From assembly GCA_017427685.1 (NCBI GenBank), contig JAFRSH010000014.1, positions 62,001 to 126,000 on the forward strand: 64,000 bases of DNA, written 5' to 3'. This DNA is from Lachnospiraceae bacterium. Lineage in GTDB: Bacteria > Bacillota > Clostridia > Lachnospirales > Lachnospiraceae. The notes under the pieces are model-generated. The model had not been told where the DNA came from, made no database searches, and saw only the letters and a program-made list of their open reading frames with translations. The position numbers were made by a program, and so were the translations under genes. Below are positions 1-64,000 of the stretch, in pieces. Numbering within the stretch: position 1 is the stretch's first letter; the number at the start of each line of letters is the position of its first letter.

Positions 1-2
1 TC

Positions 3-1064
3 ATTATAAACGTTGTCGGACAGAGAGTTCCCTCACGTCTTATCATCGAGCAGAACGGCAGCCCGATCTCGACACTTCAGACATCAGACGCGTACGGAGT
101 ATCCGAGGACAGCGTGAACATCAGGATCCTCGACCAGTACGGTGACCAGATAGATATCACGAACAACGCGGTTTCGAGCACCATCCCGCTTTCGACTGTT
201 ATCGTAACAAGCGTTCAGGAGTACGGTCCTTCGGCCAATGTTTATGCTAACACCGACGGAACCGGCAGGATCGAGATCAATTCGCTCGGAATCGGTGCCA
301 CAAGCGGCAAGAGCTACAGCATGAAGGTCAGCTACAGCGATCCTTCGTACGGAACGCTTGACGGGTACTTTACTGTTCTTGTCTTTACACCCAACCCGAA
401 CGCAACATCGAGCTACAGAGTTATGGTAGAAGGCGACAAGAACATGAAGGTCGGCTCGGGACTCGCGCTTCCTAAGCTTGAGATCAAGCTCTTTGAGATG
501 AAGGGTAACGTTCGTTACAGCAGGATCCTTACAGTCAAGCCTTCTCCCAATTCCGGATTCTATGTCGGAGACGGAGACTTCTTCTACAGGATCTACAAGG
601 CTGACGCAACAAGCACCGAGATCAAGAAGGGTCTTTCGACAGACTATATAGAAGTTGTATACGAGGAGAACAACGGACTCGTTAAGTACGAAACGGGTGC
701 TTACGTCCTCAGAGTGTTCAAGCGTAACGGCACTCAGGACGGAATGGTTGCTTCGACAGAGTTCACACTCACCGACACCGCCGGAACAGTCAAGTGGGAT
801 CTCGTTTCACCCACTACCAAGATTCCTCTTAAGGACAACATGACCAAGGACGAGATCAAGATGGTATTCGCCGAGTGCTTCAAGCTCACGATCGGAACCG
901 ACTCCGTCGGAACAAGCCAGATCGACTTCTCGGACGAGCCCATTACCAACAACGGTCAGATCTTCTTCAGAACCGTTCTCGTGACAGAAACAGTTTCGGT
1001 CAACAGCAGGATCTACACGCTGACACACAAAGTTACACTCAATACTACGATCAGAAACAAATAA
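3..1064 (+). CDS. Large secreted/surface Ig-like protein, C-terminal part (5' end outside window)
   Basis: The frame is open from base 3, so the gene starts before the window; the GTG at 114 is internal, not a start. The visible 353 residues are rich in Thr, Ser, Val, Asn and Tyr with regular beta-strand patterning, and contain at least two beta-sandwich-like stretches such as the one around GTGRIEI. No transmembrane segment, LPXTG or SLH motif is present at the C-terminus. This composition is typical of bacterial Ig-like or invasin-like extracellular proteins, and it resembles the giant protein at 25.4-35.5 kb. The exact family and ligand are not recognisable. A terminator-like hairpin follows. 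Confidence 0.6.
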   Translation: MINVVGQRVPSRLIIEQNGSPISTLQTSDAYGVSEDSVNIRILDQYGDQIDITNNAVSSTIPLSTVIVTSVQEYGPSANVYANTDGTGRIEINSLGIGATSGKSYSMKVSYSDPSYGTLDGYFTVLVFTPNPNATSSYRVMVEGDKNMKVGSGLALPKLEIKLFEMKGNVRYSRILTVKPSPNSGFYVGDGDFFYRIYKADATSTEIKKGLSTDYIEVVYEENNGLVKYETGAYVLRVFKRNGTQDGMVASTEFTLTDTAGTVKWDLVSPTTKIPLKDNMTKDEIKMVFAECFKLTIGTDSVGTSQIDFSDEPITNNGQIFFRTVLVTETVSVNSRIYTLTHKVTLNTTIRNK

Positions 1065-1072
1065 TAAAAACA

Positions 1073-1100
1073 AGGGATCCCGGCTCCGGTCGGGATCTCT
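1073..1100 (+). terminator. Hairpin terminator after the surface-protein gene
   Basis: A 10-bp stem (AGGGATCCCG pairing with CGGGATCTCT, one G-U pair) encloses an 8-nt loop eight bases after the stop codon. The following T tract is weak, so termination may be inefficient. Confidence 0.5.
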
Positions 1101-1128
1101 TAATAGAAACAGACAGGATGATAATCAC

Positions 1129-2613
1129 ATGAAAACCCTTCTTAGAAACGCTAAAGCATTTATCGACGGCTCCTTTACACCCTCGGATATCATGATAGAA
1201 GACGGGAGGATCGCATCGGTACTTCCTGCATGCACGGGCAAGGCCTCGGGGGATACCGAGGTTTTGGATCTCACCGGGAAGCATGTTTTTCCGGGACTGG
1301 TAGACGTGCATGTGCACTTCCGTGAGCCCGGCTTCTCCTACAAGGAAACGATCGCCACGGGATCGCTTGCGGCAGCCCGGGGCGGCTACACCGACGTGTG
1401 TCCCATGCCGAACCTCTCGCCCGTTCCGGACAGCCCGGAGCACCTTGAGGAGGAGCTTACGCTTGTACGGCAGCAGGCGGTCATCGACGTCCATCCCTAC
1501 GGCAGCCTGACAGTCGGCGAAAAGGGCACGGCAGTTGCCGATATAGAAGGGATGAAGGACGACGTCTGTGCTTTCAGTGATGACGGGGTCGGAGTAGAGG
1601 ACGACTCTCTCATGGAAGAAGCCATGAACAGGTGCAAAGCAGTCGGAAAGCTCGCTGTTGCGCACTGTGAGGTCAAGTCGCTCATGGGAGGAAAGCACCT
1701 TAACGAAGGACTTGCATCCAAGGTTCTCGGAATCGCCGGGATCTCCTGCGAGAGCGAGTGGAAGATGATCGAGAGAGATATAAGCGTTTCAAAGAAAACA
1801 GGCTGCGGTTACCATGTCTGCCATGTTTCGACAGCGGACAGCGTCAGATTGATAAGGGAAGCCAAGAAAGCGGGTGTTGATATCACCTGCGAAACCGCGC
1901 CTCATTATCTGCTCCTTGATGAGCGGGTGCTCCTTAAAGGGGGATGCGCTGAAGGAAGTTATGATTTGGGGCAAAAGGATCTTATACAAAACGAGGTGGC
2001 CGGGATACTCGCACAAGAGGCTGAGCGGGATAACAAGGCAGTTTGTGAGGCGTCGGAAGGAACCGTTTCGGGTAATCCGGACAAAGGATCGGTAGGAGAA
2101 ACGACAGGGGATATATGCTGTGCAGGTCTCGTCCGTGATGAGAAGCTCCTCGGAAGGTTTAAGATGAACCCTCCTTTGAGAAGCCGGGCAGACAGAGAGG
2201 AACTCCTTAAGGGCCTGCTCGACGGCACGATCGACATGATCGCCACCGATCACGCACCTCACTCGAAAGAAGAAAAGGAGAGGGGAATACTCGGCGGCCC
2301 GATGGGAGTTTCGGGCATCGAGTGCGCATTCCCTGTTCTTTACACGGGTCTTGTGAAGACGGGTGTGATCACTCTTGAAAAGCTCATAACGCTTATGAGC
2401 ACCGCTCCGGCTGCGCGGTTTAATTTTGAATCGGGCATCAGAGAGGGAGCAACAGCCAAGCTCTGTGTCTACGATCTCGATGAGCAGTACAACGTCTGCG
2501 GTGAGAACTTCGCATCGATGGGACATTTTACTCCGTTTGAAGGCGTCAAAGTGTACGGGAAATGCCTGATGACCGTGTGCGGTGACAAGATGATCATACA
2601 AAAGAAAATCTAA
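1129..2613 (+). CDS. pyrC: Dihydroorotase PyrC with a large internal insertion
   Basis: Catalyses reversible cyclisation of carbamoyl-aspartate to dihydroorotate in pyrimidine synthesis. The class I metal site is intact: HVHF (H61, H63), D151 in the FSDDG motif, H179, H232 in CHVST and D374 in TDHAPHS. The last ligand is about 70 residues later than the usual D304. This matches an insertion at about residues 270-340, between ETAPHYLLL and KMNPPLR; this segment is Glu/Gly/Lys-rich and is not a known domain. The total of 494 residues compares with about 430 for the family. The gene lies alone on its strand and converges on the shikimate-kinase-like gene with a 2-nt gap. The remaining pyr genes resume at 6.15 kb. 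Confidence 0.93.
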   Translation: MKTLLRNAKAFIDGSFTPSDIMIEDGRIASVLPACTGKASGDTEVLDLTGKHVFPGLVDVHVHFREPGFSYKETIATGSLAAARGGYTDVCPMPNLSPVPDSPEHLEEELTLVRQQAVIDVHPYGSLTVGEKGTAVADIEGMKDDVCAFSDDGVGVEDDSLMEEAMNRCKAVGKLAVAHCEVKSLMGGKHLNEGLASKVLGIAGISCESEWKMIERDISVSKKTGCGYHVCHVSTADSVRLIREAKKAGVDITCETAPHYLLLDERVLLKGGCAEGSYDLGQKDLIQNEVAGILAQEAERDNKAVCEASEGTVSGNPDKGSVGETTGDICCAGLVRDEKLLGRFKMNPPLRSRADREELLKGLLDGTIDMIATDHAPHSKEEKERGILGGPMGVSGIECAFPVLYTGLVKTGVITLEKLITLMSTAPAARFNFESGIREGATAKLCVYDLDEQYNVCGENFASMGHFTPFEGVKVYGKCLMTVCGDKMIIQKKI

Positions 2614-2615
2614 AA

Positions 2616-3137
2616 CTATTGGGCGGCCGGCATTGCTTTTACCACCGCCCAAACGGTGTCTTCTATCGACGCGGTCTCTTCATCGATGACCGCGTCGGCG
2701 TATTTTTCGTACAGAGAAGTGCGTTCTTTGTACATCTCATCAAATGTTTCTCCGCCACGCAGCACGACACCGCGTCCTTTAATGTCATTGAGTCTCTTCT
2801 TAAGCGGATCCAGACCGACCTTGAGATAAACGATAGTGGCATTCTGCTTCAGGTGGGTCATGCCTGCTTCACTGTAGACTGCGCTTCCTCCCGTGGCGAT
2901 GACGGTACCGGAAACGTTTATTCCGAGCAGAGCTTGTTCTTCCTTTTCGAGGAAGCCATCGACGCCGCATTTTTCTATGATCTCGCTCAGCTTTTTGTTC
3001 TCTCGTTTCTGGATCACTAGATCGCTGTCGATAAAATCCATCCCGAGAACCTTCGCGAGGATAACACCGACTGTACTTTTTCCCGAAGCCGGCATTCCGA
3101 TGAGAACGATGTTCCTTTTGTTATCTGCACTTTTCAT
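2616..3137 (-). CDS. Shikimate kinase-like protein (AroK family)
   Basis: A small P-loop kinase of 173 residues. It has Walker A GMPASGKST near the N-terminus, the DSD shikimate/Mg motif, a GGS loop, a lid region with RGVVLRG and a C-terminal ERTSLYEKYAD motif. GGAGGT is placed 7 nt before ATG. The family normally has FR in the second substrate-binding helix; here it reads GFLEKEE, so the usual shikimate-contacting Arg is missing. It may be a paralogous Clostridial branch often annotated as shikimate kinase, with the true substrate uncertain. It lies 18 nt downstream of the lipoprotein gene and is probably cotranscribed with it. Confidence 0.7.
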   Translation of the reverse strand: MKSADNKRNIVLIGMPASGKSTVGVILAKVLGMDFIDSDLVIQKRENKKLSEIIEKCGVDGFLEKEEQALLGINVSGTVIATGGSAVYSEAGMTHLKQNATIVYLKVGLDPLKKRLNDIKGRGVVLRGGETFDEMYKERTSLYEKYADAVIDEETASIEDTVWAVVKAMPAAQ

Positions 3138-3155
3138 TGTTAATACCTCCGAGGT

Positions 3156-4313
3156 TTATTCTTCATCATAGATTGTAATGACTTCCTCAAACGGAATGTA
3201 GTCCCCCATTCGACTACTTAACGTTCCGTTAATTAGGTCGTCCCATGTTATACTGTCATCATTGACAAGAACATATCTTTCGGCACTTTTGTATAGTGCA
3301 CTTTCGACCCGCGGAACGTCTGTCAGGCGTTTGAGATATTTCCATGATTTTTTGCTTGAATCGATACCCTTGCGCTCGGCAAGCTCATAAGCATCTTCAA
3401 TCCTGTTTATCGGGGAGACCGTGTACGTGTTCCCGTCAAAACTGAGTTCTGTCAGAAAGAGGCTCGGATAATCCTGCTTTGTCGCTTTTTTTAGCTCGGA
3501 TGACATGTTTCCCGACAGATCGTAGACTTTCGCAATCCTTACACTTGCGGGCTCGCCGGCTTCGGATTTCTTTAAGAATTCGTCCATGAGTTCTCGGGCA
3601 TATGGCGGCTCCATCCCTCTGGACACTACGAAGCCGTTCCTTTTGACAGCTTCGATCTCGTCCTCCGAAACTCCGAGAGGGGGAGCATACTTTAAGAGAC
3701 TGTCCCCGTTTATTGTGGTTCCGATAAGATACCTGTGTTCCGGATCATCACAGACGGTAAAGAACTGCCATTCTTTTGTGCCTTCAAAAAGCTTGTCTTC
3801 GGTACCTTCATAGATCAAGGCGTCCTTTAAATACTCAGTTGTATATACCGAATTATCAAAGAGCCCCCTTTCAAAACTATATCTGTATACTACACCGTCT
3901 ATCGGGATAAAGAAGTAACCTCCGTAAATCCCGGCTTCGTTCTCTGTCGAAGGTGTCACTTCAGGGTCCTGAATTATGATTTCTCCGATGTTGTCATCGC
4001 TGATGAGACCGGGATCCTCGAAAAAACCCTTCCCGATACCCGAAGTGTCGGGATCGCCCCAATACCAAAATTTGGTTGAATCCTTATCGATTTCAATTTG
4101 TACGCCTTGGGAGCTGCTTGATTTGGCTGCCTCAAAATCGATTCTTTTTACGCCGGAAGAGGGCTCCGATTCTTTCCCGTTGTCTGTGACTTCCTGAGGC
4201 TCGCTCTGAGGACTCTCCTTATGGCATGACGACAGGGAGAGAGAAATAAGAAAGCAAAGGATCATGGCCGTGAGCGCGACAAAACCATTTTTTCCGGAAT
4301 TGTATTTTTTCAT
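3156..4313 (-). CDS. Secreted lipoprotein of unknown function
   Basis: The N-terminus has Lys residues, a hydrophobic stretch and a lipobox LSSC, so the mature protein should be lipid-anchored outside the membrane, followed by a Glu/Ser-rich linker. The ATG at 4313 is preferred because AAGGAGG sits 7 nt upstream; the ATG at 4319 is too close to that site. The remaining about 340 residues are acidic and aromatic-rich with no family I recognise. It follows the M56/BlaI pair in the same direction, so it may be under that repressor's control. Confidence 0.6.
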   Translation of the reverse strand: MKKYNSGKNGFVALTAMILCFLISLSLSSCHKESPQSEPQEVTDNGKESEPSSGVKRIDFEAAKSSSSQGVQIEIDKDSTKFWYWGDPDTSGIGKGFFEDPGLISDDNIGEIIIQDPEVTPSTENEAGIYGGYFFIPIDGVVYRYSFERGLFDNSVYTTEYLKDALIYEGTEDKLFEGTKEWQFFTVCDDPEHRYLIGTTINGDSLLKYAPPLGVSEDEIEAVKRNGFVVSRGMEPPYARELMDEFLKKSEAGEPASVRIAKVYDLSGNMSSELKKATKQDYPSLFLTELSFDGNTYTVSPINRIEDAYELAERKGIDSSKKSWKYLKRLTDVPRVESALYKSAERYVLVNDDSITWDDLINGTLSSRMGDYIPFEEVITIYDEE

Positions 4314-4428
4314 AATCATATCCTCCTTTTTGCCAACACATGGCTATTTATCGGGATTCATAATCATCGCTTCGATTGATTGTGATATGTACCGCTTTTA
4401 CAAAGTTTATTACTTCACCGGATGCAGT

Positions 4429-5349
4429 TTATGCTGCGTTTGTGATCAGAACGTATATGATTGCTGCGACCAGGAGTCCGAAGCCTGCGGCCGAGAAAAC
4501 CGTCAGATGTCTGTACGAGACAAGGTTCTCGATCCTCGTCCGGACCTTTGCTCCTCCGAACGCCGATACAAACATGTTTTTACTGCGAACGGATCCGATA
4601 AGCGAGACAGCGTACTCCTTGCGGTCGTCTTCGCTTAACTTTGCCACCGCCGTTTCGTCACATGCCAGCTCGAGGTCGGCAAGGAACGCCTTCAGGAAGA
4701 GCCAGGAGAGCGGATTGAACCAGTGAACGGATGCGGCGAGAAACCCTAAAAGCCTCCAGAGATTGTCCTTCCTTCTGACATGCGTTCTTTCGTGTCTCAG
4801 GACGAATTCCCTTTTCTTCCCTTTACAATCCTTCGGAAGGATTATCCTCGGTCTGATGATTCCGTAGACGGCGGGGGTGTCGATCTTCTTTGAGACATAA
4901 ACATTGTCTTTGAATCTGCGAGCATCACGGATTTCTTTTAACGTGCTGACATACATCATGGTGAAAGCAAGAAGGATGGCAAGTGTAACGACAAGCCAGA
5001 TTATCCCGGCAACCCGGAACACTTCTTCAAGCATGTTTGTCTTATACACTATAGGATCGTAGCTTGCTGCGGCACCGATAGAATTCATGAATGACATGGA
5101 AATAAAGCTTTGAGGTGGTGAAACCGCAACGGTTTTAGGCTTATAAACATACTCCGAAATGAGATTCATAAAGCTGAAGGGACTGGTGAATGCGATAGGA
5201 ACACACATCCTGAAGAAGGGAATTATCCACAGGAAAACAGACACTCTGCGCGGGATTCTCCTGATCCTTCTGATCAGGAGCACACAAAGTCCCATGAGTG
5301 ACGCCGTTATGCTCATGTTTATGATCCAGTAAACAGTCTCAGCGAGCAT
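4429..5349 (-). CDS. M56-family (BlaR1/MecR1-type) membrane metallopeptidase without sensor domain
   Basis: The 306-residue protein has several transmembrane segments and a zinc peptidase site HERTH at about residues 186-190, with the downstream ELACDE motif. BlaR1 and MecR1 add a C-terminal penicillin-binding sensor; here the chain ends after the last membrane helix, so beta-lactam sensing by this protein is unlikely. The gene starts 16 nt after the BlaI-type gene with GGAGG 8 nt before ATG. The expected role is signal-dependent cleavage that inactivates the partner repressor. Confidence 0.85.
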   Translation of the reverse strand: MLAETVYWIINMSITASLMGLCVLLIRRIRRIPRRVSVFLWIIPFFRMCVPIAFTSPFSFMNLISEYVYKPKTVAVSPPQSFISMSFMNSIGAAASYDPIVYKTNMLEEVFRVAGIIWLVVTLAILLAFTMMYVSTLKEIRDARRFKDNVYVSKKIDTPAVYGIIRPRIILPKDCKGKKREFVLRHERTHVRRKDNLWRLLGFLAASVHWFNPLSWLFLKAFLADLELACDETAVAKLSEDDRKEYAVSLIGSVRSKNMFVSAFGGAKVRTRIENLVSYRHLTVFSAAGFGLLVAAIIYVLITNAA

Positions 5350-5365
5350 CCCTTCTACCTCCGTT

Positions 5366-5743
5366 TCAAGCGCGGGGCTTGCTGCCCATACGCTTATCTA
5401 TCATGTCCTTGAGTTCCTCGATCTCACTCTCGGTGAGCTCCTCATCTTCAATGAGCGCCGAAAAGAGCGCTTTTCGTGAACCACCGAAGAAACGCTTGAG
5501 AAGTGAAGATGTCTCGTTCTTTCGGATGTCGGTCTCGGTGATCAGAGGCGTGCACATGAAGCCCGGCTCGTCTCTTCTGATGAAGCCCTTTGCCTCAAGC
5601 TTCTTGATCACCGTGTATGTCGTGTTCTTGTTCCAGCCTATCTGATCGGCAGCGATCAGACTGATCTCCTTGGCGGGGAGCGGACCTTCCTTCCAAAGGA
5701 TCTCCATCACTTTGGCCTCGCTGTCAAATAGTTTCTCTTTCAT
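5366..5743 (-). CDS. BlaI/MecI-family winged-helix repressor
   Basis: This 125-residue protein has the BlaI layout: a winged helix starting SEAKVMEILWKEGPLPAKEI, the NKNTTYTVIKKLEAKGF recognition region and a C-terminal dimerisation segment. The ATG at 5743 is preferred over the GTG at 5749 because GGAGG lies 5 nt before it. It heads a gene set with the M56 peptidase and lipoprotein. Paired dyads directly upstream suggest autorepression. Confidence 0.9.
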   Translation of the reverse strand: MKEKLFDSEAKVMEILWKEGPLPAKEISLIAADQIGWNKNTTYTVIKKLEAKGFIRRDEPGFMCTPLITETDIRKNETSSLLKRFFGGSRKALFSALIEDEELTESEIEELKDMIDKRMGSKPRA

Positions 5744-5754
5744 TCGCACCTCCG

Positions 5755-5802
5755 GACTATCGCTATAGTCTATAGACTATCACAATAGTCTGAGCGCGTC
5801 AA
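5755..5802 (-). promoter_or_regulatory. Promoter with two tandem BlaI-type operators
   Basis: Two copies of GACTAT-N4-ATAGTC (5755-5770 and 5775-5790) are separated by TATA, giving a perfect 16-bp palindrome at 5765-5780 in the middle. On the minus strand, TTGACG (5802-5797) lies 17 bp from TAGTCT (5779-5774), so the operators cover the -10 region and start site of the repressor gene. The binding factor is inferred to be the adjacent BlaI-type protein. Confidence 0.7.
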
Positions 5803-5888
5803 GCCCCGGATCAAAGAAAGATCAGCTGATTGAAATTCATGGTTTGTTTGCCGAAATAATCTGAATATTGAGACTTATTTCAGTTGTG

Positions 5889-5917
5889 TTGCAATGGGGT
5901 TCTTTTTATGTTACCAT
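5889..5917 (+). promoter_or_regulatory. Promoter of the pyr operon leader
   Basis: TTGCAA (5889-5894) and TACCAT (5912-5917) are separated by 17 bp. Each matches the sigma-70/SigA consensus at 4 of 6 positions. Transcription would start about 43 nt before the leader ORF. Confidence 0.5.
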
Positions 5918-5966
5918 ACCAAAAGTGCATGAAACAGATCCGGCATACATTAGAGGAGTCAACGCA

Positions 5967-6068
5967 ATGAAAGAGAAGCTGTCTTCGAGACCAATTATCG
6001 AAAGTTCCCGTTGTAGCGGAGTTGTTTCCTTTAAATCAGATTATTCAACGGCTTTGATGATACGATAA
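5967..6068 (+). CDS. Candidate pyr leader peptide, 33 codons
   Basis: ATG at 5967 has AGAGGAG 8 nt upstream, one of the better ribosome sites in the region. The ORF encodes 33 residues beginning MKEKLSSRP and ends at a TAA (6066-6068) lying in the loop of the terminator hairpin before pyrK. A pyrimidine-rich stretch just before the hairpin (about 6020-6032) could be a pausing site. The layout is that of the enterobacterial pyrBI leader (pyrL), where coupled translation opens the terminator when UTP is low. The peptide itself probably has no function. Confidence 0.6.
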   Translation: MKEKLSSRPIIESSRCSGVVSFKSDYSTALMIR

Positions 6069-6094
6069 AGTGTCATTTGAGCCGTTTCTTTTTT
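6047..6094 (+). terminator. Intrinsic terminator/attenuator before pyrK
   Basis: The stem 6047-6063 pairs with 6070-6086 (17 positions, one mismatch and several G-U pairs) around a 6-nt loop, followed by TTTCTTTTTT. The 5' arm is the last six codons of the leader ORF, so a ribosome at the stop codon would block folding. No PyrR-binding consensus was recognised in the leader. Confidence 0.75.
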
Positions 6095-6149
6095 ATACCG
6101 GTCATCGAGCGAATTTGTTCGTGAGATGCAATAAAACGAGAGGCAGACG

Positions 6150-7019
6150 ATGAAGAAAGACTTTATGCAAACCGCAGTGATCACTTCAAACGTCCGGATC
6201 GCCAAGGCGACCTTTGAGATGAAGTTTGATTGTGACGCAACAGCCATCACGGCTCCCGGACAGTTCATCAACATAGATGTGCCCGGTTACTTCCTGCGCA
6301 GACCCATCTCGGTGTGCGATGCGGAAGACAGAACACTCACCATCATCTACAAGGTGGTCGGACAGGGGACGGATGCAATGTCCCGGATGAGCGCGGGGAC
6401 AGAACTGAACATCCTGACAGGGCTCGGAAACGGATTTGATCCCGAGCGCGCAAAGGGCAGAGCACTCCTCGTGGGAGGAGGCTGCGGCGTGGCACCGCTC
6501 TTCATGCTCGCGAAGAAGCTTGTGAGACTCGGCAAGGCGGTTGATGTGGTCCTCGGCTTCAATACGAAAGATGAAATCTTCCTTGAGAAGGAATTCCTTG
6601 ATCTGAACGATCTCTACGAATTCGGATGTGAAGGTTTTGATGAAGCCTACTATGCCGGTGAAATATACGACAAGGAAACGCAGCCGGATAAAGATCGGCT
6701 GCAAAGAGGGAAGAAACCGGAGGTGCGCGTGGCAGTCACAACGGTTGACGGATCATACGGTATCAAAGGTTTTGTTACGGATGCGATCGCGCAGATGTAC
6801 GGAGGCGAGATCCCTTACTACTACGCCTGCGGACCGCTCCCGATGCTCAAAGCGCTCAAGAAGACGGTTGGAAACGGCGGCGAGCTCAGCCTTGAAGAGC
6901 GCATGGGATGCGGCTTCGGGGCATGCGTCGGATGCAGCGTCAAGACCACTAAGGGCTTCAAAAAGGTCTGCGCCGACGGACCCGTGTTCCCCGCAGCAGA
7001 AGTACTTGAAGAGGTTTAA
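6150..7019 (+). CDS. pyrK: Dihydroorotate dehydrogenase electron-transfer subunit PyrK
   Basis: PyrK carries FAD and a 2Fe-2S cluster and passes electrons from the PyrD subunit to NAD. Visible features are a ferredoxin-reductase-like FAD domain (RRPISVCD), a nucleotide-binding glycine motif LLVGGGCGVAPL, and a C-terminal cysteine cluster GCGFGACVGC followed by a fourth Cys in KKVCADGP. The 289-residue chain is longer than the usual 250-260. The extra residues, DKETQPDKDRLQRGKK among them, lie before the DGSYG motif. It is first in the pyrKDFEBI series and is preceded by the attenuator. Confidence 0.93.
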   Translation: MKKDFMQTAVITSNVRIAKATFEMKFDCDATAITAPGQFINIDVPGYFLRRPISVCDAEDRTLTIIYKVVGQGTDAMSRMSAGTELNILTGLGNGFDPERAKGRALLVGGGCGVAPLFMLAKKLVRLGKAVDVVLGFNTKDEIFLEKEFLDLNDLYEFGCEGFDEAYYAGEIYDKETQPDKDRLQRGKKPEVRVAVTTVDGSYGIKGFVTDAIAQMYGGEIPYYYACGPLPMLKALKKTVGNGGELSLEERMGCGFGACVGCSVKTTKGFKKVCADGPVFPAAEVLEEV

Positions 7020-7143
7020 GAGCAATTATCCTTAAGATAAACAGGCAGGAAAAAAAGCGAACCCATTAATAATTGTTACCGGGCAGAAATCGGAAACCGG
7101 GATTCGAAAGATATCGGACAAATAGGAATAAAAGGAAAAAGAC

Positions 7144-8082
7144 ATGAGCGCACAAGAAAGAAAAACAGCAGACATTTCGGTTACCCTCTCGGGACTGAGG
7201 CTCGACAACCCCATAATCCCGGCAAGCGGAACATTCGGCTTCGGAGAGGAGTTCGCGCAGCTTTATGACATAAACGTTCTCGGAAGCTTTTCCTTCAAGG
7301 GAACTACCAGAGAGAAGCGCTTCGGTAACCCCACGCCCCGTATCGCGGAGTGTGAGGGGGGCATGCTCAACTCCGTCGGACTCGCCAACCCCGGCATCGA
7401 CGAGGTGATCGGTGAGGAGCTTCCCGCTCTCAGAAAGATATTCAAAAAGCCGGTTGTGGCGAACATCAGCGGTTTCTCGATCGACGAGTACGTCTACAAC
7501 TGCGAGAAGATAGACAAAGAAGATCAGGTCGGTATCATCGAGGTCAACATCAGCTGTCCCAACGTCCATGATGGCGGAATGGCATTCGGAACGTCTCCGG
7601 AGAGCGCCGCAGCGGTCACAAAGGCAGTCAAGGCAGTGACCACCAAGCCTGTCTACATGAAGCTTTCGCCGAACGTCACTGACATCGCCGCGATCGCTAA
7701 GGCATGCGAGGAAGCGGGGGCAGACGGAGTTTCGCTCATCAATACGCTTATGGGCATGAGGATAGATATCAAGACCGGTCGTCACATCCTTGCAAACAAG
7801 ACGGGCGGCATGTCGGGACCTTGCATCTTCCCGCTCGCGGTCAGAATGGTCTACCAGGTTTACGAGGCAGTGAAGATCCCGATCATCGGCATGGGCGGAG
7901 TAAGCTCTGCGCGTGATGTGATCGAGCTTATGTACGCCGGGGCTACGGCAGTTCAGGTTGGTGCGGCAAACCTTGTCGATCCCTATGTCTGCCCGAAGAT
8001 CATCGAGGAGTTGCCTAAGCTCTGCGCGGAGCTCGGAATAGAGAAACTGACCGACATCATCGGAAAAGCGCATAATAATTGA
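7144..8082 (+). CDS. pyrD: Dihydroorotate dehydrogenase catalytic subunit (PyrDB, NAD-type)
   Basis: Oxidises dihydroorotate to orotate using FMN, in complex with PyrK. The 312-residue TIM barrel shows the family N-terminus ([13 protein letters not shown]), the [11 protein letters not shown] motif containing the class 1B catalytic Cys, conserved Lys in MKLSPNV, and C-terminal FMN phosphate-binding loops [10 protein letters not shown] and [18 protein letters not shown] precedes the ATG. Its place next to pyrK supports the class 1B assignment. Confidence 0.96.
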
Positions 8083-8116
8083 GCACAATAAATACGCACA
8101 TGAAAGGGGAAACGAA

Positions 8117-8818
8117 ATGAGTGAAAGAGATGTTATCATCGCGTGTGATTTTTCGGGAGCGGACGAGACAATGGCGTTCCTCGGACAATTCAAAGGGAGG
8201 AAGCCGTTCGTAAAGATCGGAATGGAGCTTTACTACTCGGCAGGTCCGGACATCGTGAAAAGGATCAAAGCAGCGGGACACAAGATCTTTCTTGACCTTA
8301 AGCTTCACGACATTCCTAACACGGTAAAGAAGACGATGAAGGTTCTTTCGGGGCTCGATGTCGACATGACAAACCTCCATGCCGCAGGCACAAAGGCTAT
8401 GATGGAGGCTGCGCTTGAGGGACTCACAAGACCCGACGGAACACGCCCCATCCTTATCGCGGTAACACAGCTTACTTCGACCGATGAGGAAAGGATGAGA
8501 AACGAGCTGCTCATTAACGCAACGCTTGAGGAAACGGTACTTAAGTACGCACAGAACACAAAGGAAGCGGGTCTTGACGGAATCGTCTGCTCACCCCTTG
8601 AAGCAGGAATGGTCAAAGAAAAGCTTGGCAAGGAGTTCGTGACCGTAACACCGGGCGTCAGATTCGCAGACAGTGCGGGCGACGACCAGCGCAGGATCAC
8701 AACCCCCGAGAGAGCAAGAGAGATCGGTTCGGACTACATCGTGGTCGGACGCCCCATCACCCAGGCAGAGGATCCGGTTGCCGCATATGAGAGATGCGTG
8801 AAGGGATTCCTCGGATAA
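8117..8818 (+). CDS. pyrF: Orotidine 5'-phosphate decarboxylase
   Basis: Produces UMP from OMP. The 233-residue TIM barrel contains the catalytic Asp/Lys array in [12 protein letters not shown], the substrate-phosphate motif VTPGVRFA, and the late VVGRPIT loop that binds phosphate. It starts 34 nt after pyrD with AAAGGGGAAA before the ATG. It is of the type-1 subfamily of about 230 residues. Confidence 0.96.
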
Positions 8819-8932
8819 ATCCTCAAAGCACATTTGCTAAATCGGGAGAGGATGCAAATCGTCAAACCGGATATCAAATCGTTAAACGGAAATGATAGTG
8901 ATATAAAATCTAAATACAGGGAGGACTACACA

Positions 8933-9559
8933 ATGACACATGAAGAGAGAAGCATGAAGGTAGCAGACGGACTTTTGTCCATCAAGGCAGTTTTCTTCAG
9001 GCCCGACGACCCTTTTACATGGGCAAGCGGGATCAAGAGCCCCGTGTACTGTGACAACAGACTTACGCTCACGGCACCCGAGGTCAGAACAACGATCGAG
9101 GAAGGATTTGTAGAACTCATCAAAGAGTACTACCCCGAGTGTGAAGTCCTCATGGGAACAAGCACTTCCGGAATCCCTCACGCAGCTATCATCGGACACA
9201 TGATGAACCTGCCCATGGGTTACGTTCGCTCCGGCAACAAGGAGCACGGACGCGGTAACCGTATCGAGGGAGCACTTGCGAAGGGTGCCAAGGTTGTCGT
9301 TATCGAGGACCTTATCTCCACAGGCGGAAGCTGTATCGAAGTTGTGGAAGCTCTCCGTGAAGCAGGTGCCGACGTGCTCGGTATCGCAAGCATCTTCACA
9401 TACAACTTAAAGAAGGGCTTTGACAACCTTAAGGCAGCAAACGCCGAGAACCACAGCCTCACGGATTTCGATATGATCGCGAAGAGGGCAGCGGCGCTCA
9501 ACTATGTAAAGGAAGAAGATATCGAAAGCCTCATCGCATTCCGTAATTCGCTCGGCTGA
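8933..9559 (+). CDS. pyrE: Orotate phosphoribosyltransferase
   Basis: Transfers phosphoribose from PRPP to orotate. The 208-residue protein has the PRPP-binding motif VVVIEDLISTGGS and the upstream flexible-loop segment RSGNKEHGRGNRIEG. The frame is open further upstream (to 8834), but ATG 8933 has GGGAGGA about 6 nt before it and matches the usual family start. The upstream 33 codons show no family similarity. Confidence 0.95.
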   Translation: MTHEERSMKVADGLLSIKAVFFRPDDPFTWASGIKSPVYCDNRLTLTAPEVRTTIEEGFVELIKEYYPECEVLMGTSTSGIPHAAIIGHMMNLPMGYVRSGNKEHGRGNRIEGALAKGAKVVVIEDLISTGGSCIEVVEALREAGADVLGIASIFTYNLKKGFDNLKAANAENHSLTDFDMIAKRAAALNYVKEEDIESLIAFRNSLG

Positions 9560-9565
9560 TACGGG

Positions 9566-9581
9566 GGCGCGTCATCGCGCC
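9566..9581 (+). other. Short GC hairpin between pyrE and pyrB
   Basis: GGCGCG and CGCGCC pair around a TCAT loop eight bases after the pyrE stop. There is no T tract, so this is more likely an mRNA-stability or processing hairpin than a terminator. Confidence 0.35.
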
Positions 9582-9658
9582 GTGCCTGCCTGTGAAAGGA
9601 AAGCGATCACGGATCAAATGAACATCGGGAAAACAATCATAAAGAAAGCAGGACTTAT

Positions 9659-10573
9659 ATGGACAATCTGATAGACATACTCGACCTGTCGGTTGAAGAG
9701 ATTGACGAACTGGTTGAAAAAGCGAAAGATATTATCAATAACCCCGACGCATATCGTGAAAAGTGCCGCTACAAAAAGCTCGCCACACTTTTCTTCGAGC
9801 CTTCGACAAGAACGAGACTCAGCTTTGAGAGCGCAATGCTCGACCTCGGAGGAAACGTGATCGGATTCTCGGGCGCGGACAACAGCTCCGCAGCCAAGGG
9901 CGAGAGCGTTTCGGATACTGTTAGGACGGTCGGATGCTACGCCGATATCATCGCGATGAGACATCCCAAAGAGGGCGCGCCTCTTGTAGCTTCGATGCAT
10001 GCGGGGATCCCCGTTATCAACGCCGGCGACGGCGGACACAACCACCCCACACAGACACTTACCGATCTCCTGACCATAAACATGGAGAAAGGAAGATTCA
10101 CCGACATGACGATCGGACTCTGCGGCGACCTTAAATTCGGTCGTACCGTACACTCGCTGATCGAAGCGATGTCGAGATACTCCGGGATCAGGTTCGTGTT
10201 CATATCTCCCAAGGAACTCAAGCTTCCCAGCTACGTTGTTGACGAGTACCTCACAAAGAACAACATCCCCTTCGAGGAGACGAACGACCTCATGGCGGCG
10301 ATGCCGAACCTTGATATCCTCTACATGACGAGAGTTCAGCGCGAGCGCTTCTTCAACGAGGAGGATTACATCAGACTCAAAGACAGCTACATTCTCACCA
10401 GAGAGAAGCTCGCGGAGGCCAAGGCGGATCTTACGATCATGCATCCGCTTCCCAGGGTAAACGAGATCTCGGTCGATGTGGATGATGACGAGAGAGCGGC
10501 TTACTTCAAGCAGGTCCGCTATGGCAAGTTCATCCGCATGGCACTGATACTCAAGATGCTCGGCATAGAATAA
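9659..10573 (+). CDS. pyrB: Aspartate carbamoyltransferase catalytic subunit
   Basis: Condenses carbamoyl phosphate with aspartate, the committed pyrimidine step. The 304-residue chain has the carbamoyl-phosphate motif FEPSTRTR, the 80s-loop region SSAAKGES, and the aspartate-binding [10 protein letters not shown] motif. It directly precedes pyrI (13-nt gap), so the product should form the allosteric catalytic/regulatory holoenzyme rather than the free trimer of Bacillus. Confidence 0.96.
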
Positions 10574-10586
10574 AGGGGGCGATCAG

Positions 10587-11015
10587 ATGAATATAGACGG
10601 TATCACAAACGGACTCGTTATCGATCATATCGAAGCGGGAAAAGGAATGGAGCTTTACAACGCACTTCATCTCGGTGACCTTGAGAGCTCCGTGGCACTC
10701 ATTAAGAATGTTACCAGCCACAAGATGGGCAAAAAGGATATAATAAAGGTCGATGAGGTCCTCGATGTAGACCTTGATGTTCTCGGGTTTATCGACCCCA
10801 ACATCACCGTTAATATCATCAAGGACAACGAGATAGTCGGAAAGAAGCACATCGAGCTTCCGAAGAAGGTCACCAACCTCATCAAGTGCAAGAACCCCAG
10901 ATGCATCACATCGACCGAGCAGGAGCTTCCGCACATCTTTAAGCTCACGGATCCCGCAACACGCACTTACAGGTGCATATACTGCGAGACCAAAGCACGT
11001 GAGACGAGAGTGTGA
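10587..11015 (+). CDS. pyrI: Aspartate carbamoyltransferase regulatory subunit
   Basis: The 142-residue chain has an N-terminal nucleotide-binding allosteric domain and a C-terminal zinc domain with CKNPRC and CIYC cysteine pairs. The zinc domain contacts the catalytic chain. A GGGGG-type ribosome site lies 8-10 nt before ATG. Its presence implies CTP/ATP feedback on PyrB. Confidence 0.94.
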   Translation: MNIDGITNGLVIDHIEAGKGMELYNALHLGDLESSVALIKNVTSHKMGKKDIIKVDEVLDVDLDVLGFIDPNITVNIIKDNEIVGKKHIELPKKVTNLIKCKNPRCITSTEQELPHIFKLTDPATRTYRCIYCETKARETRV

Positions 11016-11128
11016 TCTGACGCATATGTTGCACGGTTCGGGATTCACGGGTGAACACAAAACGAGATAAATGTAGTATAATAAACAAGTATTACGGGCT
11101 GCAAGCTGCAGGAAAGGTAAGGAAGATT

Positions 11129-11848
11129 ATGGATATCTACGAAGTAAAAGAGTTTAGTGAGATCGTTAAGGGGAACACATACCCCGGCCGCGGCATCGTC
11201 CTCGGCATGAGCGCAGACGGGCAGAAGGCTGTCAGCGCGTACTTTATCATGGGCAGGAGCGTTAATTCGAGAAACAGAGTATTTGATGAGACGGCAGACG
11301 GCATCATCATCCACGCTTTCGATCCTTCGAAGCTTTCGGATCCGAGCCTCGTTATCTATTCTCCCGTCAGAAAGTACGGCGAGAACCTCATCGTTACAAA
11401 CGGAGACCAGACAGACACGGTTTATGACGGACTTGCAGCAGGCAAAAGCTTCGAGATCGCTCTCGAGAGCCGTGAGTTTGAGCCCGATGCACCCAACTTC
11501 ACACCTCGTATCAGCGGTATGATCACTTTTGCGAACGGTTCGTTCACCTACAAGATGAACATCCTCAAGAGCGCGGACGCACAGGGAAGCGCATGCAGCC
11601 GCTTCAACTTCGCTTATCCCGCACTCGCAGGAGTGGGACATTTCCTTCATACTTACGAGCATGACGGTAATCCTATCCCCACATTCCAGGGTGAGCCCGA
11701 GCGTACAGCGATTCCGAACGATATCGATGCGTTCACATCGCAGATCTGGGACAACCTTGACGCAGAGAACAAGGTTTCACTTTATGTCAGATTTGACGAC
11801 CTTGCAACAGGCAAGACAGAGACGAGGATCATTAACAAAAACAAGTGA
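11129..11848 (+). CDS. purO: IMP cyclohydrolase, PurO type
   Basis: Closes FAICAR to IMP, the last step of purine synthesis. The 239-residue protein has the early NTYPGRGIVLG segment, then FIMGRSVNSRNRVF, and later QGEPERTAIPN, which I recognise as the archaeal-type cyclohydrolase fold (COG3363-like). ATG 11129 is chosen because AAGGTAAGGAAG precedes it, although the frame is open from 11051; a good -10 TATAAT lies at 11077-11082, suggesting its own transcript. Its partner, a stand-alone AICAR formyltransferase, follows. Confidence 0.82.
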   Translation: MDIYEVKEFSEIVKGNTYPGRGIVLGMSADGQKAVSAYFIMGRSVNSRNRVFDETADGIIIHAFDPSKLSDPSLVIYSPVRKYGENLIVTNGDQTDTVYDGLAAGKSFEIALESREFEPDAPNFTPRISGMITFANGSFTYKMNILKSADAQGSACSRFNFAYPALAGVGHFLHTYEHDGNPIPTFQGEPERTAIPNDIDAFTSQIWDNLDAENKVSLYVRFDDLATGKTETRIINKNK

Positions 11849-11946
11849 TCGGAAGCCTGCGCGGCGGTCACATAAGCGTTAAAAAGCATACAGCACAACA
11901 AGAGCACAGAAAGGAAGATGCCGGAGGGATCCGGCAAGGGAGAGAA

Positions 11947-13131
11947 ATGAAAGAATTAGAACTCAAGTACGGATGCAACCCCAATCAGAAGCCTGCCAAG
12001 ATCTACATGGAGAACGGCGCAGAGCTTCCCATCGAGATCATGAACGGCCGCCCCGGATACATCAATTTCCTTGATGCATTTAACGGATGGCAGCTTGTTA
12101 AGGAGATCAAGGCAGCGACAGGATGTGTTGCCGCTACTTCTTTCAAGCACGTTTCGCCCACATCGGCAGCTATCGGTCAGAAGCTTGACGACAAGCTCAA
12201 GAGAGCATGCTTCGTTGATGATATCGAGGGTCTTGACGAGTCACCCCTTGCGTGTGCATATGCGCGTGCGAGAGGAACCGACAGAATGTCATCCTTCGGC
12301 GACTTTATTGCCCTGAGCGACGTCTGTGACGCAACAACAGCCCGCATCATCAAGCGTGAGGTTTCGGACGGTATCATCGCACCCGGCTACACTGACGAGG
12401 CTCTTGAAATCCTCAAGGCAAAGCGCAAGGGCGGTTACAACATCATCAAGATCGATGCCGACTACATCCCCGAGGTTCAGGAGAAGAAGCAGGTTTACGG
12501 CATCACCTTCGAGCAGGGCCGCAACAACTTCAAGATCGACGAGTCGCTGCTCAAGAACATCGTGACCAAGAATCAGAACCTTCCCGACAGCGCTGTTCGC
12601 GATCTTCTGATCTCGCTTATCACTCTTAAGTACACGCAGTCCAATTCGGTCTGCTACGCATACGAAGGCCAGGCGATCGGTGTAGGCGCAGGACAGCAGT
12701 CGAGAGTACATTGTACAAGACTTGCGGGCAACAAGGCAGACAACTTCCTTCTCCGCAGATGGGACAGGATCCTCGATCTTCCTTTCCTTCCCACACTTGC
12801 ACGTCCCGACCGCGACAACGTTATCGACCAGTACATTACCGGCGAAGGTGAGGATGTTGCGGGCGATTCGTCATGGCAGCAGTACTTCACCAAGCAGCCC
12901 GCTCCGCTTACCGCAGCAGAGAAGAGAGCATACCTCGACACTATCTCGGGCGTGGCACTCGGCAGCGATGCGTTCTTCCCCTTCAGCGACAACATCGAGC
13001 GCGCAAAGAAGAGCGGCGTTTCCTACGTGGCAGAGCCCGGCGGATCGGTTCGTGACGATCTTGTTATCGAGAAGTGTGATGAGTTCGGTATGGTAATGGC
13101 ATTTACCGGGATGAGACTGTTCCATCATTGA
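11947..13131 (+). CDS. AICAR formyltransferase, stand-alone (no cyclohydrolase domain)
   Basis: Uses 10-formyl-THF to formylate AICAR. The 394-residue protein begins at the transformylase domain (LKYGCNPNQKPAKIY) and has the Lys-His catalytic pair in SFKHVSPTSAAIG and the late VAEPGGSVRDD motif. Classical bifunctional PurH has an extra N-terminal cyclohydrolase domain of about 200 residues, absent here; PurO upstream replaces it. ATG 11947 has AGGGAGAG just before it, so the longer open frame from 11845 is not used. Confidence 0.92.
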   Translation: MKELELKYGCNPNQKPAKIYMENGAELPIEIMNGRPGYINFLDAFNGWQLVKEIKAATGCVAATSFKHVSPTSAAIGQKLDDKLKRACFVDDIEGLDESPLACAYARARGTDRMSSFGDFIALSDVCDATTARIIKREVSDGIIAPGYTDEALEILKAKRKGGYNIIKIDADYIPEVQEKKQVYGITFEQGRNNFKIDESLLKNIVTKNQNLPDSAVRDLLISLITLKYTQSNSVCYAYEGQAIGVGAGQQSRVHCTRLAGNKADNFLLRRWDRILDLPFLPTLARPDRDNVIDQYITGEGEDVAGDSSWQQYFTKQPAPLTAAEKRAYLDTISGVALGSDAFFPFSDNIERAKKSGVSYVAEPGGSVRDDLVIEKCDEFGMVMAFTGMRLFHH

Positions 13132-13162
13132 TCGAAACTTTGAGTTCATAAGAAAAACAATT

Positions 13163-13201
13163 CGGGATGTGAGACTTGGATCTCACATCCCGGTTTTATT
13201 T
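13163..13201. terminator. Bidirectional intrinsic terminator
   Basis: A perfect 12-bp stem (CGGGATGTGAGA and its complement) with a 6-nt loop is followed by TTTTATTT on the plus strand and by TTGTTTTTC on the minus strand. It serves the purine gene and probably the convergent cation-efflux gene. Confidence 0.88.
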
Positions 13202-13254
13202 GATCATGAATTTCCTGCTTGCTTGTCCTTATACATCGGGCTTTTGCACGCGTG

Positions 13255-14427
13255 TTACTTGGCGCAGTAACTGTTCTCTACGGTGATCACGCACTCGAGT
13301 TTCTCGTCCTGCGCTTTCACCACGCGGCGGATCTCAAGCACGAGCTCCCTCTTCCCGATGTCGGACATAGAGAAAGGTACCACGACATCAAAGATCAGGT
13401 TGGTGCGGTTCTCGCCCTTCACGACTCTGAAATCGTGGATCGTAGCCTGCGGCTCAAGCTCTGCTACAAGCTGAGCCATGGCTTCCTTCATCTTCATGAC
13501 TTCTTCGTTGCAAACATCGATCGGATCCATGTGGATCACGAGGAATATCCCGAGATCGCGGAGCGTCTCCTTCTCTATAAGATCGACGAGCTCATGCGCC
13601 TTTTCGATATCCATGGTGCTCGCAACCTCCGCATGGATGGTGGCCATTCGTTTGGTCGGACCGTAGCTGTGAACGATAAGGTCGTGGCTGCCGACGATAC
13701 CTTCGTAGCCTTCAACCTTCTGAGTGATGCAGTCGTAAAGCTCCTTCGGAGCAGCACTTCCGATGATGGGCTCGATCGTATCCTTTGCGACGCCGATACC
13801 GGCTATAAAGATCATGACGCTGACAACGGCGCCCACATAACCGTCAATATCGAGCGCGAAGAAATGAAGCACGAGCGTGGAAGCCAGAGTAGCCGAGGTC
13901 AGGACAGCGTCGCTTAAAGCGTCTTTCGAAGTCGCCATGCAGACCTTCGAATCAACCTTGCGACCGATCCTTCTGTAAAAGAAGAACAGCCAGAGTTTGG
14001 CAAGGATCGACACGGCAAGCACAATAACGCTTATCCAGGCGAATACCATCGTCCCGCCGTCATGGATCTTCGCGATGGAGTCTTTGAAGCAGGTGATCGC
14101 CACTTCGAGGATAAGGAATGCGACGATGAGTGCCGCTATATATTCATAACGGCCGTGTCCGAAGGGATGCTCCTCATCTGCCGGCTTCGCAGCGATCTTA
14201 ATGCCTATGATGCTGATGATCGCCGATGCCGCATCCGAGAGGTTGTTTAACCCGTCGGCAAGAATGGCAACTGAACCGAAAAACAGTCCGACAAGCATCT
14301 TCGATCCGGACAGGAGGATATTGCAGACGATACCGACTATCGATGCAAAAATGCCGTATTTTTCACGGATCTGCGCATCAATATCTTTACCGATGTAATT
14401 GCGCATGAAAATCTTTTCAAGAATCAT
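13255..14427 (-). CDS. Cation diffusion facilitator (CDF) metal exporter
   Basis: A 390-residue membrane protein with about six helices. The first metal-site helix reads ADGLNNLSDAAS and the fifth reads KDALSDAVLTS, followed by a cytoplasmic dimerisation domain with metal-binding His (IHAEV, VIHMDP). HPFGHGRYEY in loop 2-3 is a family signature. Asp-rich helix motifs are commoner in Mn/Fe-type than Zn-type members, but substrate cannot be fixed from sequence. Start 14427 has GGAGAAGG 5 nt upstream; the ATG at 14442 lacks a site. Confidence 0.9.
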   Translation of the reverse strand: MILEKIFMRNYIGKDIDAQIREKYGIFASIVGIVCNILLSGSKMLVGLFFGSVAILADGLNNLSDAASAIISIIGIKIAAKPADEEHPFGHGRYEYIAALIVAFLILEVAITCFKDSIAKIHDGGTMVFAWISVIVLAVSILAKLWLFFFYRRIGRKVDSKVCMATSKDALSDAVLTSATLASTLVLHFFALDIDGYVGAVVSVMIFIAGIGVAKDTIEPIIGSAAPKELYDCITQKVEGYEGIVGSHDLIVHSYGPTKRMATIHAEVASTMDIEKAHELVDLIEKETLRDLGIFLVIHMDPIDVCNEEVMKMKEAMAQLVAELEPQATIHDFRVVKGENRTNLIFDVVVPFSMSDIGKRELVLEIRRVVKAQDEKLECVITVENSYCAK

Positions 14428-14547
14428 AAAAGCCTTCTCCATATAGAATACGTTTCTGATATTTTACCATAAACATTGCACAGCAGATAAAGAATTTTGT
14501 CTATATTTGGCATGCAGGACCATAAACAGATATGTAAATGGACCACA

Positions 14548-14565
14548 AACCCCGTCCCCGGGGTT
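14548..14565. repeat. Short intergenic palindrome (AACCCC/GGGGTT)
   Basis: AACCCC and GGGGTT flank GTCCCC, preceded by GGACCAC. The GTCCCC core links it to the GGTCCC-type elements elsewhere in the window. It lies between the CDF gene and the PHP gene; a TATAAT for the latter is at 14587-14592. Confidence 0.4.
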
Positions 14566-14637
14566 CATTTTAAAACGAAATTGGTATATAATAATTTCTC
14601 AGGGTTGAGAATTTAACAGAAAAGGACATACATAACT

Positions 14638-15435
14638 ATGAACACACAAAACGGCTACAAGTATGAGGTGCATCTTCATACGGCCGAAGCAAGCAAATGC
14701 GGATCGACACCCGGAGCGGAGTATATAGCCGCGTTCAAGGCGGCCGGCTACGACGGGATCATCGTCACGGATCACTTTTTTTATGGCAATACGGGAGTGG
14801 ACAGGAACCTTCCATGGCCTCTGTTTGTGGATGAGTTCTGCAAGGGCTACGAAGCAGCCAAAGAGGAGGGCGACAAGCAGGGATTTAAGGTATTTTTCGG
14901 CTGGGAGGAGAACTTTAACAACGACGAGTATCTGGTCTACGGACTCGACAAGGAGTGGCTCAAGGCACATCACGACGTGCTCCGCTGCTCACAGAAGGAG
15001 ATGCTCGAGATGGTGCACGAGGGCGGTGGAGCCGTTGTTCAGGCTCATCCGTTCAGGGAGAGAGGATATATCCGCAATGTCAATGTTCACCCCTTCCAGT
15101 GCGACGCTATGGAAGCCAGCAACTTCGGTAACCCGCCGGAGCAGGACATCCTTGCTTACAACTTCTGCAAGGATCGCGGCATCACGATGACATCCGGATC
15201 GGACATCCACAACAAGTCGGTCATCCCTTCAACCACCTGCGGTATGCTCTTTGACAAGCCGCTTGAATCGATACATGATTACGTGGATGCCATAAAGTCA
15301 GGCAAGGGCTTCAGACCGCTTATATCACCCGACAGGATGGGACCCCTTGAAGATGCAAATATGCATCTTCCGACATACCTTTATGATGAGGATAATAAGC
15401 CGCATTTGGTGAAGAAGGAAGATATCTTCAAGTGA
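14638..15435 (+). CDS. PHP-domain metal-dependent phosphoesterase
   Basis: The 265-residue protein has the four PHP metal motifs: HLHT near the N-terminus, VTDHFF, QAHPFRE in the middle and GSDIHN near the C-terminus. These bind two or three metal ions and hydrolyse phosphoesters. The substrate is unknown; relatives include histidinol phosphatase and nucleotide phosphoesterases. It precedes deoD by 74 nt in the same direction, so a nucleotide-salvage role is possible but unproven. Confidence 0.85.
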   Translation: MNTQNGYKYEVHLHTAEASKCGSTPGAEYIAAFKAAGYDGIIVTDHFFYGNTGVDRNLPWPLFVDEFCKGYEAAKEEGDKQGFKVFFGWEENFNNDEYLVYGLDKEWLKAHHDVLRCSQKEMLEMVHEGGGAVVQAHPFRERGYIRNVNVHPFQCDAMEASNFGNPPEQDILAYNFCKDRGITMTSGSDIHNKSVIPSTTCGMLFDKPLESIHDYVDAIKSGKGFRPLISPDRMGPLEDANMHLPTYLYDEDNKPHLVKKEDIFK

Positions 15436-15509
15436 CTTAGTTTATATCGGTTGATAAGACAAGCTTATATCACATAAGCGTAAAAGAATTAACTACAGGA
15501 GGTAACAAT

Positions 15510-16226
15510 ATGTCAGTACCTACACCCCACAACAGCGCACAGAAAGGCGACATCGCCAAAACTGTCCTCATGCCCGGCGATCCTTTAAGGGCGAAGTACA
15601 TCGCAGAAACATATCTCTCTGATGTGAAATGCTTTAACAGTGTCAGGAACATGCTCGGCTTCACAGGAAAATATAAAGGACATGAGGTATCCGTCATGGG
15701 CGGTGGCATGGGTATGCCCTCCGTCGGTATATATACATATGAACTGTTTAATTTCTACGATGTTGACAACATCATCCGCATCGGTTCCGCAGGAGCATAT
15801 TCGAAGGACCTGCACGTGATGGATGTTGTGATCGCCATGGGTGCCTGCACCGATTCAAACTACGTTTCGACCTTCTGCCTGCCCGGGTATTATGCGCCGA
15901 TAGCTGATTACGGCCTTCTTTCCAAGGCGGTCGATGCGGCAGGTAAGCTTGAGATACCGGTCACGGTCGGAAACATCGTTTCTTCCGACGTGTTCTACAG
16001 CGACAACCCCGAGTTCAACGAGAAGTGGGCCAAGATGGGCGTACTCGGTGTGGAGATGGAAGCAGCGGGTCTCTACATGAACGCGGCACGCGCAGGTAAG
16101 AAGGCACTCTGCATACTTACGATCTCCGACCACTTCTACCTCGAAGAAAAGCTTTCCACAGAGGAAAGACAGCTCGGATTCAACAATATGATGAAGATCG
16201 CACTCGAAACAGCGATCTGTTCTTAA
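15510..16226 (+). CDS. deoD: Purine nucleoside phosphorylase DeoD
   Basis: Phosphorolyses purine (deoxy)nucleosides to base and (deoxy)ribose 1-phosphate. The 238-residue chain shows the DeoD hexameric-type signatures: MPGDPLRAKYIA, the GSAGAYS motif, GVEMEAAGLY for the ribose/base site, and LTISDHF with the catalytic Asp. AGGAGGT precedes the ATG. The length is typical. Confidence 0.95.
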   Translation: MSVPTPHNSAQKGDIAKTVLMPGDPLRAKYIAETYLSDVKCFNSVRNMLGFTGKYKGHEVSVMGGGMGMPSVGIYTYELFNFYDVDNIIRIGSAGAYSKDLHVMDVVIAMGACTDSNYVSTFCLPGYYAPIADYGLLSKAVDAAGKLEIPVTVGNIVSSDVFYSDNPEFNEKWAKMGVLGVEMEAAGLYMNAARAGKKALCILTISDHFYLEEKLSTEERQLGFNNMMKIALETAICS

Positions 16227-16234
16227 TCTCATCG

Positions 16235-17080
16235 ATGAATATAATAAAGATTACGGATATAAACGCGCCTGAACTGGATGTTTTTACCAGGATATCCGAG
16301 GCGCAGCTGTTCAGGTACAATGAGCCGGAGACCGGTATTTTCCTTGCCGAGAGCGCGAATGTAATACTTCGCGCTCTTGAAGCAGGCTTTGAACCGCTTT
16401 CCATGCTTGTCGAAACCGGGAGGATGGAGTCGGAGGCGGGACCTGTCTTTGAAATGATCGAACGGCTTTGGGGCTCCGAAGTTTTGGAGACCATACCCGT
16501 ATATACCGCAGACCGTGACATCGTGTGTGACCTGACCGGTTATACCCTCGTCAGGGGACTTTGGATGACACTGCGGAGAAAACCGCCGATTCCGCTCGAT
16601 GAGTTCTGTTGTGATAAGAAGCGTATCACGGTCTTGTTTGATGTAGTAAATCCCACGAATGTCGGAGCTATCATCCGCAGTGCGGCCGCACTCGGGATGG
16701 AAGGCGCCGTTCTTACGCGCGCGAGCGTGGATCCGCTTACCAGGAGATCCTCAAGAGTCAGTATGGGAACTGTTTTTCAGATCCCATGGACAAAAGCAGA
16801 AAAAGAGGACTCGGAAGGAATCGCTCTGATCGGAAAACTTAAAGGATACGGCTTTAAAACGGTTGCCATGGCTCTTACCGAGGATTCGACCGATCCGGGT
16901 AATGAGGAGATCAGAAAGAATGAGAAACTTGCAATTGTCCTCGGAACCGAAGGTACCGGCCTGCCGAAGGATGTGATCGATGCATGCGATTACCGCGTCA
17001 TGATCCCGATGCACAACGGGGTGGATTCCTTGAATGTTGCCGCCGCAAGCGCAGTGATGTTTTGGGAGCTTGGAAAGTAA
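16235..17080 (+). CDS. SpoU/TrmH-family RNA 2'-O-ribose methyltransferase
   Basis: The 281-residue protein has an N-terminal RNA-binding (L7Ae-like) half and a C-terminal SPOUT knot domain. Motif 1 is NPTNVGAIIRSAAALG, motif 2 IVLGTEGTGLP, motif 3 MIPMHNGVDSLNVAAA. It starts 8 nt after deoD with no clear ribosome site, so translational coupling is likely. The target (rRNA or tRNA) cannot be told from sequence. Confidence 0.9.
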   Translation: MNIIKITDINAPELDVFTRISEAQLFRYNEPETGIFLAESANVILRALEAGFEPLSMLVETGRMESEAGPVFEMIERLWGSEVLETIPVYTADRDIVCDLTGYTLVRGLWMTLRRKPPIPLDEFCCDKKRITVLFDVVNPTNVGAIIRSAAALGMEGAVLTRASVDPLTRRSSRVSMGTVFQIPWTKAEKEDSEGIALIGKLKGYGFKTVAMALTEDSTDPGNEEIRKNEKLAIVLGTEGTGLPKDVIDACDYRVMIPMHNGVDSLNVAAASAVMFWELGK

Positions 17081-17197
17081 AGGCTGATAAAAAGATGATA
17101 TCGGGAAGTTGTTTATGAATATGGGTACGGTAAATGATTCAGTGCCTATGGTTACTTCGGAGTGTATATCTGATACTACAAAGAGGGGTTAGAACTT

Positions 17198-18277
17198 ATG
17201 GATGACAGGAAAAATATGGGAAAAGAGAAAGATGGCGTGATGATGCCGGTGCCTCCAAGATTATCGGAAATGGATGTGTCATATCCTGGTTTTATTAACG
17301 GCCTGATTGATGAAATCCAAAGAAAGAGGATAGTCATTACATTAAATGCTAATGCCGGTCTGATCGACCTGTACTGGTATGTGGGAAACATGATCCTTAA
17401 GAAGCAGAAAACGGAAGGTTGGGGCGCCAAAGTTATCGACAGGATATCCCATGACATTAAGACTGCTTTTCCTGATATGAACGGTTTTTCGCCAAGGAAC
17501 ATTAAAAACATGCGTAGATTCGCCGCAGAATGGCGGGATTATGAAATTGTGCAACAGGTTGTGGCACAAATACCGTGGCGGACAAATCTGGTTTTGCTTG
17601 AAAAACTTGATTCAACGGAGGAACGGCTTTGGTATGCCGGAAAAGTTATCGAAAACGGATGGAGTAGTAGCGTATTGGCTATGCAGATAGAAAGCGGTCT
17701 GTTCAGTCGAGACGGAAAAGCCGTGAATAATTTTGATCTTTCACTTCCACCGGAAGATTCCGACCTTGTGAGTCAAGTATTCAAAGATCCATATCTGTTT
17801 GATTTCCTTGGAACTGATATTCCGAGGCGTGAAATTGAAATTGAAAAGAAATTGACTGAACACATTCAGAGTTTCTTGCTTGAACTCGGACAAGGCTTTG
17901 CTTTTGTCGGGCGACAGATTCATTTGGAACTCGGAGGACAGGATTTCTACATTGACATGCTTTTTTATCACCTACGACTTCGCTGTTATGTGGTGATCGA
18001 ACTAAAAGCCTGTGAGTTTCAACCTGAATTTGTGAGCAAAATCAATATGTATCGTAACGTGGTAGACGACGTTCTCCGTCATCCGGATGACAAACCGACA
18101 ATAGGATTGTTGCTAGTGAAGGGCAAGAATAAGACGGTTGTGGAATACTCTCTTACAGGATACAACAATCCGATAGGGGTTGCAGATTGGGAAAATCAGC
18201 TTACAAAGAGCCTGCCTGAAGACTTGAAAAGCAGTCTTCCGACAATAGAAGAAATAGAAAAAGAGCTGAACCAGTAA
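17198..18277 (+). CDS. YhcG/DUF1016-family PD-(D/E)XK nuclease-like protein
   Basis: The N-terminal winged-helix DUF1016 region (GLIDLYWYVGNMI, the VQQVVAQIPWR motif) is followed by a C-terminal nuclease fold with FYIDMLFYH (catalytic Asp) and VVIELKA (ExK). The family often travels with restriction systems or lies as an accessory gene; the role is unproven. The gene is noticeably AT-richer than its neighbours, which suits horizontal acquisition. A palindrome copying part of its own coding sequence follows directly. Confidence 0.85.
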   Translation: MDDRKNMGKEKDGVMMPVPPRLSEMDVSYPGFINGLIDEIQRKRIVITLNANAGLIDLYWYVGNMILKKQKTEGWGAKVIDRISHDIKTAFPDMNGFSPRNIKNMRRFAAEWRDYEIVQQVVAQIPWRTNLVLLEKLDSTEERLWYAGKVIENGWSSSVLAMQIESGLFSRDGKAVNNFDLSLPPEDSDLVSQVFKDPYLFDFLGTDIPRREIEIEKKLTEHIQSFLLELGQGFAFVGRQIHLELGGQDFYIDMLFYHLRLRCYVVIELKACEFQPEFVSKINMYRNVVDDVLRHPDDKPTIGLLLVKGKNKTVVEYSLTGYNNPIGVADWENQLTKSLPEDLKSSLPTIEEIEKELNQ

Positions 18278-18302
18278 TTTGTGCAACAGTTGTTGCACAA
18301 AT
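18277..18302. repeat. Palindrome at the yhcG 3' end, echo of an internal coding motif
   Basis: Two 12-bp arms (ATTTGTGCAACA and its complement) are separated by 2 nt. Nearly the same sequence lies inside the preceding gene at about 17544-17568, coding for VQQVVAQI. It may act as a terminator-like hairpin but has no T tract. Confidence 0.6.
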
Positions 18303-18615
18303 GTGAAGGTTGGGGTGCATTTGCTTTAATCATTATTGTCTGATGTCGCAAATTGCGACTTCAAAGCAGAAATGTGCTACATAACCGACGAGTGGATTAA
18401 AAACAGGACAGGCATGTTTACGGATGATTTTATGAAGCTTGTGATTAGGATGTTGTCGTACACTAGAATAAATATTCAGGGAAACATGTTGGAATCATAC
18501 GATCTTATGAACTGTTTTTTAATAGAAAGAATTTTGGCATAACTTATACTGATCATTTGTTATTAGGTTTACCTTGGATTCAGCGCAGACCTCGGGAAAT
18601 TGGAAAGGATTGTAC
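18303..18615 (+). other. Non-coding or degenerate stretch before the GH2 gene
   Basis: This AT-rich stretch holds a 68-codon TTG-initiated frame (18336-18542) with no ribosome site and no family I recognise. The first 50 bases resemble a frameshifted continuation of a DUF1016 motif (W-G-x-F-x-L-I). It is probably gene debris from the same insertion that brought the nuclease gene. GGAAAGGA at 18602-18609 is the GH2 ribosome site. Confidence 0.35.
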
Positions 18616-21114
18616 ATGAAAAGTATCTGTATTGATGAAAAATGGTCCTTTAGGCAGGGTTTCCTTGATTCACTTTGGGCGATAAACGAGGCGCCCTGCG
18701 AAGAAGTGAACCTTCCTCATGACGCGATGATCGGCACGGCGGTTTCGCCCGATGCCGTGGCTCAGCAGGATTCGGGGTACTATAAGGGCGGGATATGCAA
18801 TTACACCAAATACCTGTTTATCCCGCAGGAGTGGGAAGAGGAAACAATCATGCTCTCGTTTGACGGAGCGATGATGAACGCGACAGTCGAAGTCAACGGC
18901 TGTAAGGCGGCCATGGAGCACTACGGATACGCGCCGTTTTATGCCGATATCACGGGACTTGTGGCATTCGGCCGGGAAAACCGCGTCACCGTGCACGTTG
19001 ACACAGGCTCACAGCCCAATTCCAGATGGTATACGGGAACCGGACTGTACCGCAGCGTTAAGCTCCTTCACGGACCGAAGGTCCACATCGTTCCCGACGG
19101 GATCTATGGTTTCACAAAGGAAGTTTCAGATAACCGCGCTTTTGCCGAGGCTCGTGTTGAGATCGCCAATGATCTTTCGGAAAACCGTCTTGTCCGGGCC
19201 GAGGTCTGTTTTATAAAAGAAACGGATTACGAAGCCGGGAAAACAGATGCTTATGCCGCAAAGGCTTCTCAGACTGTTCAGATAAACCCGCACAGCGTTG
19301 AAACGGCAAAGATAGCCATGATCATCGAAGACCCGCTCATTTGGGATCAGGACAGTCCGAATCTTTACAGAGTGGTGGTCAGAGTGACTGACACGGGAGC
19401 TTTCAGGACGCACTTTATAAAGGATCGTGATCAATCCGTCGATGAATCTTCAGCCCTTTTCGGCATCAGGACGATCACGGCGGATCCCGTAAGGGGACTG
19501 AGGATCAACGGAAAGACCGTGAAGCTTAAAGGCGGATGCCTCCATCACGATAACGGCCTTTTGGGAGCCATTTCTCTGTACGAAACCGAAGTCAGAAAGA
19601 TAAAGAAACTCAAGGAAGTCGGTTTTAATGCGATCAGGACCGCTCATAACCCTCCGTCGGCTGCGCTCGTTGAGGCGTGCGACAGGGTCGGGATGTATAT
19701 CTTCGACGAGGCTTTTGACGCATGGGGTATTGCAAAAAGGAGCGGAGACTACAGCCGGTACTTCGATACCGACTGGGAAAAGGATCTGACTGCGTTTATT
19801 AAGCGTGACAGAACACACCCGAGCGTTATCATGTGGTCTACGGGAAATGAGATCCCGGAGAGAGGCGGCTTAAACAATGGCTACTCGCTGGCTACCATGC
19901 TCGCAAACCGCATCCGTGATCTGGATGCCACAAGACCGATAAGCAACGGGATCTGTTCGTTCTGGAGCGGAATGGACGATGAGCGCGCCGAAGGAAAGAG
20001 CCCGGAACAAAACGCACCGGATGAACCTCAGGATCTCATCTGGGAGAAATGGACGGAAGCTTTCACCAACGGGCTTGATGTGGTCGGATACAATTACATG
20101 GAGGATCTTTACGAGCGGGATCACGAGCTGTTTCCTCAGAGAGTGATCCTCGGCTCCGAAAACTTCCCCAAGGATATTGGCTTCAGATGGCCGATGATTG
20201 AGCGACTGCCTTATGTGATCGGAGAATTCACGTGGACGGCCTGGGATTACCTTGGCGAAGCAGGCGTAGGCAGAGCACTTTACCTCGAAGAAGGAGATCC
20301 GCTCATAGAAAAGGGTCCGTGGGCCGTCATGCCGCATCTGATGACCGTGTATCCCTGGAGAACCGCCAACGACGCGGACTTTGACATTACGGGGATTATG
20401 CTGCCTCAGGGAGCATATCGCAGCGTGGTTTTCGGCAACTCCGGCACCTTCCTTTATTCGTACCATCCCGACAGCTTTGGAAAATATGAGCTTATGAGCA
20501 TGTGGGGATTCCCTGCGATATACTCCTCGTGGAATTATGAGGGATATGAGGGGAAACCCGTGGAGCTTATGGTGTTTTCAGCTGCCGAAGAGGTTGAACT
20601 TGTTCTGAACGGAAGGACGCTCGGAAAGAAAAAGGTCAGCAATGAGAGACCGATGCCCCGGAGCGTGCGCTTTGAAGCGGTTTATGAACCCGGGAAGATA
20701 GAAGCCATAAGCTTCCGCGGAGGCAGAGAAGTGAGCCGCGCATGTCTTGAAACAACGGGACGGCCTGCAGGCGTCAGGCTGTTACCCGAAAAAACCGTGC
20801 TGAGTGGTGACGGACATGACGTGACCTACGTTGTCGCGGAGATCATTGATGAGAAGGGAGCCGTTGTTCCCGAGGCAGAGGTAAAGCTTCACGCAGCGCT
20901 CGAAGGTGACGCCGCGAAGCTTTACGGTTTTGGCACCGGTAATCCTGTCACAGAAGAAGTATATACCGATAACGATACAGTCAGCTACCGGGGAAGGGCG
21001 ACGGCCGTGATCCGCGCAGGGCACGGTGAGGGGAAGGCGGTCCTTACCGTTGAAGCCGAACTGCCGGGCGGGCTCGTGAAGGCCTCCTGTCAGATATCAC
21101 AGGTTATTAAATGA
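18616..21114 (+). CDS. Glycoside hydrolase family 2 (beta-galactosidase-like)
   Basis: The 832-residue enzyme has the GH2 order: an N-terminal sugar-binding jelly roll (LPHDAMIG, GYYKGG), an Ig-like domain, a TIM barrel, then C-terminal beta-sandwich domains. The acid/base is E412 in TGNEIPE and the nucleophile E537 in GEFTWTAWDY. There is no signal peptide, so it acts in the cytoplasm on imported oligosaccharides. ATG 18616 follows GGAAAGGA; the longer frame from 18574 has no such site. The MFS gene 140 nt downstream is a likely importer. Beta-galactosidase is the likeliest activity, but beta-glucuronidase or beta-mannosidase cannot be excluded. Confidence 0.9.
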   Translation: MKSICIDEKWSFRQGFLDSLWAINEAPCEEVNLPHDAMIGTAVSPDAVAQQDSGYYKGGICNYTKYLFIPQEWEEETIMLSFDGAMMNATVEVNGCKAAMEHYGYAPFYADITGLVAFGRENRVTVHVDTGSQPNSRWYTGTGLYRSVKLLHGPKVHIVPDGIYGFTKEVSDNRAFAEARVEIANDLSENRLVRAEVCFIKETDYEAGKTDAYAAKASQTVQINPHSVETAKIAMIIEDPLIWDQDSPNLYRVVVRVTDTGAFRTHFIKDRDQSVDESSALFGIRTITADPVRGLRINGKTVKLKGGCLHHDNGLLGAISLYETEVRKIKKLKEVGFNAIRTAHNPPSAALVEACDRVGMYIFDEAFDAWGIAKRSGDYSRYFDTDWEKDLTAFIKRDRTHPSVIMWSTGNEIPERGGLNNGYSLATMLANRIRDLDATRPISNGICSFWSGMDDERAEGKSPEQNAPDEPQDLIWEKWTEAFTNGLDVVGYNYMEDLYERDHELFPQRVILGSENFPKDIGFRWPMIERLPYVIGEFTWTAWDYLGEAGVGRALYLEEGDPLIEKGPWAVMPHLMTVYPWRTANDADFDITGIMLPQGAYRSVVFGNSGTFLYSYHPDSFGKYELMSMWGFPAIYSSWNYEGYEGKPVELMVFSAAEEVELVLNGRTLGKKKVSNERPMPRSVRFEAVYEPGKIEAISFRGGREVSRACLETTGRPAGVRLLPEKTVLSGDGHDVTYVVAEIIDEKGAVVPEAEVKLHAALEGDAAKLYGFGTGNPVTEEVYTDNDTVSYRGRATAVIRAGHGEGKAVLTVEAELPGGLVKASCQISQVIK

Positions 21115-21254
21115 GTTTTAGTGCCGGACTTGTTTGGAGAGAGTCAAAGACTTGTTGTATCCCTTTTTTGGAATTGCCGGGAGAAGGAATCTGAAACGGT
21201 TGATAATCGTTACGGAAGAGGATAGATAATTGATAGTATGGGAAAAGGATCAAT

Positions 21255-22457
21255 ATGTGGACGATAAAATATACCCTGCTTAATGTTTCGTATTTTGCGG
21301 CATTTTGCACGGTGCATGCTTATGCTGCCGTTTATCTGCTTGAAAAAGGCTTCACCAACACAGAGGTGGGTATCCTTCTCGCTGTCGCAAACATACTGTC
21401 CGCAGTTCTGCAGCCCGTCGTGGCGGGGATTATAGACAGAAAAGGCAGGCTGACAAACCGAGGTTTTATCTTTATCTCGGTCGGCGTTATTCTGGCGGGG
21501 TCGGTCGCTTTGATGATCGCGCCGGATGAGAAGATACTCATCTTTATCGTATATGCGCTCATATACCTGATACAGTTTACTTATCAGCCCGTGATGACGG
21601 CGCTTTGCTTCGAGTACAAAAAGGCGGGATGCGACATCTTCTACGGGTTGGCGAGAGGCCTCGGATCGGCGAGCTTTGCCGTGACGAGCATGTTTGTCGG
21701 CGGACTTGTGGAAAAAGGCGGAGTGACCGTCCTTTTGTTGATAAACATTGCAACCATGATCCTTTCGGCGGTTGTGCTGCTGTTCTTTGGGAAGCCCCGG
21801 ACGGCCGCGGACGGAGCCGGCTCCGGTGAGAGTGAGGAAGAGTCGATATCGCAAACCGGTTCAAAAAACGGGATCAGGAGCTTTGTGCGCGAATATCCCG
21901 CATTTATGCTTTTTCTTGTCGGCACGATCTGCTTCTTTTTTGCGCACAACATGATCAATGATTTCATGATCCAGATCATCAGAAGCCTTGGAGGAAAAGA
22001 AACAGAGCTCGGAATAGCCAATTTCCTTCAGGCGATCCTCGAACTCCCTGTCATGGCGCTTATCGGAGTGGTGTTAAAAAAGATCTCCGCGAACAGGCTG
22101 CTCGTCTTTTCGGGAGTCGCGTTCCTTGTGAAGATCCTGATCCTTGTGTTTGCGGGCGGTATGGCACAGATGTACCTGAGCCAGTCCTTCCAGCTCTTTG
22201 CTTACGCGGTATTTATCCCCGCGGGGGCTTATTATGTCAGCAACAATATGAAAGAGGCCGATCAGGTCAAGGGACAGGCGTTTATCACGAGCGCGATAAC
22301 TATCGGTGGGGTCTTTTCTAACTTTATCAGCGGGATGATCCTCGACCGGTCAAACATAACCACCATGCTTATCGTGGGAAGTGCAGTCTGCGCAGTAGGA
22401 GTGGTACTGACGTTCTTCGCCATGAGGAAACGTTCGAAAGCAGATATAGTGTTATAA
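21255..22457 (+). CDS. MFS transporter, LacY/nucleoside-permease-like
   Basis: A 400-residue protein with about 12 hydrophobic segments and no signal peptide. The N-terminal half begins with YFAAFCTVHAYAAVYL, then a loop 2-3 motif VAGIIDRKGRL, and a charged central cytoplasmic loop (residues about 180-210). This is the MFS_1-like/LacY-type arrangement. Following the GH2 gene, it probably brings in the oligosaccharide hydrolysed by that enzyme, an inference from position only. Confidence 0.8.
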   Translation: MWTIKYTLLNVSYFAAFCTVHAYAAVYLLEKGFTNTEVGILLAVANILSAVLQPVVAGIIDRKGRLTNRGFIFISVGVILAGSVALMIAPDEKILIFIVYALIYLIQFTYQPVMTALCFEYKKAGCDIFYGLARGLGSASFAVTSMFVGGLVEKGGVTVLLLINIATMILSAVVLLFFGKPRTAADGAGSGESEEESISQTGSKNGIRSFVREYPAFMLFLVGTICFFFAHNMINDFMIQIIRSLGGKETELGIANFLQAILELPVMALIGVVLKKISANRLLVFSGVAFLVKILILVFAGGMAQMYLSQSFQLFAYAVFIPAGAYYVSNNMKEADQVKGQAFITSAITIGGVFSNFISGMILDRSNITTMLIVGSAVCAVGVVLTFFAMRKRSKADIVL

Positions 22458-22533
22458 TAATGGTAAGATGCTTCGTTGAAGTATGTTATCGAGGGAAGCA
22501 GGCGTTTGACCGACTGCGAAGAGGGGGCACAGT

Positions 22534-23952
22534 ATGCAAAAAAGAAAAGATTCGGACACATGTATTCATAGAAAACTTGTATGGACCGCAGCTTCGTTGG
22601 TGCTGATAGGTAGTGTTACCGTTTTTATCCTTATGTTTACCGGAGTGATCGGTAATAACGGATTTCTGATCGTGGCTGCCGACTCTCCCCAATTGATGAG
22701 TGCTCCGTTTGCGCTCGATTTTGATGAGGACGGAGATCTGAATCTTAAAGGGGAAGAGGGAGAAAGGTTTAGGGAAGCGATTCAGAAATACCGTGATGAA
22801 AGGAATGCGTTCAAAGCACCGGAGGGCTATAACCCGAATCTTGCCAAAGCAGACGTGCTGGGGCTTAATTCTAAAATGATTCCATTGTTTCTCAAGGAGA
22901 GTGACCGCGGCAACTCGGTTTATTCACCGATCAACATTTACATAGCGCTCGGAATGCTCGCGCAGATAACGGAGGGCGATTCAAGAAAACAGGCGCTTGA
23001 TCTCATCGGAGCCGTAGATGTTGATTACTTAAGAACACAGATCAGCGGGCTCTGGAGAAACTGTTATGAATTCGAAAATACGAGATGTGTTTTGGCATCA
23101 TCGCTGTGGATGAGCGATGATCTTGATTACAATAAAGATATTCTCAACGTTTTAGCAAAGGATTATTACGCGTCGTCATATTCCGGAGATATGAAATCCG
23201 AAAGCTTTTCGGGTGCGTTCTCAGACTGGATCAACGGACAAACGGATGAAATCCTGCATGGGCAGACATCGGAGACAGTATTTGATCCGGAAACGGTTTT
23301 TTCGCTTGCGACCACATTAAACTTTGAAGCTAAGTGGGATCTGGAATTTGGCAAGGAAAAGACCGAGAAAGGTATCTTTCACTCATACGCCGGCGATGTA
23401 CAGTGCGATTATATGAAACAGAAGATCGATGATCAGTACTATTGGGGCGATGGGTTTGGCGCAGTTGAAAAGAAATTCGAGGGATCGTCATCGACGATGA
23501 TGTTTATACTTCCGGATGAAGGGGTAAGCGTATATGATCTGATCGATGACGAAAAAGGCTTGGAGTTTATAAATACCTGCAGGGTGAACTCGCAGTCAAA
23601 ACGAGTGTTGATAAACCTGCAAATGCCTAAATTCGATGTTTCTTCGGGCCGTAATATATCAGATGATCTTAAAAAGCTCGGAATGACCGATGTGTTTGAA
23701 GAAGGATCGGCTGATTTTTCACCGCTTTTTGGCAGAAACGATGGTATCGTTTTGAGTGAAGTGAGTCACGGAGTACGTGTGATCGCCGATGAAGAAGGCG
23801 TTAAGGGTGCTGCAATTACCGTGATGAGGGGATCCGGGGCCAGAAAGCCACCGAATAATGAGATAGATTTTGTCCTGGATCGGCCGTTCATCTTCGTGAT
23901 CAGATCGGGAGACGGTATCCCGCTTTTTGTCGGAGTTGTTGAAAGACCGTAA
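22534..23952 (+). CDS. Membrane-anchored or secreted serpin protease inhibitor
   Basis: After a basic N-terminus and one transmembrane or signal-anchor segment (residues about 17-38), the chain has the serpin fold markers NSVYSPINIYIALGM, then AITEGDS-like helix motifs and the C-terminal DRPFIFVIRSGDGIPLFVG. The reactive-centre hinge reads DEEGVKGAAIT; counting from its Gly as P15 puts P1-P1' at A436-R437, pointing to elastase- or subtilisin-type targets. Serpins are scattered in bacteria and often face host or competitor proteases. A strong terminator follows. Confidence 0.88.
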   Translation: MQKRKDSDTCIHRKLVWTAASLVLIGSVTVFILMFTGVIGNNGFLIVAADSPQLMSAPFALDFDEDGDLNLKGEEGERFREAIQKYRDERNAFKAPEGYNPNLAKADVLGLNSKMIPLFLKESDRGNSVYSPINIYIALGMLAQITEGDSRKQALDLIGAVDVDYLRTQISGLWRNCYEFENTRCVLASSLWMSDDLDYNKDILNVLAKDYYASSYSGDMKSESFSGAFSDWINGQTDEILHGQTSETVFDPETVFSLATTLNFEAKWDLEFGKEKTEKGIFHSYAGDVQCDYMKQKIDDQYYWGDGFGAVEKKFEGSSSTMMFILPDEGVSVYDLIDDEKGLEFINTCRVNSQSKRVLINLQMPKFDVSSGRNISDDLKKLGMTDVFEEGSADFSPLFGRNDGIVLSEVSHGVRVIADEEGVKGAAITVMRGSGARKPPNNEIDFVLDRPFIFVIRSGDGIPLFVGVVERP

Positions 23953-24004
23953 TGAAGCATGAGGTGACTACCGAACAATGGGTATGATTTGAGATTATAT
24001 TGTG

Positions 24005-24039
24005 GCAACATCTTTGAAAAAAGGTGTTGCTTTTTGTTT
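24005..24039 (+). terminator. Intrinsic terminator after the serpin gene
   Basis: GCAACATCTTT pairs with AAAGGTGTTGC (11 bp, one G-U) around GAAA, followed by TTTTTGTTT. A TATAAT at 24053-24058 could serve asd. Confidence 0.85.
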
Positions 24040-24128
24040 GAAGGTGTAGTAATATAATGAACAGATTTTCCGAGACGGACAAATGTCCGCATGAAAAAGA
24101 CACTAACGAAATACAGGAGATGATTGTT

Positions 24129-25205
24129 ATGGCAAAACTTAAGGCAGCCATTCTCGGTGCAACGGGTATGGTAGGACAGAGATTCATTCAGCTTCTTGAG
24201 AACCACCCCTGGTTCGAGGTCGCAGTTGTAGCTGCAAGTGCAAGAAGTGCGGGAAAGACATACGAAGAGGCGGTAGGTGAGCGTTGGAAGATGGATACTC
24301 CCATGCCCGAGGCCGTTAAGAAGCTTGTTGTTATGAATGTCAGCGATGTTGAGGAAGTCGCTTCCAAGGTTGACTTCTGCTTCAGCGCAGTTGATATGAC
24401 AAAAGAAGAGATCCGTGCGATCGAGGATGCATATGCAAAGGCAGAGAAGCCCGTTGTTTCCAACAACTCGGCACATCGCTGGACACCCGACGTTCCCATG
24501 ATCGTTCCGGAGCTTAATCCCGAGCACATCGAGGTTATCGAGTTCCAGAAGAAGAGACTCGGAACAAAGAAGGGCTTCGTAGCTGTTAAGCCCAACTGCT
24601 CGATCCAGAGCTATACTCCCGCTCTTTTCGCACTCAGCGAGTTTGAGCCCGAGACCGTTGTTGCTACGACCTATCAGGCTATCTCAGGTGCCGGCAAGAA
24701 CTTCAAGGACTGGCCCGAGATGGTGGACAACGTTATCCCCTACATCGGCGGCGAGGAAGAGAAGTCCGAGCAGGAGCCTTTAAGGATCTGGGGTCACATC
24801 GAGAACGGTCAGATCGTTAAGGCACAGAGCCCTGTCATCACGACACAGTGCATCAGAGTGCCCGTCAGCAACGGTCATATGGCAGCAGTGTTCGTAAACT
24901 TCAAGAAGAAGCCCACCAAGGAGCAGATCCTCGAGGCATGGGCAAACTTTAAGGGAGTTCCTCAGGAGCTTGAGCTTCCCAGCGCTCCCAAGCAGTTCAT
25001 CAAGTACTTCGAAGAGGACAATCGTCCCCAGACAAAGCTTGATCGTGACTATGAGAACGGAATGGGCGTTTGCATGGGCAGACTTCGTGAGGACAGCGTA
25101 TACCAGTGGAAATTCGTAGGTCTCTCACACAACACACTTCGCGGCGCTGCCGGCGGTGCGGTGCTCATGGCAGAGCTTTTGAAAGCCAAGGGGTACATCT
25201 ATTAA
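24129..25205 (+). CDS. asd: Aspartate-semialdehyde dehydrogenase
   Basis: Reduces aspartyl phosphate to aspartate semialdehyde for lysine, threonine and methionine synthesis. The 358-residue protein starts KAAILGATGMVGQRF (NADP-binding) and has the active Cys in KPNCSIQ and the later NGHMAAVF His region. The sequence type is the archaeal/fungal-like branch rather than the E. coli one. ATG 24129 has AGGAG 9 nt upstream; the open frame begins at 24057. Confidence 0.93.
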   Translation: MAKLKAAILGATGMVGQRFIQLLENHPWFEVAVVAASARSAGKTYEEAVGERWKMDTPMPEAVKKLVVMNVSDVEEVASKVDFCFSAVDMTKEEIRAIEDAYAKAEKPVVSNNSAHRWTPDVPMIVPELNPEHIEVIEFQKKRLGTKKGFVAVKPNCSIQSYTPALFALSEFEPETVVATTYQAISGAGKNFKDWPEMVDNVIPYIGGEEEKSEQEPLRIWGHIENGQIVKAQSPVITTQCIRVPVSNGHMAAVFVNFKKKPTKEQILEAWANFKGVPQELELPSAPKQFIKYFEEDNRPQTKLDRDYENGMGVCMGRLREDSVYQWKFVGLSHNTLRGAAGGAVLMAELLKAKGYIY

Positions 25206-25212
25206 ATAACAG

Positions 25213-25234
25213 GATGGTCCCCAAGGGATCACAT
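25213..25234. repeat. GGTCCC-type intergenic palindrome
   Basis: TGGTCCC and GGGATCA (7 bp, one G-U) flank CAA, directly after asd. It shares its core with the elements at 35567, 41438 and 42198. Confidence 0.5.
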
Positions 25235-25362
25235 TTATTGAAAAAAATAAAATCATGTGAGTAAAAATCCTCCGGAATGGTACTAATAGGAAAATGCAGT
25301 TTCGGGTTGTCTCCGGAAAAACAAGGCTCCCCGAGTGAAACATTCCATAAGGAGGATATATC

Positions 25363-28300
25363 ATGTACCGTTTTTGGAAGAGAGCAGTCTCTGTGATACT
25401 TAGTGTGGTGCTTATGGTTACCCTGCTGCCGCAGGCGGAACCGACAGCTGTATCCGCAGCTGAAACGCTGCAAAGCGCCCCTGAGTATAACAGAGACATT
25501 ATTAATTTGTTGTCCGACATTGTCGGAGGAGAGGAAAGTGCTGAAGAGTATTATCAGATGCTTCAGCAGTACGGCCTTATTGATGATAAAGGAAATATCA
25601 TTAATAATTGGAAAATAGAGAAAGACGGAAAACAGATCTCACTTGATGAGATAAAGGAGATCGTATCGGGAGATTTCAACCCCGAGGAAATCGTTTGGGT
25701 TGATGGTTCACCTGTTACGATGGGGACTCTTGCGGAATTGATCGCAATCGAAGAGTATCTTGATTATGTTAGGGAAACCTACTTCACAGAAAAGGTTTGG
25801 ACCGCGGAGCAGAAGGAGAACGCTCTTGATCTGGTCAGCCAGCTTGAACGTGAGGGTATCGTTCTGCGTACGGCCAATGAAACAACACAGCCGAAGCTTT
25901 TCGGCTCAAACATCAGCCATGATGCAAGGGTGACCGTGATGCACAGTAAGACGGAAAGTATGGGAACCGAGCCACCGTCGCATTATGAGTATTTTGATGT
26001 GAGTCTGACGGGAGCAAAGCCCGGGCAAATAGTTGAGTTTTCATGTAAGGCGGTTTCAGGTAGCAGGAAAGCGGATACTTCTGAACAGACAATCCAGTTG
26101 ACGGCGCGTAAAGACGGAACAGCGACAGGAAGGATTAGTGTTACGGTTTACCGCCCGGATCCGATGTCGGATAAGGAACCTCTTTTTGCGGAGGAGTCAT
26201 CGTTTTATCTTAATTGTTACAATATCAAAAACGCATTGTTTAAGGATGATGCGGGTAAGGATTGCGAGAATCTCGGGGTTGAGGCAAAGTGCAGAGGAAC
26301 TCTTGATAAAATGCCAGGCTCTCTGAGTTTTATGATCAACGGAAACACAGGCGTGCCCGAAGATGTGCTCTATGACAGGTTCACACTCGGACAAAAGAAC
26401 GGAGATACTGTGGAACTCACCACTCTTCAGCAGAATCTGATCAAGTGGGGACTTGTTGATACCGTCAGCTATGTGCATACACAGGATAAAGATCTGTTTA
26501 CAGGAAATCCTATATTGGAGTTCCAGACAGACGAATATAAGCCTCTGGTCGCACTGGTTACTGCAAACCTGGCAAACCAGGTGAGTATTAAGGCATTAAA
26601 CGATCCGGATGGACAGGGTGTGCTGGTTCCTATGTCCGATGCGATCGCATGCACCGAAACATCCACCAGTTATCTGACAAGGTTTGTTCAGCCCGCAACG
26701 TGGCAGTTTGCCGTAACCGCCTCAGACGGGAACAATGACAAGGAGATGTACAATCATTCTCTCGGATTCAAGCCGGTGGGAGATGATAATTCCGATTATC
26801 TCAAATGGGACTGGAATTACCTCATACCTGCAGGAAATGACATGTCCAAGGAATCAGTCGAGGCTGTTACATCGCTTAAAAAGGGAGAGATCATCAAAAG
26901 CCTCACTTTCGATGGCGGAATGGCATACTACCCTCTGCGTATCAGCAAAAACATATATGGCGCGGGTAAGGTCTACACCTATTGGTTTTTTGACGGCGCA
27001 ACCGGAGATGCGCAGCTCAATGATGCGATCGGCTGGGGAAATCCAAGCATGTTCTGGGATGCAACCTATGGAGCATCGGCAGTAAAACAGTACATTCGCC
27101 CTGTTGGCGGAAAGTCATACCCGGTTATTGCCAGGTTCTATAGGAGTGCTGCCCCTGTTGTGGAATCGATCAGCGTGCCCGAAGGAACGTATTATCCGGG
27201 AGAGATCGTCCCGATCATTGTTAGATATTCGGAGCCGGCACGTAACAACTCATTACTGACTGTCAATGGAAAAACGCTTTCTCCCACTGAAAAAACTGCG
27301 TCAAACGTCCAGACTTTCCTCTGGAAGGTTGAAGAAAACGGCGATCAGAGACTGATTGTATCAAGAATCGTTGCGGTAAATCTTGCCGGGAAAGGCTTTA
27401 CCACCAACTTAGTCGGCGCATCTAATACCCTCGATCTCTGCAATACAGACCCAACGAATAATCGACCGATCGTAGAGATTGATTCGATCGTTAAACTGTC
27501 GGCCTTTACAGGAATGAGTGCCAGCATTAACAATGATGATCCCACATATCCCACGATCAAGGCGACGATCGGTATTATCGCAGACAACGGAGAAATCAGC
27601 AATAATATTATTAATTCCATTACGAGTGACCTTGACGAGAACAGCCATGTATCACAGTCTTTCAAAGTAAAGATCACTTCATCTGACGGTTTCGATTCGG
27701 GTCTTCTTGATATTAGGGCTACGGGACAGAATCTCGGATCGGGTACACTTGTAACGGAAGACGTAAAAATTCATGCCAACAATACCGAACACGACCAGAT
27801 TTATACAGTTGAGTTGTTCAAAAAAGTAGGAATTAACACCTTTGCTCCTGTTCTGAGAAAGGTTGGTAACACTGCGGAGGAGCTCGGGATTGCCGGTGCT
27901 GTCCTCCCTGCGGCGGTATATATAAAAGAAGGGAATCTGATACTGACACGTGTCTCGGTCGTTGTATCGGGCGCGGCTGTCGACATGAATTATGAAGACA
28001 GCGAAAGGGTCATTTACGCCGATGAGGTTAAAAGTATAAATGTCGACTTCTCTCTGAACGGAAACGGTTTCACATTCGGGAACACAAGCAAAGTTACCAC
28101 TCTGGACTCTGATGGAAATCCTGTTGATTCGCAAGCGCACTTCGCATGGATCAGCAGTAATCCGGCAATCGCTACGATCGATAAGGATGGGAATATCTAT
28201 GCCACGGGGAATAAAGGGGATGCACGCTTTACTCTTAGAGCCCTAAACGGGGGAAATACCTATGGCGATGAAAACGGCCATCAGATAGATCACTTTGCCG

Positions 28301-31300
28301 AGGTTTCGACGGGAACACTGCACTTCGATTCGGGAAACGCGCCTTTTCTGAAGGTCAGTGATCTTAACCTTACTTACATGACAAACGGACAGGGACTTAC
28401 TGTTTATCTTACCAGCAACATATGCAGTAAGAGCGCCTCGGGAGTGGCTTTTACTGTCGAAGTGTACTGCGGAGCGAATACAAACGGAACCCTTATGCAC
28501 AGCATGGTCGTTGAAGGAGATAAGGAGAATCCGGTGTCGCAGATCCTTGTACCCGATTCGGCGTTCTCTTATGATTATGCGGATTCGAACAACAATTACT
28601 ATACGATCCGAATCAGTACTACCTACGAAGAACAGCAGTACGAGGGTACGACGCATGCGACTGTAGTCTCTCCTCCGGCTTCCGTCAGACTTGGCAGGCT
28701 TTCAAACTATTACGTTCTCGATTCGGCGGGAGCGATCCCTGTAACATGGGAAATTAACAACTTCTCACGATTCTCCTCCGGTAACGCGGCAGAGCTTTTT
28801 GAGCTGAGCATAAGAAAGAACGGAACAGAGATCGTCACCGATCAGTCAGTAATGCACAATCCTGGAACAGAGGTTGCATACGGGAATGGGCGTTATACAG
28901 GAAGCTTTGTTCTGAGGGATCTCGGGTTTACCGCTTCGGATACCGATAAAAACGGCTACAGGCAGATTTACGACGTTTCCGTAAAAGCAAAGAACGGAAC
29001 TGACAGCACATGGAGCAGCGATTCTTTCATTCTGTATGTTTATGATGAGGACGCGCTCAAAATCTGGGTACAGCCCACAAGTGATATCGAGAAAAAAAGA
29101 GGTGCCGTGGGTACGGTCCTGACGGGAGAGGGTTCTGAGAGCGGATCTCTTGTCATGAGTAATATCCCCGCCATTTCGCAGATGAGACAGGATGAGATAA
29201 TTGCCCTCAGGCGTGATATCTCGCTTCGAAACGTGATCTCAGCCAATTACGGTGATTATGCATGGACTGATCTTTCGGATCGGTTGGCATGGGCTTCCTC
29301 AAACAACAGGGTCGCCACGGTAAACTATAAGCAGGGAACGATTTATGAGGATGTCCGAAGCGTGTCCTATGAATCATATATACCCTCGACAAATCTTTTG
29401 ATCTCGGGTCTGTCGGACGGTTCAACAACCATCACGGCAAAGCATGTTCTGACGGGAATGAGTGACACGCTTCAGGTTAATGTCGAGACACTCAAGGACA
29501 AGCTTTACCTCTTCCAGTGTTATCCTCAGACGGAGACAACGCTGACATACCGTGATGCGTCCGGAACGGAAAAAACAGTTACCAGTGATTCGAACGGAGC
29601 AGCCGCAATTTATGAAGAAAACGGCATCAGGAGTGATGTGTACTGCCGGTCGAACTTTGCGGGACACGTATATCTCGGAACGTTCTATAACGAAAACCTG
29701 GAGTCCGGGGAAAGGGATTCGGCGAAGCTCAATGTTTATCCGTGCAATAACATCAGCCTCAGAAGAGCGGCATATGCGTACCTTTATGTAAAGACGCCTG
29801 AAGGGAATCCCTACAGCGGTTACGTTATGGTTCGCGGAGGCGTGAATGTCAACGGGTCTTATGTTCGCAATGCCATGTTTGCTCTTAACAGCACCGGCGC
29901 TGCAACGCGGCCGGGTTATGAAGACAGTTTTGTAAGGCTCGGTTCGGACGGCAAGCTTGAGATCGCCATGGATCAGTCGCAATGGGGACTCGGAAGAGAC
30001 ATCACTGCGAAGGACAGCGTTTCCTACGAGTTCATCATTTCGGGAAGTGATAACGGAAGATCGGAAGGAACAAGTGTATATCCCCTGTACGTATATGTGG
30101 ATGCGGGGGAGACTGAGGACGCCTTTGTCGGAAGCGGCGAAGCGGTTGTTTCTTTCCGAAAGAACAACAGGAACGAAAAACATCCTTTTATCCTCATGCA
30201 ATATGCAACAGGGAAGGATGAGAACGGAAAACGATTATTCAAAGGCAGTGTGCTTGATTCGACCGGAGTTGTCGGAGTATCGGACACTTCTCCGGAAGCC
30301 GAGCTTGAAACGCTCGTTATGTGGTGGGGAGAGGATCGTGTTGACGGCAACGATTACATGCTCAGTCTCTGCGCAAAGGGTGGATTTAAAGTTGCTTCCG
30401 GAAGGAACCAGAGTGAACAGACAGTGACGGGCTATCCTTTCATCAATTCACCGATAACTTCATATAAGATCAGCATGAACGACAGTATCCTGAAGTCTTG
30501 CAGTGTCGGGACGGGGGAGAAAAAAGAGCTTTATCTGGAGTATTATCGTCAGGCCGGAACGCTCGCAAGACGAGAAGAGCTTTCCTTCAAGCTCACAAAC
30601 CTCATCGGTGTCGGAAAGATGGAGGACAGCACCGACCTTAAGACCAGACTTCAGCAGACAGGCTCAGCTGTAAATACGAACGGAAGCGGTGCGGCACAGC
30701 TCAACACCGGAGACGAGTTTGTACAATCGTCGCTTCAGATCCTCGGAGCACTCAGTTTTTCCGATTCGAGCGGTCAGCTCCTGACGCTTAACATCTCGCC
30801 GACAAACGATCCTACGAAGTTCGTCGGTCTTATGAAGTTCAGCTATTCGACAATGGATGACGCCGAATACACGGACGGAATAGAGATCAATCTGGAACCC
30901 GAAGAATCGGATATTGACCATATACCGGATGTTACGGAGATTCCATGGTCGGGAGCAAGCAAGTGGTCTTCGGAGTTGTCGGATAAAATGACTAAGGCTG
31001 CTGCGAGGGATATAGACGGCGGACTTGACGATCCTGATTATAGCTTCGAGATCGGTGGCTACATGGAGACTCTGATCTACTGGGATTACAATACCGGCAA
31101 ATGGGCTATGCAGGTCCTTGACGGTGGATTTAACCTTGGAGGCGGTCTTGAATTCGAATGGTCACTGAATACCTTTGTCGGACCCGTTCCGGTAGTCGTG
31201 AGCGTTGCTGTTGGCGGGCAGGTTCGTCTGAGCATGGATGCCATCACGGCTTCATATCAGAATAACACGAGGAACCTGAGCGAGATCGACAACGAGTACC

Positions 31301-34300
31301 TTACAAAGCTCAGACTTTACATTTATGTCAAAGCCTTTGCGGGTATCGGTATCGATTACTCGATAATCGCCCTCAAACTCGGAATCTTCGGACAGATAAG
31401 CCTGGATATGACCTTTGAATGGCTCAATCGCCCTTATTTCAGAGATCATCCCGGAGAGAGCATTGTTTCGGAAGCAAGCTCATACTACAATTCCAACCAA
31501 TATGTATTTGACGGACAGAGGTTTGTCCTCAACGGTATGATCGGACTCGAATTTGTGGCAAAACTTGCTTTGATATCCTATGACAAGGTTCTCTTCTCAA
31601 TGGGCTTTAATGCTTTTGATATTGCGACCCGGGATTATAACGCGATCGAAAGACTGTGGTCAGACAATCAGGCAAACCTCAGGGAAGCAATCAACGCTCT
31701 TTCTCATACCGGTTCGGCAGGCGTGAGCAATATAGGCGGACAGGAGTATCTGAGTGTTGATCTTGCTCCGAGGATGGAGAGCAGGGATTATCTTGAAGAT
31801 GCCGGCACGAGAATAGGGGACGGCAAAAAAGCAACATGGGGTCAGTCGGTTATAAAGACGGCACTGGTCAGTGGCGGCAACAAGGTAAATATCACCTCGA
31901 TTGAAAATAACACATACCCCTATGCGGCTCCGAAGCGTGTATCCGGAGCAACAAGAGACAGGCTTTACTGGCTCTCGGACATGAACAGCACAAATGTCAA
32001 TGATACAAGCGCTGTCAGGGCGGAAAAAACGTCGGGCGGCCAGACATGGAATGTTATCGGAAGTAACGGAAAGATTTCCGATGACCTCGACGATTCGTTG
32101 AAGGGTTTTGGAGACATGCAACTTGATGTTGCTGGAGACGGTGATTTCGAGATTTCGGCATGGACCAGACAAATGGTCGACAACGGAAGGGTTGCGGGAG
32201 AAACAGTTACGGCAAGTGACCAGATGGTAACGCTTTACGGAACAGAGATCTTCGCGAGAACGTCAAACGGCGGTACGGTGAGACTTACAGACAATAATAC
32301 ACCTGATCTTGCTCCGACCGTTGCGGTCAAAGGAAATCGCGGTATCGTTGCATGGAGAAGCGTGGGCATGTCCGGCAAGGAAATAAACGGAATGTTCAAT
32401 GCCGCTAATTTTGATACCAAGGATACGATCGTATATAAGATTTATGACGCAGGCACCGGAAACTGGAGCAGCGAGATGACCGCTTATAACGGTTCTTCAG
32501 GAAGTGTCAAGGCACTGACTTCAGCAATGCTCAGCAACGGCACCGCAGCACTTGCTTATACGATAGATATTGATGGTAATGACAGCACGCTCAGTGATAA
32601 AGAGATCGTTTACTGTGTGATCGATGAGAACGGTGAAGTCAAGAGAACGGTAAGAGCCACGAATGACGATGCTCTTGATGAAAACCCGGATCTTACGGTA
32701 GTGCGTTTTGATAATACCGCTGCAGAGAGTTTTGTTCTCGGGTGGTATTCGGATAAAGGAAACGGACAGTCGTCGGACGGAACATCAAAGAACGATCTTT
32801 GCATGCTCGACTTTGATGAGAACGGAACTATCGGGGGAAGGCTTGCCGGCTCGCTTTCACAGATGGCAGGCGGATCCGGTATAGACGTTACTTCGAACTT
32901 TATGTTCGCAAACAATTCCGATACGATCGACACACTTTCGATTACGTGGGTTGAGCGTGCAGCAGGAGAAGTCGGTGATCTCACGGGCGTAAAGGCAAAA
33001 GGAAGCATCGTATCGACGGACAAACCCGAATATGATGTACTTAGGGCGGTGAAGTTCTACACTTACGGACAGGAAATCGGACTTACAAGCGCCGTAAATG
33101 TTGCCGAAATGCCTGAAGGAACTCTGATCGACAGTTACGATATCGTTCAGAGAAAGGAAAACGGTGAGTATAAGCTTGATGCCGTTATTCTCGGAACAAC
33201 GTACGGAATTAACGGAATCGTAAGCAAAAAGAAGGGAATAACGGTTGGCGGAGAAGAAGTAACCTACTATGTTCCCAAGTCAGTTTCCAATATGTATGAT
33301 GTTTCGGAATCATACAAGAATACTATTACGGTTCCGATGGTTTATTTCGATGAGAGAACGGTAAAGAGGGCGTCCGGTATCGGAATACAGTTCACGGTAA
33401 GAAACAATGGCTATGAACCTATAAAGAAACTGGTGTTCAGCGTAGACGGACAGGAAACTGTTTATGAAGACATAGTGCTGCTGCCGGGTGCATCGGCAAG
33501 TTTGTGGGCTGATTATAATGTACCCGCAGATGCCGTGAGAGATGTAAACTATACCGTTACGGCAACTTATCAGAATGATGAAGTAAAATCTTCAAACGGA
33601 ACAGTAAATCTTTACAGACCTGATCTTGAGATCACCGATGCAAAGATCGTCTCCGAAGAGGACGGACAGCGAGTTATCGGGATCAAGCTCAATAACACGC
33701 AGGATTCTGCACTCGCAGGAAGTGGTCGTAAGGTCGGCCTGAGCTTCTACTCGGATGCCACCATGCGTGAAGAGATTGAAGAAGCATATCTTTCGTCTGT
33801 TATCATCGATGACGAGGATTCCCTCAAGATGATAGATGAGGGAGGATACAGTATCAGGGTAACGTTTGACGCGGCAGCATATGTAGAAGCAAAGAAAAAT
33901 GAAGCAGGTGAGATACCTGAATCCGGAATAGGGATTTATATTTCGGCAAACGTCTTGGAAGAAAAGACAAATCTGTACGGAGAAACAACGCTTGTTTCTC
34001 AAACAGAGCCTGTAATGAACAATAACACGGCCCATGTTAAGTGTGAAAACCTTAGAAGCAGAACCGATAAAGATGTCATTCTTACAAGTGATATGGAAAT
34101 CGTCAATGGTAAGACAGTGGTGAATGTTGACCTGCAAAATACCAGGATTTCAACAACCACAGAGGGAAACCTTATTGTCAGTCTACTTGATGAAAACGGC
34201 AATGTAATTGAGCAGAAACAGAGTTATAGAGGAGGTGTGTCAAACACTTCAACTGTGGGCAGAGGAGTAGTTGCGTATACCTCCATGACAAACGGAGTAA

Positions 34301-35505
34301 ACAATGTAATTGCTCAGACAGCCGTTGATAACGGACTTATTACACTCGGAAAGGAAGGAAAAGCGACAGCATCGTTTGTCTTCAACAAAGAGGGTGCGTC
34401 GATAGATGTTTCATATTCGAACCTTAAGCTTGATGCGAACAATGCAGATCTCGCAAGCCTTTCATACTCGGGTATTCCCGGAATCAGTGAGAAGAGCTTT
34501 ACTGCAAACGACAGAGGTGATTACATCGCTGAGGTCATGGTAGATGATGTGACTCAGACAACTGTAATTGCTTCGGCCGTAAGTGGATTAGCTAAGGTTA
34601 CGATTGAGGGAAGCGACGATGAACAGCCTGTTATTGAAGGAGACAAGAACACGGCAAGTAAAACAATCGTTCTGGTGCCCAAGGAAGAGGGAAGTACAAT
34701 AACAGTCACGGTTAAGGCTGATGACGGTACTGAGAAGAGGTTTATACTGAGTATTAAGTATACGGCCGATTCGATAAATAATCCTATTCAAAATCCGACA
34801 GTCACACCGACACCGGTGCAAAATGACGAATCTGCTTCTGAACTCACTCCGGAAGAAAAAACAGAGGAGACAGTTAAGACAGAGGAAAAAGTTAAGACAG
34901 TAAAAGCGCCTCTTGCAGAACGTAAGGCCAACACCGTCAAGCTCGACAAGAAGCTTGGTGTGACAGAGAAGAACGGCAAGCTCTCGTTCACATGGGGCAA
35001 GGTACCGGATGCCGAGTACTACGAACTCTATGTTGTATACGACGACGAGGAATTCTCGGATGCCGAACCCATTGTGGTTGAGGATGCGACCAAGTTTAGC
35101 TTGAAGAAGATCGACGGCAAGAAGATCAACCGGAAGAAGAACATCAAGTACAAGGTTGTTGCTTTCAAGACCGAGAACGGAAAGAAGGTTCAGCTTGGTG
35201 AAAGCTTGACGCTCTGTGCGGCCGGTACGAAGAGTAAGGAGTACACAAACGTTTCGGAGGTTACCCTTAACAAGACAAAGAAGACCCTTGAAAAAGGAAA
35301 GACATTCAAGATCAAGGCAGACTTGAAGCTTGAGGACGAAAGCAAGAAGTTGATCGATCCCGGCATTAAGTACGAGTCTTCCGACACAAGCGTTGCGAAG
35401 GTTAGCTCCAAGGGCAAGATCACAACGGTCGGCAAAGGAACCTGCTACGTCTATGTTCGCTCAGCGACCGGTGCGTACGCAAAGATCAAGATTACGGTAA
35501 AATAA
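25363..35505 (+). CDS. Giant secreted multidomain protein (3380 residues) with Ig-like, propeller-like and CARDB-like regions
   Basis: A signal peptide (basic start, hydrophobic core, AVSAAE cleavage region near residue 35) directs secretion. Recognisable parts are Big_2-like domains at about residues 886-966 and 1296-1375; a propeller-like run of strands with GIVAWRS and FVLGWYS at about 2246-2545; a CARDB-like sandwich at about 2667-2746; a cadherin-like beta-sandwich at about 3013-3136; a Pro/Thr then Glu/Lys linker to 3186; an FN3-like domain at about 3190-3288; and a final Lys-rich Big_2. The remainder is unassigned. No LPXTG, SLH or dockerin motif is visible, so anchoring is unknown. 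Adhesion or polysaccharide binding is the likely role. Confidence 0.8.
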   Translation: MYRFWKRAVSVILSVVLMVTLLPQAEPTAVSAAETLQSAPEYNRDIINLLSDIVGGEESAEEYYQMLQQYGLIDDKGNIINNWKIEKDGKQISLDEIKEIVSGDFNPEEIVWVDGSPVTMGTLAELIAIEEYLDYVRETYFTEKVWTAEQKENALDLVSQLEREGIVLRTANETTQPKLFGSNISHDARVTVMHSKTESMGTEPPSHYEYFDVSLTGAKPGQIVEFSCKAVSGSRKADTSEQTIQLTARKDGTATGRISVTVYRPDPMSDKEPLFAEESSFYLNCYNIKNALFKDDAGKDCENLGVEAKCRGTLDKMPGSLSFMINGNTGVPEDVLYDRFTLGQKNGDTVELTTLQQNLIKWGLVDTVSYVHTQDKDLFTGNPILEFQTDEYKPLVALVTANLANQVSIKALNDPDGQGVLVPMSDAIACTETSTSYLTRFVQPATWQFAVTASDGNNDKEMYNHSLGFKPVGDDNSDYLKWDWNYLIPAGNDMSKESVEAVTSLKKGEIIKSLTFDGGMAYYPLRISKNIYGAGKVYTYWFFDGATGDAQLNDAIGWGNPSMFWDATYGASAVKQYIRPVGGKSYPVIARFYRSAAPVVESISVPEGTYYPGEIVPIIVRYSEPARNNSLLTVNGKTLSPTEKTASNVQTFLWKVEENGDQRLIVSRIVAVNLAGKGFTTNLVGASNTLDLCNTDPTNNRPIVEIDSIVKLSAFTGMSASINNDDPTYPTIKATIGIIADNGEISNNIINSITSDLDENSHVSQSFKVKITSSDGFDSGLLDIRATGQNLGSGTLVTEDVKIHANNTEHDQIYTVELFKKVGINTFAPVLRKVGNTAEELGIAGAVLPAAVYIKEGNLILTRVSVVVSGAAVDMNYEDSERVIYADEVKSINVDFSLNGNGFTFGNTSKVTTLDSDGNPVDSQAHFAWISSNPAIATIDKDGNIYATGNKGDARFTLRALNGGNTYGDENGHQIDHFAEVSTGTLHFDSGNAPFLKVSDLNLTYMTNGQGLTVYLTSNICSKSASGVAFTVEVYCGANTNGTLMHSMVVEGDKENPVSQILVPDSAFSYDYADSNNNYYTIRISTTYEEQQYEGTTHATVVSPPASVRLGRLSNYYVLDSAGAIPVTWEINNFSRFSSGNAAELFELSIRKNGTEIVTDQSVMHNPGTEVAYGNGRYTGSFVLRDLGFTASDTDKNGYRQIYDVSVKAKNGTDSTWSSDSFILYVYDEDALKIWVQPTSDIEKKRGAVGTVLTGEGSESGSLVMSNIPAISQMRQDEIIALRRDISLRNVISANYGDYAWTDLSDRLAWASSNNRVATVNYKQGTIYEDVRSVSYESYIPSTNLLISGLSDGSTTITAKHVLTGMSDTLQVNVETLKDKLYLFQCYPQTETTLTYRDASGTEKTVTSDSNGAAAIYEENGIRSDVYCRSNFAGHVYLGTFYNENLESGERDSAKLNVYPCNNISLRRAAYAYLYVKTPEGNPYSGYVMVRGGVNVNGSYVRNAMFALNSTGAATRPGYEDSFVRLGSDGKLEIAMDQSQWGLGRDITAKDSVSYEFIISGSDNGRSEGTSVYPLYVYVDAGETEDAFVGSGEAVVSFRKNNRNEKHPFILMQYATGKDENGKRLFKGSVLDSTGVVGVSDTSPEAELETLVMWWGEDRVDGNDYMLSLCAKGGFKVASGRNQSEQTVTGYPFINSPITSYKISMNDSILKSCSVGTGEKKELYLEYYRQAGTLARREELSFKLTNLIGVGKMEDSTDLKTRLQQTGSAVNTNGSGAAQLNTGDEFVQSSLQILGALSFSDSSGQLLTLNISPTNDPTKFVGLMKFSYSTMDDAEYTDGIEINLEPEESDIDHIPDVTEIPWSGASKWSSELSDKMTKAAARDIDGGLDDPDYSFEIGGYMETLIYWDYNTGKWAMQVLDGGFNLGGGLEFEWSLNTFVGPVPVVVSVAVGGQVRLSMDAITASYQNNTRNLSEIDNEYLTKLRLYIYVKAFAGIGIDYSIIALKLGIFGQISLDMTFEWLNRPYFRDHPGESIVSEASSYYNSNQYVFDGQRFVLNGMIGLEFVAKLALISYDKVLFSMGFNAFDIATRDYNAIERLWSDNQANLREAINALSHTGSAGVSNIGGQEYLSVDLAPRMESRDYLEDAGTRIGDGKKATWGQSVIKTALVSGGNKVNITSIENNTYPYAAPKRVSGATRDRLYWLSDMNSTNVNDTSAVRAEKTSGGQTWNVIGSNGKISDDLDDSLKGFGDMQLDVAGDGDFEISAWTRQMVDNGRVAGETVTASDQMVTLYGTEIFARTSNGGTVRLTDNNTPDLAPTVAVKGNRGIVAWRSVGMSGKEINGMFNAANFDTKDTIVYKIYDAGTGNWSSEMTAYNGSSGSVKALTSAMLSNGTAALAYTIDIDGNDSTLSDKEIVYCVIDENGEVKRTVRATNDDALDENPDLTVVRFDNTAAESFVLGWYSDKGNGQSSDGTSKNDLCMLDFDENGTIGGRLAGSLSQMAGGSGIDVTSNFMFANNSDTIDTLSITWVERAAGEVGDLTGVKAKGSIVSTDKPEYDVLRAVKFYTYGQEIGLTSAVNVAEMPEGTLIDSYDIVQRKENGEYKLDAVILGTTYGINGIVSKKKGITVGGEEVTYYVPKSVSNMYDVSESYKNTITVPMVYFDERTVKRASGIGIQFTVRNNGYEPIKKLVFSVDGQETVYEDIVLLPGASASLWADYNVPADAVRDVNYTVTATYQNDEVKSSNGTVNLYRPDLEITDAKIVSEEDGQRVIGIKLNNTQDSALAGSGRKVGLSFYSDATMREEIEEAYLSSVIIDDEDSLKMIDEGGYSIRVTFDAAAYVEAKKNEAGEIPESGIGIYISANVLEEKTNLYGETTLVSQTEPVMNNNTAHVKCENLRSRTDKDVILTSDMEIVNGKTVVNVDLQNTRISTTTEGNLIVSLLDENGNVIEQKQSYRGGVSNTSTVGRGVVAYTSMTNGVNNVIAQTAVDNGLITLGKEGKATASFVFNKEGASIDVSYSNLKLDANNADLASLSYSGIPGISEKSFTANDRGDYIAEVMVDDVTQTTVIASAVSGLAKVTIEGSDDEQPVIEGDKNTASKTIVLVPKEEGSTITVTVKADDGTEKRFILSIKYTADSINNPIQNPTVTPTPVQNDESASELTPEEKTEETVKTEEKVKTVKAPLAERKANTVKLDKKLGVTEKNGKLSFTWGKVPDAEYYELYVVYDDEEFSDAEPIVVEDATKFSLKKIDGKKINRKKNIKYKVVAFKTENGKKVQLGESLTLCAAGTKSKEYTNVSEVTLNKTKKTLEKGKTFKIKADLKLEDESKKLIDPGIKYESSDTSVAKVSSKGKITTVGKGTCYVYVRSATGAYAKIKITVK

Positions 35506-35528
35506 ACAACATATCGTAACGAACACAC

Positions 35529-35559
35529 AAGGGGACAGCAGAAAATGCTGTTCCCTTTT
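35529..35559 (+). terminator. Intrinsic terminator after the giant gene
   Basis: AAGGGGACAGCA pairs with TGCTGTTCCCTT (12 bp, one G-U), 24 nt after the stop, and runs into TTTT. Confidence 0.8.
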
Positions 35560-35566
35560 GCGTTGT

Positions 35567-35610
35567 GTGGTCCCTAGTGGGTCACCACAACCCCCGTCCC
35601 CAGGTGGACC
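35567..35610. repeat. Composite GGTCCC/GGACC intergenic element
   Basis: A GTGGTCCC start, a central GTCCCC, and a GGTGGACC end allow end-to-end pairing of GGTCC with GGACC. It is the longest member of the dispersed palindrome family in the window. Confidence 0.5.
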
Positions 35611-35748
35611 GTTTTGTTCGTGAAAAAAATGCAGGTTGGAACACAAAAATCATTTACGGGCTTGACCAATATCGGGTGTGCGATGTAAAATATTAGCGGT
35701 TGATGAAAACGACGTTCCAATCTGCAAAAAAATCACGGAGGGACTAAG

Positions 35749-37044
35749 GTGCTGCCAAGAAAACAGTATGTTGAGGAATTAATAAGATTAAAGAATAACG
35801 GAAGGATCAAGATCATTACCGGTCTGAGGCGAAGCGGTAAATCGGTCCTTCTTTTTGAGCTGTTTCGGGAGCATCTGCTGAACGAAGGAGTTCTTCCCGA
35901 ACAGATCATCGGCGTGCAGCTGGACGACCTGAGTAACATTAAATACAGGAATCCGATTGAACTTGATAAACATATCAGGGAACAAATATCTGACGAGACA
36001 AAACAATTTTATATATTTGTAGATGAAATACAGTTGGTTTCGGAAATCCGGAATCCTTATCTGGATGACCCGGAAGCAAAGATCACATTTGTGGATGTTG
36101 TCTTGGGACTGATGAAGATAAAAAATGCTGATGTTTATGTGATAGGAAGCAATTCAAAGATGCTTTCGTCGGACATTCTTACCCAATTCAGGGATAGGGG
36201 GGATGAAGTCAGGGTATTCCCTCTTTCTTATGCAGAGTTTTATGATGCCTATGAAGGGGACAAAAGGGAAGCTTGGCAGGAGTACTATACTTACGGCGGA
36301 ATGCCTATGCTCACGGGGCTCGACACTCACGAACGAAAGAGTAAATATCTTCAAGATCTGTTCAAGCGTACTTATCTGAGGGATGTCATTGAAAGAAACC
36401 GTATTAAGAATGACACTGAACTATTGGATATATTGCTTGATGTTCTGGCATCGGGGATTGGATCTTTGACCAATCCGAGCAAATTGTCAAATACCTTTTT
36501 GAGTGAAAGAAAAATAGCACTTGCGCCCGATACCATTGATAAGTATTTGGGGTATTTCGAGGATTCTTATCTTATCAAAAAGGCACTTCGATATGATGTG
36601 AAAGGCCGGAAGTATATAAAGACTCCTTCAAAGTATTATTACTCAGACCCGGGGCTCAGAAATGCCAGACTTGGTTTCAGGCAGATTGAGGAAACCTACC
36701 TGATGGAAAACGTCCTTTATAATGATCTGATCCGCCGCGGCTTTGACGTGGATGTCGGAGTTGTGGAAATTGCAACCACGGAAGGCGGGAAAAAAGAGCG
36801 TAAGCAGCTTGAGGTTGATTTTGTTGTGAACAGAGGAAATGACAGGTACTATGTTCAGTCGGCTCTCAGCATTGCCGATCCTGAAAAGAAAAAACAGGAA
36901 ACAGCATCATTACTCAGGATTCCCGATTCGTTTAAAAAAGTAGTTGTTGTCAGGGATTACCTGAAGCCGTGGAAGGATGACCACGGAATTCAGTATGTGG
37001 GGATTGAACACTTCCTCAGAGATGAGAATATACTTACGGGTTGA
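35749..37044 (+). CDS. AAA-type ATPase with DUF4143 (AAA_14 family)
   Basis: The 431-residue protein has Walker A GLRRSGKSVLLFEL near residue 25, Walker B-like IFVDEIQLV, a sensor GSNSKML motif and the FRDRGDEVRVFPLSYAEF segment typical of AAA_14 proteins. The C-terminal half is the DUF4143 nuclease-like domain (EVDFVVNRG). It begins with GTG after CGGAGGGA. These ATPases are common, mobile and of unknown cellular role. Base composition is AT-rich compared with the biosynthetic genes. Confidence 0.88.
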   Translation: MLPRKQYVEELIRLKNNGRIKIITGLRRSGKSVLLFELFREHLLNEGVLPEQIIGVQLDDLSNIKYRNPIELDKHIREQISDETKQFYIFVDEIQLVSEIRNPYLDDPEAKITFVDVVLGLMKIKNADVYVIGSNSKMLSSDILTQFRDRGDEVRVFPLSYAEFYDAYEGDKREAWQEYYTYGGMPMLTGLDTHERKSKYLQDLFKRTYLRDVIERNRIKNDTELLDILLDVLASGIGSLTNPSKLSNTFLSERKIALAPDTIDKYLGYFEDSYLIKKALRYDVKGRKYIKTPSKYYYSDPGLRNARLGFRQIEETYLMENVLYNDLIRRGFDVDVGVVEIATTEGGKKERKQLEVDFVVNRGNDRYYVQSALSIADPEKKKQETASLLRIPDSFKKVVVVRDYLKPWKDDHGIQYVGIEHFLRDENILTG

Positions 37045-37062
37045 TGGTCCTCCCCTCCTTTT

Positions 37063-37158
37063 TTGCAAAAGTGATAGGACTTTTTGTAAAACACCTGCAA
37101 AAATGGCAGGACTTTTGGTGAAATAATTGCAAAAGTGGCAGTACTTATAAGCATTAAA
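37063..37158. repeat. Three tandem 32-bp imperfect repeats
   Basis: Units begin at 37063, 37095 and 37127 with exactly 32-bp spacing. Each opens TGCAAAA, carries AGTG or ATGG, then GGACTTTT or GTACTT; the third is partial. Within units 1 and 2, AAAAGT-type and ACTTTT bases form a small dyad. There are no unique spacers, so this is not a CRISPR array. Confidence 0.75.
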
Positions 37159-37250
37159 AAAAGCGTTTGTGGGCGTGCTCGGAGACGCAACCGTTACGGA
37201 GAAGAGCGAGTATACTTTTGCTGCAGTGGGCGGTAATAGTGATGAAAATT

Positions 37251-37332
37251 CGCTTTGCGGCGGAATATAAGCATAAAACAATGCGATAATCCGCCGTGAA
37301 GCGCAAAAAAAACGTTTGACGGCAGATTATCG
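37251..37332. other. Mutually exclusive stem-loops upstream of the decayed ATPase gene
   Basis: Segment 37251-37268 can pair with 37286-37303 (15 of 18 positions), and 37284-37297 can pair instead with 37319-37332 (13 of 14). The middle segment is therefore shared. The first arm also codes for the end of a short open stretch (about 37157-37270) that looks like gene debris. No T tract follows either stem. Confidence 0.45.
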
Positions 37333-37398
37333 TGTAGTTGTAATAATTTTAGACGATCGTTTTGAGCATACAGATTTAAATGATTGAAAGGATAATAG

Positions 37399-38188
37399 AT
37401 GGTAGGAAGAGAAAAAGAAGTTGCGGAACTGATAGAGAGATATGAACGAAATGAAGCCCAGTTTGTAGCTGTGTCTGGAATATGATCGTTTATTCGCATC
37501 TGTTTTTACAAATCCCGATATGATGAAAGAGATCATAAAGGCACTAAAGACAAGGAGTATGGGATATACCAGAAAAGAAATATCCGGCATGACCGGATAT
37601 AAAGAAGGAGGCGGCCTGTCTGAAGCGCTGAATGCCTTGATCGTAAGTGACTTTATCATAAAGTACACACCTTTTGGCTTTGGTAAAAGAGAATTGTATT
37701 ATAAACTGATCGATCCATTCTGTATTTTTTATCTTGACTTTATAGAGAAAAAAGATGCTATGCCGGAAACGTTTTGGCTGGCGAATGTCACATCGCAATC
37801 CATAGTTACGTGGAGAGGGTACGCGTTTGAAAATGTATGTCTAAATCATATTGGGGAGATCAAGAAAACGCTCGGAATAAGCGGTATAAGTACTACTCAA
37901 TCGGCTTGGACCAAAATGGGAGATGATTATAAAGGCACACAGATAGATATGATCATTTCGCGCAGAGACAATATAGTGAATATGTGCGAGATGAAGTATT
38001 ACGGTGAGAAATTCACCGTGGATAAAGAATACGATGCCGTATTACGTCACAGGAAGAGCCTGCTCAGTGAAATGATTCCAAAAAAGAGTGCGGTTCACAG
38101 CACATTGATCACCACATTCGGTATTAAAAACAATGAATACAGATGGAGCTTCGATAATGTTATCACGATGGATGATCTTTTTGGTTGA
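37399..38188 (+). pseudogene. ATPase/DUF234 gene with the ATPase domain deleted
   Basis: A start at 37399 encodes the typical N-terminus (MVGREKEVAELIERYERNE through QFVAVSGI), but frame 1 stops at 37483, where the Walker A motif should appear. A second frame, open from about 37469, encodes the C-terminal 230 residues (YDRLFASVF through ITMDDLFG) including the DUF234 nuclease-like region with DMIISRR and CEMKYYG. The junction near 37478 removes roughly 200 codons and shifts frame. Codon use is AT-rich like the neighbouring ATPase. Confidence 0.75.
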
Positions 38189-38274
38189 AAGAGTTTGCAA
38201 TCAAGTACGGTACTCTCATAAAACTTGTTTTTTGCTTTTTCAAAAATTTTTTGCTATACTTATCACAAAAGGTG

Positions 38275-38303
38275 TTGACATCAAAGTAACGCAATGCTAG
38301 TAT
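38275..38303 (+). promoter_or_regulatory. Promoter of the dapA leader
   Basis: TTGACA (38275-38280) and TAGTAT (38298-38303) are exactly 17 bp apart, placing the start site right at the 5' edge of the riboswitch. Confidence 0.85.
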
Positions 38304-38311
38304 GTATGAAA

Positions 38312-38545
38312 ATTGGTAGAGGCGCATCGATTAAAAGTAAGCTGCCTGATGTTGCAGGACAGGTGATGACAGCTGAAAGGATGAGATGCCGAAATTGTGT
38401 TTCCGCCTGCCGGGTGCACAGTTGGTTGTGAGGTTAAGAGCCGCATGACTGTCATCAAACCGGGAACCGGACTCTTGAGGACGGTTTCGGGTGAGTCGGG
38501 GATTCGTTCTTCGATGATGGAGCGCTACTTTAAATCCGTAACACC
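38312..38545 (+). promoter_or_regulatory. Lysine riboswitch
   Basis: The order of conserved blocks matches the lysine (L-box) aptamer: GGTAGAGGCGC with AAGTA in the 5' strand, GAAAGGATGAGATGCCGAA, a long CGCCTGCCGGG arm, and closing GGAGCGCTAC complementary to the start. It sits between a strong promoter and a terminator just before dapA. High lysine should favour the terminator and lower dapA-dapB expression. Confidence 0.88.
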
Positions 38546-38581
38546 GGGTCTAATTATGTTAGCATATGTTCCTTTTTGATG

Positions 38582-38608
38582 ACTCCCTACCGGGAGTTCT
38601 TTTTATTT
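38582..38608 (+). terminator. Riboswitch expression-platform terminator
   Basis: ACTCCC and GGGAGT pair around TACC, followed by TTCTTTTTATTT, 29 nt before the dapA start. Confidence 0.85.
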
Positions 38609-38636
38609 ATTATTTCATTCAAAAGGAGATTTTATT

Positions 38637-39533
38637 ATGAGCAGGAAACCAATCTTCACAGGATCTGCAGTTGCGATCATCACACCCATGAATGCCGACG
38701 GGTCGATCAACTACGACGAGTTCAAGAGGATCATCGACGACCAGATCGCAGGCGGGACAGACGCTATCGTTGTCTGCGGAACTACAGGCGAGGCATCGAC
38801 CATGACTCACGAAGAGCACATCGAGACCATCAGAGTGTGCTGCGAGCATGTAAACCACCGTGTGCCCGTTATCGCAGGAACAGGCTCGAACTGCACGGCA
38901 ACAGCCATTTATCTTTCTCAGGAGGCGCAGAAGGCAGGCGCAGACGCGGTTCTTCTTGTATCACCTTACTACAACAAGGCTACACAGGCCGGTCTTATCA
39001 AGCACTTCGGCGACACTGCAGCCAGCATAAACATTCCGGTCATCCTTTACAATATCCCGAGCAGAACGGGCGTGAACATCCTTCCCGAAACCGTCAAGAA
39101 GCTTGTTGACACATACGACAACATCGTTGCTATCAAGGACGCTACGGGCAACGTCGGCCAGACAGCCACCATGGCAGCGCTTTGCGGAGACAAGCTCGAC
39201 ATCTACTCAGGCGATGACAACATGATCACACCCATCCTTGCACTCGGCGGAAAGGGCGTTATCTCCGTTCTTTCGCACCTTGCACCCAAGGATACGCATG
39301 ACATCGTTGACAAGTTCTTAAGCGGCAAGGTACAGGAAAGCATCGACCTTCAGCTTCGTTACATCCCGCTCATCGCCGATCTCTTCTGCGAGGTTAATCC
39401 TATCCCCGTTAAGACGGCTATGGGCATGCTCGGCTACAATGTAGGCCCCACAAGAAGCCCTCTTACACCCATGGAAGCAGCTCATGCGGAGAACATGAAG
39501 AACGAGCTTAAAAAACTTGGGATTCTTAAATAA
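38637..39533 (+). CDS. dapA: 4-hydroxy-tetrahydrodipicolinate synthase
   Basis: Condenses pyruvate with aspartate semialdehyde, the first lysine-specific step. The 298-residue TIM barrel has GTTGEAST, YYNKATQ with the catalytic Tyr, YNIPSRTG and the Schiff-base Lys in AIKDATGN. AAAAGGAGAT precedes the ATG. It lies under the lysine riboswitch and is followed by dapB. Confidence 0.97.
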   Translation: MSRKPIFTGSAVAIITPMNADGSINYDEFKRIIDDQIAGGTDAIVVCGTTGEASTMTHEEHIETIRVCCEHVNHRVPVIAGTGSNCTATAIYLSQEAQKAGADAVLLVSPYYNKATQAGLIKHFGDTAASINIPVILYNIPSRTGVNILPETVKKLVDTYDNIVAIKDATGNVGQTATMAALCGDKLDIYSGDDNMITPILALGGKGVISVLSHLAPKDTHDIVDKFLSGKVQESIDLQLRYIPLIADLFCEVNPIPVKTAMGMLGYNVGPTRSPLTPMEAAHAENMKNELKKLGILK

Positions 39534-39654
39534 CACGAGCGAATAGTGAACTTTTTGTAAGTTCTACTGAGGTAGAACGAGCTGTGAGACACAGGTGGTC
39601 CGGCATATACAAAAGCCGGAAAATCGTGGTTTAAACATTTAGAGAGGTAGCAAC

Positions 39655-40407
39655 ATGACAGATATATTATTCTGCGGATGGAGCGGAAGAATGGGCAAGA
39701 TGGTTGCCTCCGTTCTTGAGGAAGACAGCGATGCGCGCATCGTCGGAGGTATCGACCTGGTGAGAGGCGAGGCTGCTTTTCCCACATATACGTGGGAGGA
39801 CAAGATCGATGTTAAGGCTGACGTCCTGATCGACTTCTCGTCCCCGAAGGCACTCGACGACATTATCAAGCTCACCACTGAGACAGGGATGCCCGCAGTT
39901 CTTTGCGGCACCGGCTACAGCGACGAGCAAATCAAGAAGATAGAAGCGCTCTCGACCAAGGTTGCGGTGCTTCGCTCCGGCAACATGTCGCTCGGTATCA
40001 ACACGCTCATGAAGCTCGTCAGGGATGCAGCAAGGATCCTTGCCGGCAGTGGCTACGACATCGAGATCACCGAGGCACATCACCGCAACAAGCTCGATGC
40101 TCCTTCGGGTACAGCGCTTATGCTGGCAAAGGCGGCGTGCGAAGGCGCAGGCAGGGAGTTTAGGAACAACTACGGCCGTTCTGAGCGCCGTGAGATCCGT
40201 CCCACAGACGAGATCGGTATCTCGAGTATCAGAGGCGGCAGCATCGTCGGAGAGCACGACGTGATCTTCGCCGGACTCGACGAAGTCATCGAGATCAAGC
40301 ACACGGCATATTCGAGAGCAGTGTTCGCAAAGGGCGCCGTTCAGGCCGCTAAGTTCCTGAAGGGCAAGACGGCCGGGATGTACTCGATGACGGATGTTAT
40401 AGGATGA
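39655..40407 (+). CDS. dapB: 4-hydroxy-tetrahydrodipicolinate reductase
   Basis: Reduces the DapA product with NAD(P)H. The 250-residue protein has the nucleotide-binding GWSGRMGKM, the GTGYS loop, and the catalytic EAHHRNKLDAPSGTA motif. It lies 121 nt after dapA; the gap holds two small hairpins (39561-39578 and 39600-39619) but no T-tract terminator, so cotranscription is likely. Confidence 0.96.
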   Translation: MTDILFCGWSGRMGKMVASVLEEDSDARIVGGIDLVRGEAAFPTYTWEDKIDVKADVLIDFSSPKALDDIIKLTTETGMPAVLCGTGYSDEQIKKIEALSTKVAVLRSGNMSLGINTLMKLVRDAARILAGSGYDIEITEAHHRNKLDAPSGTALMLAKAACEGAGREFRNNYGRSERREIRPTDEIGISSIRGGSIVGEHDVIFAGLDEVIEIKHTAYSRAVFAKGAVQAAKFLKGKTAGMYSMTDVIG

Positions 40408-40430
40408 AGTAATCTATTCAGGAAGCTATA

Positions 40431-40464
40431 AAATAGGAGAGCTGCAATCTCTCCTATTTTTTTT
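40431..40464 (+). terminator. Intrinsic terminator after dapB
   Basis: An 11-bp perfect stem (AAATAGGAGAG and its complement) with a 7-nt loop runs directly into eight T residues. Confidence 0.92.
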
Positions 40465-40604
40465 GACAGGTGCTGTTATGGTTGATGTTTTTTTGAGAAC
40501 ATCTTGTTTGGACCAAAAGGCCTATTGCATTCCCTTAGTGAATTGCGGAGGCTCGAGAAATCGATAGCATTTAGAAAAACGTTGCAAAAGAGGAGAATAG
40601 AGGA

Positions 40605-41426
40605 TTGAGCATAGGATCAGAGTATATAAACGTTAGCACGAAAATTGATGTTCTTAGTTTCAATAATACGCGTGACTTGGGCGGGATGAAGAACGCAGAC
40701 GGGTGCCGCATCGTAAAGAATAAACTTATCCGCAGCGGTAATCTGCACAGCGCGACGGAGAGCGACATCAAGTTCCTCTCCGAAAATGTCGACTGCATTG
40801 TGGATCTTCGTACCGATACGGAGTGCGGCGGAATGCCCGACCCTGAGGTCGCGGGGGCGAAGAATGTTCATCTCTCCATCCTTCCGAGTCTTACGGCGGG
40901 CGTTTCGCGCGATAAGAAGTCGGACGACGAGGCGTTCTTTAAACTTAAGGACGATCCCGACGGCGCCGGAAGGTACATGGCGCGTATCTACGACAGCTTT
41001 GTGACAAATGAGTTCTCGGTCGGTCAGTACCGCCGCTTTATCGACATCCTGCTTGAACCGCGTACAGGTGCGATCCTCTGGCACTGCACGGTCGGCAAGG
41101 ACCGCACGGGAGTTGGGGCTGTTATTATCGAGCATATACTCGGGATCACGAAGGAAGACATCATAAGCGACTATCTGCTCACGAACGAGTACATCAGGGA
41201 TGAGCAGATGAAGATGGTCGAGGCTGTTGGCTTCAAGACCGGCGGAAAAGTCGATGAAAAGCAGCGAAGAGCTTTCGACTGGCTCTTCGGAGCGCATAAA
41301 GAGTACATAGATTCCCTCTACCGCAAGGCCGAGGAGCTTTACGGCAGCTTTGACGGATTTCTCGCAAAAGCCCTCGGTGTAACGGAGGGGGAAAGGGAGA
41401 AGCTGAAGGGGATGTATCTGGAGTGA
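40605..41426 (+). CDS. Tyrosine/serine protein phosphatase (Y_phosphatase3 type)
   Basis: The 273-residue protein starts with the family segment NTRDLGGMKNADG and has the P-loop HCTVGKDRTG, in which Cys is the nucleophile and Arg binds phosphate. Such enzymes are soluble DSP-like phosphatases acting on phosphotyrosine, phosphoserine or phosphoinositides. The start is TTG with AGAGGAG 8 nt upstream. No kinase partner is adjacent. Confidence 0.88.
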   Translation: MSIGSEYINVSTKIDVLSFNNTRDLGGMKNADGCRIVKNKLIRSGNLHSATESDIKFLSENVDCIVDLRTDTECGGMPDPEVAGAKNVHLSILPSLTAGVSRDKKSDDEAFFKLKDDPDGAGRYMARIYDSFVTNEFSVGQYRRFIDILLEPRTGAILWHCTVGKDRTGVGAVIIEHILGITKEDIISDYLLTNEYIRDEQMKMVEAVGFKTGGKVDEKQRRAFDWLFGAHKEYIDSLYRKAEELYGSFDGFLAKALGVTEGEREKLKGMYLE

Positions 41427-41437
41427 AAAATTTCGGG

Positions 41438-41458
41438 GATGGTCCCTAGGGGACCATC
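41438..41458. repeat. Perfect GGTCCC palindrome
   Basis: Two 9-bp arms, GATGGTCCC and GGGACCATC, flank TAG, 12 nt after the phosphatase stop. It is the cleanest copy of the dispersed element. Confidence 0.7.
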
Positions 41459-41478
41459 TATATGGCCATCTACACCAC

Positions 41479-41519
41479 TTGAAAAATTAGCCAATTTGAG
41501 ATATAATAAAATTAGCTAA
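41479..41519 (+). promoter_or_regulatory. Promoter and operators of the toxin-antitoxin pair
   Basis: TTGAAA (41479-41484) and TATAAT (41502-41507) are 17 bp apart. Repeats AAATTAGC occur at 41484 and 41509, with the palindromic cores TTAGCCAA and TTAGCTAA 25 bp apart on either side of the -10 box. This is a plausible binding pattern for the Phd-type antitoxin. Confidence 0.75.
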
Positions 41520-41538
41520 CATAAAGCGAGGTGATTAC

Positions 41539-41787
41539 ATGGTTGCAACTGTTACAACTGCTTCCGCTACAGAGATGCAGAATAATTTCGGACGTTATCT
41601 TTCTCTTGTTCAAGGAGGAAGCGAAGTTATCATTACACGAAACGGAAAGGAAATCGGTCGTTTTGTACCAAGGGATGCAGCAGTATCTTATCTTACCGAT
41701 TCGCTTACAGGCATATTGAAAGGAAATGATACTGCAGATAATGCCAGAGAGGAAAGGCTGAGGGAGAAGTATGCGATTACTGATTGA
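41539..41787 (+). CDS. Phd/YefM-family antitoxin
   Basis: The 82-residue protein has the Phd DNA-binding N-terminus (SATEMQNNFGRYLSLVQ, then EVIITRNGKEIGRFVP) and a charged C-terminal tail expected to wrap the toxin. It overlaps the PIN gene by 17 bp, and its promoter carries paired operator-like sites. Confidence 0.9.
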   Translation: MVATVTTASATEMQNNFGRYLSLVQGGSEVIITRNGKEIGRFVPRDAAVSYLTDSLTGILKGNDTADNAREERLREKYAITD

Positions 41788-42178
41788 CGGGAATATCGTT
41801 CTGGACGTTCTTCAAAAGCGTGAGCCACATTACTCCGATTCTGCCAAGATATGGAAGTTGTGTGAGACCGATATGACGGAAGGGTATGTTTCGGCACTCA
41901 CCTTTGCAAATCTGGTGTATGTCATGCGTAAAGAGCTTGATGCTGATAAAATATCTGAAGTTCTTCAAAAACTGTCTCTGATATTTCACTTTGAGGATTT
42001 AAAGGAATCGGACTTAAAGAACGCGGCTGAGAAAAAATGGGATGATTTTGAGGACGCAGTCCAAGCAGTCACGGCTAAAAGGATAAAGGCGGACTATATC
42101 ATCACAAGGAATGTTCGTGATTATACAAGCAGTAAAGTGATGGCACTTACGCCGACAGAACTATTAGCAAGATTATAG
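41771..42178 (+). CDS. PIN-domain toxin (VapC-like ribonuclease)
   Basis: The 135-residue protein starts MRLLIDGNIVLDVLQKREPH with the first PIN Asp, and later has DDFEDAVQ and IITRNVRDY, which supply the remaining acidic metal ligands. PIN toxins cleave RNA and are held inactive by the antitoxin encoded just upstream. The ATG lies inside the end of the antitoxin gene, so the two are translationally coupled. Confidence 0.88.
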   Translation: MRLLIDGNIVLDVLQKREPHYSDSAKIWKLCETDMTEGYVSALTFANLVYVMRKELDADKISEVLQKLSLIFHFEDLKESDLKNAAEKKWDDFEDAVQAVTAKRIKADYIITRNVRDYTSSKVMALTPTELLARL

Positions 42179-42197
42179 GAATATAATTGATAATAGA

Positions 42198-42214
42198 TGG
42201 TCCCCTAGGGACCA
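42198..42214. repeat. GGTCCC palindrome between the PIN gene and dus
   Basis: TGGTCCC and GGGACCA (7 bp, perfect) flank CTA. It lies between two convergent genes. Confidence 0.65.
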
Positions 42215-42222
42215 CACAGTGA

Positions 42223-43176
42223 TCAGTTATCATATCTGTCGAGTATAGAGAACACCTCTTCCATAGACTCGCACGTGTTTATTGTCCTTCGCAGAGCAGC
42301 GCTTCCGGGAAGGCCGGCAGTGTAGCATGACATGTGCGTGCGCATCTCGCGGACTGCGGTCAGCGCACCTTTATGATCGGTGAGCATTTGGTAGTGGCGC
42401 TTGATCATCGCGAATATCTCATGAACCGGGGGCTTCTCCTCTATAACGCCTGTATAGAGAAATGTCTTGATGCGGTGAAAGATCCAGGGGTTACCCTGTG
42501 CGGCACGCGCGATCATTACGGCGTCGCAGCCTGTCTCTTCAAACATGCGTTTTGCGTCTTCGGGGGTCTTGATGTCACCGTTACCGATGACCGGTATCCC
42601 GACGGCTTGTTTGACATTTCCGATAATACCCCAATCCGCAGTACCGTGGTAGTACTGCTCGCGGGTTCTGCCGTGAACCGTCAGTGCGTCGGCTCCGTTT
42701 GCCTCAAGCACTTTGGCAAATTCGACAGCGTTCAGGCAGTTGCTATCGAAGCCTTTTCTGAACTTTACCGTAACGGGTTTCTTCGTGGCACCCTTTACGG
42801 CCTTTACGATCTCGCCCGCAAGGGCGGGATTTTTCATGAGAGCGCTTCCCTCGCCGTTATTTACGACTTTCGGTACGGGGCACCCCATGTTTATGTCATA
42901 AATGTCGAACGGCAGTCCTTCAAGCTTTGCGGCTATCTCCGCCATGATCTCAGGGTCGCTGCCGAAGAGCTGCAGGGCTATCGGATGCTCCGCGGGGTCG
43001 CTTTCAAGCAGTAAATTTGAGCCGGGACTGTTGTAGTGGATGCCCTTGGCACTCACCATCTCGGTGACCATAAAGTCGGCGCCCTGCTCTTTGCAAAGGA
43101 GCCTGAACGGCATGTCCGTGAACCCTGCCATCGGGCCGAGAGCAAGTCGGCCGATCTCAATGTTTCCTATTCTCAA
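42223..43176 (-). CDS. dus: tRNA-dihydrouridine synthase
   Basis: Reduces specific tRNA uridines to dihydrouridine using FMN and NADPH. The 317-residue TIM barrel has LGPMAGFTDMPFR, then the catalytic-Cys motif INMGCPVPKV, the TVKFRKG segment, TVHGRTREQ and IGNGDIKTPEDA. The first codon is TTG with AAGGAA upstream. DusB-like among Firmicutes. Confidence 0.93.
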   Translation of the reverse strand: MRIGNIEIGRLALGPMAGFTDMPFRLLCKEQGADFMVTEMVSAKGIHYNSPGSNLLLESDPAEHPIALQLFGSDPEIMAEIAAKLEGLPFDIYDINMGCPVPKVVNNGEGSALMKNPALAGEIVKAVKGATKKPVTVKFRKGFDSNCLNAVEFAKVLEANGADALTVHGRTREQYYHGTADWGIIGNVKQAVGIPVIGNGDIKTPEDAKRMFEETGCDAVMIARAAQGNPWIFHRIKTFLYTGVIEEKPPVHEIFAMIKRHYQMLTDHKGALTAVREMRTHMSCYTAGLPGSAALRRTINTCESMEEVFSILDRYDN

Positions 43177-43304
43177 GAGTTTTTCCTTACGTAAGTATTA
43201 TGATGATTATCTGGGCATTCTCGTGTAATGCGATTCTGAATTATCAGGGTGACACAATGAGGTATTTCGTTTTGCATCGGTTCCTCATTGATTAGGCATG
43301 TGCA

Positions 43305-44072
43305 TTAACGATTCTTCTCATATATAATATGCAGCCCCTTCATGGTGAGTGAGCGGTCATAGACGTCGATCTTGTCCGTGGCGCCGGCGATGAGTTCACC
43401 GAGACCGCCTGTTGCGACAACCTTCATCTCGCTGATGCCAGCTTCCTTCTTTACGCGCTCGATGATGTACTCGGTCTGTCCGATCGTTCCGTAGAGGAGG
43501 CCTGCCTGCATGCTTGAGATCGTGTCGTTCGCGAGGATAGTGGGAGGCAGTGCGAGCTCAATCTCGGGGAGCTTCGCGGTGTCGTGCCAGAGCGCGTTCG
43601 CACTGATCCTGATACCGGGACATGTGAGGCCGTACATGAACGTGCCCGTCTCGTCTATAAGGTCGTACGTTGTAGCGGTGCCGAAGTCGATGACCATGAC
43701 GGGACCGCCATAGAGATTGAATCCCGCGGCAAGATCGACGATCCTGTCGGCTCCGACTTCTTTGGGGTTCGCAAGCTTGATCTTGACGCCTGTCTTGACG
43801 CCGGCACCGACCTCGAGGGGCTGGATGCCGAAGAGCTTGACGATACCGCCTTTGAGGTAGTACATGATCCCGGGCACAACGCTCGAGATGATGCACGCCT
43901 TGATATCCTCGTGCGAAATGCCGTTCACGCGCATGAGCTCGCGGAACGTAGCGGCGTACTCGTCCGCCGTACGGGGCGTCTTCGTGGTGATCGCCATGTC
44001 CGACACGATCGTGTCGCCCTTAAATACGGCGAGATTCGTATTTGTATTTCCAACATCTATTGCAAGAAGCAT
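43305..44072 (-). CDS. coaX: Type III pantothenate kinase
   Basis: Phosphorylates pantothenate, the first step of CoA synthesis. The 255-residue ASKHA-fold protein has [12 protein letters not shown] at the N-terminus, [11 protein letters not shown] in the middle, [12 protein letters not shown], and TGGLGELI near the end. GGAGG lies before the ATG. It follows the DUF6145-like gene with a 13-nt gap. Confidence 0.95.
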
Positions 44073-44085
44073 GTGAATTCCTCCA

Positions 44086-44391
44086 TTATTTCAAAAACGT
44101 CTTACAGTACAGCTCGAGCGACTTAAGGAGCTCCTGCTTCGTGGCCTGTATCTTCTTCACGAGCAGTCCGCTTCCGACCTCGTCGTAGAGCAGGTCGCCT
44201 TCGTCGCTGTGAGTGCGGATACGAAGCGACTCATCGGGCTCGTCGTACTCGATCGTTATCACCCCGCCGACTTCTTCGACGAAGAGTGTGCACATGATCC
44301 TCAGCTCGTCCTTAACGGACTGCGGGAGCCTTTCGCAGAACGGATCGAGAAAATATTTCTTTTCATATGAGCTTGCAGCGCATAAAACCAT
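44086..44391 (-). CDS. DUF6145-like conserved protein
   Basis: This 101-residue protein starts [14 protein letters not shown] and continues through [13 protein letters not shown] and [10 protein letters not shown] recall this pattern from DUF6145 proteins of Lachnospiraceae. ATG 44391 has GAGGTG 8 nt upstream, so the open frame from 44406 is too long. No catalytic motif is visible. It is probably cotranscribed with coaX. Confidence 0.7.
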
Positions 44392-44406
44392 GTTATTACA
44401 CCTCAC

Positions 44407-44751
44407 TTGGCTGATGGCGGATCATCTGTGCAGTACTCCTGTAACCTATATAACTTTAAGTTATACTGGTTTTCCACATCAGCTTTATTTGCCGAGCGTC
44501 ACATAAGCGTTAATATCGTACGAAAGTGATCGAATCGGACTTATTCAGTATATAGCATATGCACATATTAAGCAAAACAAATAAAAAACAGATTGTGTTT
44601 TATATCTACGGTCTCTTCAACGAGACATATTATTGTAAGGTCTGGGCTTGACCTTTCTACATGGTTGACGGTAAGATATTTTACGGGGCATGGTCACCTG
44701 TCACGAAAGTAAAGATATAACGACCACATAAAAAATGAAAGGCGGTATCTT
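44407..44751. other. Intergenic region between DUF6145-like gene and GH5
   Basis: An AT-rich 345-bp divergent region with no ORF of note. It contains a TTAAGTTATA-type box (44455-44466), TTGACC at 44650 and TTGACG at 44664 that could be -35 elements for the GH5 gene, but no convincing -10 partner at 17 bp. The GH5 ribosome site AAAGGCGG is at 44739-44746. Confidence 0.4.
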
Positions 44752-46122
44752 ATGAAGAGAAAACTGATTTCGTTATTCCTTTGTCTGGTAATGACGCTTG
44801 CGGTGCTTGGATCATTTACTCCGGTGGACGCACTGGCCGCTGCCGCGAAGCTTAACAAGAAGAGTGTTACGCTTTATGTCGGCGAGACGGTCAAACTGAA
44901 GCTTAAAAACGCCGGGTCAGAGGTCTCATGGGAGACTTCCCAAAAGTCAGCCGCAACGGTAAAGAAAGGCAAGGTTACGGCAAAAAAGCCGGGAACTGCC
45001 ACCATTACCGCAACCTGTAACGGAAAAGAATATAAATGCAAGGTAACGGTCAAAGAATTTGAGAGCGCTTTTGATGCTGTTGCAAACATGAAGATCGGCA
45101 TCAACGTCGGAAACTATTTTGATTCGACCCTCAGGATATTTAAGGGCGAGAGTCCGGAGAGATTTATGACGGGATGGGGGAACCCCATCGTCGACGCTTC
45201 GTTCTTTACAAAGCTTAAGAAACTCGGCTTCGGCGCAGTTCGGCTTCCTGTCACATGGATGTACCATTTTGACGAAGACGGGAATATCGATCCCGAATGG
45301 ATGGGTAAGGTCAGGGAGACGGTTGAATGGATCCTTGAAAATGACATGTATTGTATCATAAACATTCATCACGACACCGGGGCCACCCAAGACGACAGAG
45401 ACAAGTGGCTGTATGCTTCAATGGACAATTTCAAAAAGAACAACGAGCTCTTCTCGAAGCTGTGGGCGCAGATCGCGGGTGAATTTAAGGACTGTTCCGA
45501 AAAACTTCTCTTTGAAGGTTTTAATGAGATGATTGACGAGAAGAACGACTGGGTCAATGCGACCTCTGACGCATCGCAGGCAATCAATGAATACAATCAG
45601 CTCTTTGTCAATACTGTCCGCAAGACAGGCGGTAAAAACCTTACGAGAAATCTGATCTGCAACACATATGGGGCTAACTTCGGTGAGAGCATTCTTTATT
45701 ACTACTCGTGTCCGAACGACAAGTTCAAGGATCACATCATCGGGCAGGTTCATTTCTACCTACCCTACGAGTTTGCCGAAGATGAAGGTATCACATGGAC
45801 CACACACATTAAGGAATATAATGATTATGTTGAAGAAACTGTCGACAACGGAATCTCGTACATCGGAGAAGGGTTCAGAACCAGAGGACCGAACAGAACC
45901 CCGATGCCCGTGATCATCGGTGAGTTCGCCGTCAAAAACAAGAATAATACCGCGGACCGCATCAAATGGTACACAAGAGTCATCTCGAAAGCAAGAGAGT
46001 GGGGCATAACCTGCTTTATCTGGGATGATGGAGGTCCGGAACATATGGGTTACATCGACAGAGTCGGCACAAACGATCCATTCCCCGAGATCATCGAAGC
46101 CTGCATGGAAGCTGCGAAGTAA
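44752..46122 (+). CDS. Secreted GH5 endoglucanase-like enzyme with N-terminal Big_2 domain
   Basis: The signal peptide (MKRKLISLFLCLVMTLAVLG, cleavage near ALA-AA) is followed by a Lys-rich Big_2 domain (LNKKSVTLYVGETVKLKL, residues about 35-105), then a GH5 barrel. The catalytic pair is E259 in FEGFNEM (acid/base) and E391 in IIGEFAV (nucleophile), with NIHHDTG, GQVHFYLP and WDDGG around the cleft. Cellulase is the likeliest activity; mannanase or xyloglucanase cannot be excluded. No dockerin is visible. Confidence 0.92.
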   Translation: MKRKLISLFLCLVMTLAVLGSFTPVDALAAAAKLNKKSVTLYVGETVKLKLKNAGSEVSWETSQKSAATVKKGKVTAKKPGTATITATCNGKEYKCKVTVKEFESAFDAVANMKIGINVGNYFDSTLRIFKGESPERFMTGWGNPIVDASFFTKLKKLGFGAVRLPVTWMYHFDEDGNIDPEWMGKVRETVEWILENDMYCIINIHHDTGATQDDRDKWLYASMDNFKKNNELFSKLWAQIAGEFKDCSEKLLFEGFNEMIDEKNDWVNATSDASQAINEYNQLFVNTVRKTGGKNLTRNLICNTYGANFGESILYYYSCPNDKFKDHIIGQVHFYLPYEFAEDEGITWTTHIKEYNDYVEETVDNGISYIGEGFRTRGPNRTPMPVIIGEFAVKNKNNTADRIKWYTRVISKAREWGITCFIWDDGGPEHMGYIDRVGTNDPFPEIIEACMEAAK

Positions 46123-46199
46123 GAAACACCGTGTTTTTAGCCGACTTCATATAGTTTCAGATGTTACTTTAAGTGATATTTCAAGTGATATTTTGAGTG

Positions 46200-46262
46200 T
46201 TGACAAATCTGAAAATAGGTTTTATGATATGAACATGTGAACGAACATTCATATGTTCATAT
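46200..46262 (+). promoter_or_regulatory. Metal-operon promoter with SmtB/CadC-type operator
   Basis: TTGACA (46200-46205) and TATGAT (46223-46228) are 17 bp apart. Just downstream, ATATGAACAT (46227-46236) is mirrored by ATGTTCATAT (46253-46262), with an inner TGAA-N6-TTCA dyad at 46238-46251. The TGAA/TTCA dyad is the ArsR/SmtB-family operator type. The CadC-like protein encoded in the same operon is the likely ligand. Confidence 0.85.
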
Positions 46263-46284
46263 TGTTTTGAAAGGAGTTTATAAC

Positions 46285-46503
46285 ATGAAAAAGACTTATA
46301 AGATCGACGTTGACTGTGCAAACTGCGCTAATAAGATGGAAGAGGCTGCGAGTAAGACAGAGGGCGTTAAGAAAGCAGTCGTTAATTTCATGGCACTCAA
46401 GATGGAAGTGGAATTTGAGGACGGAGCGGATATGGCGGAGGTCATGAAAAACGTACTTAAGAACTGCAAGAAGGTTGAGGACGACTGCGAGATCTTTATC
46501 TGA
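46285..46503 (+). CDS. Small HMA-domain metallochaperone
   Basis: The 72-residue protein is one ferredoxin-like HMA domain with metal motif DCANCAN (C11 and C14) and a C-terminal Cys. A longer open frame begins at 46237, but ATG 46285 has AAAGGAG 9 nt upstream. P-type metal ATPases usually carry this domain at their own N-terminus; here it is a separate gene just before an ATPase that lacks one. Confidence 0.92.
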   Translation: MKKTYKIDVDCANCANKMEEAASKTEGVKKAVVNFMALKMEVEFEDGADMAEVMKNVLKNCKKVEDDCEIFI

Positions 46504-46586
46504 AACAAGGATTCCGGATATTTATTATTTAGTACATTTTTCCGGACATTGGGTAACCGGTATTTTAGAGATATGAGAGGCCATAT

Positions 46587-48566
46587 ATGAACAAGAAGCA
46601 AAAGAAAATGCTCATAAGGATCATTATCGCCGGAGTATTGATGGTGACATTCGCACTCGTGCCCATCGAGGGGTGGGTGAGGTTCGCCTGCTTCATGCTC
46701 CCGTACCTGACAGTCGGCTACGACGTTTTGTGGAAGGCGCTCAAGGGGATCAAGAACCGTCAGCCCTTCGATGAGAACTTCCTCATGGCGGTAGCGACGA
46801 TCGGCGCGATCGTGCTCGGCGATTACACCGAGGGCGTTGCGGTAATCCTTTTCTACCAGATAGGTGAGCTTTTCCAGAGCATCGCTGTCGGGAAGAGCCG
46901 CAGAAGCATCGCAGCGCTTATGGACATCAGACCGGACTTTGCCAACATCGAGGATGAAAACGGCAACCTCACACAGGTTGATCCCGGGGAAGTACCCGTC
47001 GGAAGCGTGATAGTTGTCAAACCCGGAGAAAGGATCCCGATCGACGGTGTGATCGTGAGCGGAACTACGTCGATTGATACTGCGGCGCTCACCGGAGAAA
47101 GTGTTCCGAGGGACGCAGCGGAGAATGACGAGGTCATCAGCGGTTGCATCAACATGACAGGCGTTATCAGGGTAAGGACGACCTGTGAATTCGGAGAGTC
47201 AACTGTTTCAAGGATCCTTGAGCTTGTTGAGAACAGCAGCAGCCGTAAGTCAAAGCCCGAGAACTTTATCTCGAAGTTCGCAAGGATATATACTCCCGCG
47301 GTTTGCGGTGCGGCTCTCGCACTTGCTGTGATCCCTCCCGTGATCGGGCTGATCGCAGGCACGGATCCCGGGTGGAGCACATGGGTCTACAGGGCACTCA
47401 CCTTCCTTGTTATCAGCTGCCCGTGCGCACTGGTGGTGAGCATCCCCTTAAGCTTCTTCGCCGGGATCGGCGGGGCGAGCCGTGCAGGTGTCCTCATTAA
47501 GGGTTCGAACTACATGGAGGCTTTAAGCCGTGTTAAGACCGTCGTGTTTGATAAAACAGGTACTATGACAGAAGGTGTCTTCGAGGTTGAGGGCATCCAT
47601 CACCGTGATGATAAAACAGGGAAATGTACGTGCCAGGCGGAAGGCGTGGCTTTCTCAAGGGAAGAGGACGATTCTGATCATCCGCATAAGCATGGAATTG
47701 ATATCTGTGACACCTGCAAGGGACATGAGTGCAAGCTCCTCGAGCTGGCCGGCCTGGTCGAAAGCGCAAGCAGTCACCCCATAAGCAGGAGCCTTCTCAA
47801 GGCTTACGGACGCGAGCCGGATCGCTCGCGTGTGAGTGACGTTCGGGAACTGAGCGGTAAAGGTATCACGGCGACAGTGGACGGGATCCCGGTTGCCGTC
47901 GGCAACGCAGGACTCATGGAATCGCTCGGGATCGAGGCGGTCCCCTGCCACGAGGTCGGAACGATCGTTCATGTGGCGATCGCGGGGGCGTATGCCGGCC
48001 ACATTCTGATCGGTGACCGCATCAAGCCCGAGGCTCGAGAAGCTATTGATCTCCTTAAGGAGAAGGGCGTTACAAAAACGGTTATGCTCACGGGCGACAT
48101 TAAACCAGTAGCGGAGAGAGTCGCCGCAGACCTCGGGATCGACGAAGTGAGGAGCGAGCTTTTGCCGTCAGAGAAGGTTGAGGCGGTTGAGGAGCTTCTT
48201 AAGGAAAGAACAGGGAAAGGAACGCTTGCGTTTGCGGGAGACGGCATCAACGATGCTCCGGTACTTTCGAGAGCCGACATAGGCATCGCCATGGGCGCTC
48301 TCGGATCGGATGCGGCGATCGAGGCTGCGGACATAGTACTTATGGATGATAACCCCGTGAAGATCTCGAAAGCGATCGGAATAGCACGCAAGTGCCTCAG
48401 GATCGTTTACGAAAACATCTGGTTCGCGATCGGGATCAAGGTTGCCTGCCTGATACTCGGAGCGCTCGGTATCACGAATATGTGGGCGGCTATCTTCGCC
48501 GACGTGGGTGTTATGGTGATCGCTATCCTGAATGCGATACGTGCTCTTTCGACGAAAAGAGCGTGA
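46587..48566 (+). CDS. P1B-type heavy-metal ATPase (Zn/Cd/Pb-type) with Cys/His-rich insertion
   Basis: Exports divalent heavy metals using ATP. The 659-residue chain has TGES (actuator), CPC at residues 278-280 in the sixth helix, the phosphorylation DKTGTMTEG at D322, the SHPISRS motif and GDGINDAP near the end. There is no N-terminal HMA domain. Between DKTG and the SHP motif lies an unusual Cys/His-rich segment (residues about 336-381, with CTCQ, HPHKHG, CDTC, GHEC). This may be a relocated metal-sensing element. Confidence 0.95.
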   Translation: MNKKQKKMLIRIIIAGVLMVTFALVPIEGWVRFACFMLPYLTVGYDVLWKALKGIKNRQPFDENFLMAVATIGAIVLGDYTEGVAVILFYQIGELFQSIAVGKSRRSIAALMDIRPDFANIEDENGNLTQVDPGEVPVGSVIVVKPGERIPIDGVIVSGTTSIDTAALTGESVPRDAAENDEVISGCINMTGVIRVRTTCEFGESTVSRILELVENSSSRKSKPENFISKFARIYTPAVCGAALALAVIPPVIGLIAGTDPGWSTWVYRALTFLVISCPCALVVSIPLSFFAGIGGASRAGVLIKGSNYMEALSRVKTVVFDKTGTMTEGVFEVEGIHHRDDKTGKCTCQAEGVAFSREEDDSDHPHKHGIDICDTCKGHECKLLELAGLVESASSHPISRSLLKAYGREPDRSRVSDVRELSGKGITATVDGIPVAVGNAGLMESLGIEAVPCHEVGTIVHVAIAGAYAGHILIGDRIKPEAREAIDLLKEKGVTKTVMLTGDIKPVAERVAADLGIDEVRSELLPSEKVEAVEELLKERTGKGTLAFAGDGINDAPVLSRADIGIAMGALGSDAAIEAADIVLMDDNPVKISKAIGIARKCLRIVYENIWFAIGIKVACLILGALGITNMWAAIFADVGVMVIAILNAIRALSTKRA

Positions 48567-48587
48567 GATTAAGAAAGAAGGTTTAAC

Positions 48588-48941
48588 ATGAGCAAAGCAG
48601 AGTGCTGTGAAACAAACGAGATCCATGAGGAACTCCTTGCGATCGTCAGGGACAAGATGCCCGGTGAAGAAGAGCTTTTTGATCTCGCTGAGCTTTTTAA
48701 GATATTCGGTGATTCGTCGCGTATCAGGATACTTTTTGTGCTCCTTGAGGCAGAGGTCTGTGTCTGCGATATGGCGGCAGCTCTCAATATGACCCAGTCA
48801 GCGGTGAGCCATCAGCTCGCGCTTCTCAAGAAGAGCAAGCTTGTGAAGACGCGCCGCGACGGCAAGAGCATCTTTTATTCACTTGCCGATGACCATGTCA
48901 GGGCCATAATCAGTCAGGGTATGGAACATATTTTGGAATGA
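48588..48941 (+). CDS. CadC-like ArsR-family metal-responsive repressor
   Basis: The 117-residue winged-helix protein has EVCVCDMAAAL with C58 and C60, and an N-terminal CC pair (C6, C7). Together these match the alpha3N Cd/Pb site of CadC (C7, C58, C60). The C-terminal DDHVRAIISQGMEH matches the alpha5 Zn site of SmtB/CadC. Metal binding should release the dyad at 46.23 kb. It lies 21 nt after the ATPase gene. Confidence 0.93.
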   Translation: MSKAECCETNEIHEELLAIVRDKMPGEEELFDLAELFKIFGDSSRIRILFVLLEAEVCVCDMAAALNMTQSAVSHQLALLKKSKLVKTRRDGKSIFYSLADDHVRAIISQGMEHILE

Positions 48942-48968
48942 TTCTTGAATAAAGGAAGTGATCTGATA

Positions 48969-49751
48969 GTGAACACAGCTGTTTTGGCAGGACTCCTCAT
49001 TCCCTTTGCGGGAACAGTGCTCGGATCGGCTTGCGTATTCTTCATGAAGAAGAATTTCGGCGCCCGCGTGCAAAAGGCGCTTAACGGCTTCGCTGCCGGA
49101 GTGATGGTAGCGGCATCGATCTGGAGTCTTATCATTCCCGCGATGGAACAGTCCAAAGATATGGGAAGATGGAGCTTTCTCCCTGCATTTGTCGGGTTCT
49201 GGATCGGAATCCTGTTCTTACTCCTGCTCGACTCGTTGATCCCTCATCTCCATCTGAATGCAGAGAAGGCAGAGGGTCCGAATTCGAAGCTTAAGAAGAT
49301 GACCATGATGGTACTTGCGGTCACACTTCACAATATCCCCGAAGGCATGGCTGTGGGCGTGGTCTACGCCGGATTCATCTCGGGCAATACGACCATCACG
49401 GCGGGCGGAGCGCTTGCGCTTGCGATTGGTATCGCGATCCAGAACTTCCCCGAAGGAGCCATCATCTCGATGCCCCTCTGTGCTGAAGGGAAGAGCAAGA
49501 AGAAGGCGTTCCTGTACGGAGCCTTGTCGGGCGCCGTTGAACCCATCGGAGCGGCACTCACCATCCTTGCAGCCGAATTCTTTATCCCGGCGATGCCCTA
49601 CCTCCTGAGCTTTGCAGCCGGAGCGATGGTCTACGTCGTGGTCGAGGAACTGATCCCCGAGATGTCCGAGGGAGAGCACTCGAATGTGGGTGTAGTACTG
49701 TTCGCAGTAGGCTTTACGCTTATGATGGCACTTGATGTCGCCCTCGGATAA
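48969..49751 (+). CDS. ZIP-family metal transporter
   Basis: The 260-residue protein has about eight hydrophobic segments and the ZIP helix-4/5 motifs HNIPEGMAVG and QNFPEGAIISMPL with intramembrane metal ligands. The GTG start at 48969 matches the family N-terminus (MNTAVLAGLLIPF); the open frame begins at a TTG at 48945. ZIP proteins usually import Zn or Fe, so its place in an export operon may balance cellular zinc. It is probably cotranscribed with cadC-like. Confidence 0.9.
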   Translation: MNTAVLAGLLIPFAGTVLGSACVFFMKKNFGARVQKALNGFAAGVMVAASIWSLIIPAMEQSKDMGRWSFLPAFVGFWIGILFLLLLDSLIPHLHLNAEKAEGPNSKLKKMTMMVLAVTLHNIPEGMAVGVVYAGFISGNTTITAGGALALAIGIAIQNFPEGAIISMPLCAEGKSKKKAFLYGALSGAVEPIGAALTILAAEFFIPAMPYLLSFAAGAMVYVVVEELIPEMSEGEHSNVGVVLFAVGFTLMMALDVALG

Positions 49752-49760
49752 GAAATTTGT

Positions 49761-49789
49761 TTGACAAACCGGTAACGGTGATTTAAACT
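49761..49789 (+). promoter_or_regulatory. Promoter of the dipeptide/oligopeptide ABC genes
   Basis: TTGACA (49761-49766) and TAAACT (49784-49789) are 17 bp apart, 37 nt before the substrate-binding protein gene. Confidence 0.75.
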
Positions 49790-49825
49790 TAGACACGCTA
49801 TAAAACAAAAGGAGAGTTTAGTACC

Positions 49826-51379
49826 ATGAAAAAGAAACTCATTTCTTTCTTCATGATACTGCAGATCGTCATCGCGGCAGCACTGTGCGGTTGCACAGGC
49901 GGCACGAATGGTGACGGCCCGGAGCAGCAAAGCGGCTCTGATTCTTCGGTCAGATATGGCGGAAAAATTACGGTAGGAATAACCCAGGATCTGGACAGTC
50001 TTGACCCACACAAAGCAGTAGCGGCAGGAACAGAAGAAGTCCTCATTAACATTTTTGACGGCCTTATCAAGGTCGCAAGCAATGGTGATTTTGTTCCCGC
50101 GGTAGCTTCATCCTATGAGATTTCGGAAGACGGACTCAAGTACGCCTTCACCCTTCGTAAGGGCGTGAAATTCCATAACGGCAAGGAAGTTACGGCAGAA
50201 GATGTCATATATTCGCTCAAACGTGTAGCCGGTCTTGACGGCACCCCGGATCCCGAGGTACTTGTCAAATCGGCTTTTTCCGTTATTAAAGAGATAAACA
50301 AGACCGAAGACGGTGTGGAAGTGATCCTTTCCGAGCCTGCTACCGAGCTCATCGGATTCTTCACCTGCAGTATCATTCCGTGCGATTATGACGCACAGGA
50401 GACCGCACCCGTGGGATGCGGACCTTTCAAGTTCGTTTCGTACGAACCCATGAGAAGCATCGTTCTCGAGAAGAACGAGGACTATTACATCGAAGGTGTG
50501 CCTTACCTTGACGGCGTTACATTCAAGATCAGCGCCGACACCGACGCGGCATTCCTCGAGCTGATGGCCGGAGGGATCGATATCTTCCCTTACCTGACCG
50601 CGGATCAGGCTAACCAGCTCAAAGAACGCTACAACATTGAATACGGAACAATGAACCTTGTACAGGCGCTGTTCCTCAACAATGCCCGCGAACCCTTCAC
50701 AGACGTGCGTGTACGTCAGGCTATCTGCTATGCGCTCGACAGACAGGGTATCCTGAACGTTGTTGCGGAGGGCAGAGGAGAGGTTATCGGAACCAACATG
50801 TTCCCGACCTTCAGCCGTTATTACGATGCATCGCTCGTTGACAAATACCCTACGGACACCGCTATGGCGAAGAAGCTTCTCGCCGATGCGGGTTACCCCG
50901 ACGGTATTTCGTTCACGATCACGATCCCGTCCAACTACGATTTCCATGTCAAGACGGGAGAGGTGATTGTTGAGCAGCTGAGAGCGGCAGGTATTGATGC
51001 CAAGATCAAGCTTGTTGAATGGTCATCGTGGCTCTCTGACGTTTATGCCGGAAGAGATTTCGAATCAACCATCATCGGACTCGACAGCGAGCTTGCTCCT
51101 TCGGATATCTTAAGGTTCTACCCTTCGGATTCGAGCAAGAACTTCATCAATTACAGCAACAGCGAGTTTGATGAGATCTACGCCAAGGCAAAGAAGACCG
51201 CAGACGAGGGAGAGAAGACGAGACTTTATAAGCGTCTTGAAGCTATCCTCACAGAAGATGCGGCTTCAGCATATATCCAAAGTCCCGCACAGCTCGTTGC
51301 GGTGAACAAGGAGATCACGGGTTACACCTTCTACCCTGTTTACGTACAGGATATGAGCACCGTTGCATACCTGAAATAA
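49826..51379 (+). CDS. Oligopeptide-type ABC transporter substrate-binding lipoprotein
   Basis: The signal peptide ends in the lipobox ALCGC, so it is lipid-anchored. The 517-residue chain has the SBP_bac_5 layout with ITQDLDSLDPHKA, the FDGLIKV region, YAFTLRKGVKFHNGKE and a GCGPFKFVSYE segment. It binds peptides, nickel-chelates or related solutes; substrate is unresolved. It is followed within 24 nt by the first permease. Confidence 0.93.
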   Translation: MKKKLISFFMILQIVIAAALCGCTGGTNGDGPEQQSGSDSSVRYGGKITVGITQDLDSLDPHKAVAAGTEEVLINIFDGLIKVASNGDFVPAVASSYEISEDGLKYAFTLRKGVKFHNGKEVTAEDVIYSLKRVAGLDGTPDPEVLVKSAFSVIKEINKTEDGVEVILSEPATELIGFFTCSIIPCDYDAQETAPVGCGPFKFVSYEPMRSIVLEKNEDYYIEGVPYLDGVTFKISADTDAAFLELMAGGIDIFPYLTADQANQLKERYNIEYGTMNLVQALFLNNAREPFTDVRVRQAICYALDRQGILNVVAEGRGEVIGTNMFPTFSRYYDASLVDKYPTDTAMAKKLLADAGYPDGISFTITIPSNYDFHVKTGEVIVEQLRAAGIDAKIKLVEWSSWLSDVYAGRDFESTIIGLDSELAPSDILRFYPSDSSKNFINYSNSEFDEIYAKAKKTADEGEKTRLYKRLEAILTEDAASAYIQSPAQLVAVNKEITGYTFYPVYVQDMSTVAYLK

Positions 51380-51403
51380 CGGTATGACCTTAAAGGGATA
51401 CAT

Positions 51404-52339
51404 ATGAATTATTATCTTCGCAAAACCATAATATTCGCCGTGACATTGTTCTGTGTTGCCGCCATTAACTTCCTGCTTTTTACGGTTATCCCCGGCAACG
51501 CGGCTCTGTCGCGCCTCGGAACGGAGGCTACACCCGAGAAGATCGAACAGCTTTCCAAGAGTTATGGCCTTGATAAGAGTATCCCCGAGCGTTTTGTTTC
51601 GTGGCTTGGCGGCGCTGTGACAGGCGATTTCGGCATGTCGAGCGTTTACCCTACACGAACTGTTTCCGAACTTATTGGCAAGCGTCTGCCGGTCACGGCA
51701 GGCCTTGCCTTTATTTCTTTACTGCTGATAATCATCATCAGCATTCCGATCGGCCTTGTGGGTTCGAAGAAACCCGGCGGGATCATTGACAGGATAACCG
51801 ATATTTCGGCGCTTGCATTCATGTCGATCCCCTCGTTCATCCTCGGTATCGTTATCACGGTCGTGTTCGGAGTCGTACTGAGGTGGTTTGTTCCCGGCAG
51901 TTACACGGCTCCTTCGGAGAGCTTCTTCGGATATGTGGGATGCCTTATCTTCCCGGCTCTCAGTATCGCGATCCCAAAAACCGCAATGACAGTCAGATTC
52001 CTCAAGGCTTCGGTAAGGCGAGAGCTCTCCGAGGACTATGTCCGTACGGCACGTGCGAAGGGCAACACCCGCGACGAGGTATTGTCGCACCACGTGTTAA
52101 AGAACTCGCTACTGCCCGTTATAACGTTCATAGGGCTGATCGTGGCGGAGGTAATGGCGGGCAGCATCATTACGGAGAAGGTGTTCGACCTTGACGGGAT
52201 CGGGATGCTGCTCATATCGTCCATTTCGAAGCGAGATATGAATGTTGTGCAGGCCGTCGTGATGTATATAGCGGCGACAGTAGTAACGGTGAATTTTATC
52301 GTCGATATGATCTATCGAAAAGTGGATCCGAGGACCTAA
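51404..52339 (+). CDS. ABC transporter permease (DppB/OppB-like)
   Basis: The 311-residue protein has six hydrophobic helices, and the EAA loop lies in EDYVRTARAKGNTRDEVL, a DppB signature. The N-terminal FFTVIPGN-like region and the central SIPIGLVG helix fit the family. It follows the substrate-binding protein and pairs with the fused permease/ATPase downstream. Confidence 0.92.
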   Translation: MNYYLRKTIIFAVTLFCVAAINFLLFTVIPGNAALSRLGTEATPEKIEQLSKSYGLDKSIPERFVSWLGGAVTGDFGMSSVYPTRTVSELIGKRLPVTAGLAFISLLLIIIISIPIGLVGSKKPGGIIDRITDISALAFMSIPSFILGIVITVVFGVVLRWFVPGSYTAPSESFFGYVGCLIFPALSIAIPKTAMTVRFLKASVRRELSEDYVRTARAKGNTRDEVLSHHVLKNSLLPVITFIGLIVAEVMAGSIITEKVFDLDGIGMLLISSISKRDMNVVQAVVMYIAATVVTVNFIVDMIYRKVDPRT

Positions 52340-52350
52340 AGATTCTAAAT

Positions 52351-52526
52351 CCCACGGCAGACAGATATATTGTTTGAAAACACGGTTGCCTACCCTTCCT
52401 ACACTGCGTCCCATTTGCGCGTCCTCCGGTCGCTAGCGAACATTGGCTCCCTACGGACACGCACAGGACTTGTGTAGGTCGGTCGGCGCCCTATCGTTTT
52501 CAAACAGTATATCTGTCACCGTGGGG
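52351..52526. repeat. 176-bp nested inverted-repeat (foldback) element
   Basis: Outer arms 52351-52381 and 52496-52526 are complementary over about 30 positions with one bulge and two to three mismatches. Inside, CCTACAC (52398-52404) pairs with GTGTAGG (52472-52478), GCGCGTCC (52417-52424) with GGACACGC (52455-52462), and CGCTAGCG (52431-52438) is a small palindrome. It has no ORF and lies between two genes of one operon. MITE-like, or a structured RNA; no family recognised. Confidence 0.7.
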
Positions 52527-52573
52527 GATGGGGATTCCTAGGAGTGAGAGACTAAGAAGTAAAAGAGGGAAAA

Positions 52574-54976
52574 ATGGAAAAAACAGCGATTAAGTACAAT
52601 AAATTAAATATAAAATTAATTATCGCCATAGTGCTTCTGGCTGTAGTTTCTACTCCTGTCGTCTTGAATCTATTTTGGCAGCCCTACGACCCAAACTTCA
52701 TGAATTATGAAGAGATTTTAGAGGCTCCCTCGGCTGCTCATATCTTCGGAACGGACAATTACGGAAGGGATATTTACGCGAGGATCGCGGATGGTGCTCT
52801 GCTCACTTTCGGGATAGCTTTTATCACTGTTTCGATCGGTGCTGTTATCGGTACGATCATCGGAGCGGTGACGGGTTACTTCGGAGGAAGGGTCGACGAG
52901 CTCTTTATGAGGATCAACGATTGTCTGGCATCGTTCCCGAGTGTACTTCTCGCGCTTGTGGTCGTCAGCGTGCTAGATCTGGGAACTCTCAATGTCTGTA
53001 TTGCTCTCGGGATCGTCTTTATCCCGAGCTTTGCCCGGGTCATGAGGGCGGAGTTTTTGGCCGGCAGGGAGCGAGACCATGTTCTTAACGCAAGACTCAT
53101 GGGAGCGAGTGTTCCGAGGATCCTTTTCTTCCATATATTCCCCGGGACTCTGCCGGTGTTTATTCCGACAGTCATGCTCGGATTCAATAACGCGATCCTC
53201 GCAGAAGCGGGTCTCGGATTCCTCGGCCTCGGTGTTCAGCCACCCGATCCAAGCCTCGGAAGGATGCTTTCGGAATCGAAGACTTACCTTATCTCAGCAC
53301 CGTGGTATGCTTTCTTCTCGTGTCTTTTCATGGTGATCGCGATCTTTGCGGTAACCATGCTGGCCGAAAATATAGGCGTACAAGGCATCAATTACCGTTC
53401 CGTAAGAAAAAGGATAAGCAGGGTCATAGTAGAGAACCTCAGGAAGATCGTGCCGGATCCCGGCAAGATCCTCGAAGTACGCGATCTCAGGGTGGGTTAC
53501 ATAGAAAAAGAAGGGATCGAAGAGGTGATCAAAGGGATCTCCTTCAGCCTCGACAAGGGCGAGATACTCGGTATCGTCGGTGAGTCGGGATCCGGGAAGA
53601 GCCTTTCCTCATACAGTATCATGGGCCTCATCCCGGACAAAGCATGTATGACCGGCGGTGGTGTTTATCTGAGCGGCAAACCGCTCAACATGTCTTCTTC
53701 CAAGGCAAACTGTCGTATCCGAGGCGGTCGTATCGCGATGATATTCCAGGAGCCGCAGACATGCCTGAACCCCGTACTGACAGTGGGGCAGCAGATCACG
53801 GAGATCATCGACCTTCATGATCCGGACAATTCGCTTCGACGCGCCGAGAGAGAGAAGAAAAAGAAGGAACGCGTTATACGTGCCATGGAGGATGCCGGTC
53901 TTAAGGACTGCGAGATGCTCCTCACGAAATATCCTCATGAGCTCAGCGGCGGTATGAGACAACGTGTGATGATCGCGATGGCGCTTGTGAGCCGCGCGGA
54001 AGTCATCATAGCCGACGAGCCCACGACCGCGCTTGACGCCAAGGTGGCTGACGCGGTTCTTGAAGTATTTGCCGATATCAACAGAAGATTTGGGACCTCG
54101 ATCATCCTGATCTCGCATGACCTTAAAGTAATAGAGAAGGTTTGTGACCGTGTGCTCATCATGCAGGACGGTCTTATCACCGAGGAACTGACTGTCGGGA
54201 GATCGGATGGGTTCTCAACTCCTTCCTCCGAGTACGGCAAAGCCCTTCTTGAGGCTGCTTTCTCGGAACGCCGTTACAACGAAGGGGAAGTGCAGGGAAA
54301 TCTGCTCTGTGAACTGAAGGATGTGAGTGTTTCTTACCCCCGCCAGGCCGGAACGATCTTTAAGCGCGGAAAGCTCCGCGAAGTGGTCCATAACGTTGAC
54401 CTCAGGGTATTTGAAGGAGAAACACTCGGTATCGCCGGTGACAGCGGTTGCGGCAAATCGACGCTTGTAAAGGCGATCGCCGGACTCTTAAAACACGTGA
54501 CGGGAGAGATCACCCTTAACACACAGACTCCGGCCATGGTATTTCAGGATCCCCACGCGAGTCTCTGCCCGACAATGACGGTGCGTCAGATCCTCGAAGA
54601 AACGATAAAGCTTTCAGGAGCTTTAAAGAGAACCGATCGTCCGGGCATCGATGTAAAAGAAGAGATGATTAGGAAGATCCTAGAGGATACAGACCTCTCG
54701 GAAGAACTCCTTTCAAGGCGTGTTTCGCAACTTTCCGGAGGTCAGAAACAGCGTATTTCCATAGCCTCGGCACTACTGTTAAATCGTAAATTAATTATCC
54801 TTGATGAGCCCGTTTCTGCTATCGATGTCACCCTAAGAGAGCAGCTGCTTGAACTGCTCTGCAAGCTCAAAACCAAGCACGGACTTACATACATTCTCAT
54901 ATCTCACGATGAAGCCCTCCTCGACAGATTCTGCACGAGAGTTGTGAGGATGAGCGAGGGAAGAATCATAAATTAG
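52574..54976 (+). CDS. Fused ABC permease (DppC) and two ATPases (DppD and DppF) in one polypeptide
   Basis: Residues 1-275 form a DppC-type permease with five or six helices and the EAA motif in RDHVLNARLMGASV. Then come two ATPase domains: the first with GESGSGKS (residue 336) and LSGGMRQR, the second with GDSGCGKST (residue 622) and LSGGQKQR, each with a DEP-type Walker B. In most genomes these are three genes. The chain of 800 residues is in frame with no break, so fusion is real. It completes the transporter begun at 49.83 kb. Confidence 0.93.
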   Translation: MEKTAIKYNKLNIKLIIAIVLLAVVSTPVVLNLFWQPYDPNFMNYEEILEAPSAAHIFGTDNYGRDIYARIADGALLTFGIAFITVSIGAVIGTIIGAVTGYFGGRVDELFMRINDCLASFPSVLLALVVVSVLDLGTLNVCIALGIVFIPSFARVMRAEFLAGRERDHVLNARLMGASVPRILFFHIFPGTLPVFIPTVMLGFNNAILAEAGLGFLGLGVQPPDPSLGRMLSESKTYLISAPWYAFFSCLFMVIAIFAVTMLAENIGVQGINYRSVRKRISRVIVENLRKIVPDPGKILEVRDLRVGYIEKEGIEEVIKGISFSLDKGEILGIVGESGSGKSLSSYSIMGLIPDKACMTGGGVYLSGKPLNMSSSKANCRIRGGRIAMIFQEPQTCLNPVLTVGQQITEIIDLHDPDNSLRRAEREKKKKERVIRAMEDAGLKDCEMLLTKYPHELSGGMRQRVMIAMALVSRAEVIIADEPTTALDAKVADAVLEVFADINRRFGTSIILISHDLKVIEKVCDRVLIMQDGLITEELTVGRSDGFSTPSSEYGKALLEAAFSERRYNEGEVQGNLLCELKDVSVSYPRQAGTIFKRGKLREVVHNVDLRVFEGETLGIAGDSGCGKSTLVKAIAGLLKHVTGEITLNTQTPAMVFQDPHASLCPTMTVRQILEETIKLSGALKRTDRPGIDVKEEMIRKILEDTDLSEELLSRRVSQLSGGQKQRISIASALLLNRKLIILDEPVSAIDVTLREQLLELLCKLKTKHGLTYILISHDEALLDRFCTRVVRMSEGRIIN

Positions 54977-55615
54977 TCATTTCAGGCCATTATGCCTCCT
55001 GAATATCTGAAGCAATTCGCTGCAGACCTTAACACTGCATTTGCTTCCATCGAGGAGTGTAAGTTCCTGCTCTTTCACAGTCGCGCCCTTCCACTGGCTC
55101 TTTTCTCCGTAAAGGATCATCAAGTGCTTGGGAAGTATGTTGGCTTCCTCAAGGTAGCAATAGCCGATCTCGTGCTCCTCAAGCATATTTAAAACTATCT
55201 CGTGATAATCCTCTACTACACTGATATCATGTTCGACTCCGGATCCGGCCATGCCGAATTCGTTTACCATAAAACCGACGCCATACTTATCTGCAATCTC
55301 CTTGTAGGGCTTAATGCCTATATCATAGATGTAATCGCCGTCACAATAAGCGTTGTTCTCATTGGTATATGTTCCGTCGCTGTTTATGACCAAAACTTGA
55401 TTCTCTTCAAGATCATCAAATGGTCCCCACGGAGTGTCACTCGGCAGTACGTTGGTACGGTTTCCTTTACCATCATCAAGGATGATGGTGTCTATTCTTG
55501 CATATCCATCACTCATCCGTATCTCAACTTCTTCCGTGGAAGAAGGGATATCAACGGAATAAAGCTTTTGGGGATCAGTTCCAGAAACAGTCAGTGTCTT
55601 CAGTTTCTTTCCGTT
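54977..55615 (-). pseudogene. 5'-truncated remnant of a GH5-type cellulase gene
   Basis: The frame encodes about 213 residues: an FN3-like or Ig-like stretch then the C-terminal end of a GH5 barrel with VGFMVNEFGMAGSG (the nucleophile Glu) and ILPKHLMILYGEKSQW. It has no start codon with a ribosome site and lacks the first two thirds of the catalytic domain. The frame is blocked by a TAG just upstream (55616-55618). It abuts the fused ABC gene tail to tail. An in-frame ATG at 55516 would give 179 residues. Confidence 0.6.
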
Positions 55616-55673
55616 CTATGAGGTAAGATTTTAGTATCACCCGGAAGCATGTTGCATATGTGACATATTGCTT

Positions 55674-55714
55674 AACTGCCTGAAAAATGATAAATTTTAG
55701 GCAGTTTTCTTTTT
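55674..55714 (+). terminator. Terminator-like hairpin before the HTH-like gene
   Basis: AACTGCCT and AGGCAGTT plus AAA/TTT pairs form an 11-12 bp stem, followed by TTTTCTTTTT. It sits 40 nt upstream of the HTH-like start, and could be an attenuator or insulate it from read-through. Confidence 0.7.
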
Positions 55715-55753
55715 ACTTAAAAGGTGTACATTATATGCGTGAAAGGAACCAAG

Positions 55754-56422
55754 ATGGATTACAGACCGATACCGGAACTAGAAGAATACATCAGACTTAA
55801 TTACGTCGAGATCAAACCTGCACCCGCGGCCGCAAGGGGCTTTTTCGGCGCCGCTTTCGGGGGCAGCAAGGCAAGAGCTTCGAAGGCTAAAGATGACGAG
55901 CCTGATTTTCTTTATGAAGAAAAAATGTGCATGTCCGTCTGCGCTCCGAAGGCGGCATTTGATGAAAAACACGAAAGCAAGCCCGGGAAACCGGCGCTTG
56001 AAGAAGATTACGAGAGCGGGTTTGAGGAGCCTGCATTTGAGGAAGAGCATGAGAGCAGGCTTGAAGAGAGGATGAAGCATCTTTCGGATACCTTTTCGGA
56101 GTATCTGCTCTACATTATTGAAGAAAAGCAGATGGCGAACGCAGAGGTATATAAGCGTGCGCTCGTTGACAAGAAAACCTTTTCAAAGATCAAGAACAAT
56201 GCGGATTACCACCCGCAGAAGCTCACGGCGCTCTGCCTGTGTGTCGGAGCGCGCCTGAACCTCGATGAAACAAAGGATCTGCTTGCACGCGCCGGCTACG
56301 CGCTTTCACCGTGCGACAAGACGGATGTGATCTTTTCGTATTTTATAGAAAACGGGATATTTGACATGATCGAGATCGATATTCAGCTCGAGGGTCACGG
56401 CCTGCCGTGCATCATAGAATGA
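55754..56422 (+). CDS. Non-canonical XRE-like HTH protein (paralogue of 58819-59268)
   Basis: The 222-residue protein has an acidic, low-complexity N-terminal half with Ala/Gly-rich and Glu/Lys-rich stretches (residues about 25-110), then a helical domain: TFSEYLLYI, then KRALVDKKTFSKIKN, LTALCLCVGARLNLDET, LLARAGYALSP, VIFSYFIENG. This second half aligns with the protein at 58819-59268 (see findings). The order fits an HTH core of the Cro/C1 type with an extension. ATG 55754 follows GAAAGGA. The vWA gene begins 175 nt downstream after a terminator. The target is unknown. Confidence 0.7.
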   Translation: MDYRPIPELEEYIRLNYVEIKPAPAAARGFFGAAFGGSKARASKAKDDEPDFLYEEKMCMSVCAPKAAFDEKHESKPGKPALEEDYESGFEEPAFEEEHESRLEERMKHLSDTFSEYLLYIIEEKQMANAEVYKRALVDKKTFSKIKNNADYHPQKLTALCLCVGARLNLDETKDLLARAGYALSPCDKTDVIFSYFIENGIFDMIEIDIQLEGHGLPCIIE

Positions 56423-56509
56423 TCATGGTGTAGAGACGATCATTTGGCATTACCCTTGGATAAAGCGAGAACTTTTATTTGTCTTTCGATAAATAACCAT
56501 AAATTCACG

Positions 56510-56540
56510 GGTCGCCCGCACGGCGACCTTTTTTGTTTTT
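56510..56540 (+). terminator. Intrinsic terminator between the HTH-like gene and the vWA gene
   Basis: GGTCGCC and GGCGACC pair around a 5-nt loop and run into TTTTTTTG-TTTTT. A TATAAT at 56549-56554 suggests the vWA gene has its own promoter. Confidence 0.88.
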
Positions 56541-56597
56541 GAATTTCATATAATGAGCCTGTAAGCAAGGATCAAAAATATCTACAGGAGGTTCATT

Positions 56598-57284
56598 ATG
56601 AGAAAAGATTTAACGGAAGTTGTTTTCATTCTTGACAGGAGCGGTTCGATGAGCGGACTTGAGTCGGACACGATCGGCGGTTTCAACTCGATGATAGAGA
56701 AACAGCGAGTTGAGGAAGGGGAGGCTTACATCTCCACAATCCTCTTTGACGACAGAACCGAAGTGCTTTACGACAGAGTCCCCGTTAAGAAGGTGGAACC
56801 GATGAATGACAAGCAGTACTATGTACGTGGCTGCACTGCTCTGCTCGATGCGGTCGGAGGCGCTATCGATCATATCTCTAACATCCACAAGTACGCAAGG
56901 GAAGAGGACAGACCCGAAAAGACAATGTTTGTGATAACCACCGACGGGCTTGAAAATGCGAGTCATATCTATGACTACAGCAAGGTGAAGAAGATGGTCG
57001 AAGAAGCAAAGGAAAAACGCGGCTGGGAATTCCTGTTCCTCGGGGCGAACATCGATGCCGTCGAAGTCGCAGGAAGATTCGGGATCGATGCCGACAGGGC
57101 GATCAATTATGAAAGCGACCGGATGGGCACCGCGATCAATTATCGCGCCCTTGCAGGAGCGGTATCGGCTGTCAGAAGATCAAAAAACAGGAAGGAAGCG
57201 TCGGTGATGATGGAGGCCTGCTGCGCACCGATCAGAGAGTATTATGAGAAAAAAAGTGTTGACACGGACCGAAATCTGTTGTAA
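56598..57284 (+). CDS. von Willebrand A-domain protein (TerY-like)
   Basis: The 228-residue cytoplasmic protein is one vWA fold with an intact MIDAS metal site: DRSGSMSG (D13, S15, S17), T80 in GCTALLDA and D116 in TTDGLENAS. There is no signal peptide. TerY-type vWA proteins occur with kinases and phosphatases in signalling or stress clusters (established for TerY-P triads). AGGAGGT precedes the ATG. Its neighbour is an HTH-like gene, and the infC promoter lies inside its last codons. Confidence 0.9.
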   Translation: MRKDLTEVVFILDRSGSMSGLESDTIGGFNSMIEKQRVEEGEAYISTILFDDRTEVLYDRVPVKKVEPMNDKQYYVRGCTALLDAVGGAIDHISNIHKYAREEDRPEKTMFVITTDGLENASHIYDYSKVKKMVEEAKEKRGWEFLFLGANIDAVEVAGRFGIDADRAINYESDRMGTAINYRALAGAVSAVRRSKNRKEASVMMEACCAPIREYYEKKSVDTDRNLL

Positions 57285-57287
57285 CAT
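57259..57287 (+). promoter_or_regulatory. Promoter of the infC operon inside the vWA gene
   Basis: TTGACA (57259-57264) and TAACAT (57282-57287) are 17 bp apart. The -35 lies in the last vWA codons and the -10 spans its stop, so the infC transcript starts right at the gene boundary. Confidence 0.75.
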
Positions 57288-57413
57288 AATCTCCGCATGT
57301 GACGAATGTGTCGCACGCGGAACCATCATCAAGCAGAGTGTCCGCTCTCACCTCAGGCGCACGGTTGTGCAGCTAAAAGGTTCATATCATACAAGGTTTT
57401 TATTTGTATATTT

Positions 57414-57444
57414 GCGGACTGCTTTGCGGTCCGTTTTATATTTT
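57414..57444 (+). promoter_or_regulatory. infC leader hairpin, possible L20-type autoregulatory terminator
   Basis: CGGAC and GTCCG pair around a 9-nt loop, followed by TTTTATATTTT, between the infC promoter and start. The about 170-nt leader is the usual place for an L20-responsive attenuator in Firmicutes; the aptamer part was not resolved by eye. Confidence 0.5.
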
Positions 57445-57459
57445 ATGGAGGTAACGACC

Positions 57460-57966
57460 ATTAGCGAGTATTTGATTAACGATCAGATCAGAGATAAGGA
57501 GATCCGCCTTATCGGAGAGCAAGGTGAGCAGCTCGGGATCATGTCCGTCAGGGATGCTCTTAACATGGCAAAAGAGGCAGGGCTTGATCTCATTAAGATT
57601 GCGCCTACCGCCAAGCCCCCTGTCTGCAAGATCGCTGACTACGGCAAGTTCCGTTACGAGCAGATCCGCAGAGAGAAAGAGGCACGTAAGAAGCAGAAGA
57701 TCACCGAGATCAAGGAGATCCGTCTTACTCCCAACATCGATGAGAACGATCTGAAGACCAAAGCTAATCAGGCTCGTAAGTTCCTGACACACGGGGACAA
57801 GGTCAAGGCCACTCTTAAATTCAGAGGGCGTGAGATGGCTCATATGACTGCGGGCAAGGAGATCCTCGACATGTTCGCCAGCAATCTTGAAGATTGCTCG
57901 ACCATCGAGAAGCCGGCCAAGGTCGAAGGCAGAAGTATGATCATGGTTCTTACAGAGAAGAAATGA
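57460..57966 (+). CDS. infC: Translation initiation factor IF-3 (ATT start)
   Basis: Prevents premature 50S joining and proofs the start codon. GGAGGT (57447-57452) is 7 nt before ATT at 57460, giving ISEYLINDQIRDKEIRL, the usual IF-3 N-terminus. The rare ATT is the known autoregulatory start of infC. The 169 residues include the IADYGKFRYE linker region and the C-terminal RGREMAHM domain. It is followed by rpmI and rplT, the classical operon order. Confidence 0.95.
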   Translation: MSEYLINDQIRDKEIRLIGEQGEQLGIMSVRDALNMAKEAGLDLIKIAPTAKPPVCKIADYGKFRYEQIRREKEARKKQKITEIKEIRLTPNIDENDLKTKANQARKFLTHGDKVKATLKFRGREMAHMTAGKEILDMFASNLEDCSTIEKPAKVEGRSMIMVLTEKK

Positions 57967-57996
57967 TCAATTAATTATATTGAGGAGGACATTATT

Positions 57997-58194
57997 ATGC
58001 CGAAGTTAAAGACTAACAGAGCTGCTGCAAAGCGTTTTAAGGCTACCGGAACCGGTAAGATCAAGAGAATGAAATGCGGCAAGCAGCACATTCTTACCAA
58101 GAAGACAACCAAGATGAAGAGAAGACTCAGAAAAGCAACCATGATGGATTCCGCAAACCTTGTGGCAACCAAGAAGATGTTGCCTTATCTGTAA
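57997..58194 (+). CDS. rpmI: Large-subunit ribosomal protein bL35
   Basis: The 65-residue basic protein [18 protein letters not shown] is the bL35 signature. It begins 30 nt after infC with TGAGGAGG upstream. Confidence 0.98.
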
Positions 58195-58223
58195 TCCGCG
58201 GCGAGAAGGAGGTAAATTAAGAA

Positions 58224-58580
58224 ATGGCAAGAATCAAAGGTGGCTTAAATGCCAAGAAAAAGCATAACAGAATCTTAAAGCTCGCTAAAGGTTTCAGAGG
58301 AGCTCGTTCAAATCAGTACAGAACAGCCAAGCAGGCAGTCATGAGAGCACTTGCAGCTTCGTTCGCAGGCCGCAAGCAGAAGAAGAGAGACTTCCGTAAG
58401 CTTTGGATCGCACGTATCAACGCAGCATGCCGTATGAACGACATCTCTTACAGCAAGTTCATGTACGGCCTTAAGCTCGCTCAGATCGACATCAACAGAA
58501 AGATGCTTTCCGAGATCGCTATCAGCGACGCTGAGGGATTCAAGAGCCTTTGCGAGACAGCTAAGAGCAAGCTTGCATGA
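58224..58580 (+). CDS. rplT: Large-subunit ribosomal protein bL20
   Basis: The 118-residue basic protein begins [19 protein letters not shown] and includes the [18 protein letters not shown] and [17 protein letters not shown] segments of bL20. It binds 23S rRNA early in assembly and can repress its own operon. AGAAGGAGG precedes the ATG. Confidence 0.98.
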
Positions 58581-58606
58581 TCAGGCAGTTTTTAAAGTGA
58601 GGTATT

Positions 58607-58641
58607 GAGACAGGACAACATGTTGTTCTGTCTCTTTCTTT
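58607..58641 (+). terminator. Intrinsic terminator of the infC-rpmI-rplT operon
   Basis: GAGACAGGACAA pairs with TTGTTCTGTCTC (12 bp, one G-U) around CATG, followed by TTTCTTTG. Confidence 0.85.
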
Positions 58642-58655
58642 GTGCGATAAACGAA

Positions 58656-58736
58656 AGCCGTCTGTTACAAGCTTGTTTGTGAACAGACGGCTGCGATATA
58701 CAAATACATTTTGTTGCAAGCCTGTTTGTAAACAGA
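58656..58736. repeat. Hairpin plus 25-bp direct repeat upstream of the second HTH-like gene
   Basis: AGCCGTCTGTT (58656-58666) pairs with AACAGACGGCT (58682-58692). Its 3' part, 58663-58687, is repeated at 58712-58736 with 22 of 25 identities. The first copy contains the palindrome ACAAGCTTGT. The pair lies just before the HTH-kinase promoter, so these could be operator copies. Confidence 0.6.
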
Positions 58737-58749
58737 TGTGCGGGCTCGG

Positions 58750-58778
58750 TTGACACGAAAATAGATATTATATATATT
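58750..58778 (+). promoter_or_regulatory. Promoter of the HTH-kinase pair
   Basis: TTGACA (58750-58755) and TATATT (58773-58778) are 17 bp apart, with the start site about 35 nt before the ATG. Confidence 0.8.
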
Positions 58779-58818
58779 TGTATTTATCATGTAGTACAAC
58801 ATCCGGGGGAATGGGGCA

Positions 58819-59268
58819 ATGGACAAACAACTGAGCACGGAAGAATTGTTGGTATTATTGTTTAAAGAGAATGAGCCGGGGGAATTCTTTAAGGAGAATG
58901 AACCGGCGTTCTTAACATTGTCCTTTGCCGAATATCTTGATATGTGGTGTAAGAAACATCTTGAAGTTCCCGAACACGTTATCCTCCGGGCCAATCTCGA
59001 CAAATCATACGGACATCAGCTATTCTCGGGCAAGCGTAATCCTTCGAGAGACACGGTGCTCCAGCTCTCGTTCGCCATGAATGCCGATTACAAACAGGCG
59101 CAGGAGATGCTCAGGATCGCCGGCAAGAGTCAGCTCTACCCCCGTATCAAAAGAGATGCTGCGATAATCTATTGCTTAAACAATCACAAAACGCTCGTTG
59201 ATTCACAGATCCTCTTGGATGATCTTGGGTTACCGCTGATCGGAGGAAAGAAGAATGAACGGGATTGA
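58819..59268 (+). CDS. Non-canonical XRE-like HTH protein coupled to a kinase
   Basis: The 149-residue protein has an acidic N-terminus with the repeated FKENEP, then SFAEYLDMW, LRANLDKSYGHQLFSGKRNPS, LQLSFAMNADYKQAQEMLRIAG, YPRIKRDAAIIYCLNNH and LDDLGLPLIGG. GKRNPSRDTVLQLSFAM resembles the second half of a Cro/C1 HTH. It overlaps the kinase start by 14 bp, so both products are made together. It shares its domain with the protein at 55.75 kb. Confidence 0.75.
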   Translation: MDKQLSTEELLVLLFKENEPGEFFKENEPAFLTLSFAEYLDMWCKKHLEVPEHVILRANLDKSYGHQLFSGKRNPSRDTVLQLSFAMNADYKQAQEMLRIAGKSQLYPRIKRDAAIIYCLNNHKTLVDSQILLDDLGLPLIGGKKNERD

Positions 59269-60859
59269 GACCATACAGGGTAGCATGGACGTTCTTTTCG
59301 GCGAAAGTGTTTACCCGGAAGACTTTCTTGAAAACTACTGTCAAACAGAATGTCTCGCGTCCCATAACGGTCGGGAGACATTTCTTGTGCAACGAAATTC
59401 CGACGGCAAGAAGGGGATCGCGACCTGTTACGACCGCTCCAAATACCCCTTCAGTACCGACATCAGGCTCCTCGGAGAGCTTGACCACCCCGGACTTCCC
59501 CATTATTACAAGCAGTTCGAGAACGGGCAGATGGTCTGTATCGTTCGTGAGTACATCGAGGGAGACACCTTAAACGTTTATGCTGCAAAGAAGCAGCTTA
59601 CCCTTCGTGAAATAGTGGATATCTCCAAGCAGCTGTGTGATATCCTCGAGGTCCTCCATGACCATGAGCCTCAGATCGTTCACAGGGATATAAAGCCCGA
59701 AAACATCATAGTTAAGCCTGATGGGAGGATCGTGCTGATCGACTTCGACATCGCCAGGACCTTTAAGGAAGGCGAGGAGACCGACACCGTCTTCTTCGGA
59801 ACCAAGGTTTACGCGCCGCCGGAGCAGTACGGATTCGGCCAGACCGACAGCCGTGCGGATATCTACTCCTTTGGAGTGCTCCTGCGCTGGCTCGTGACCG
59901 GCAATGCCAGGAAGAATCCCAACATCACCGCGACACCCGAGATCGAGAAGATCATCGAGCGCTGTACCGCCTTTGATCCCAACCGCAGGTATAACAGGAT
60001 CTCGGAGGTCAGACGCGCGCTTGACTGCGTTTTCTCGCGCAAGAAGAACAATAAGCTCAGGACAGTCATCTGTTCCGTGCTGGTTGCAGCCGTTGCCCTT
60101 GCGGCAGGCTTTTTACTGGGCAGGCTGACGCCTGCAGATAACGCTTATGATGCAGTCGTGTTTAATGAGCCCCTGATCGAGCAGGCCGTCCGTGCGGCTA
60201 TCGGTAAGGAAGAAGGGGAACTGACGGGAGAAGACGTCTCAAAGGTTAACAAGCTCTACATCTACGGCGACTGCGTTTTCAACGATCCTGATGAGTTTTA
60301 CAAATGCACGATCGAAACGAGCACGCAGGGGTCGATCCGAAGTCTTGATGACATAAAGAAACTGACCGGGCTTAATGAGATGCATATCGTAAATCAGGGA
60401 TTTGTTGACGCGACCGGAGTTGCGGGACACGGAACACTTGAGTGTGTAGAGCTCAAGCACATGAAGCTCTCTAACCCCGCGGCGATCGCGAACATCCCGA
60501 ATCTTAAGTCCGCGGAGCTCTTTGACGCCGGTCTTACGGATGCGACCATGTTCCAGAAGTGTCCCTGGCTTGAAGTGCTCAATCTGGGTCACAATGATAT
60601 TAACAGCCTCGAACAGGTTGGAAGATCCTCGGGACTCAGGTACATCTGGCTTTCGTTCCTCAAGATGGATGATGTGGATGACATAGCCGAGCGTTTCCCG
60701 AATCTCGAACTCATCGGGATCGGTCATTCGCAGATCAATGATATGTCGGGGCTTCTCAAGCTCGAAAAGCTTGAAAGGATAGACGTTCTCGAAGAGCAGG
60801 CGGATGCTGTGGCCGACCTGTTCAAAGGGAAGAATATAGAGATCAATATAGTTACGTGA
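59255..60859 (+). CDS. Membrane-spanning Ser/Thr protein kinase with outer leucine-rich-repeat-like domain
   Basis: The 534-residue chain has a cytoplasmic kinase domain (residues about 30-260) with HRDIKPEN at 143-150, DFD at 163-165 in place of DFG and an APPEQYGFG motif. The usual VAIK lysine position reads GIATCYD, with T57 where K is expected. A transmembrane segment is at about 270-292, then an outer domain of about 240 residues with LRR-like strands (LKSAELFDAGL, LEVLNLGHNDI, LELIGIGHSQI). It overlaps the HTH-like gene. Substrates are unknown. A terminator-like palindrome follows. Confidence 0.88.
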   Translation: MNGIETIQGSMDVLFGESVYPEDFLENYCQTECLASHNGRETFLVQRNSDGKKGIATCYDRSKYPFSTDIRLLGELDHPGLPHYYKQFENGQMVCIVREYIEGDTLNVYAAKKQLTLREIVDISKQLCDILEVLHDHEPQIVHRDIKPENIIVKPDGRIVLIDFDIARTFKEGEETDTVFFGTKVYAPPEQYGFGQTDSRADIYSFGVLLRWLVTGNARKNPNITATPEIEKIIERCTAFDPNRRYNRISEVRRALDCVFSRKKNNKLRTVICSVLVAAVALAAGFLLGRLTPADNAYDAVVFNEPLIEQAVRAAIGKEEGELTGEDVSKVNKLYIYGDCVFNDPDEFYKCTIETSTQGSIRSLDDIKKLTGLNEMHIVNQGFVDATGVAGHGTLECVELKHMKLSNPAAIANIPNLKSAELFDAGLTDATMFQKCPWLEVLNLGHNDINSLEQVGRSSGLRYIWLSFLKMDDVDDIAERFPNLELIGIGHSQINDMSGLLKLEKLERIDVLEEQADAVADLFKGKNIEINIVT

Positions 60860-60876
60860 TGATGGTTAAAGAACTA

Positions 60877-60909
60877 TATACGAGGTGGGCAAGTTGCCCA
60901 CCTCGTATA
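60877..60909. terminator. Large palindrome after the kinase gene
   Basis: TATACGAGGTGGGCAA pairs with its complement on the other side of a single central G (33 bp in all), the longest perfect dyad in the window. Only a short ATGCATTTT follows, so intrinsic termination is likely but the T tract is delayed. A TATAAT at 60923-60928 may serve the next gene. Confidence 0.7.
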
Positions 60910-60971
60910 ATGCATTTTGATGTATAATAGAGTATTATCTATAGCAATCAAATTGCGGAAAGGATGATGAG

Positions 60972-62687
60972 ATGAGCAAAAAACTATCAATGGTACTGGG
61001 ACTGCTGATGGCAATTGTTTTTGTTATCGGTCTCACCGGCCCGATGGGAGCAAGTGCGGCATCCAAGGTTAAGCTCAGCGCTACTAAGAAAACTGTGTAT
61101 GTGGGTGAGCAGTTTGAACTTGAGCTTACAGGGGCCAAAGGAACTGTTAAATGGTCTTCTTCAAGCAAGAAGGTCGCTACCGTCAAGGACGGACTCGTTA
61201 CAGCCGTTAAGACCGGTAAAGCAACAATCAAAGCAAAGGACTCTAAAACAAATAAAACTTACAGCTGTAAGATCACAGTTAAGAAGAACGCTTTGTCCAA
61301 CAAGACTTTAAAGATCAAAGCGGGCGAGTCGGCAAGCATTTCACTCAAGGGAAACACCCCCACTGAGTGGTCATCGTCGGATGAGGGCGTGGCTATCGTT
61401 AACAGCGGCATCGTAACCGCTATCAAAGAGGGCAAGGCTACCATCACAGCCAAGGCAGGAAAGAAGAAGTACACCTGCAAGGTTACGGTAGCTGCCAATG
61501 AAAATGTTTCGGATGAGCCTGTTGAGCTTACACTTTGGGTTCTTGAAAGCGGCGAAGGTCTTTCATCGGCTTATATCAGAGCTATCGACGATCTCAAGAA
61601 AGCATATCCCAATGTTACACTTAATGCTCAGACATTCGAGCAGAACTACTATAAGGACAAGATCAAGGCTTCTGTAGCAGCAGGCGATCTTCCTGACATC
61701 TTCTTCACATGGTCGGGATCGTTCCTCGGCGAGTTTGTTGATCTCGGCGCTGTATACTGCCTCGATGATATCATGGCCAGGTATATGAAGAGCGGAGACA
61801 TCACTCAGGTAATGCTCGACAACACTACCTATGATGACAAGCACTACGGCATCCCGATGGGCATGAACGCAGTTGTTCTTTATGCCAATATGGATCTTTT
61901 AAAGCAGGCCGGCGTTAATTCCGTTCCCAAGACGAAGGACGCATTGTTTGAGTGCTGCGACAAGCTTCTTGCAAAGGGTATCACACCTTTCGGCTGCGCT
62001 GCAGAGGACTGGTGCGTTTCCGAGTATATCGAACCCATGGCTGAGAAGAATATCGGAGCTAAGGCTCTCGGTAAGATATTCAACGGAAAAGCATCTTTTG
62101 ATAACGAAGGGCTGGCTGAAACCGTAGACATGTTCAAAGACATGCTCAACAGGGGATACTTTGGAAATGAACTCGGTCTCGGCAACGGAGATGTTTCCAT
62201 GAGATTCATGGAAGGACAGTACGCGTTCTATATGAACGGATCATGGAACGGCGGTATGTTCGCAAGTGATCCCGAGTTTGCTTCAAAGGTAACCGTTACT
62301 GAATTCCCCGTTATCAACTCAAAGAAATCACAGCTCGGTGAGCTTATCGGAGGACCTTCGGATACACTTGCCGTTTCGGCATTCTCGAAGAATGTGGGCG
62401 TGGCCGCAGAGTACGCAGTTGCTCTCGGAAAGCTTGTCAGCATGTACAGCTATCTCCAGGGCGATGGACTTCCCACATGGAAGATCGGCTATGACGACAG
62501 CGGAGTAAACGAGATCACGAAGCAGATATCGAAGGTCGTTGCCGGCGCTAAGGGCTTTGTTCTCTTCGGCGACACAGCAATGCCTTCGTACGAGAAGGAT
62601 CCTTATGTGGCTGCCCTCATGAAAGTATTTGAAGGAAACATGGACGGCAAGGCATTCACGGAAGAACTCTCTAAAGCGATCAGATAA
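60972..62687 (+). CDS. Secreted solute-binding protein with two N-terminal Big_2 domains
   Basis: The signal peptide ends ASAAS without a lipobox Cys, so the product is released or cell-wall bound. Residues about 31-104 and 105-178 are two Ig-like Big_2 domains (KKTVYVGEQFELEL and NKTLKIKAGESASI). From about 185 a family-1 sugar-binding protein begins (LTLWVLESGEG, then LPDIFFTWSGSF, YGIPMGMNAVVLY, FMEGQYAFYMNGSW). Normal ABC binding proteins in Firmicutes are lipoproteins and lack Ig domains. No permease or ATPase gene is near. A GH10 gene follows, suggesting xylan use. Confidence 0.85.
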   Translation: MSKKLSMVLGLLMAIVFVIGLTGPMGASAASKVKLSATKKTVYVGEQFELELTGAKGTVKWSSSSKKVATVKDGLVTAVKTGKATIKAKDSKTNKTYSCKITVKKNALSNKTLKIKAGESASISLKGNTPTEWSSSDEGVAIVNSGIVTAIKEGKATITAKAGKKKYTCKVTVAANENVSDEPVELTLWVLESGEGLSSAYIRAIDDLKKAYPNVTLNAQTFEQNYYKDKIKASVAAGDLPDIFFTWSGSFLGEFVDLGAVYCLDDIMARYMKSGDITQVMLDNTTYDDKHYGIPMGMNAVVLYANMDLLKQAGVNSVPKTKDALFECCDKLLAKGITPFGCAAEDWCVSEYIEPMAEKNIGAKALGKIFNGKASFDNEGLAETVDMFKDMLNRGYFGNELGLGNGDVSMRFMEGQYAFYMNGSWNGGMFASDPEFASKVTVTEFPVINSKKSQLGELIGGPSDTLAVSAFSKNVGVAAEYAVALGKLVSMYSYLQGDGLPTWKIGYDDSGVNEITKQISKVVAGAKGFVLFGDTAMPSYEKDPYVAALMKVFEGNMDGKAFTEELSKAIR

Positions 62688-62726
62688 AACGACCGCTTGA
62701 TTATCAGATAAAAAACGCTGAACAGG

Positions 62727-62754
62727 ACAGGGCTTGCCGAATGGCAGGCCCTGT
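62727..62754 (+). other. Hairpin between the Ig-binding protein and the GH10 gene
   Basis: ACAGGGCTTGCC pairs with GGCAGGCCCTGT (12 bp, one G-U) around GAAT. No T tract follows, so it may be a processing or stability hairpin rather than a terminator. Confidence 0.55.
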
Positions 62755-62913
62755 TCGTGACAAAATATGATATGCGTATCTGCGTTTCATAAGAAGAACC
62801 GCGACGTTTATAAATGCTAAAGTGGTTATATGAAAGATCACGAATGTACCAAGATCTACAAGATGATGGTCTGAGCTGACGCTTATGACCACGACGGCAC
62901 TTTACAGAAGGGA

Positions 62914-64000
62914 TGACTTATGAATCTATCACACAGAAAAGCTAAAAAAGAGATTGTTTTCAAAGATGCTCAGGGAAATGCCCTGGCGAACAGGCAGGTG
63001 AGCATTGAGCAGAAGTCGCACAGCTTCCTCTTCGGATGCGGAGCCTTCGAGTTTATGAATCACATCAAGGACGCAAGCGAGGAAACAGCCGACATCACAG
63101 GCAAGTGGCTTGAGCTCTTCAATTACGGGACACTTCCTTTCTACTGGGGAAGGTATGAGCCCGAGGAGGGCAAGCCCGATCAGGACACACTCATGAAGAC
63201 TGCGAAGTACCTGCAGGAACTCGGCGTCAGGGTTAAGGGTCATCCGCTCTGCTGGCATACCGTTTGTGCGGACTGGCTCATGAAATATGACAAAAAAACG
63301 ATCCTTCAAAAACAGCTCGACAGGATACACAGAGAAGTGACGAATTTTAAGGGCGTCATCGATATGTGGGATGTCATCAACGAAGTAGTCATCATGCCTG
63401 TCTTCGACAAGTACGACAACGCAGTGACCAGGATCTGTAACGACAGGGGCAGGATCGCTCTCGTTAAAGATGTATTTGCGGCAGCTCACGAGTCGAATCC
63501 CGATGCGACGCTTCTGATCAATGATTTCAATCTTTCCGAGGCATACCGCATCCTTATCGACGGACTGTTAAACGCAGGCGTGCCCATAAGCGCTATCGGG
63601 ATCCAGACTCATCAGCATCAGGGATATATGGGCAGGGAGAAGGTCCTCGATATACTTAAGAGATACGAGGTTTTCGGACTTCCGATCCATTTCACCGAGA
63701 ATACGCTTATATCAGGCGAGATCATGCCTTCTTATATCGTCGATCTCAACGATTGGCAGGTTGACGAGTGGCCGACGACCCCCGAAGGTGAGGAGCGTCA
63801 GTGCAGGGAGATCGAAGAGATGTACAGGATCCTCTTCGAGCATCCGCTCGTAGAAGCGATCACCACATGGGATTTCAGGGACGGTGCATGGCTTAAGGCA
63901 CCCGCGGGGTTCCTGCGGCTCGACAATTCCGAGAAGCCTTCTTACGAGATGCTTCGCAAGCTCATCAAAGAGGAGTGGAGCACGAAGAGTCTGCTCACGA
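62914..64000 (+). CDS. GH10 endo-1,4-beta-xylanase, 3' end outside window
   Basis: The frame is open from 62890 to the last base. ATG 62914 is the only usual start; AGAAGGG touches it directly, so the ribosome site is poorly spaced. GH10 motifs are clear: HSFLFGCGAFEF, then KGHPLCWHTV, the acid/base E157 in WDVINEVV, and the nucleophile E262 in HFTENTL; ITTWDFRD and the C-terminal LLRKL-type helix follow. No signal peptide is present, so it may act on imported xylo-oligosaccharides in the cytoplasm. The preceding secreted sugar-binding protein fits that role. Confidence 0.9.

Follow-up and report, generated by a model that had tools for sequence, protein, structure and literature searches.

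The question raised by this locus is whether a long foldback inside a transporter operon is a mobile element or a structured RNA that acts on the genes around it. The foldback lies at 52351-52526 of the window, the whole 64,000-nt stretch of Lachnospiraceae DNA that was analysed. A first-pass annotation had placed an inverted repeat there, and the fold prediction confirms it (z = -8.4, 22-nt arm pair). Positions 52351-52525 form one long, nearly continuous hairpin whose stem runs from about 52351 to 52525, so that the branched fold originally described is replaced by a single unbranched hairpin with internal loops. The minimum free energy (MFE) of 52340-52540 is -96.5 kcal/mol, compared with -57.9 +/- 4.6 kcal/mol for dinucleotide shuffles, and none of the 200 shuffles is as stable. 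The 22-nt arms (52360-52381 / 52496-52517) are 95% complementary, and no further match to the arm with three or fewer mismatches occurs within the window (0 expected).

The hairpin occupies a 234-nt gap in a peptide-type ABC operon with the gene order SBP_bac_5, BPD_transp_1 permease, and fused permease with two ABC_tran domains (Table 1). These Pfam domains bear out the placement between two ABC transporter genes of one operon. Six-frame ORFs overlapping the hairpin are short and none is coding-like, in agreement with the initial view that the element has no ORF. Rfam 15 has no family for the hairpin or its core at gathering or relaxed thresholds, and hits at E values of about 0.03-5 were dismissed as lying outside the core or being implausible. 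A lysine riboswitch is present elsewhere in the window (38309-38535, + strand; RF00168, 97 bits). An integron attC site was also rejected, since the RYYYAAC / GTTRRRY boxes do not match the ends, which are TGAAAAC/GTTTTCA here and CAATC/GATTG in genome G223.

Table 1. Parts of the hairpin and the genes on either side, in window coordinates (CM, covariance model)
Feature	Position	Strand	Evidence
Conserved core (AAAACACGG...CCCTATCGTTTT, 124 bp)	52377..52500	+	Genome copies 87-75% identical; CM R1 125 bits; covariation
5' outer arm (CCCACGGCAGACAGATATATTGTTTG), specific to window copy	52351..52376	+	Pairs with 52501-52525
3' outer arm (CAAACAGTATATCTGTCACCGTGGG), complement of 5' arm	52501..52525	+	Arm pairing and arm scores
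Possible outermost shell, 5' side (GATTCTAAAT)	52341..52350	+	MFE structure; pairs with about 52526-52536 via bulge
Possible outermost shell, 3' side	52526..52536	+	MFE structure
Upstream gene, ABC peptide/oligopeptide permease (BPD_transp_1)	51404..52339	+	Pfam PF00528, 9e-33
Downstream gene, fused permease and two ABC ATPase domains, 800 aa	52574..54976	+	Pfam PF00528 and PF00005 (two stretches)

The inner part of the hairpin alone repeats in the window's genome (query positions 46-173, which correspond to the core). The arms and inner segments had been taken for one element; the core is indeed dispersed, but the outer arms belong to this copy only. The core consists of a basal stem (AAAAC/GTTTT), a conserved asymmetric internal loop (AC / CTAT), a long interrupted stem and an apex (CGCTAGCGAACATTGGC). 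We refer to hairpins with this core as family A.

Sequence search and a covariance model together find seven core copies in the window's genome. Covariance searches also detect the core in seven of 23 genus-mates (G002, G009, G011, G012, G015, G018 and G021); every genome compared within the genus is a draft, and several are named as MAGs. The first model, built from eight copies, extends to other Lachnospiraceae genera with 13 matches in G188, 10 in G223, and others in G095, G100 and G205. A second model (R2) adds matches in G544 and G569 as well as further ones in G205, a genome with nine copies. R2 is positive in four of 392 genomes of the order, and it has no match outside Lachnospiraceae among them. 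At least eight Lachnospiraceae genomes beyond the genus carry the core, and the copy-richest, G223, has at least 20 copies. When all GTDB r220 contigs are scanned for the core pattern, matches come from Lachnospiraceae metagenome-assembled genomes only; one of these, UBA4292 (L080), appears in no other search. Searches of phage and plasmid collections found nothing real. Lachnospiraceae is so far the sole family with this hairpin. The IMG/VR scan places the core on one contig (L081), a putative mobile contig on which the copy at 694-815 adjoins a run of three serine-recombinase genes. Copies can also lie close together: two stand face to face 100 bp apart with different arms in G000:C30 (L013, 3389-3739), and four are arranged in tandem in one orientation with a spacing of about 215 bp in G544:C31 (L225, 4782-5555).

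The shape of the core is strongly conserved. Its length is nearly constant within the genus (122-125 bp), and 90.5% of stem cells pair over 45 distinct copies. Both sides are altered by compensatory change in 27 of 31 pairs, and the covariation score (0.534) is far above those of shuffled controls (0.170) and slid structures (0.05-0.10), which indicates that the shape of the core is under selection. Covariation at one operon position had been suggested as the mark of an RNA. Strong covariation is found, but it runs across dispersed copies. The basal stem varies compensatorily across genera (AAAAC/GTTTT, CAATC/GATTG, GGAAC/GTTCC), and the adjacent internal loop (ACG / CTAT) is nearly invariant. 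These complementary ends are common to the copies (AAAAC/GTTTT, or CAATC/GATTG in G223), whereas the longer arms are not. Variants in G223 keep 33-34 nt at each end and differ in their middles, and each sits in its own stem; this is true even of the smallest, at about 47 bp. Longer variants in G223, C5b and G009f contain extra hairpins only.

This conservation could reflect a cis-acting structured RNA, either terminator-associated or an mRNA-processing motif, in which the outer stem is free to vary, the inner loops are selected, and dispersal is secondary. The covariation and the invariant internal-loop motifs are compatible with such a function, as are the 3'-UTR positions of copies and the upper stems, where G.U is slightly commoner than A.C in a count dominated by a few weak columns. 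Overall, however, no strand bias is seen (38 G.T versus 57 A.C cells, again dominated by a few weak columns). The core is present patchily (7/23 genus-mates; 4/392 genomes of the order with R2), orthologous sites are empty, orientation to the genes goes either way, minimal versions shrink to 47 bp, and no Rfam family matches. We therefore regard an RNA function of this kind as improbable. The more specific suggestion that the element regulates the downstream DppCDF gene as a structured RNA fares no better, because four congeners have no element at this operon position and orientation again goes either way. The proposal of a non-autonomous mobile element is instead supported by the dispersed copies in several genomes, the unoccupied sites of relatives, and the variants with common ends and different middles.

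The arms outside the core, typically 15-30 bp, are copy-specific. For 29 independent copies, the 5' arm was scored against its own 3' arm and those of all other copies, skipping the 6 nt beside the core. Own pairs average 16.3, and the window copy scores 13.5, compared with 5.5 +/- 1.3 for cross pairs (maximum 12.5). The own pair exceeds every cross pair in 26 of the 29 copies. With few exceptions, therefore, arms are complementary within a copy and unrelated between copies. Arms that are partly common to several copies occur in G188, G205, G095 and some G223 copies, and these are recently duplicated composites. The outermost arms of G009d (L037; GACACGGGGACGGTTCTTTTGTC / GACAGAAGAACCGTCCCCGTGTC) resemble a widespread REP-type repeat, and the element is nested within them.

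Comparison of occupied and empty sites suggests where such arms come from. In the clearest pair, G018 has a bare hairpin, CGCCCGATAATG-CA-GCATTACCGGGC, at the site of copy C5b in the window's genome. The occupied site reads CGCACGATAATG, then the element (TATAGTATCCCC-core-AGGGATACTGTA), then GCATTACCGTGCG, so that a half-stem lies on either side of the element; this stem ranks in the top 0.5% of windows at that locus. Family B, a neighbouring hairpin family unrelated to family A, has its own core (TAAACCTGAA...TTCAGGTTTA) and its own variable arms. Its empty site in G012c reads GCGGGGGC / ACCCCGC, and the occupied site in G015b carries 211 bp in that loop. A family-B hairpin is also found some 300 nt to the 3' side of the core of family A at L038, L036, L031 and L032 (C26, C48, G015b and G011b). 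A further case is G188 L082, which is without a second, reversed family-A element that sister copies have inside a short palindrome. The junctions of the C5b/G018 and G015b/G012c pairs, few as these sites are, have no target duplication, and the flanks are inverted rather than direct, contrary to the short flanking duplications envisaged for a MITE. The bare hairpins probably represent the ancestral state, although one or more of these pairs could be losses by deletion instead of insertions.

The stems that hold copies are often terminators. Most copies in G223 lie about 40-100 nt past a gene stop in stems such as AAAACAGGATCCATC...GATGGATCCTGTTTTTTT, and the 3' flank contains a T run of at least TTTT in 16 of 20 copies, compared with 20% of control windows. 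By the definition of a GC-rich stem with a T tract behind a gene, 16 of the 20 occupy the apex of a terminator-like stem. Copies may point the same way as the gene served by the terminator or the opposite way. In G296, a congener of G223, serA, buk and a third gene are followed at the corresponding position by terminators without an insert; their stem sequences differ from those of G223, and the comparison consequently shows the position of the target but not its identity. Host stems appear to be pre-existing hairpins and very often intrinsic terminators behind genes. The arms of the window copy lack a T tract and do not qualify as a terminator by this definition. Another repeated hairpin (GTGCCACGACAAGGATGTCGTGGCAGCGAACC...) occurs in the 3' flank near family-A copies at the G223 loci L098 and L102.

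Several sites have a more complicated history. No palindrome or hairpin is found at the window site in four congeners (G012, G002, G015 and G018), which implies that the window copy arrived in its own lineage; their intergenic regions have diverged too far for the form of the target to be read. At the C48 site, a 540-bp composite of A and B hairpins is missing as a block from G012, outer arms included, and no palindrome is left, which means that simple insertion into a loop does not account for all events. The sites of G009a, G009d and G012b differ by several shells, and the empty site of G009d has no hairpin. The left arm of G012b belongs to a local tandem repeat, and 8 nt beside the core of G009a are already present in the empty site of G021. 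At two loci (C26 compared with G012c/G015b, and C48 compared with G011a), a block of about 300-530 bp with these hairpins is turned one way relative to the flanking genes in one genome and the other way in another, which may reflect either an inversion or insertion in either direction.

Such sites leave some room for a different origin of the arms, in which the core inserts anywhere and the arms are made afterwards by inverted copying of one flank, perhaps through template switching when the hairpin is replicated. This would account for congeners without a hairpin at the window site, for the C48 and G009d empty sites, and for the repeat and the 8 nt just described in G012b and G009a. It does not readily explain the hairpins without an insert in the C5b/G018 and family B G015b/G012c pairs, nor the close resemblance of G223 arms, which carry A and T tracts and stand where genes end, to genuine terminators, and we consider it unlikely.

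We favor the explanation, with a probability of about 0.64, that the window foldback belongs to a family of small mobile DNA hairpins, non-autonomous ones, that target the apices of other hairpins by structure and not by sequence. The element would comprise the core and a short inner arm, with its shape held by compensatory changes. It would insert into the apical loop of a pre-existing hairpin, often an intrinsic terminator behind a gene. The host stem would then become the variable outer arm and could still form, with the outcome of a hairpin within a hairpin, and composites of several shells might also move as one block. In the window copy, the outer arms would correspond to the hairpin that existed before insertion, and the 5' arm is likely to combine this target with the inner arm of the element itself. 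Movement may involve extruded or single-stranded DNA at the tip of the hairpin, and loops of this kind would naturally suit an enzyme whose substrate is single-stranded DNA. A candidate enzyme acting in trans could recognize the basal internal loop, and the conserved base as a whole (basal stem and internal loop) is presumably the feature read by the mobilizing machinery.

Two familiar kinds of mobilizing enzyme were sought in genomes that carry the element. A Y1_Tnp (Y1/RAYT transposase) gene was not detected in G223, G188 or G009, and an RVT_1 reverse transcriptase was not detected in G223, G188, G012, G015 or G205. Draft assemblies may miss genes, and G188 is 94% complete; G223 is rated 100% complete. 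Because neither gene is detected in the two richest genomes, neither appears to be needed there now, and both were set aside as the mobilizer. The window's own genome has one Y1_Tnp gene. This gene and the REP-like outer shell of G009d could point to a REPIN or MITE of the usual kind, mobilized by a Y1/RAYT or other known transposase that the genome still encodes, and REPINs are likewise hairpins with compensatory changes that are often clustered (PMC3116915). We find this improbable, given the copy-rich genomes without Y1_Tnp, the lack of target duplication at the sites seen, and the variable arms, which are not a REPIN trait.

A wider form of the apex-targeting explanation is tentative, and we hold it with less than even confidence: a transposition system may read a DNA or RNA hairpin tip of any sequence through an enzyme that is neither Y1/HUH nor a reverse transcriptase, enter terminator loops without destroying them, and build Russian-doll hairpins by repeated rounds. 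Small palindromic repeats are common in bacteria and their choice of sites is mostly unexplained. If apex targeting is real, it would explain how such elements spread harmlessly in compact genomes, since the stem of the terminator is retained, how nested palindromes of great length originate, and why flanks are complementary within a copy yet unrelated between copies. A transposition enzyme that reads structure would likewise be implied. The window copy itself is most simply read as a passenger because it is recent and absent from relatives, although so stable a hairpin within an operon might alter how the mRNA is processed or how strongly one gene is expressed relative to the other.

A search of open-access papers returned no account of the family-A hairpin or of apical-loop insertion into terminators, which is weak evidence that the hairpin is novel. 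Among the structure-guided systems compared, none was found that enters unrelated terminator stems at their apex. With group IIC introns and the target hairpins of DGRs, structure directs insertion to intrinsic terminators or to hairpins (PMC3240598). They act beside the stem (downstream of it for IIC introns) and use a reverse transcriptase, whereas the loop is the site for family A and neither G188 nor G223 has RVT_1. IS1397, IS621 and ISKpn1 target palindromic units, the REP palindromes (PMC1525189), but these are autonomous insertion sequences with sequence-specific targets, and the targets of family A share structure rather than sequence. Dispersed mobile hairpins are also represented by the repetitive hairpin-forming and double-hairpin elements of mitochondria; these are organellar, and the parts of their description considered here do not include nested apical insertion into terminators (PMC2800124).

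Other similarities are to small bacterial repeats. REP/REPIN elements are small extragenic palindromes whose hairpin fold is maintained by compensatory changes, and the hairpin is the form in which they are believed to move (PMC3116915). Family A shares the small size and the compensatory changes, but its copy-rich genomes lack RAYT/Y1 and its outer arms are copy-specific and apparently derived from the target. The Correia/NEMIS, ERIC, RUP, RPE and YPAL repeats are intergenic, non-autonomous long stem-loops of about 100-200 bp (PMC2229807). Unlike these MITE-like repeats, family A shows no fixed terminal repeat with a TA target duplication, and it sits in the apices of other hairpins. The family-A hairpin belongs with the known small palindromic mobile repeats; it is dispersed and conserved in structure, and its proposed target is unusual.
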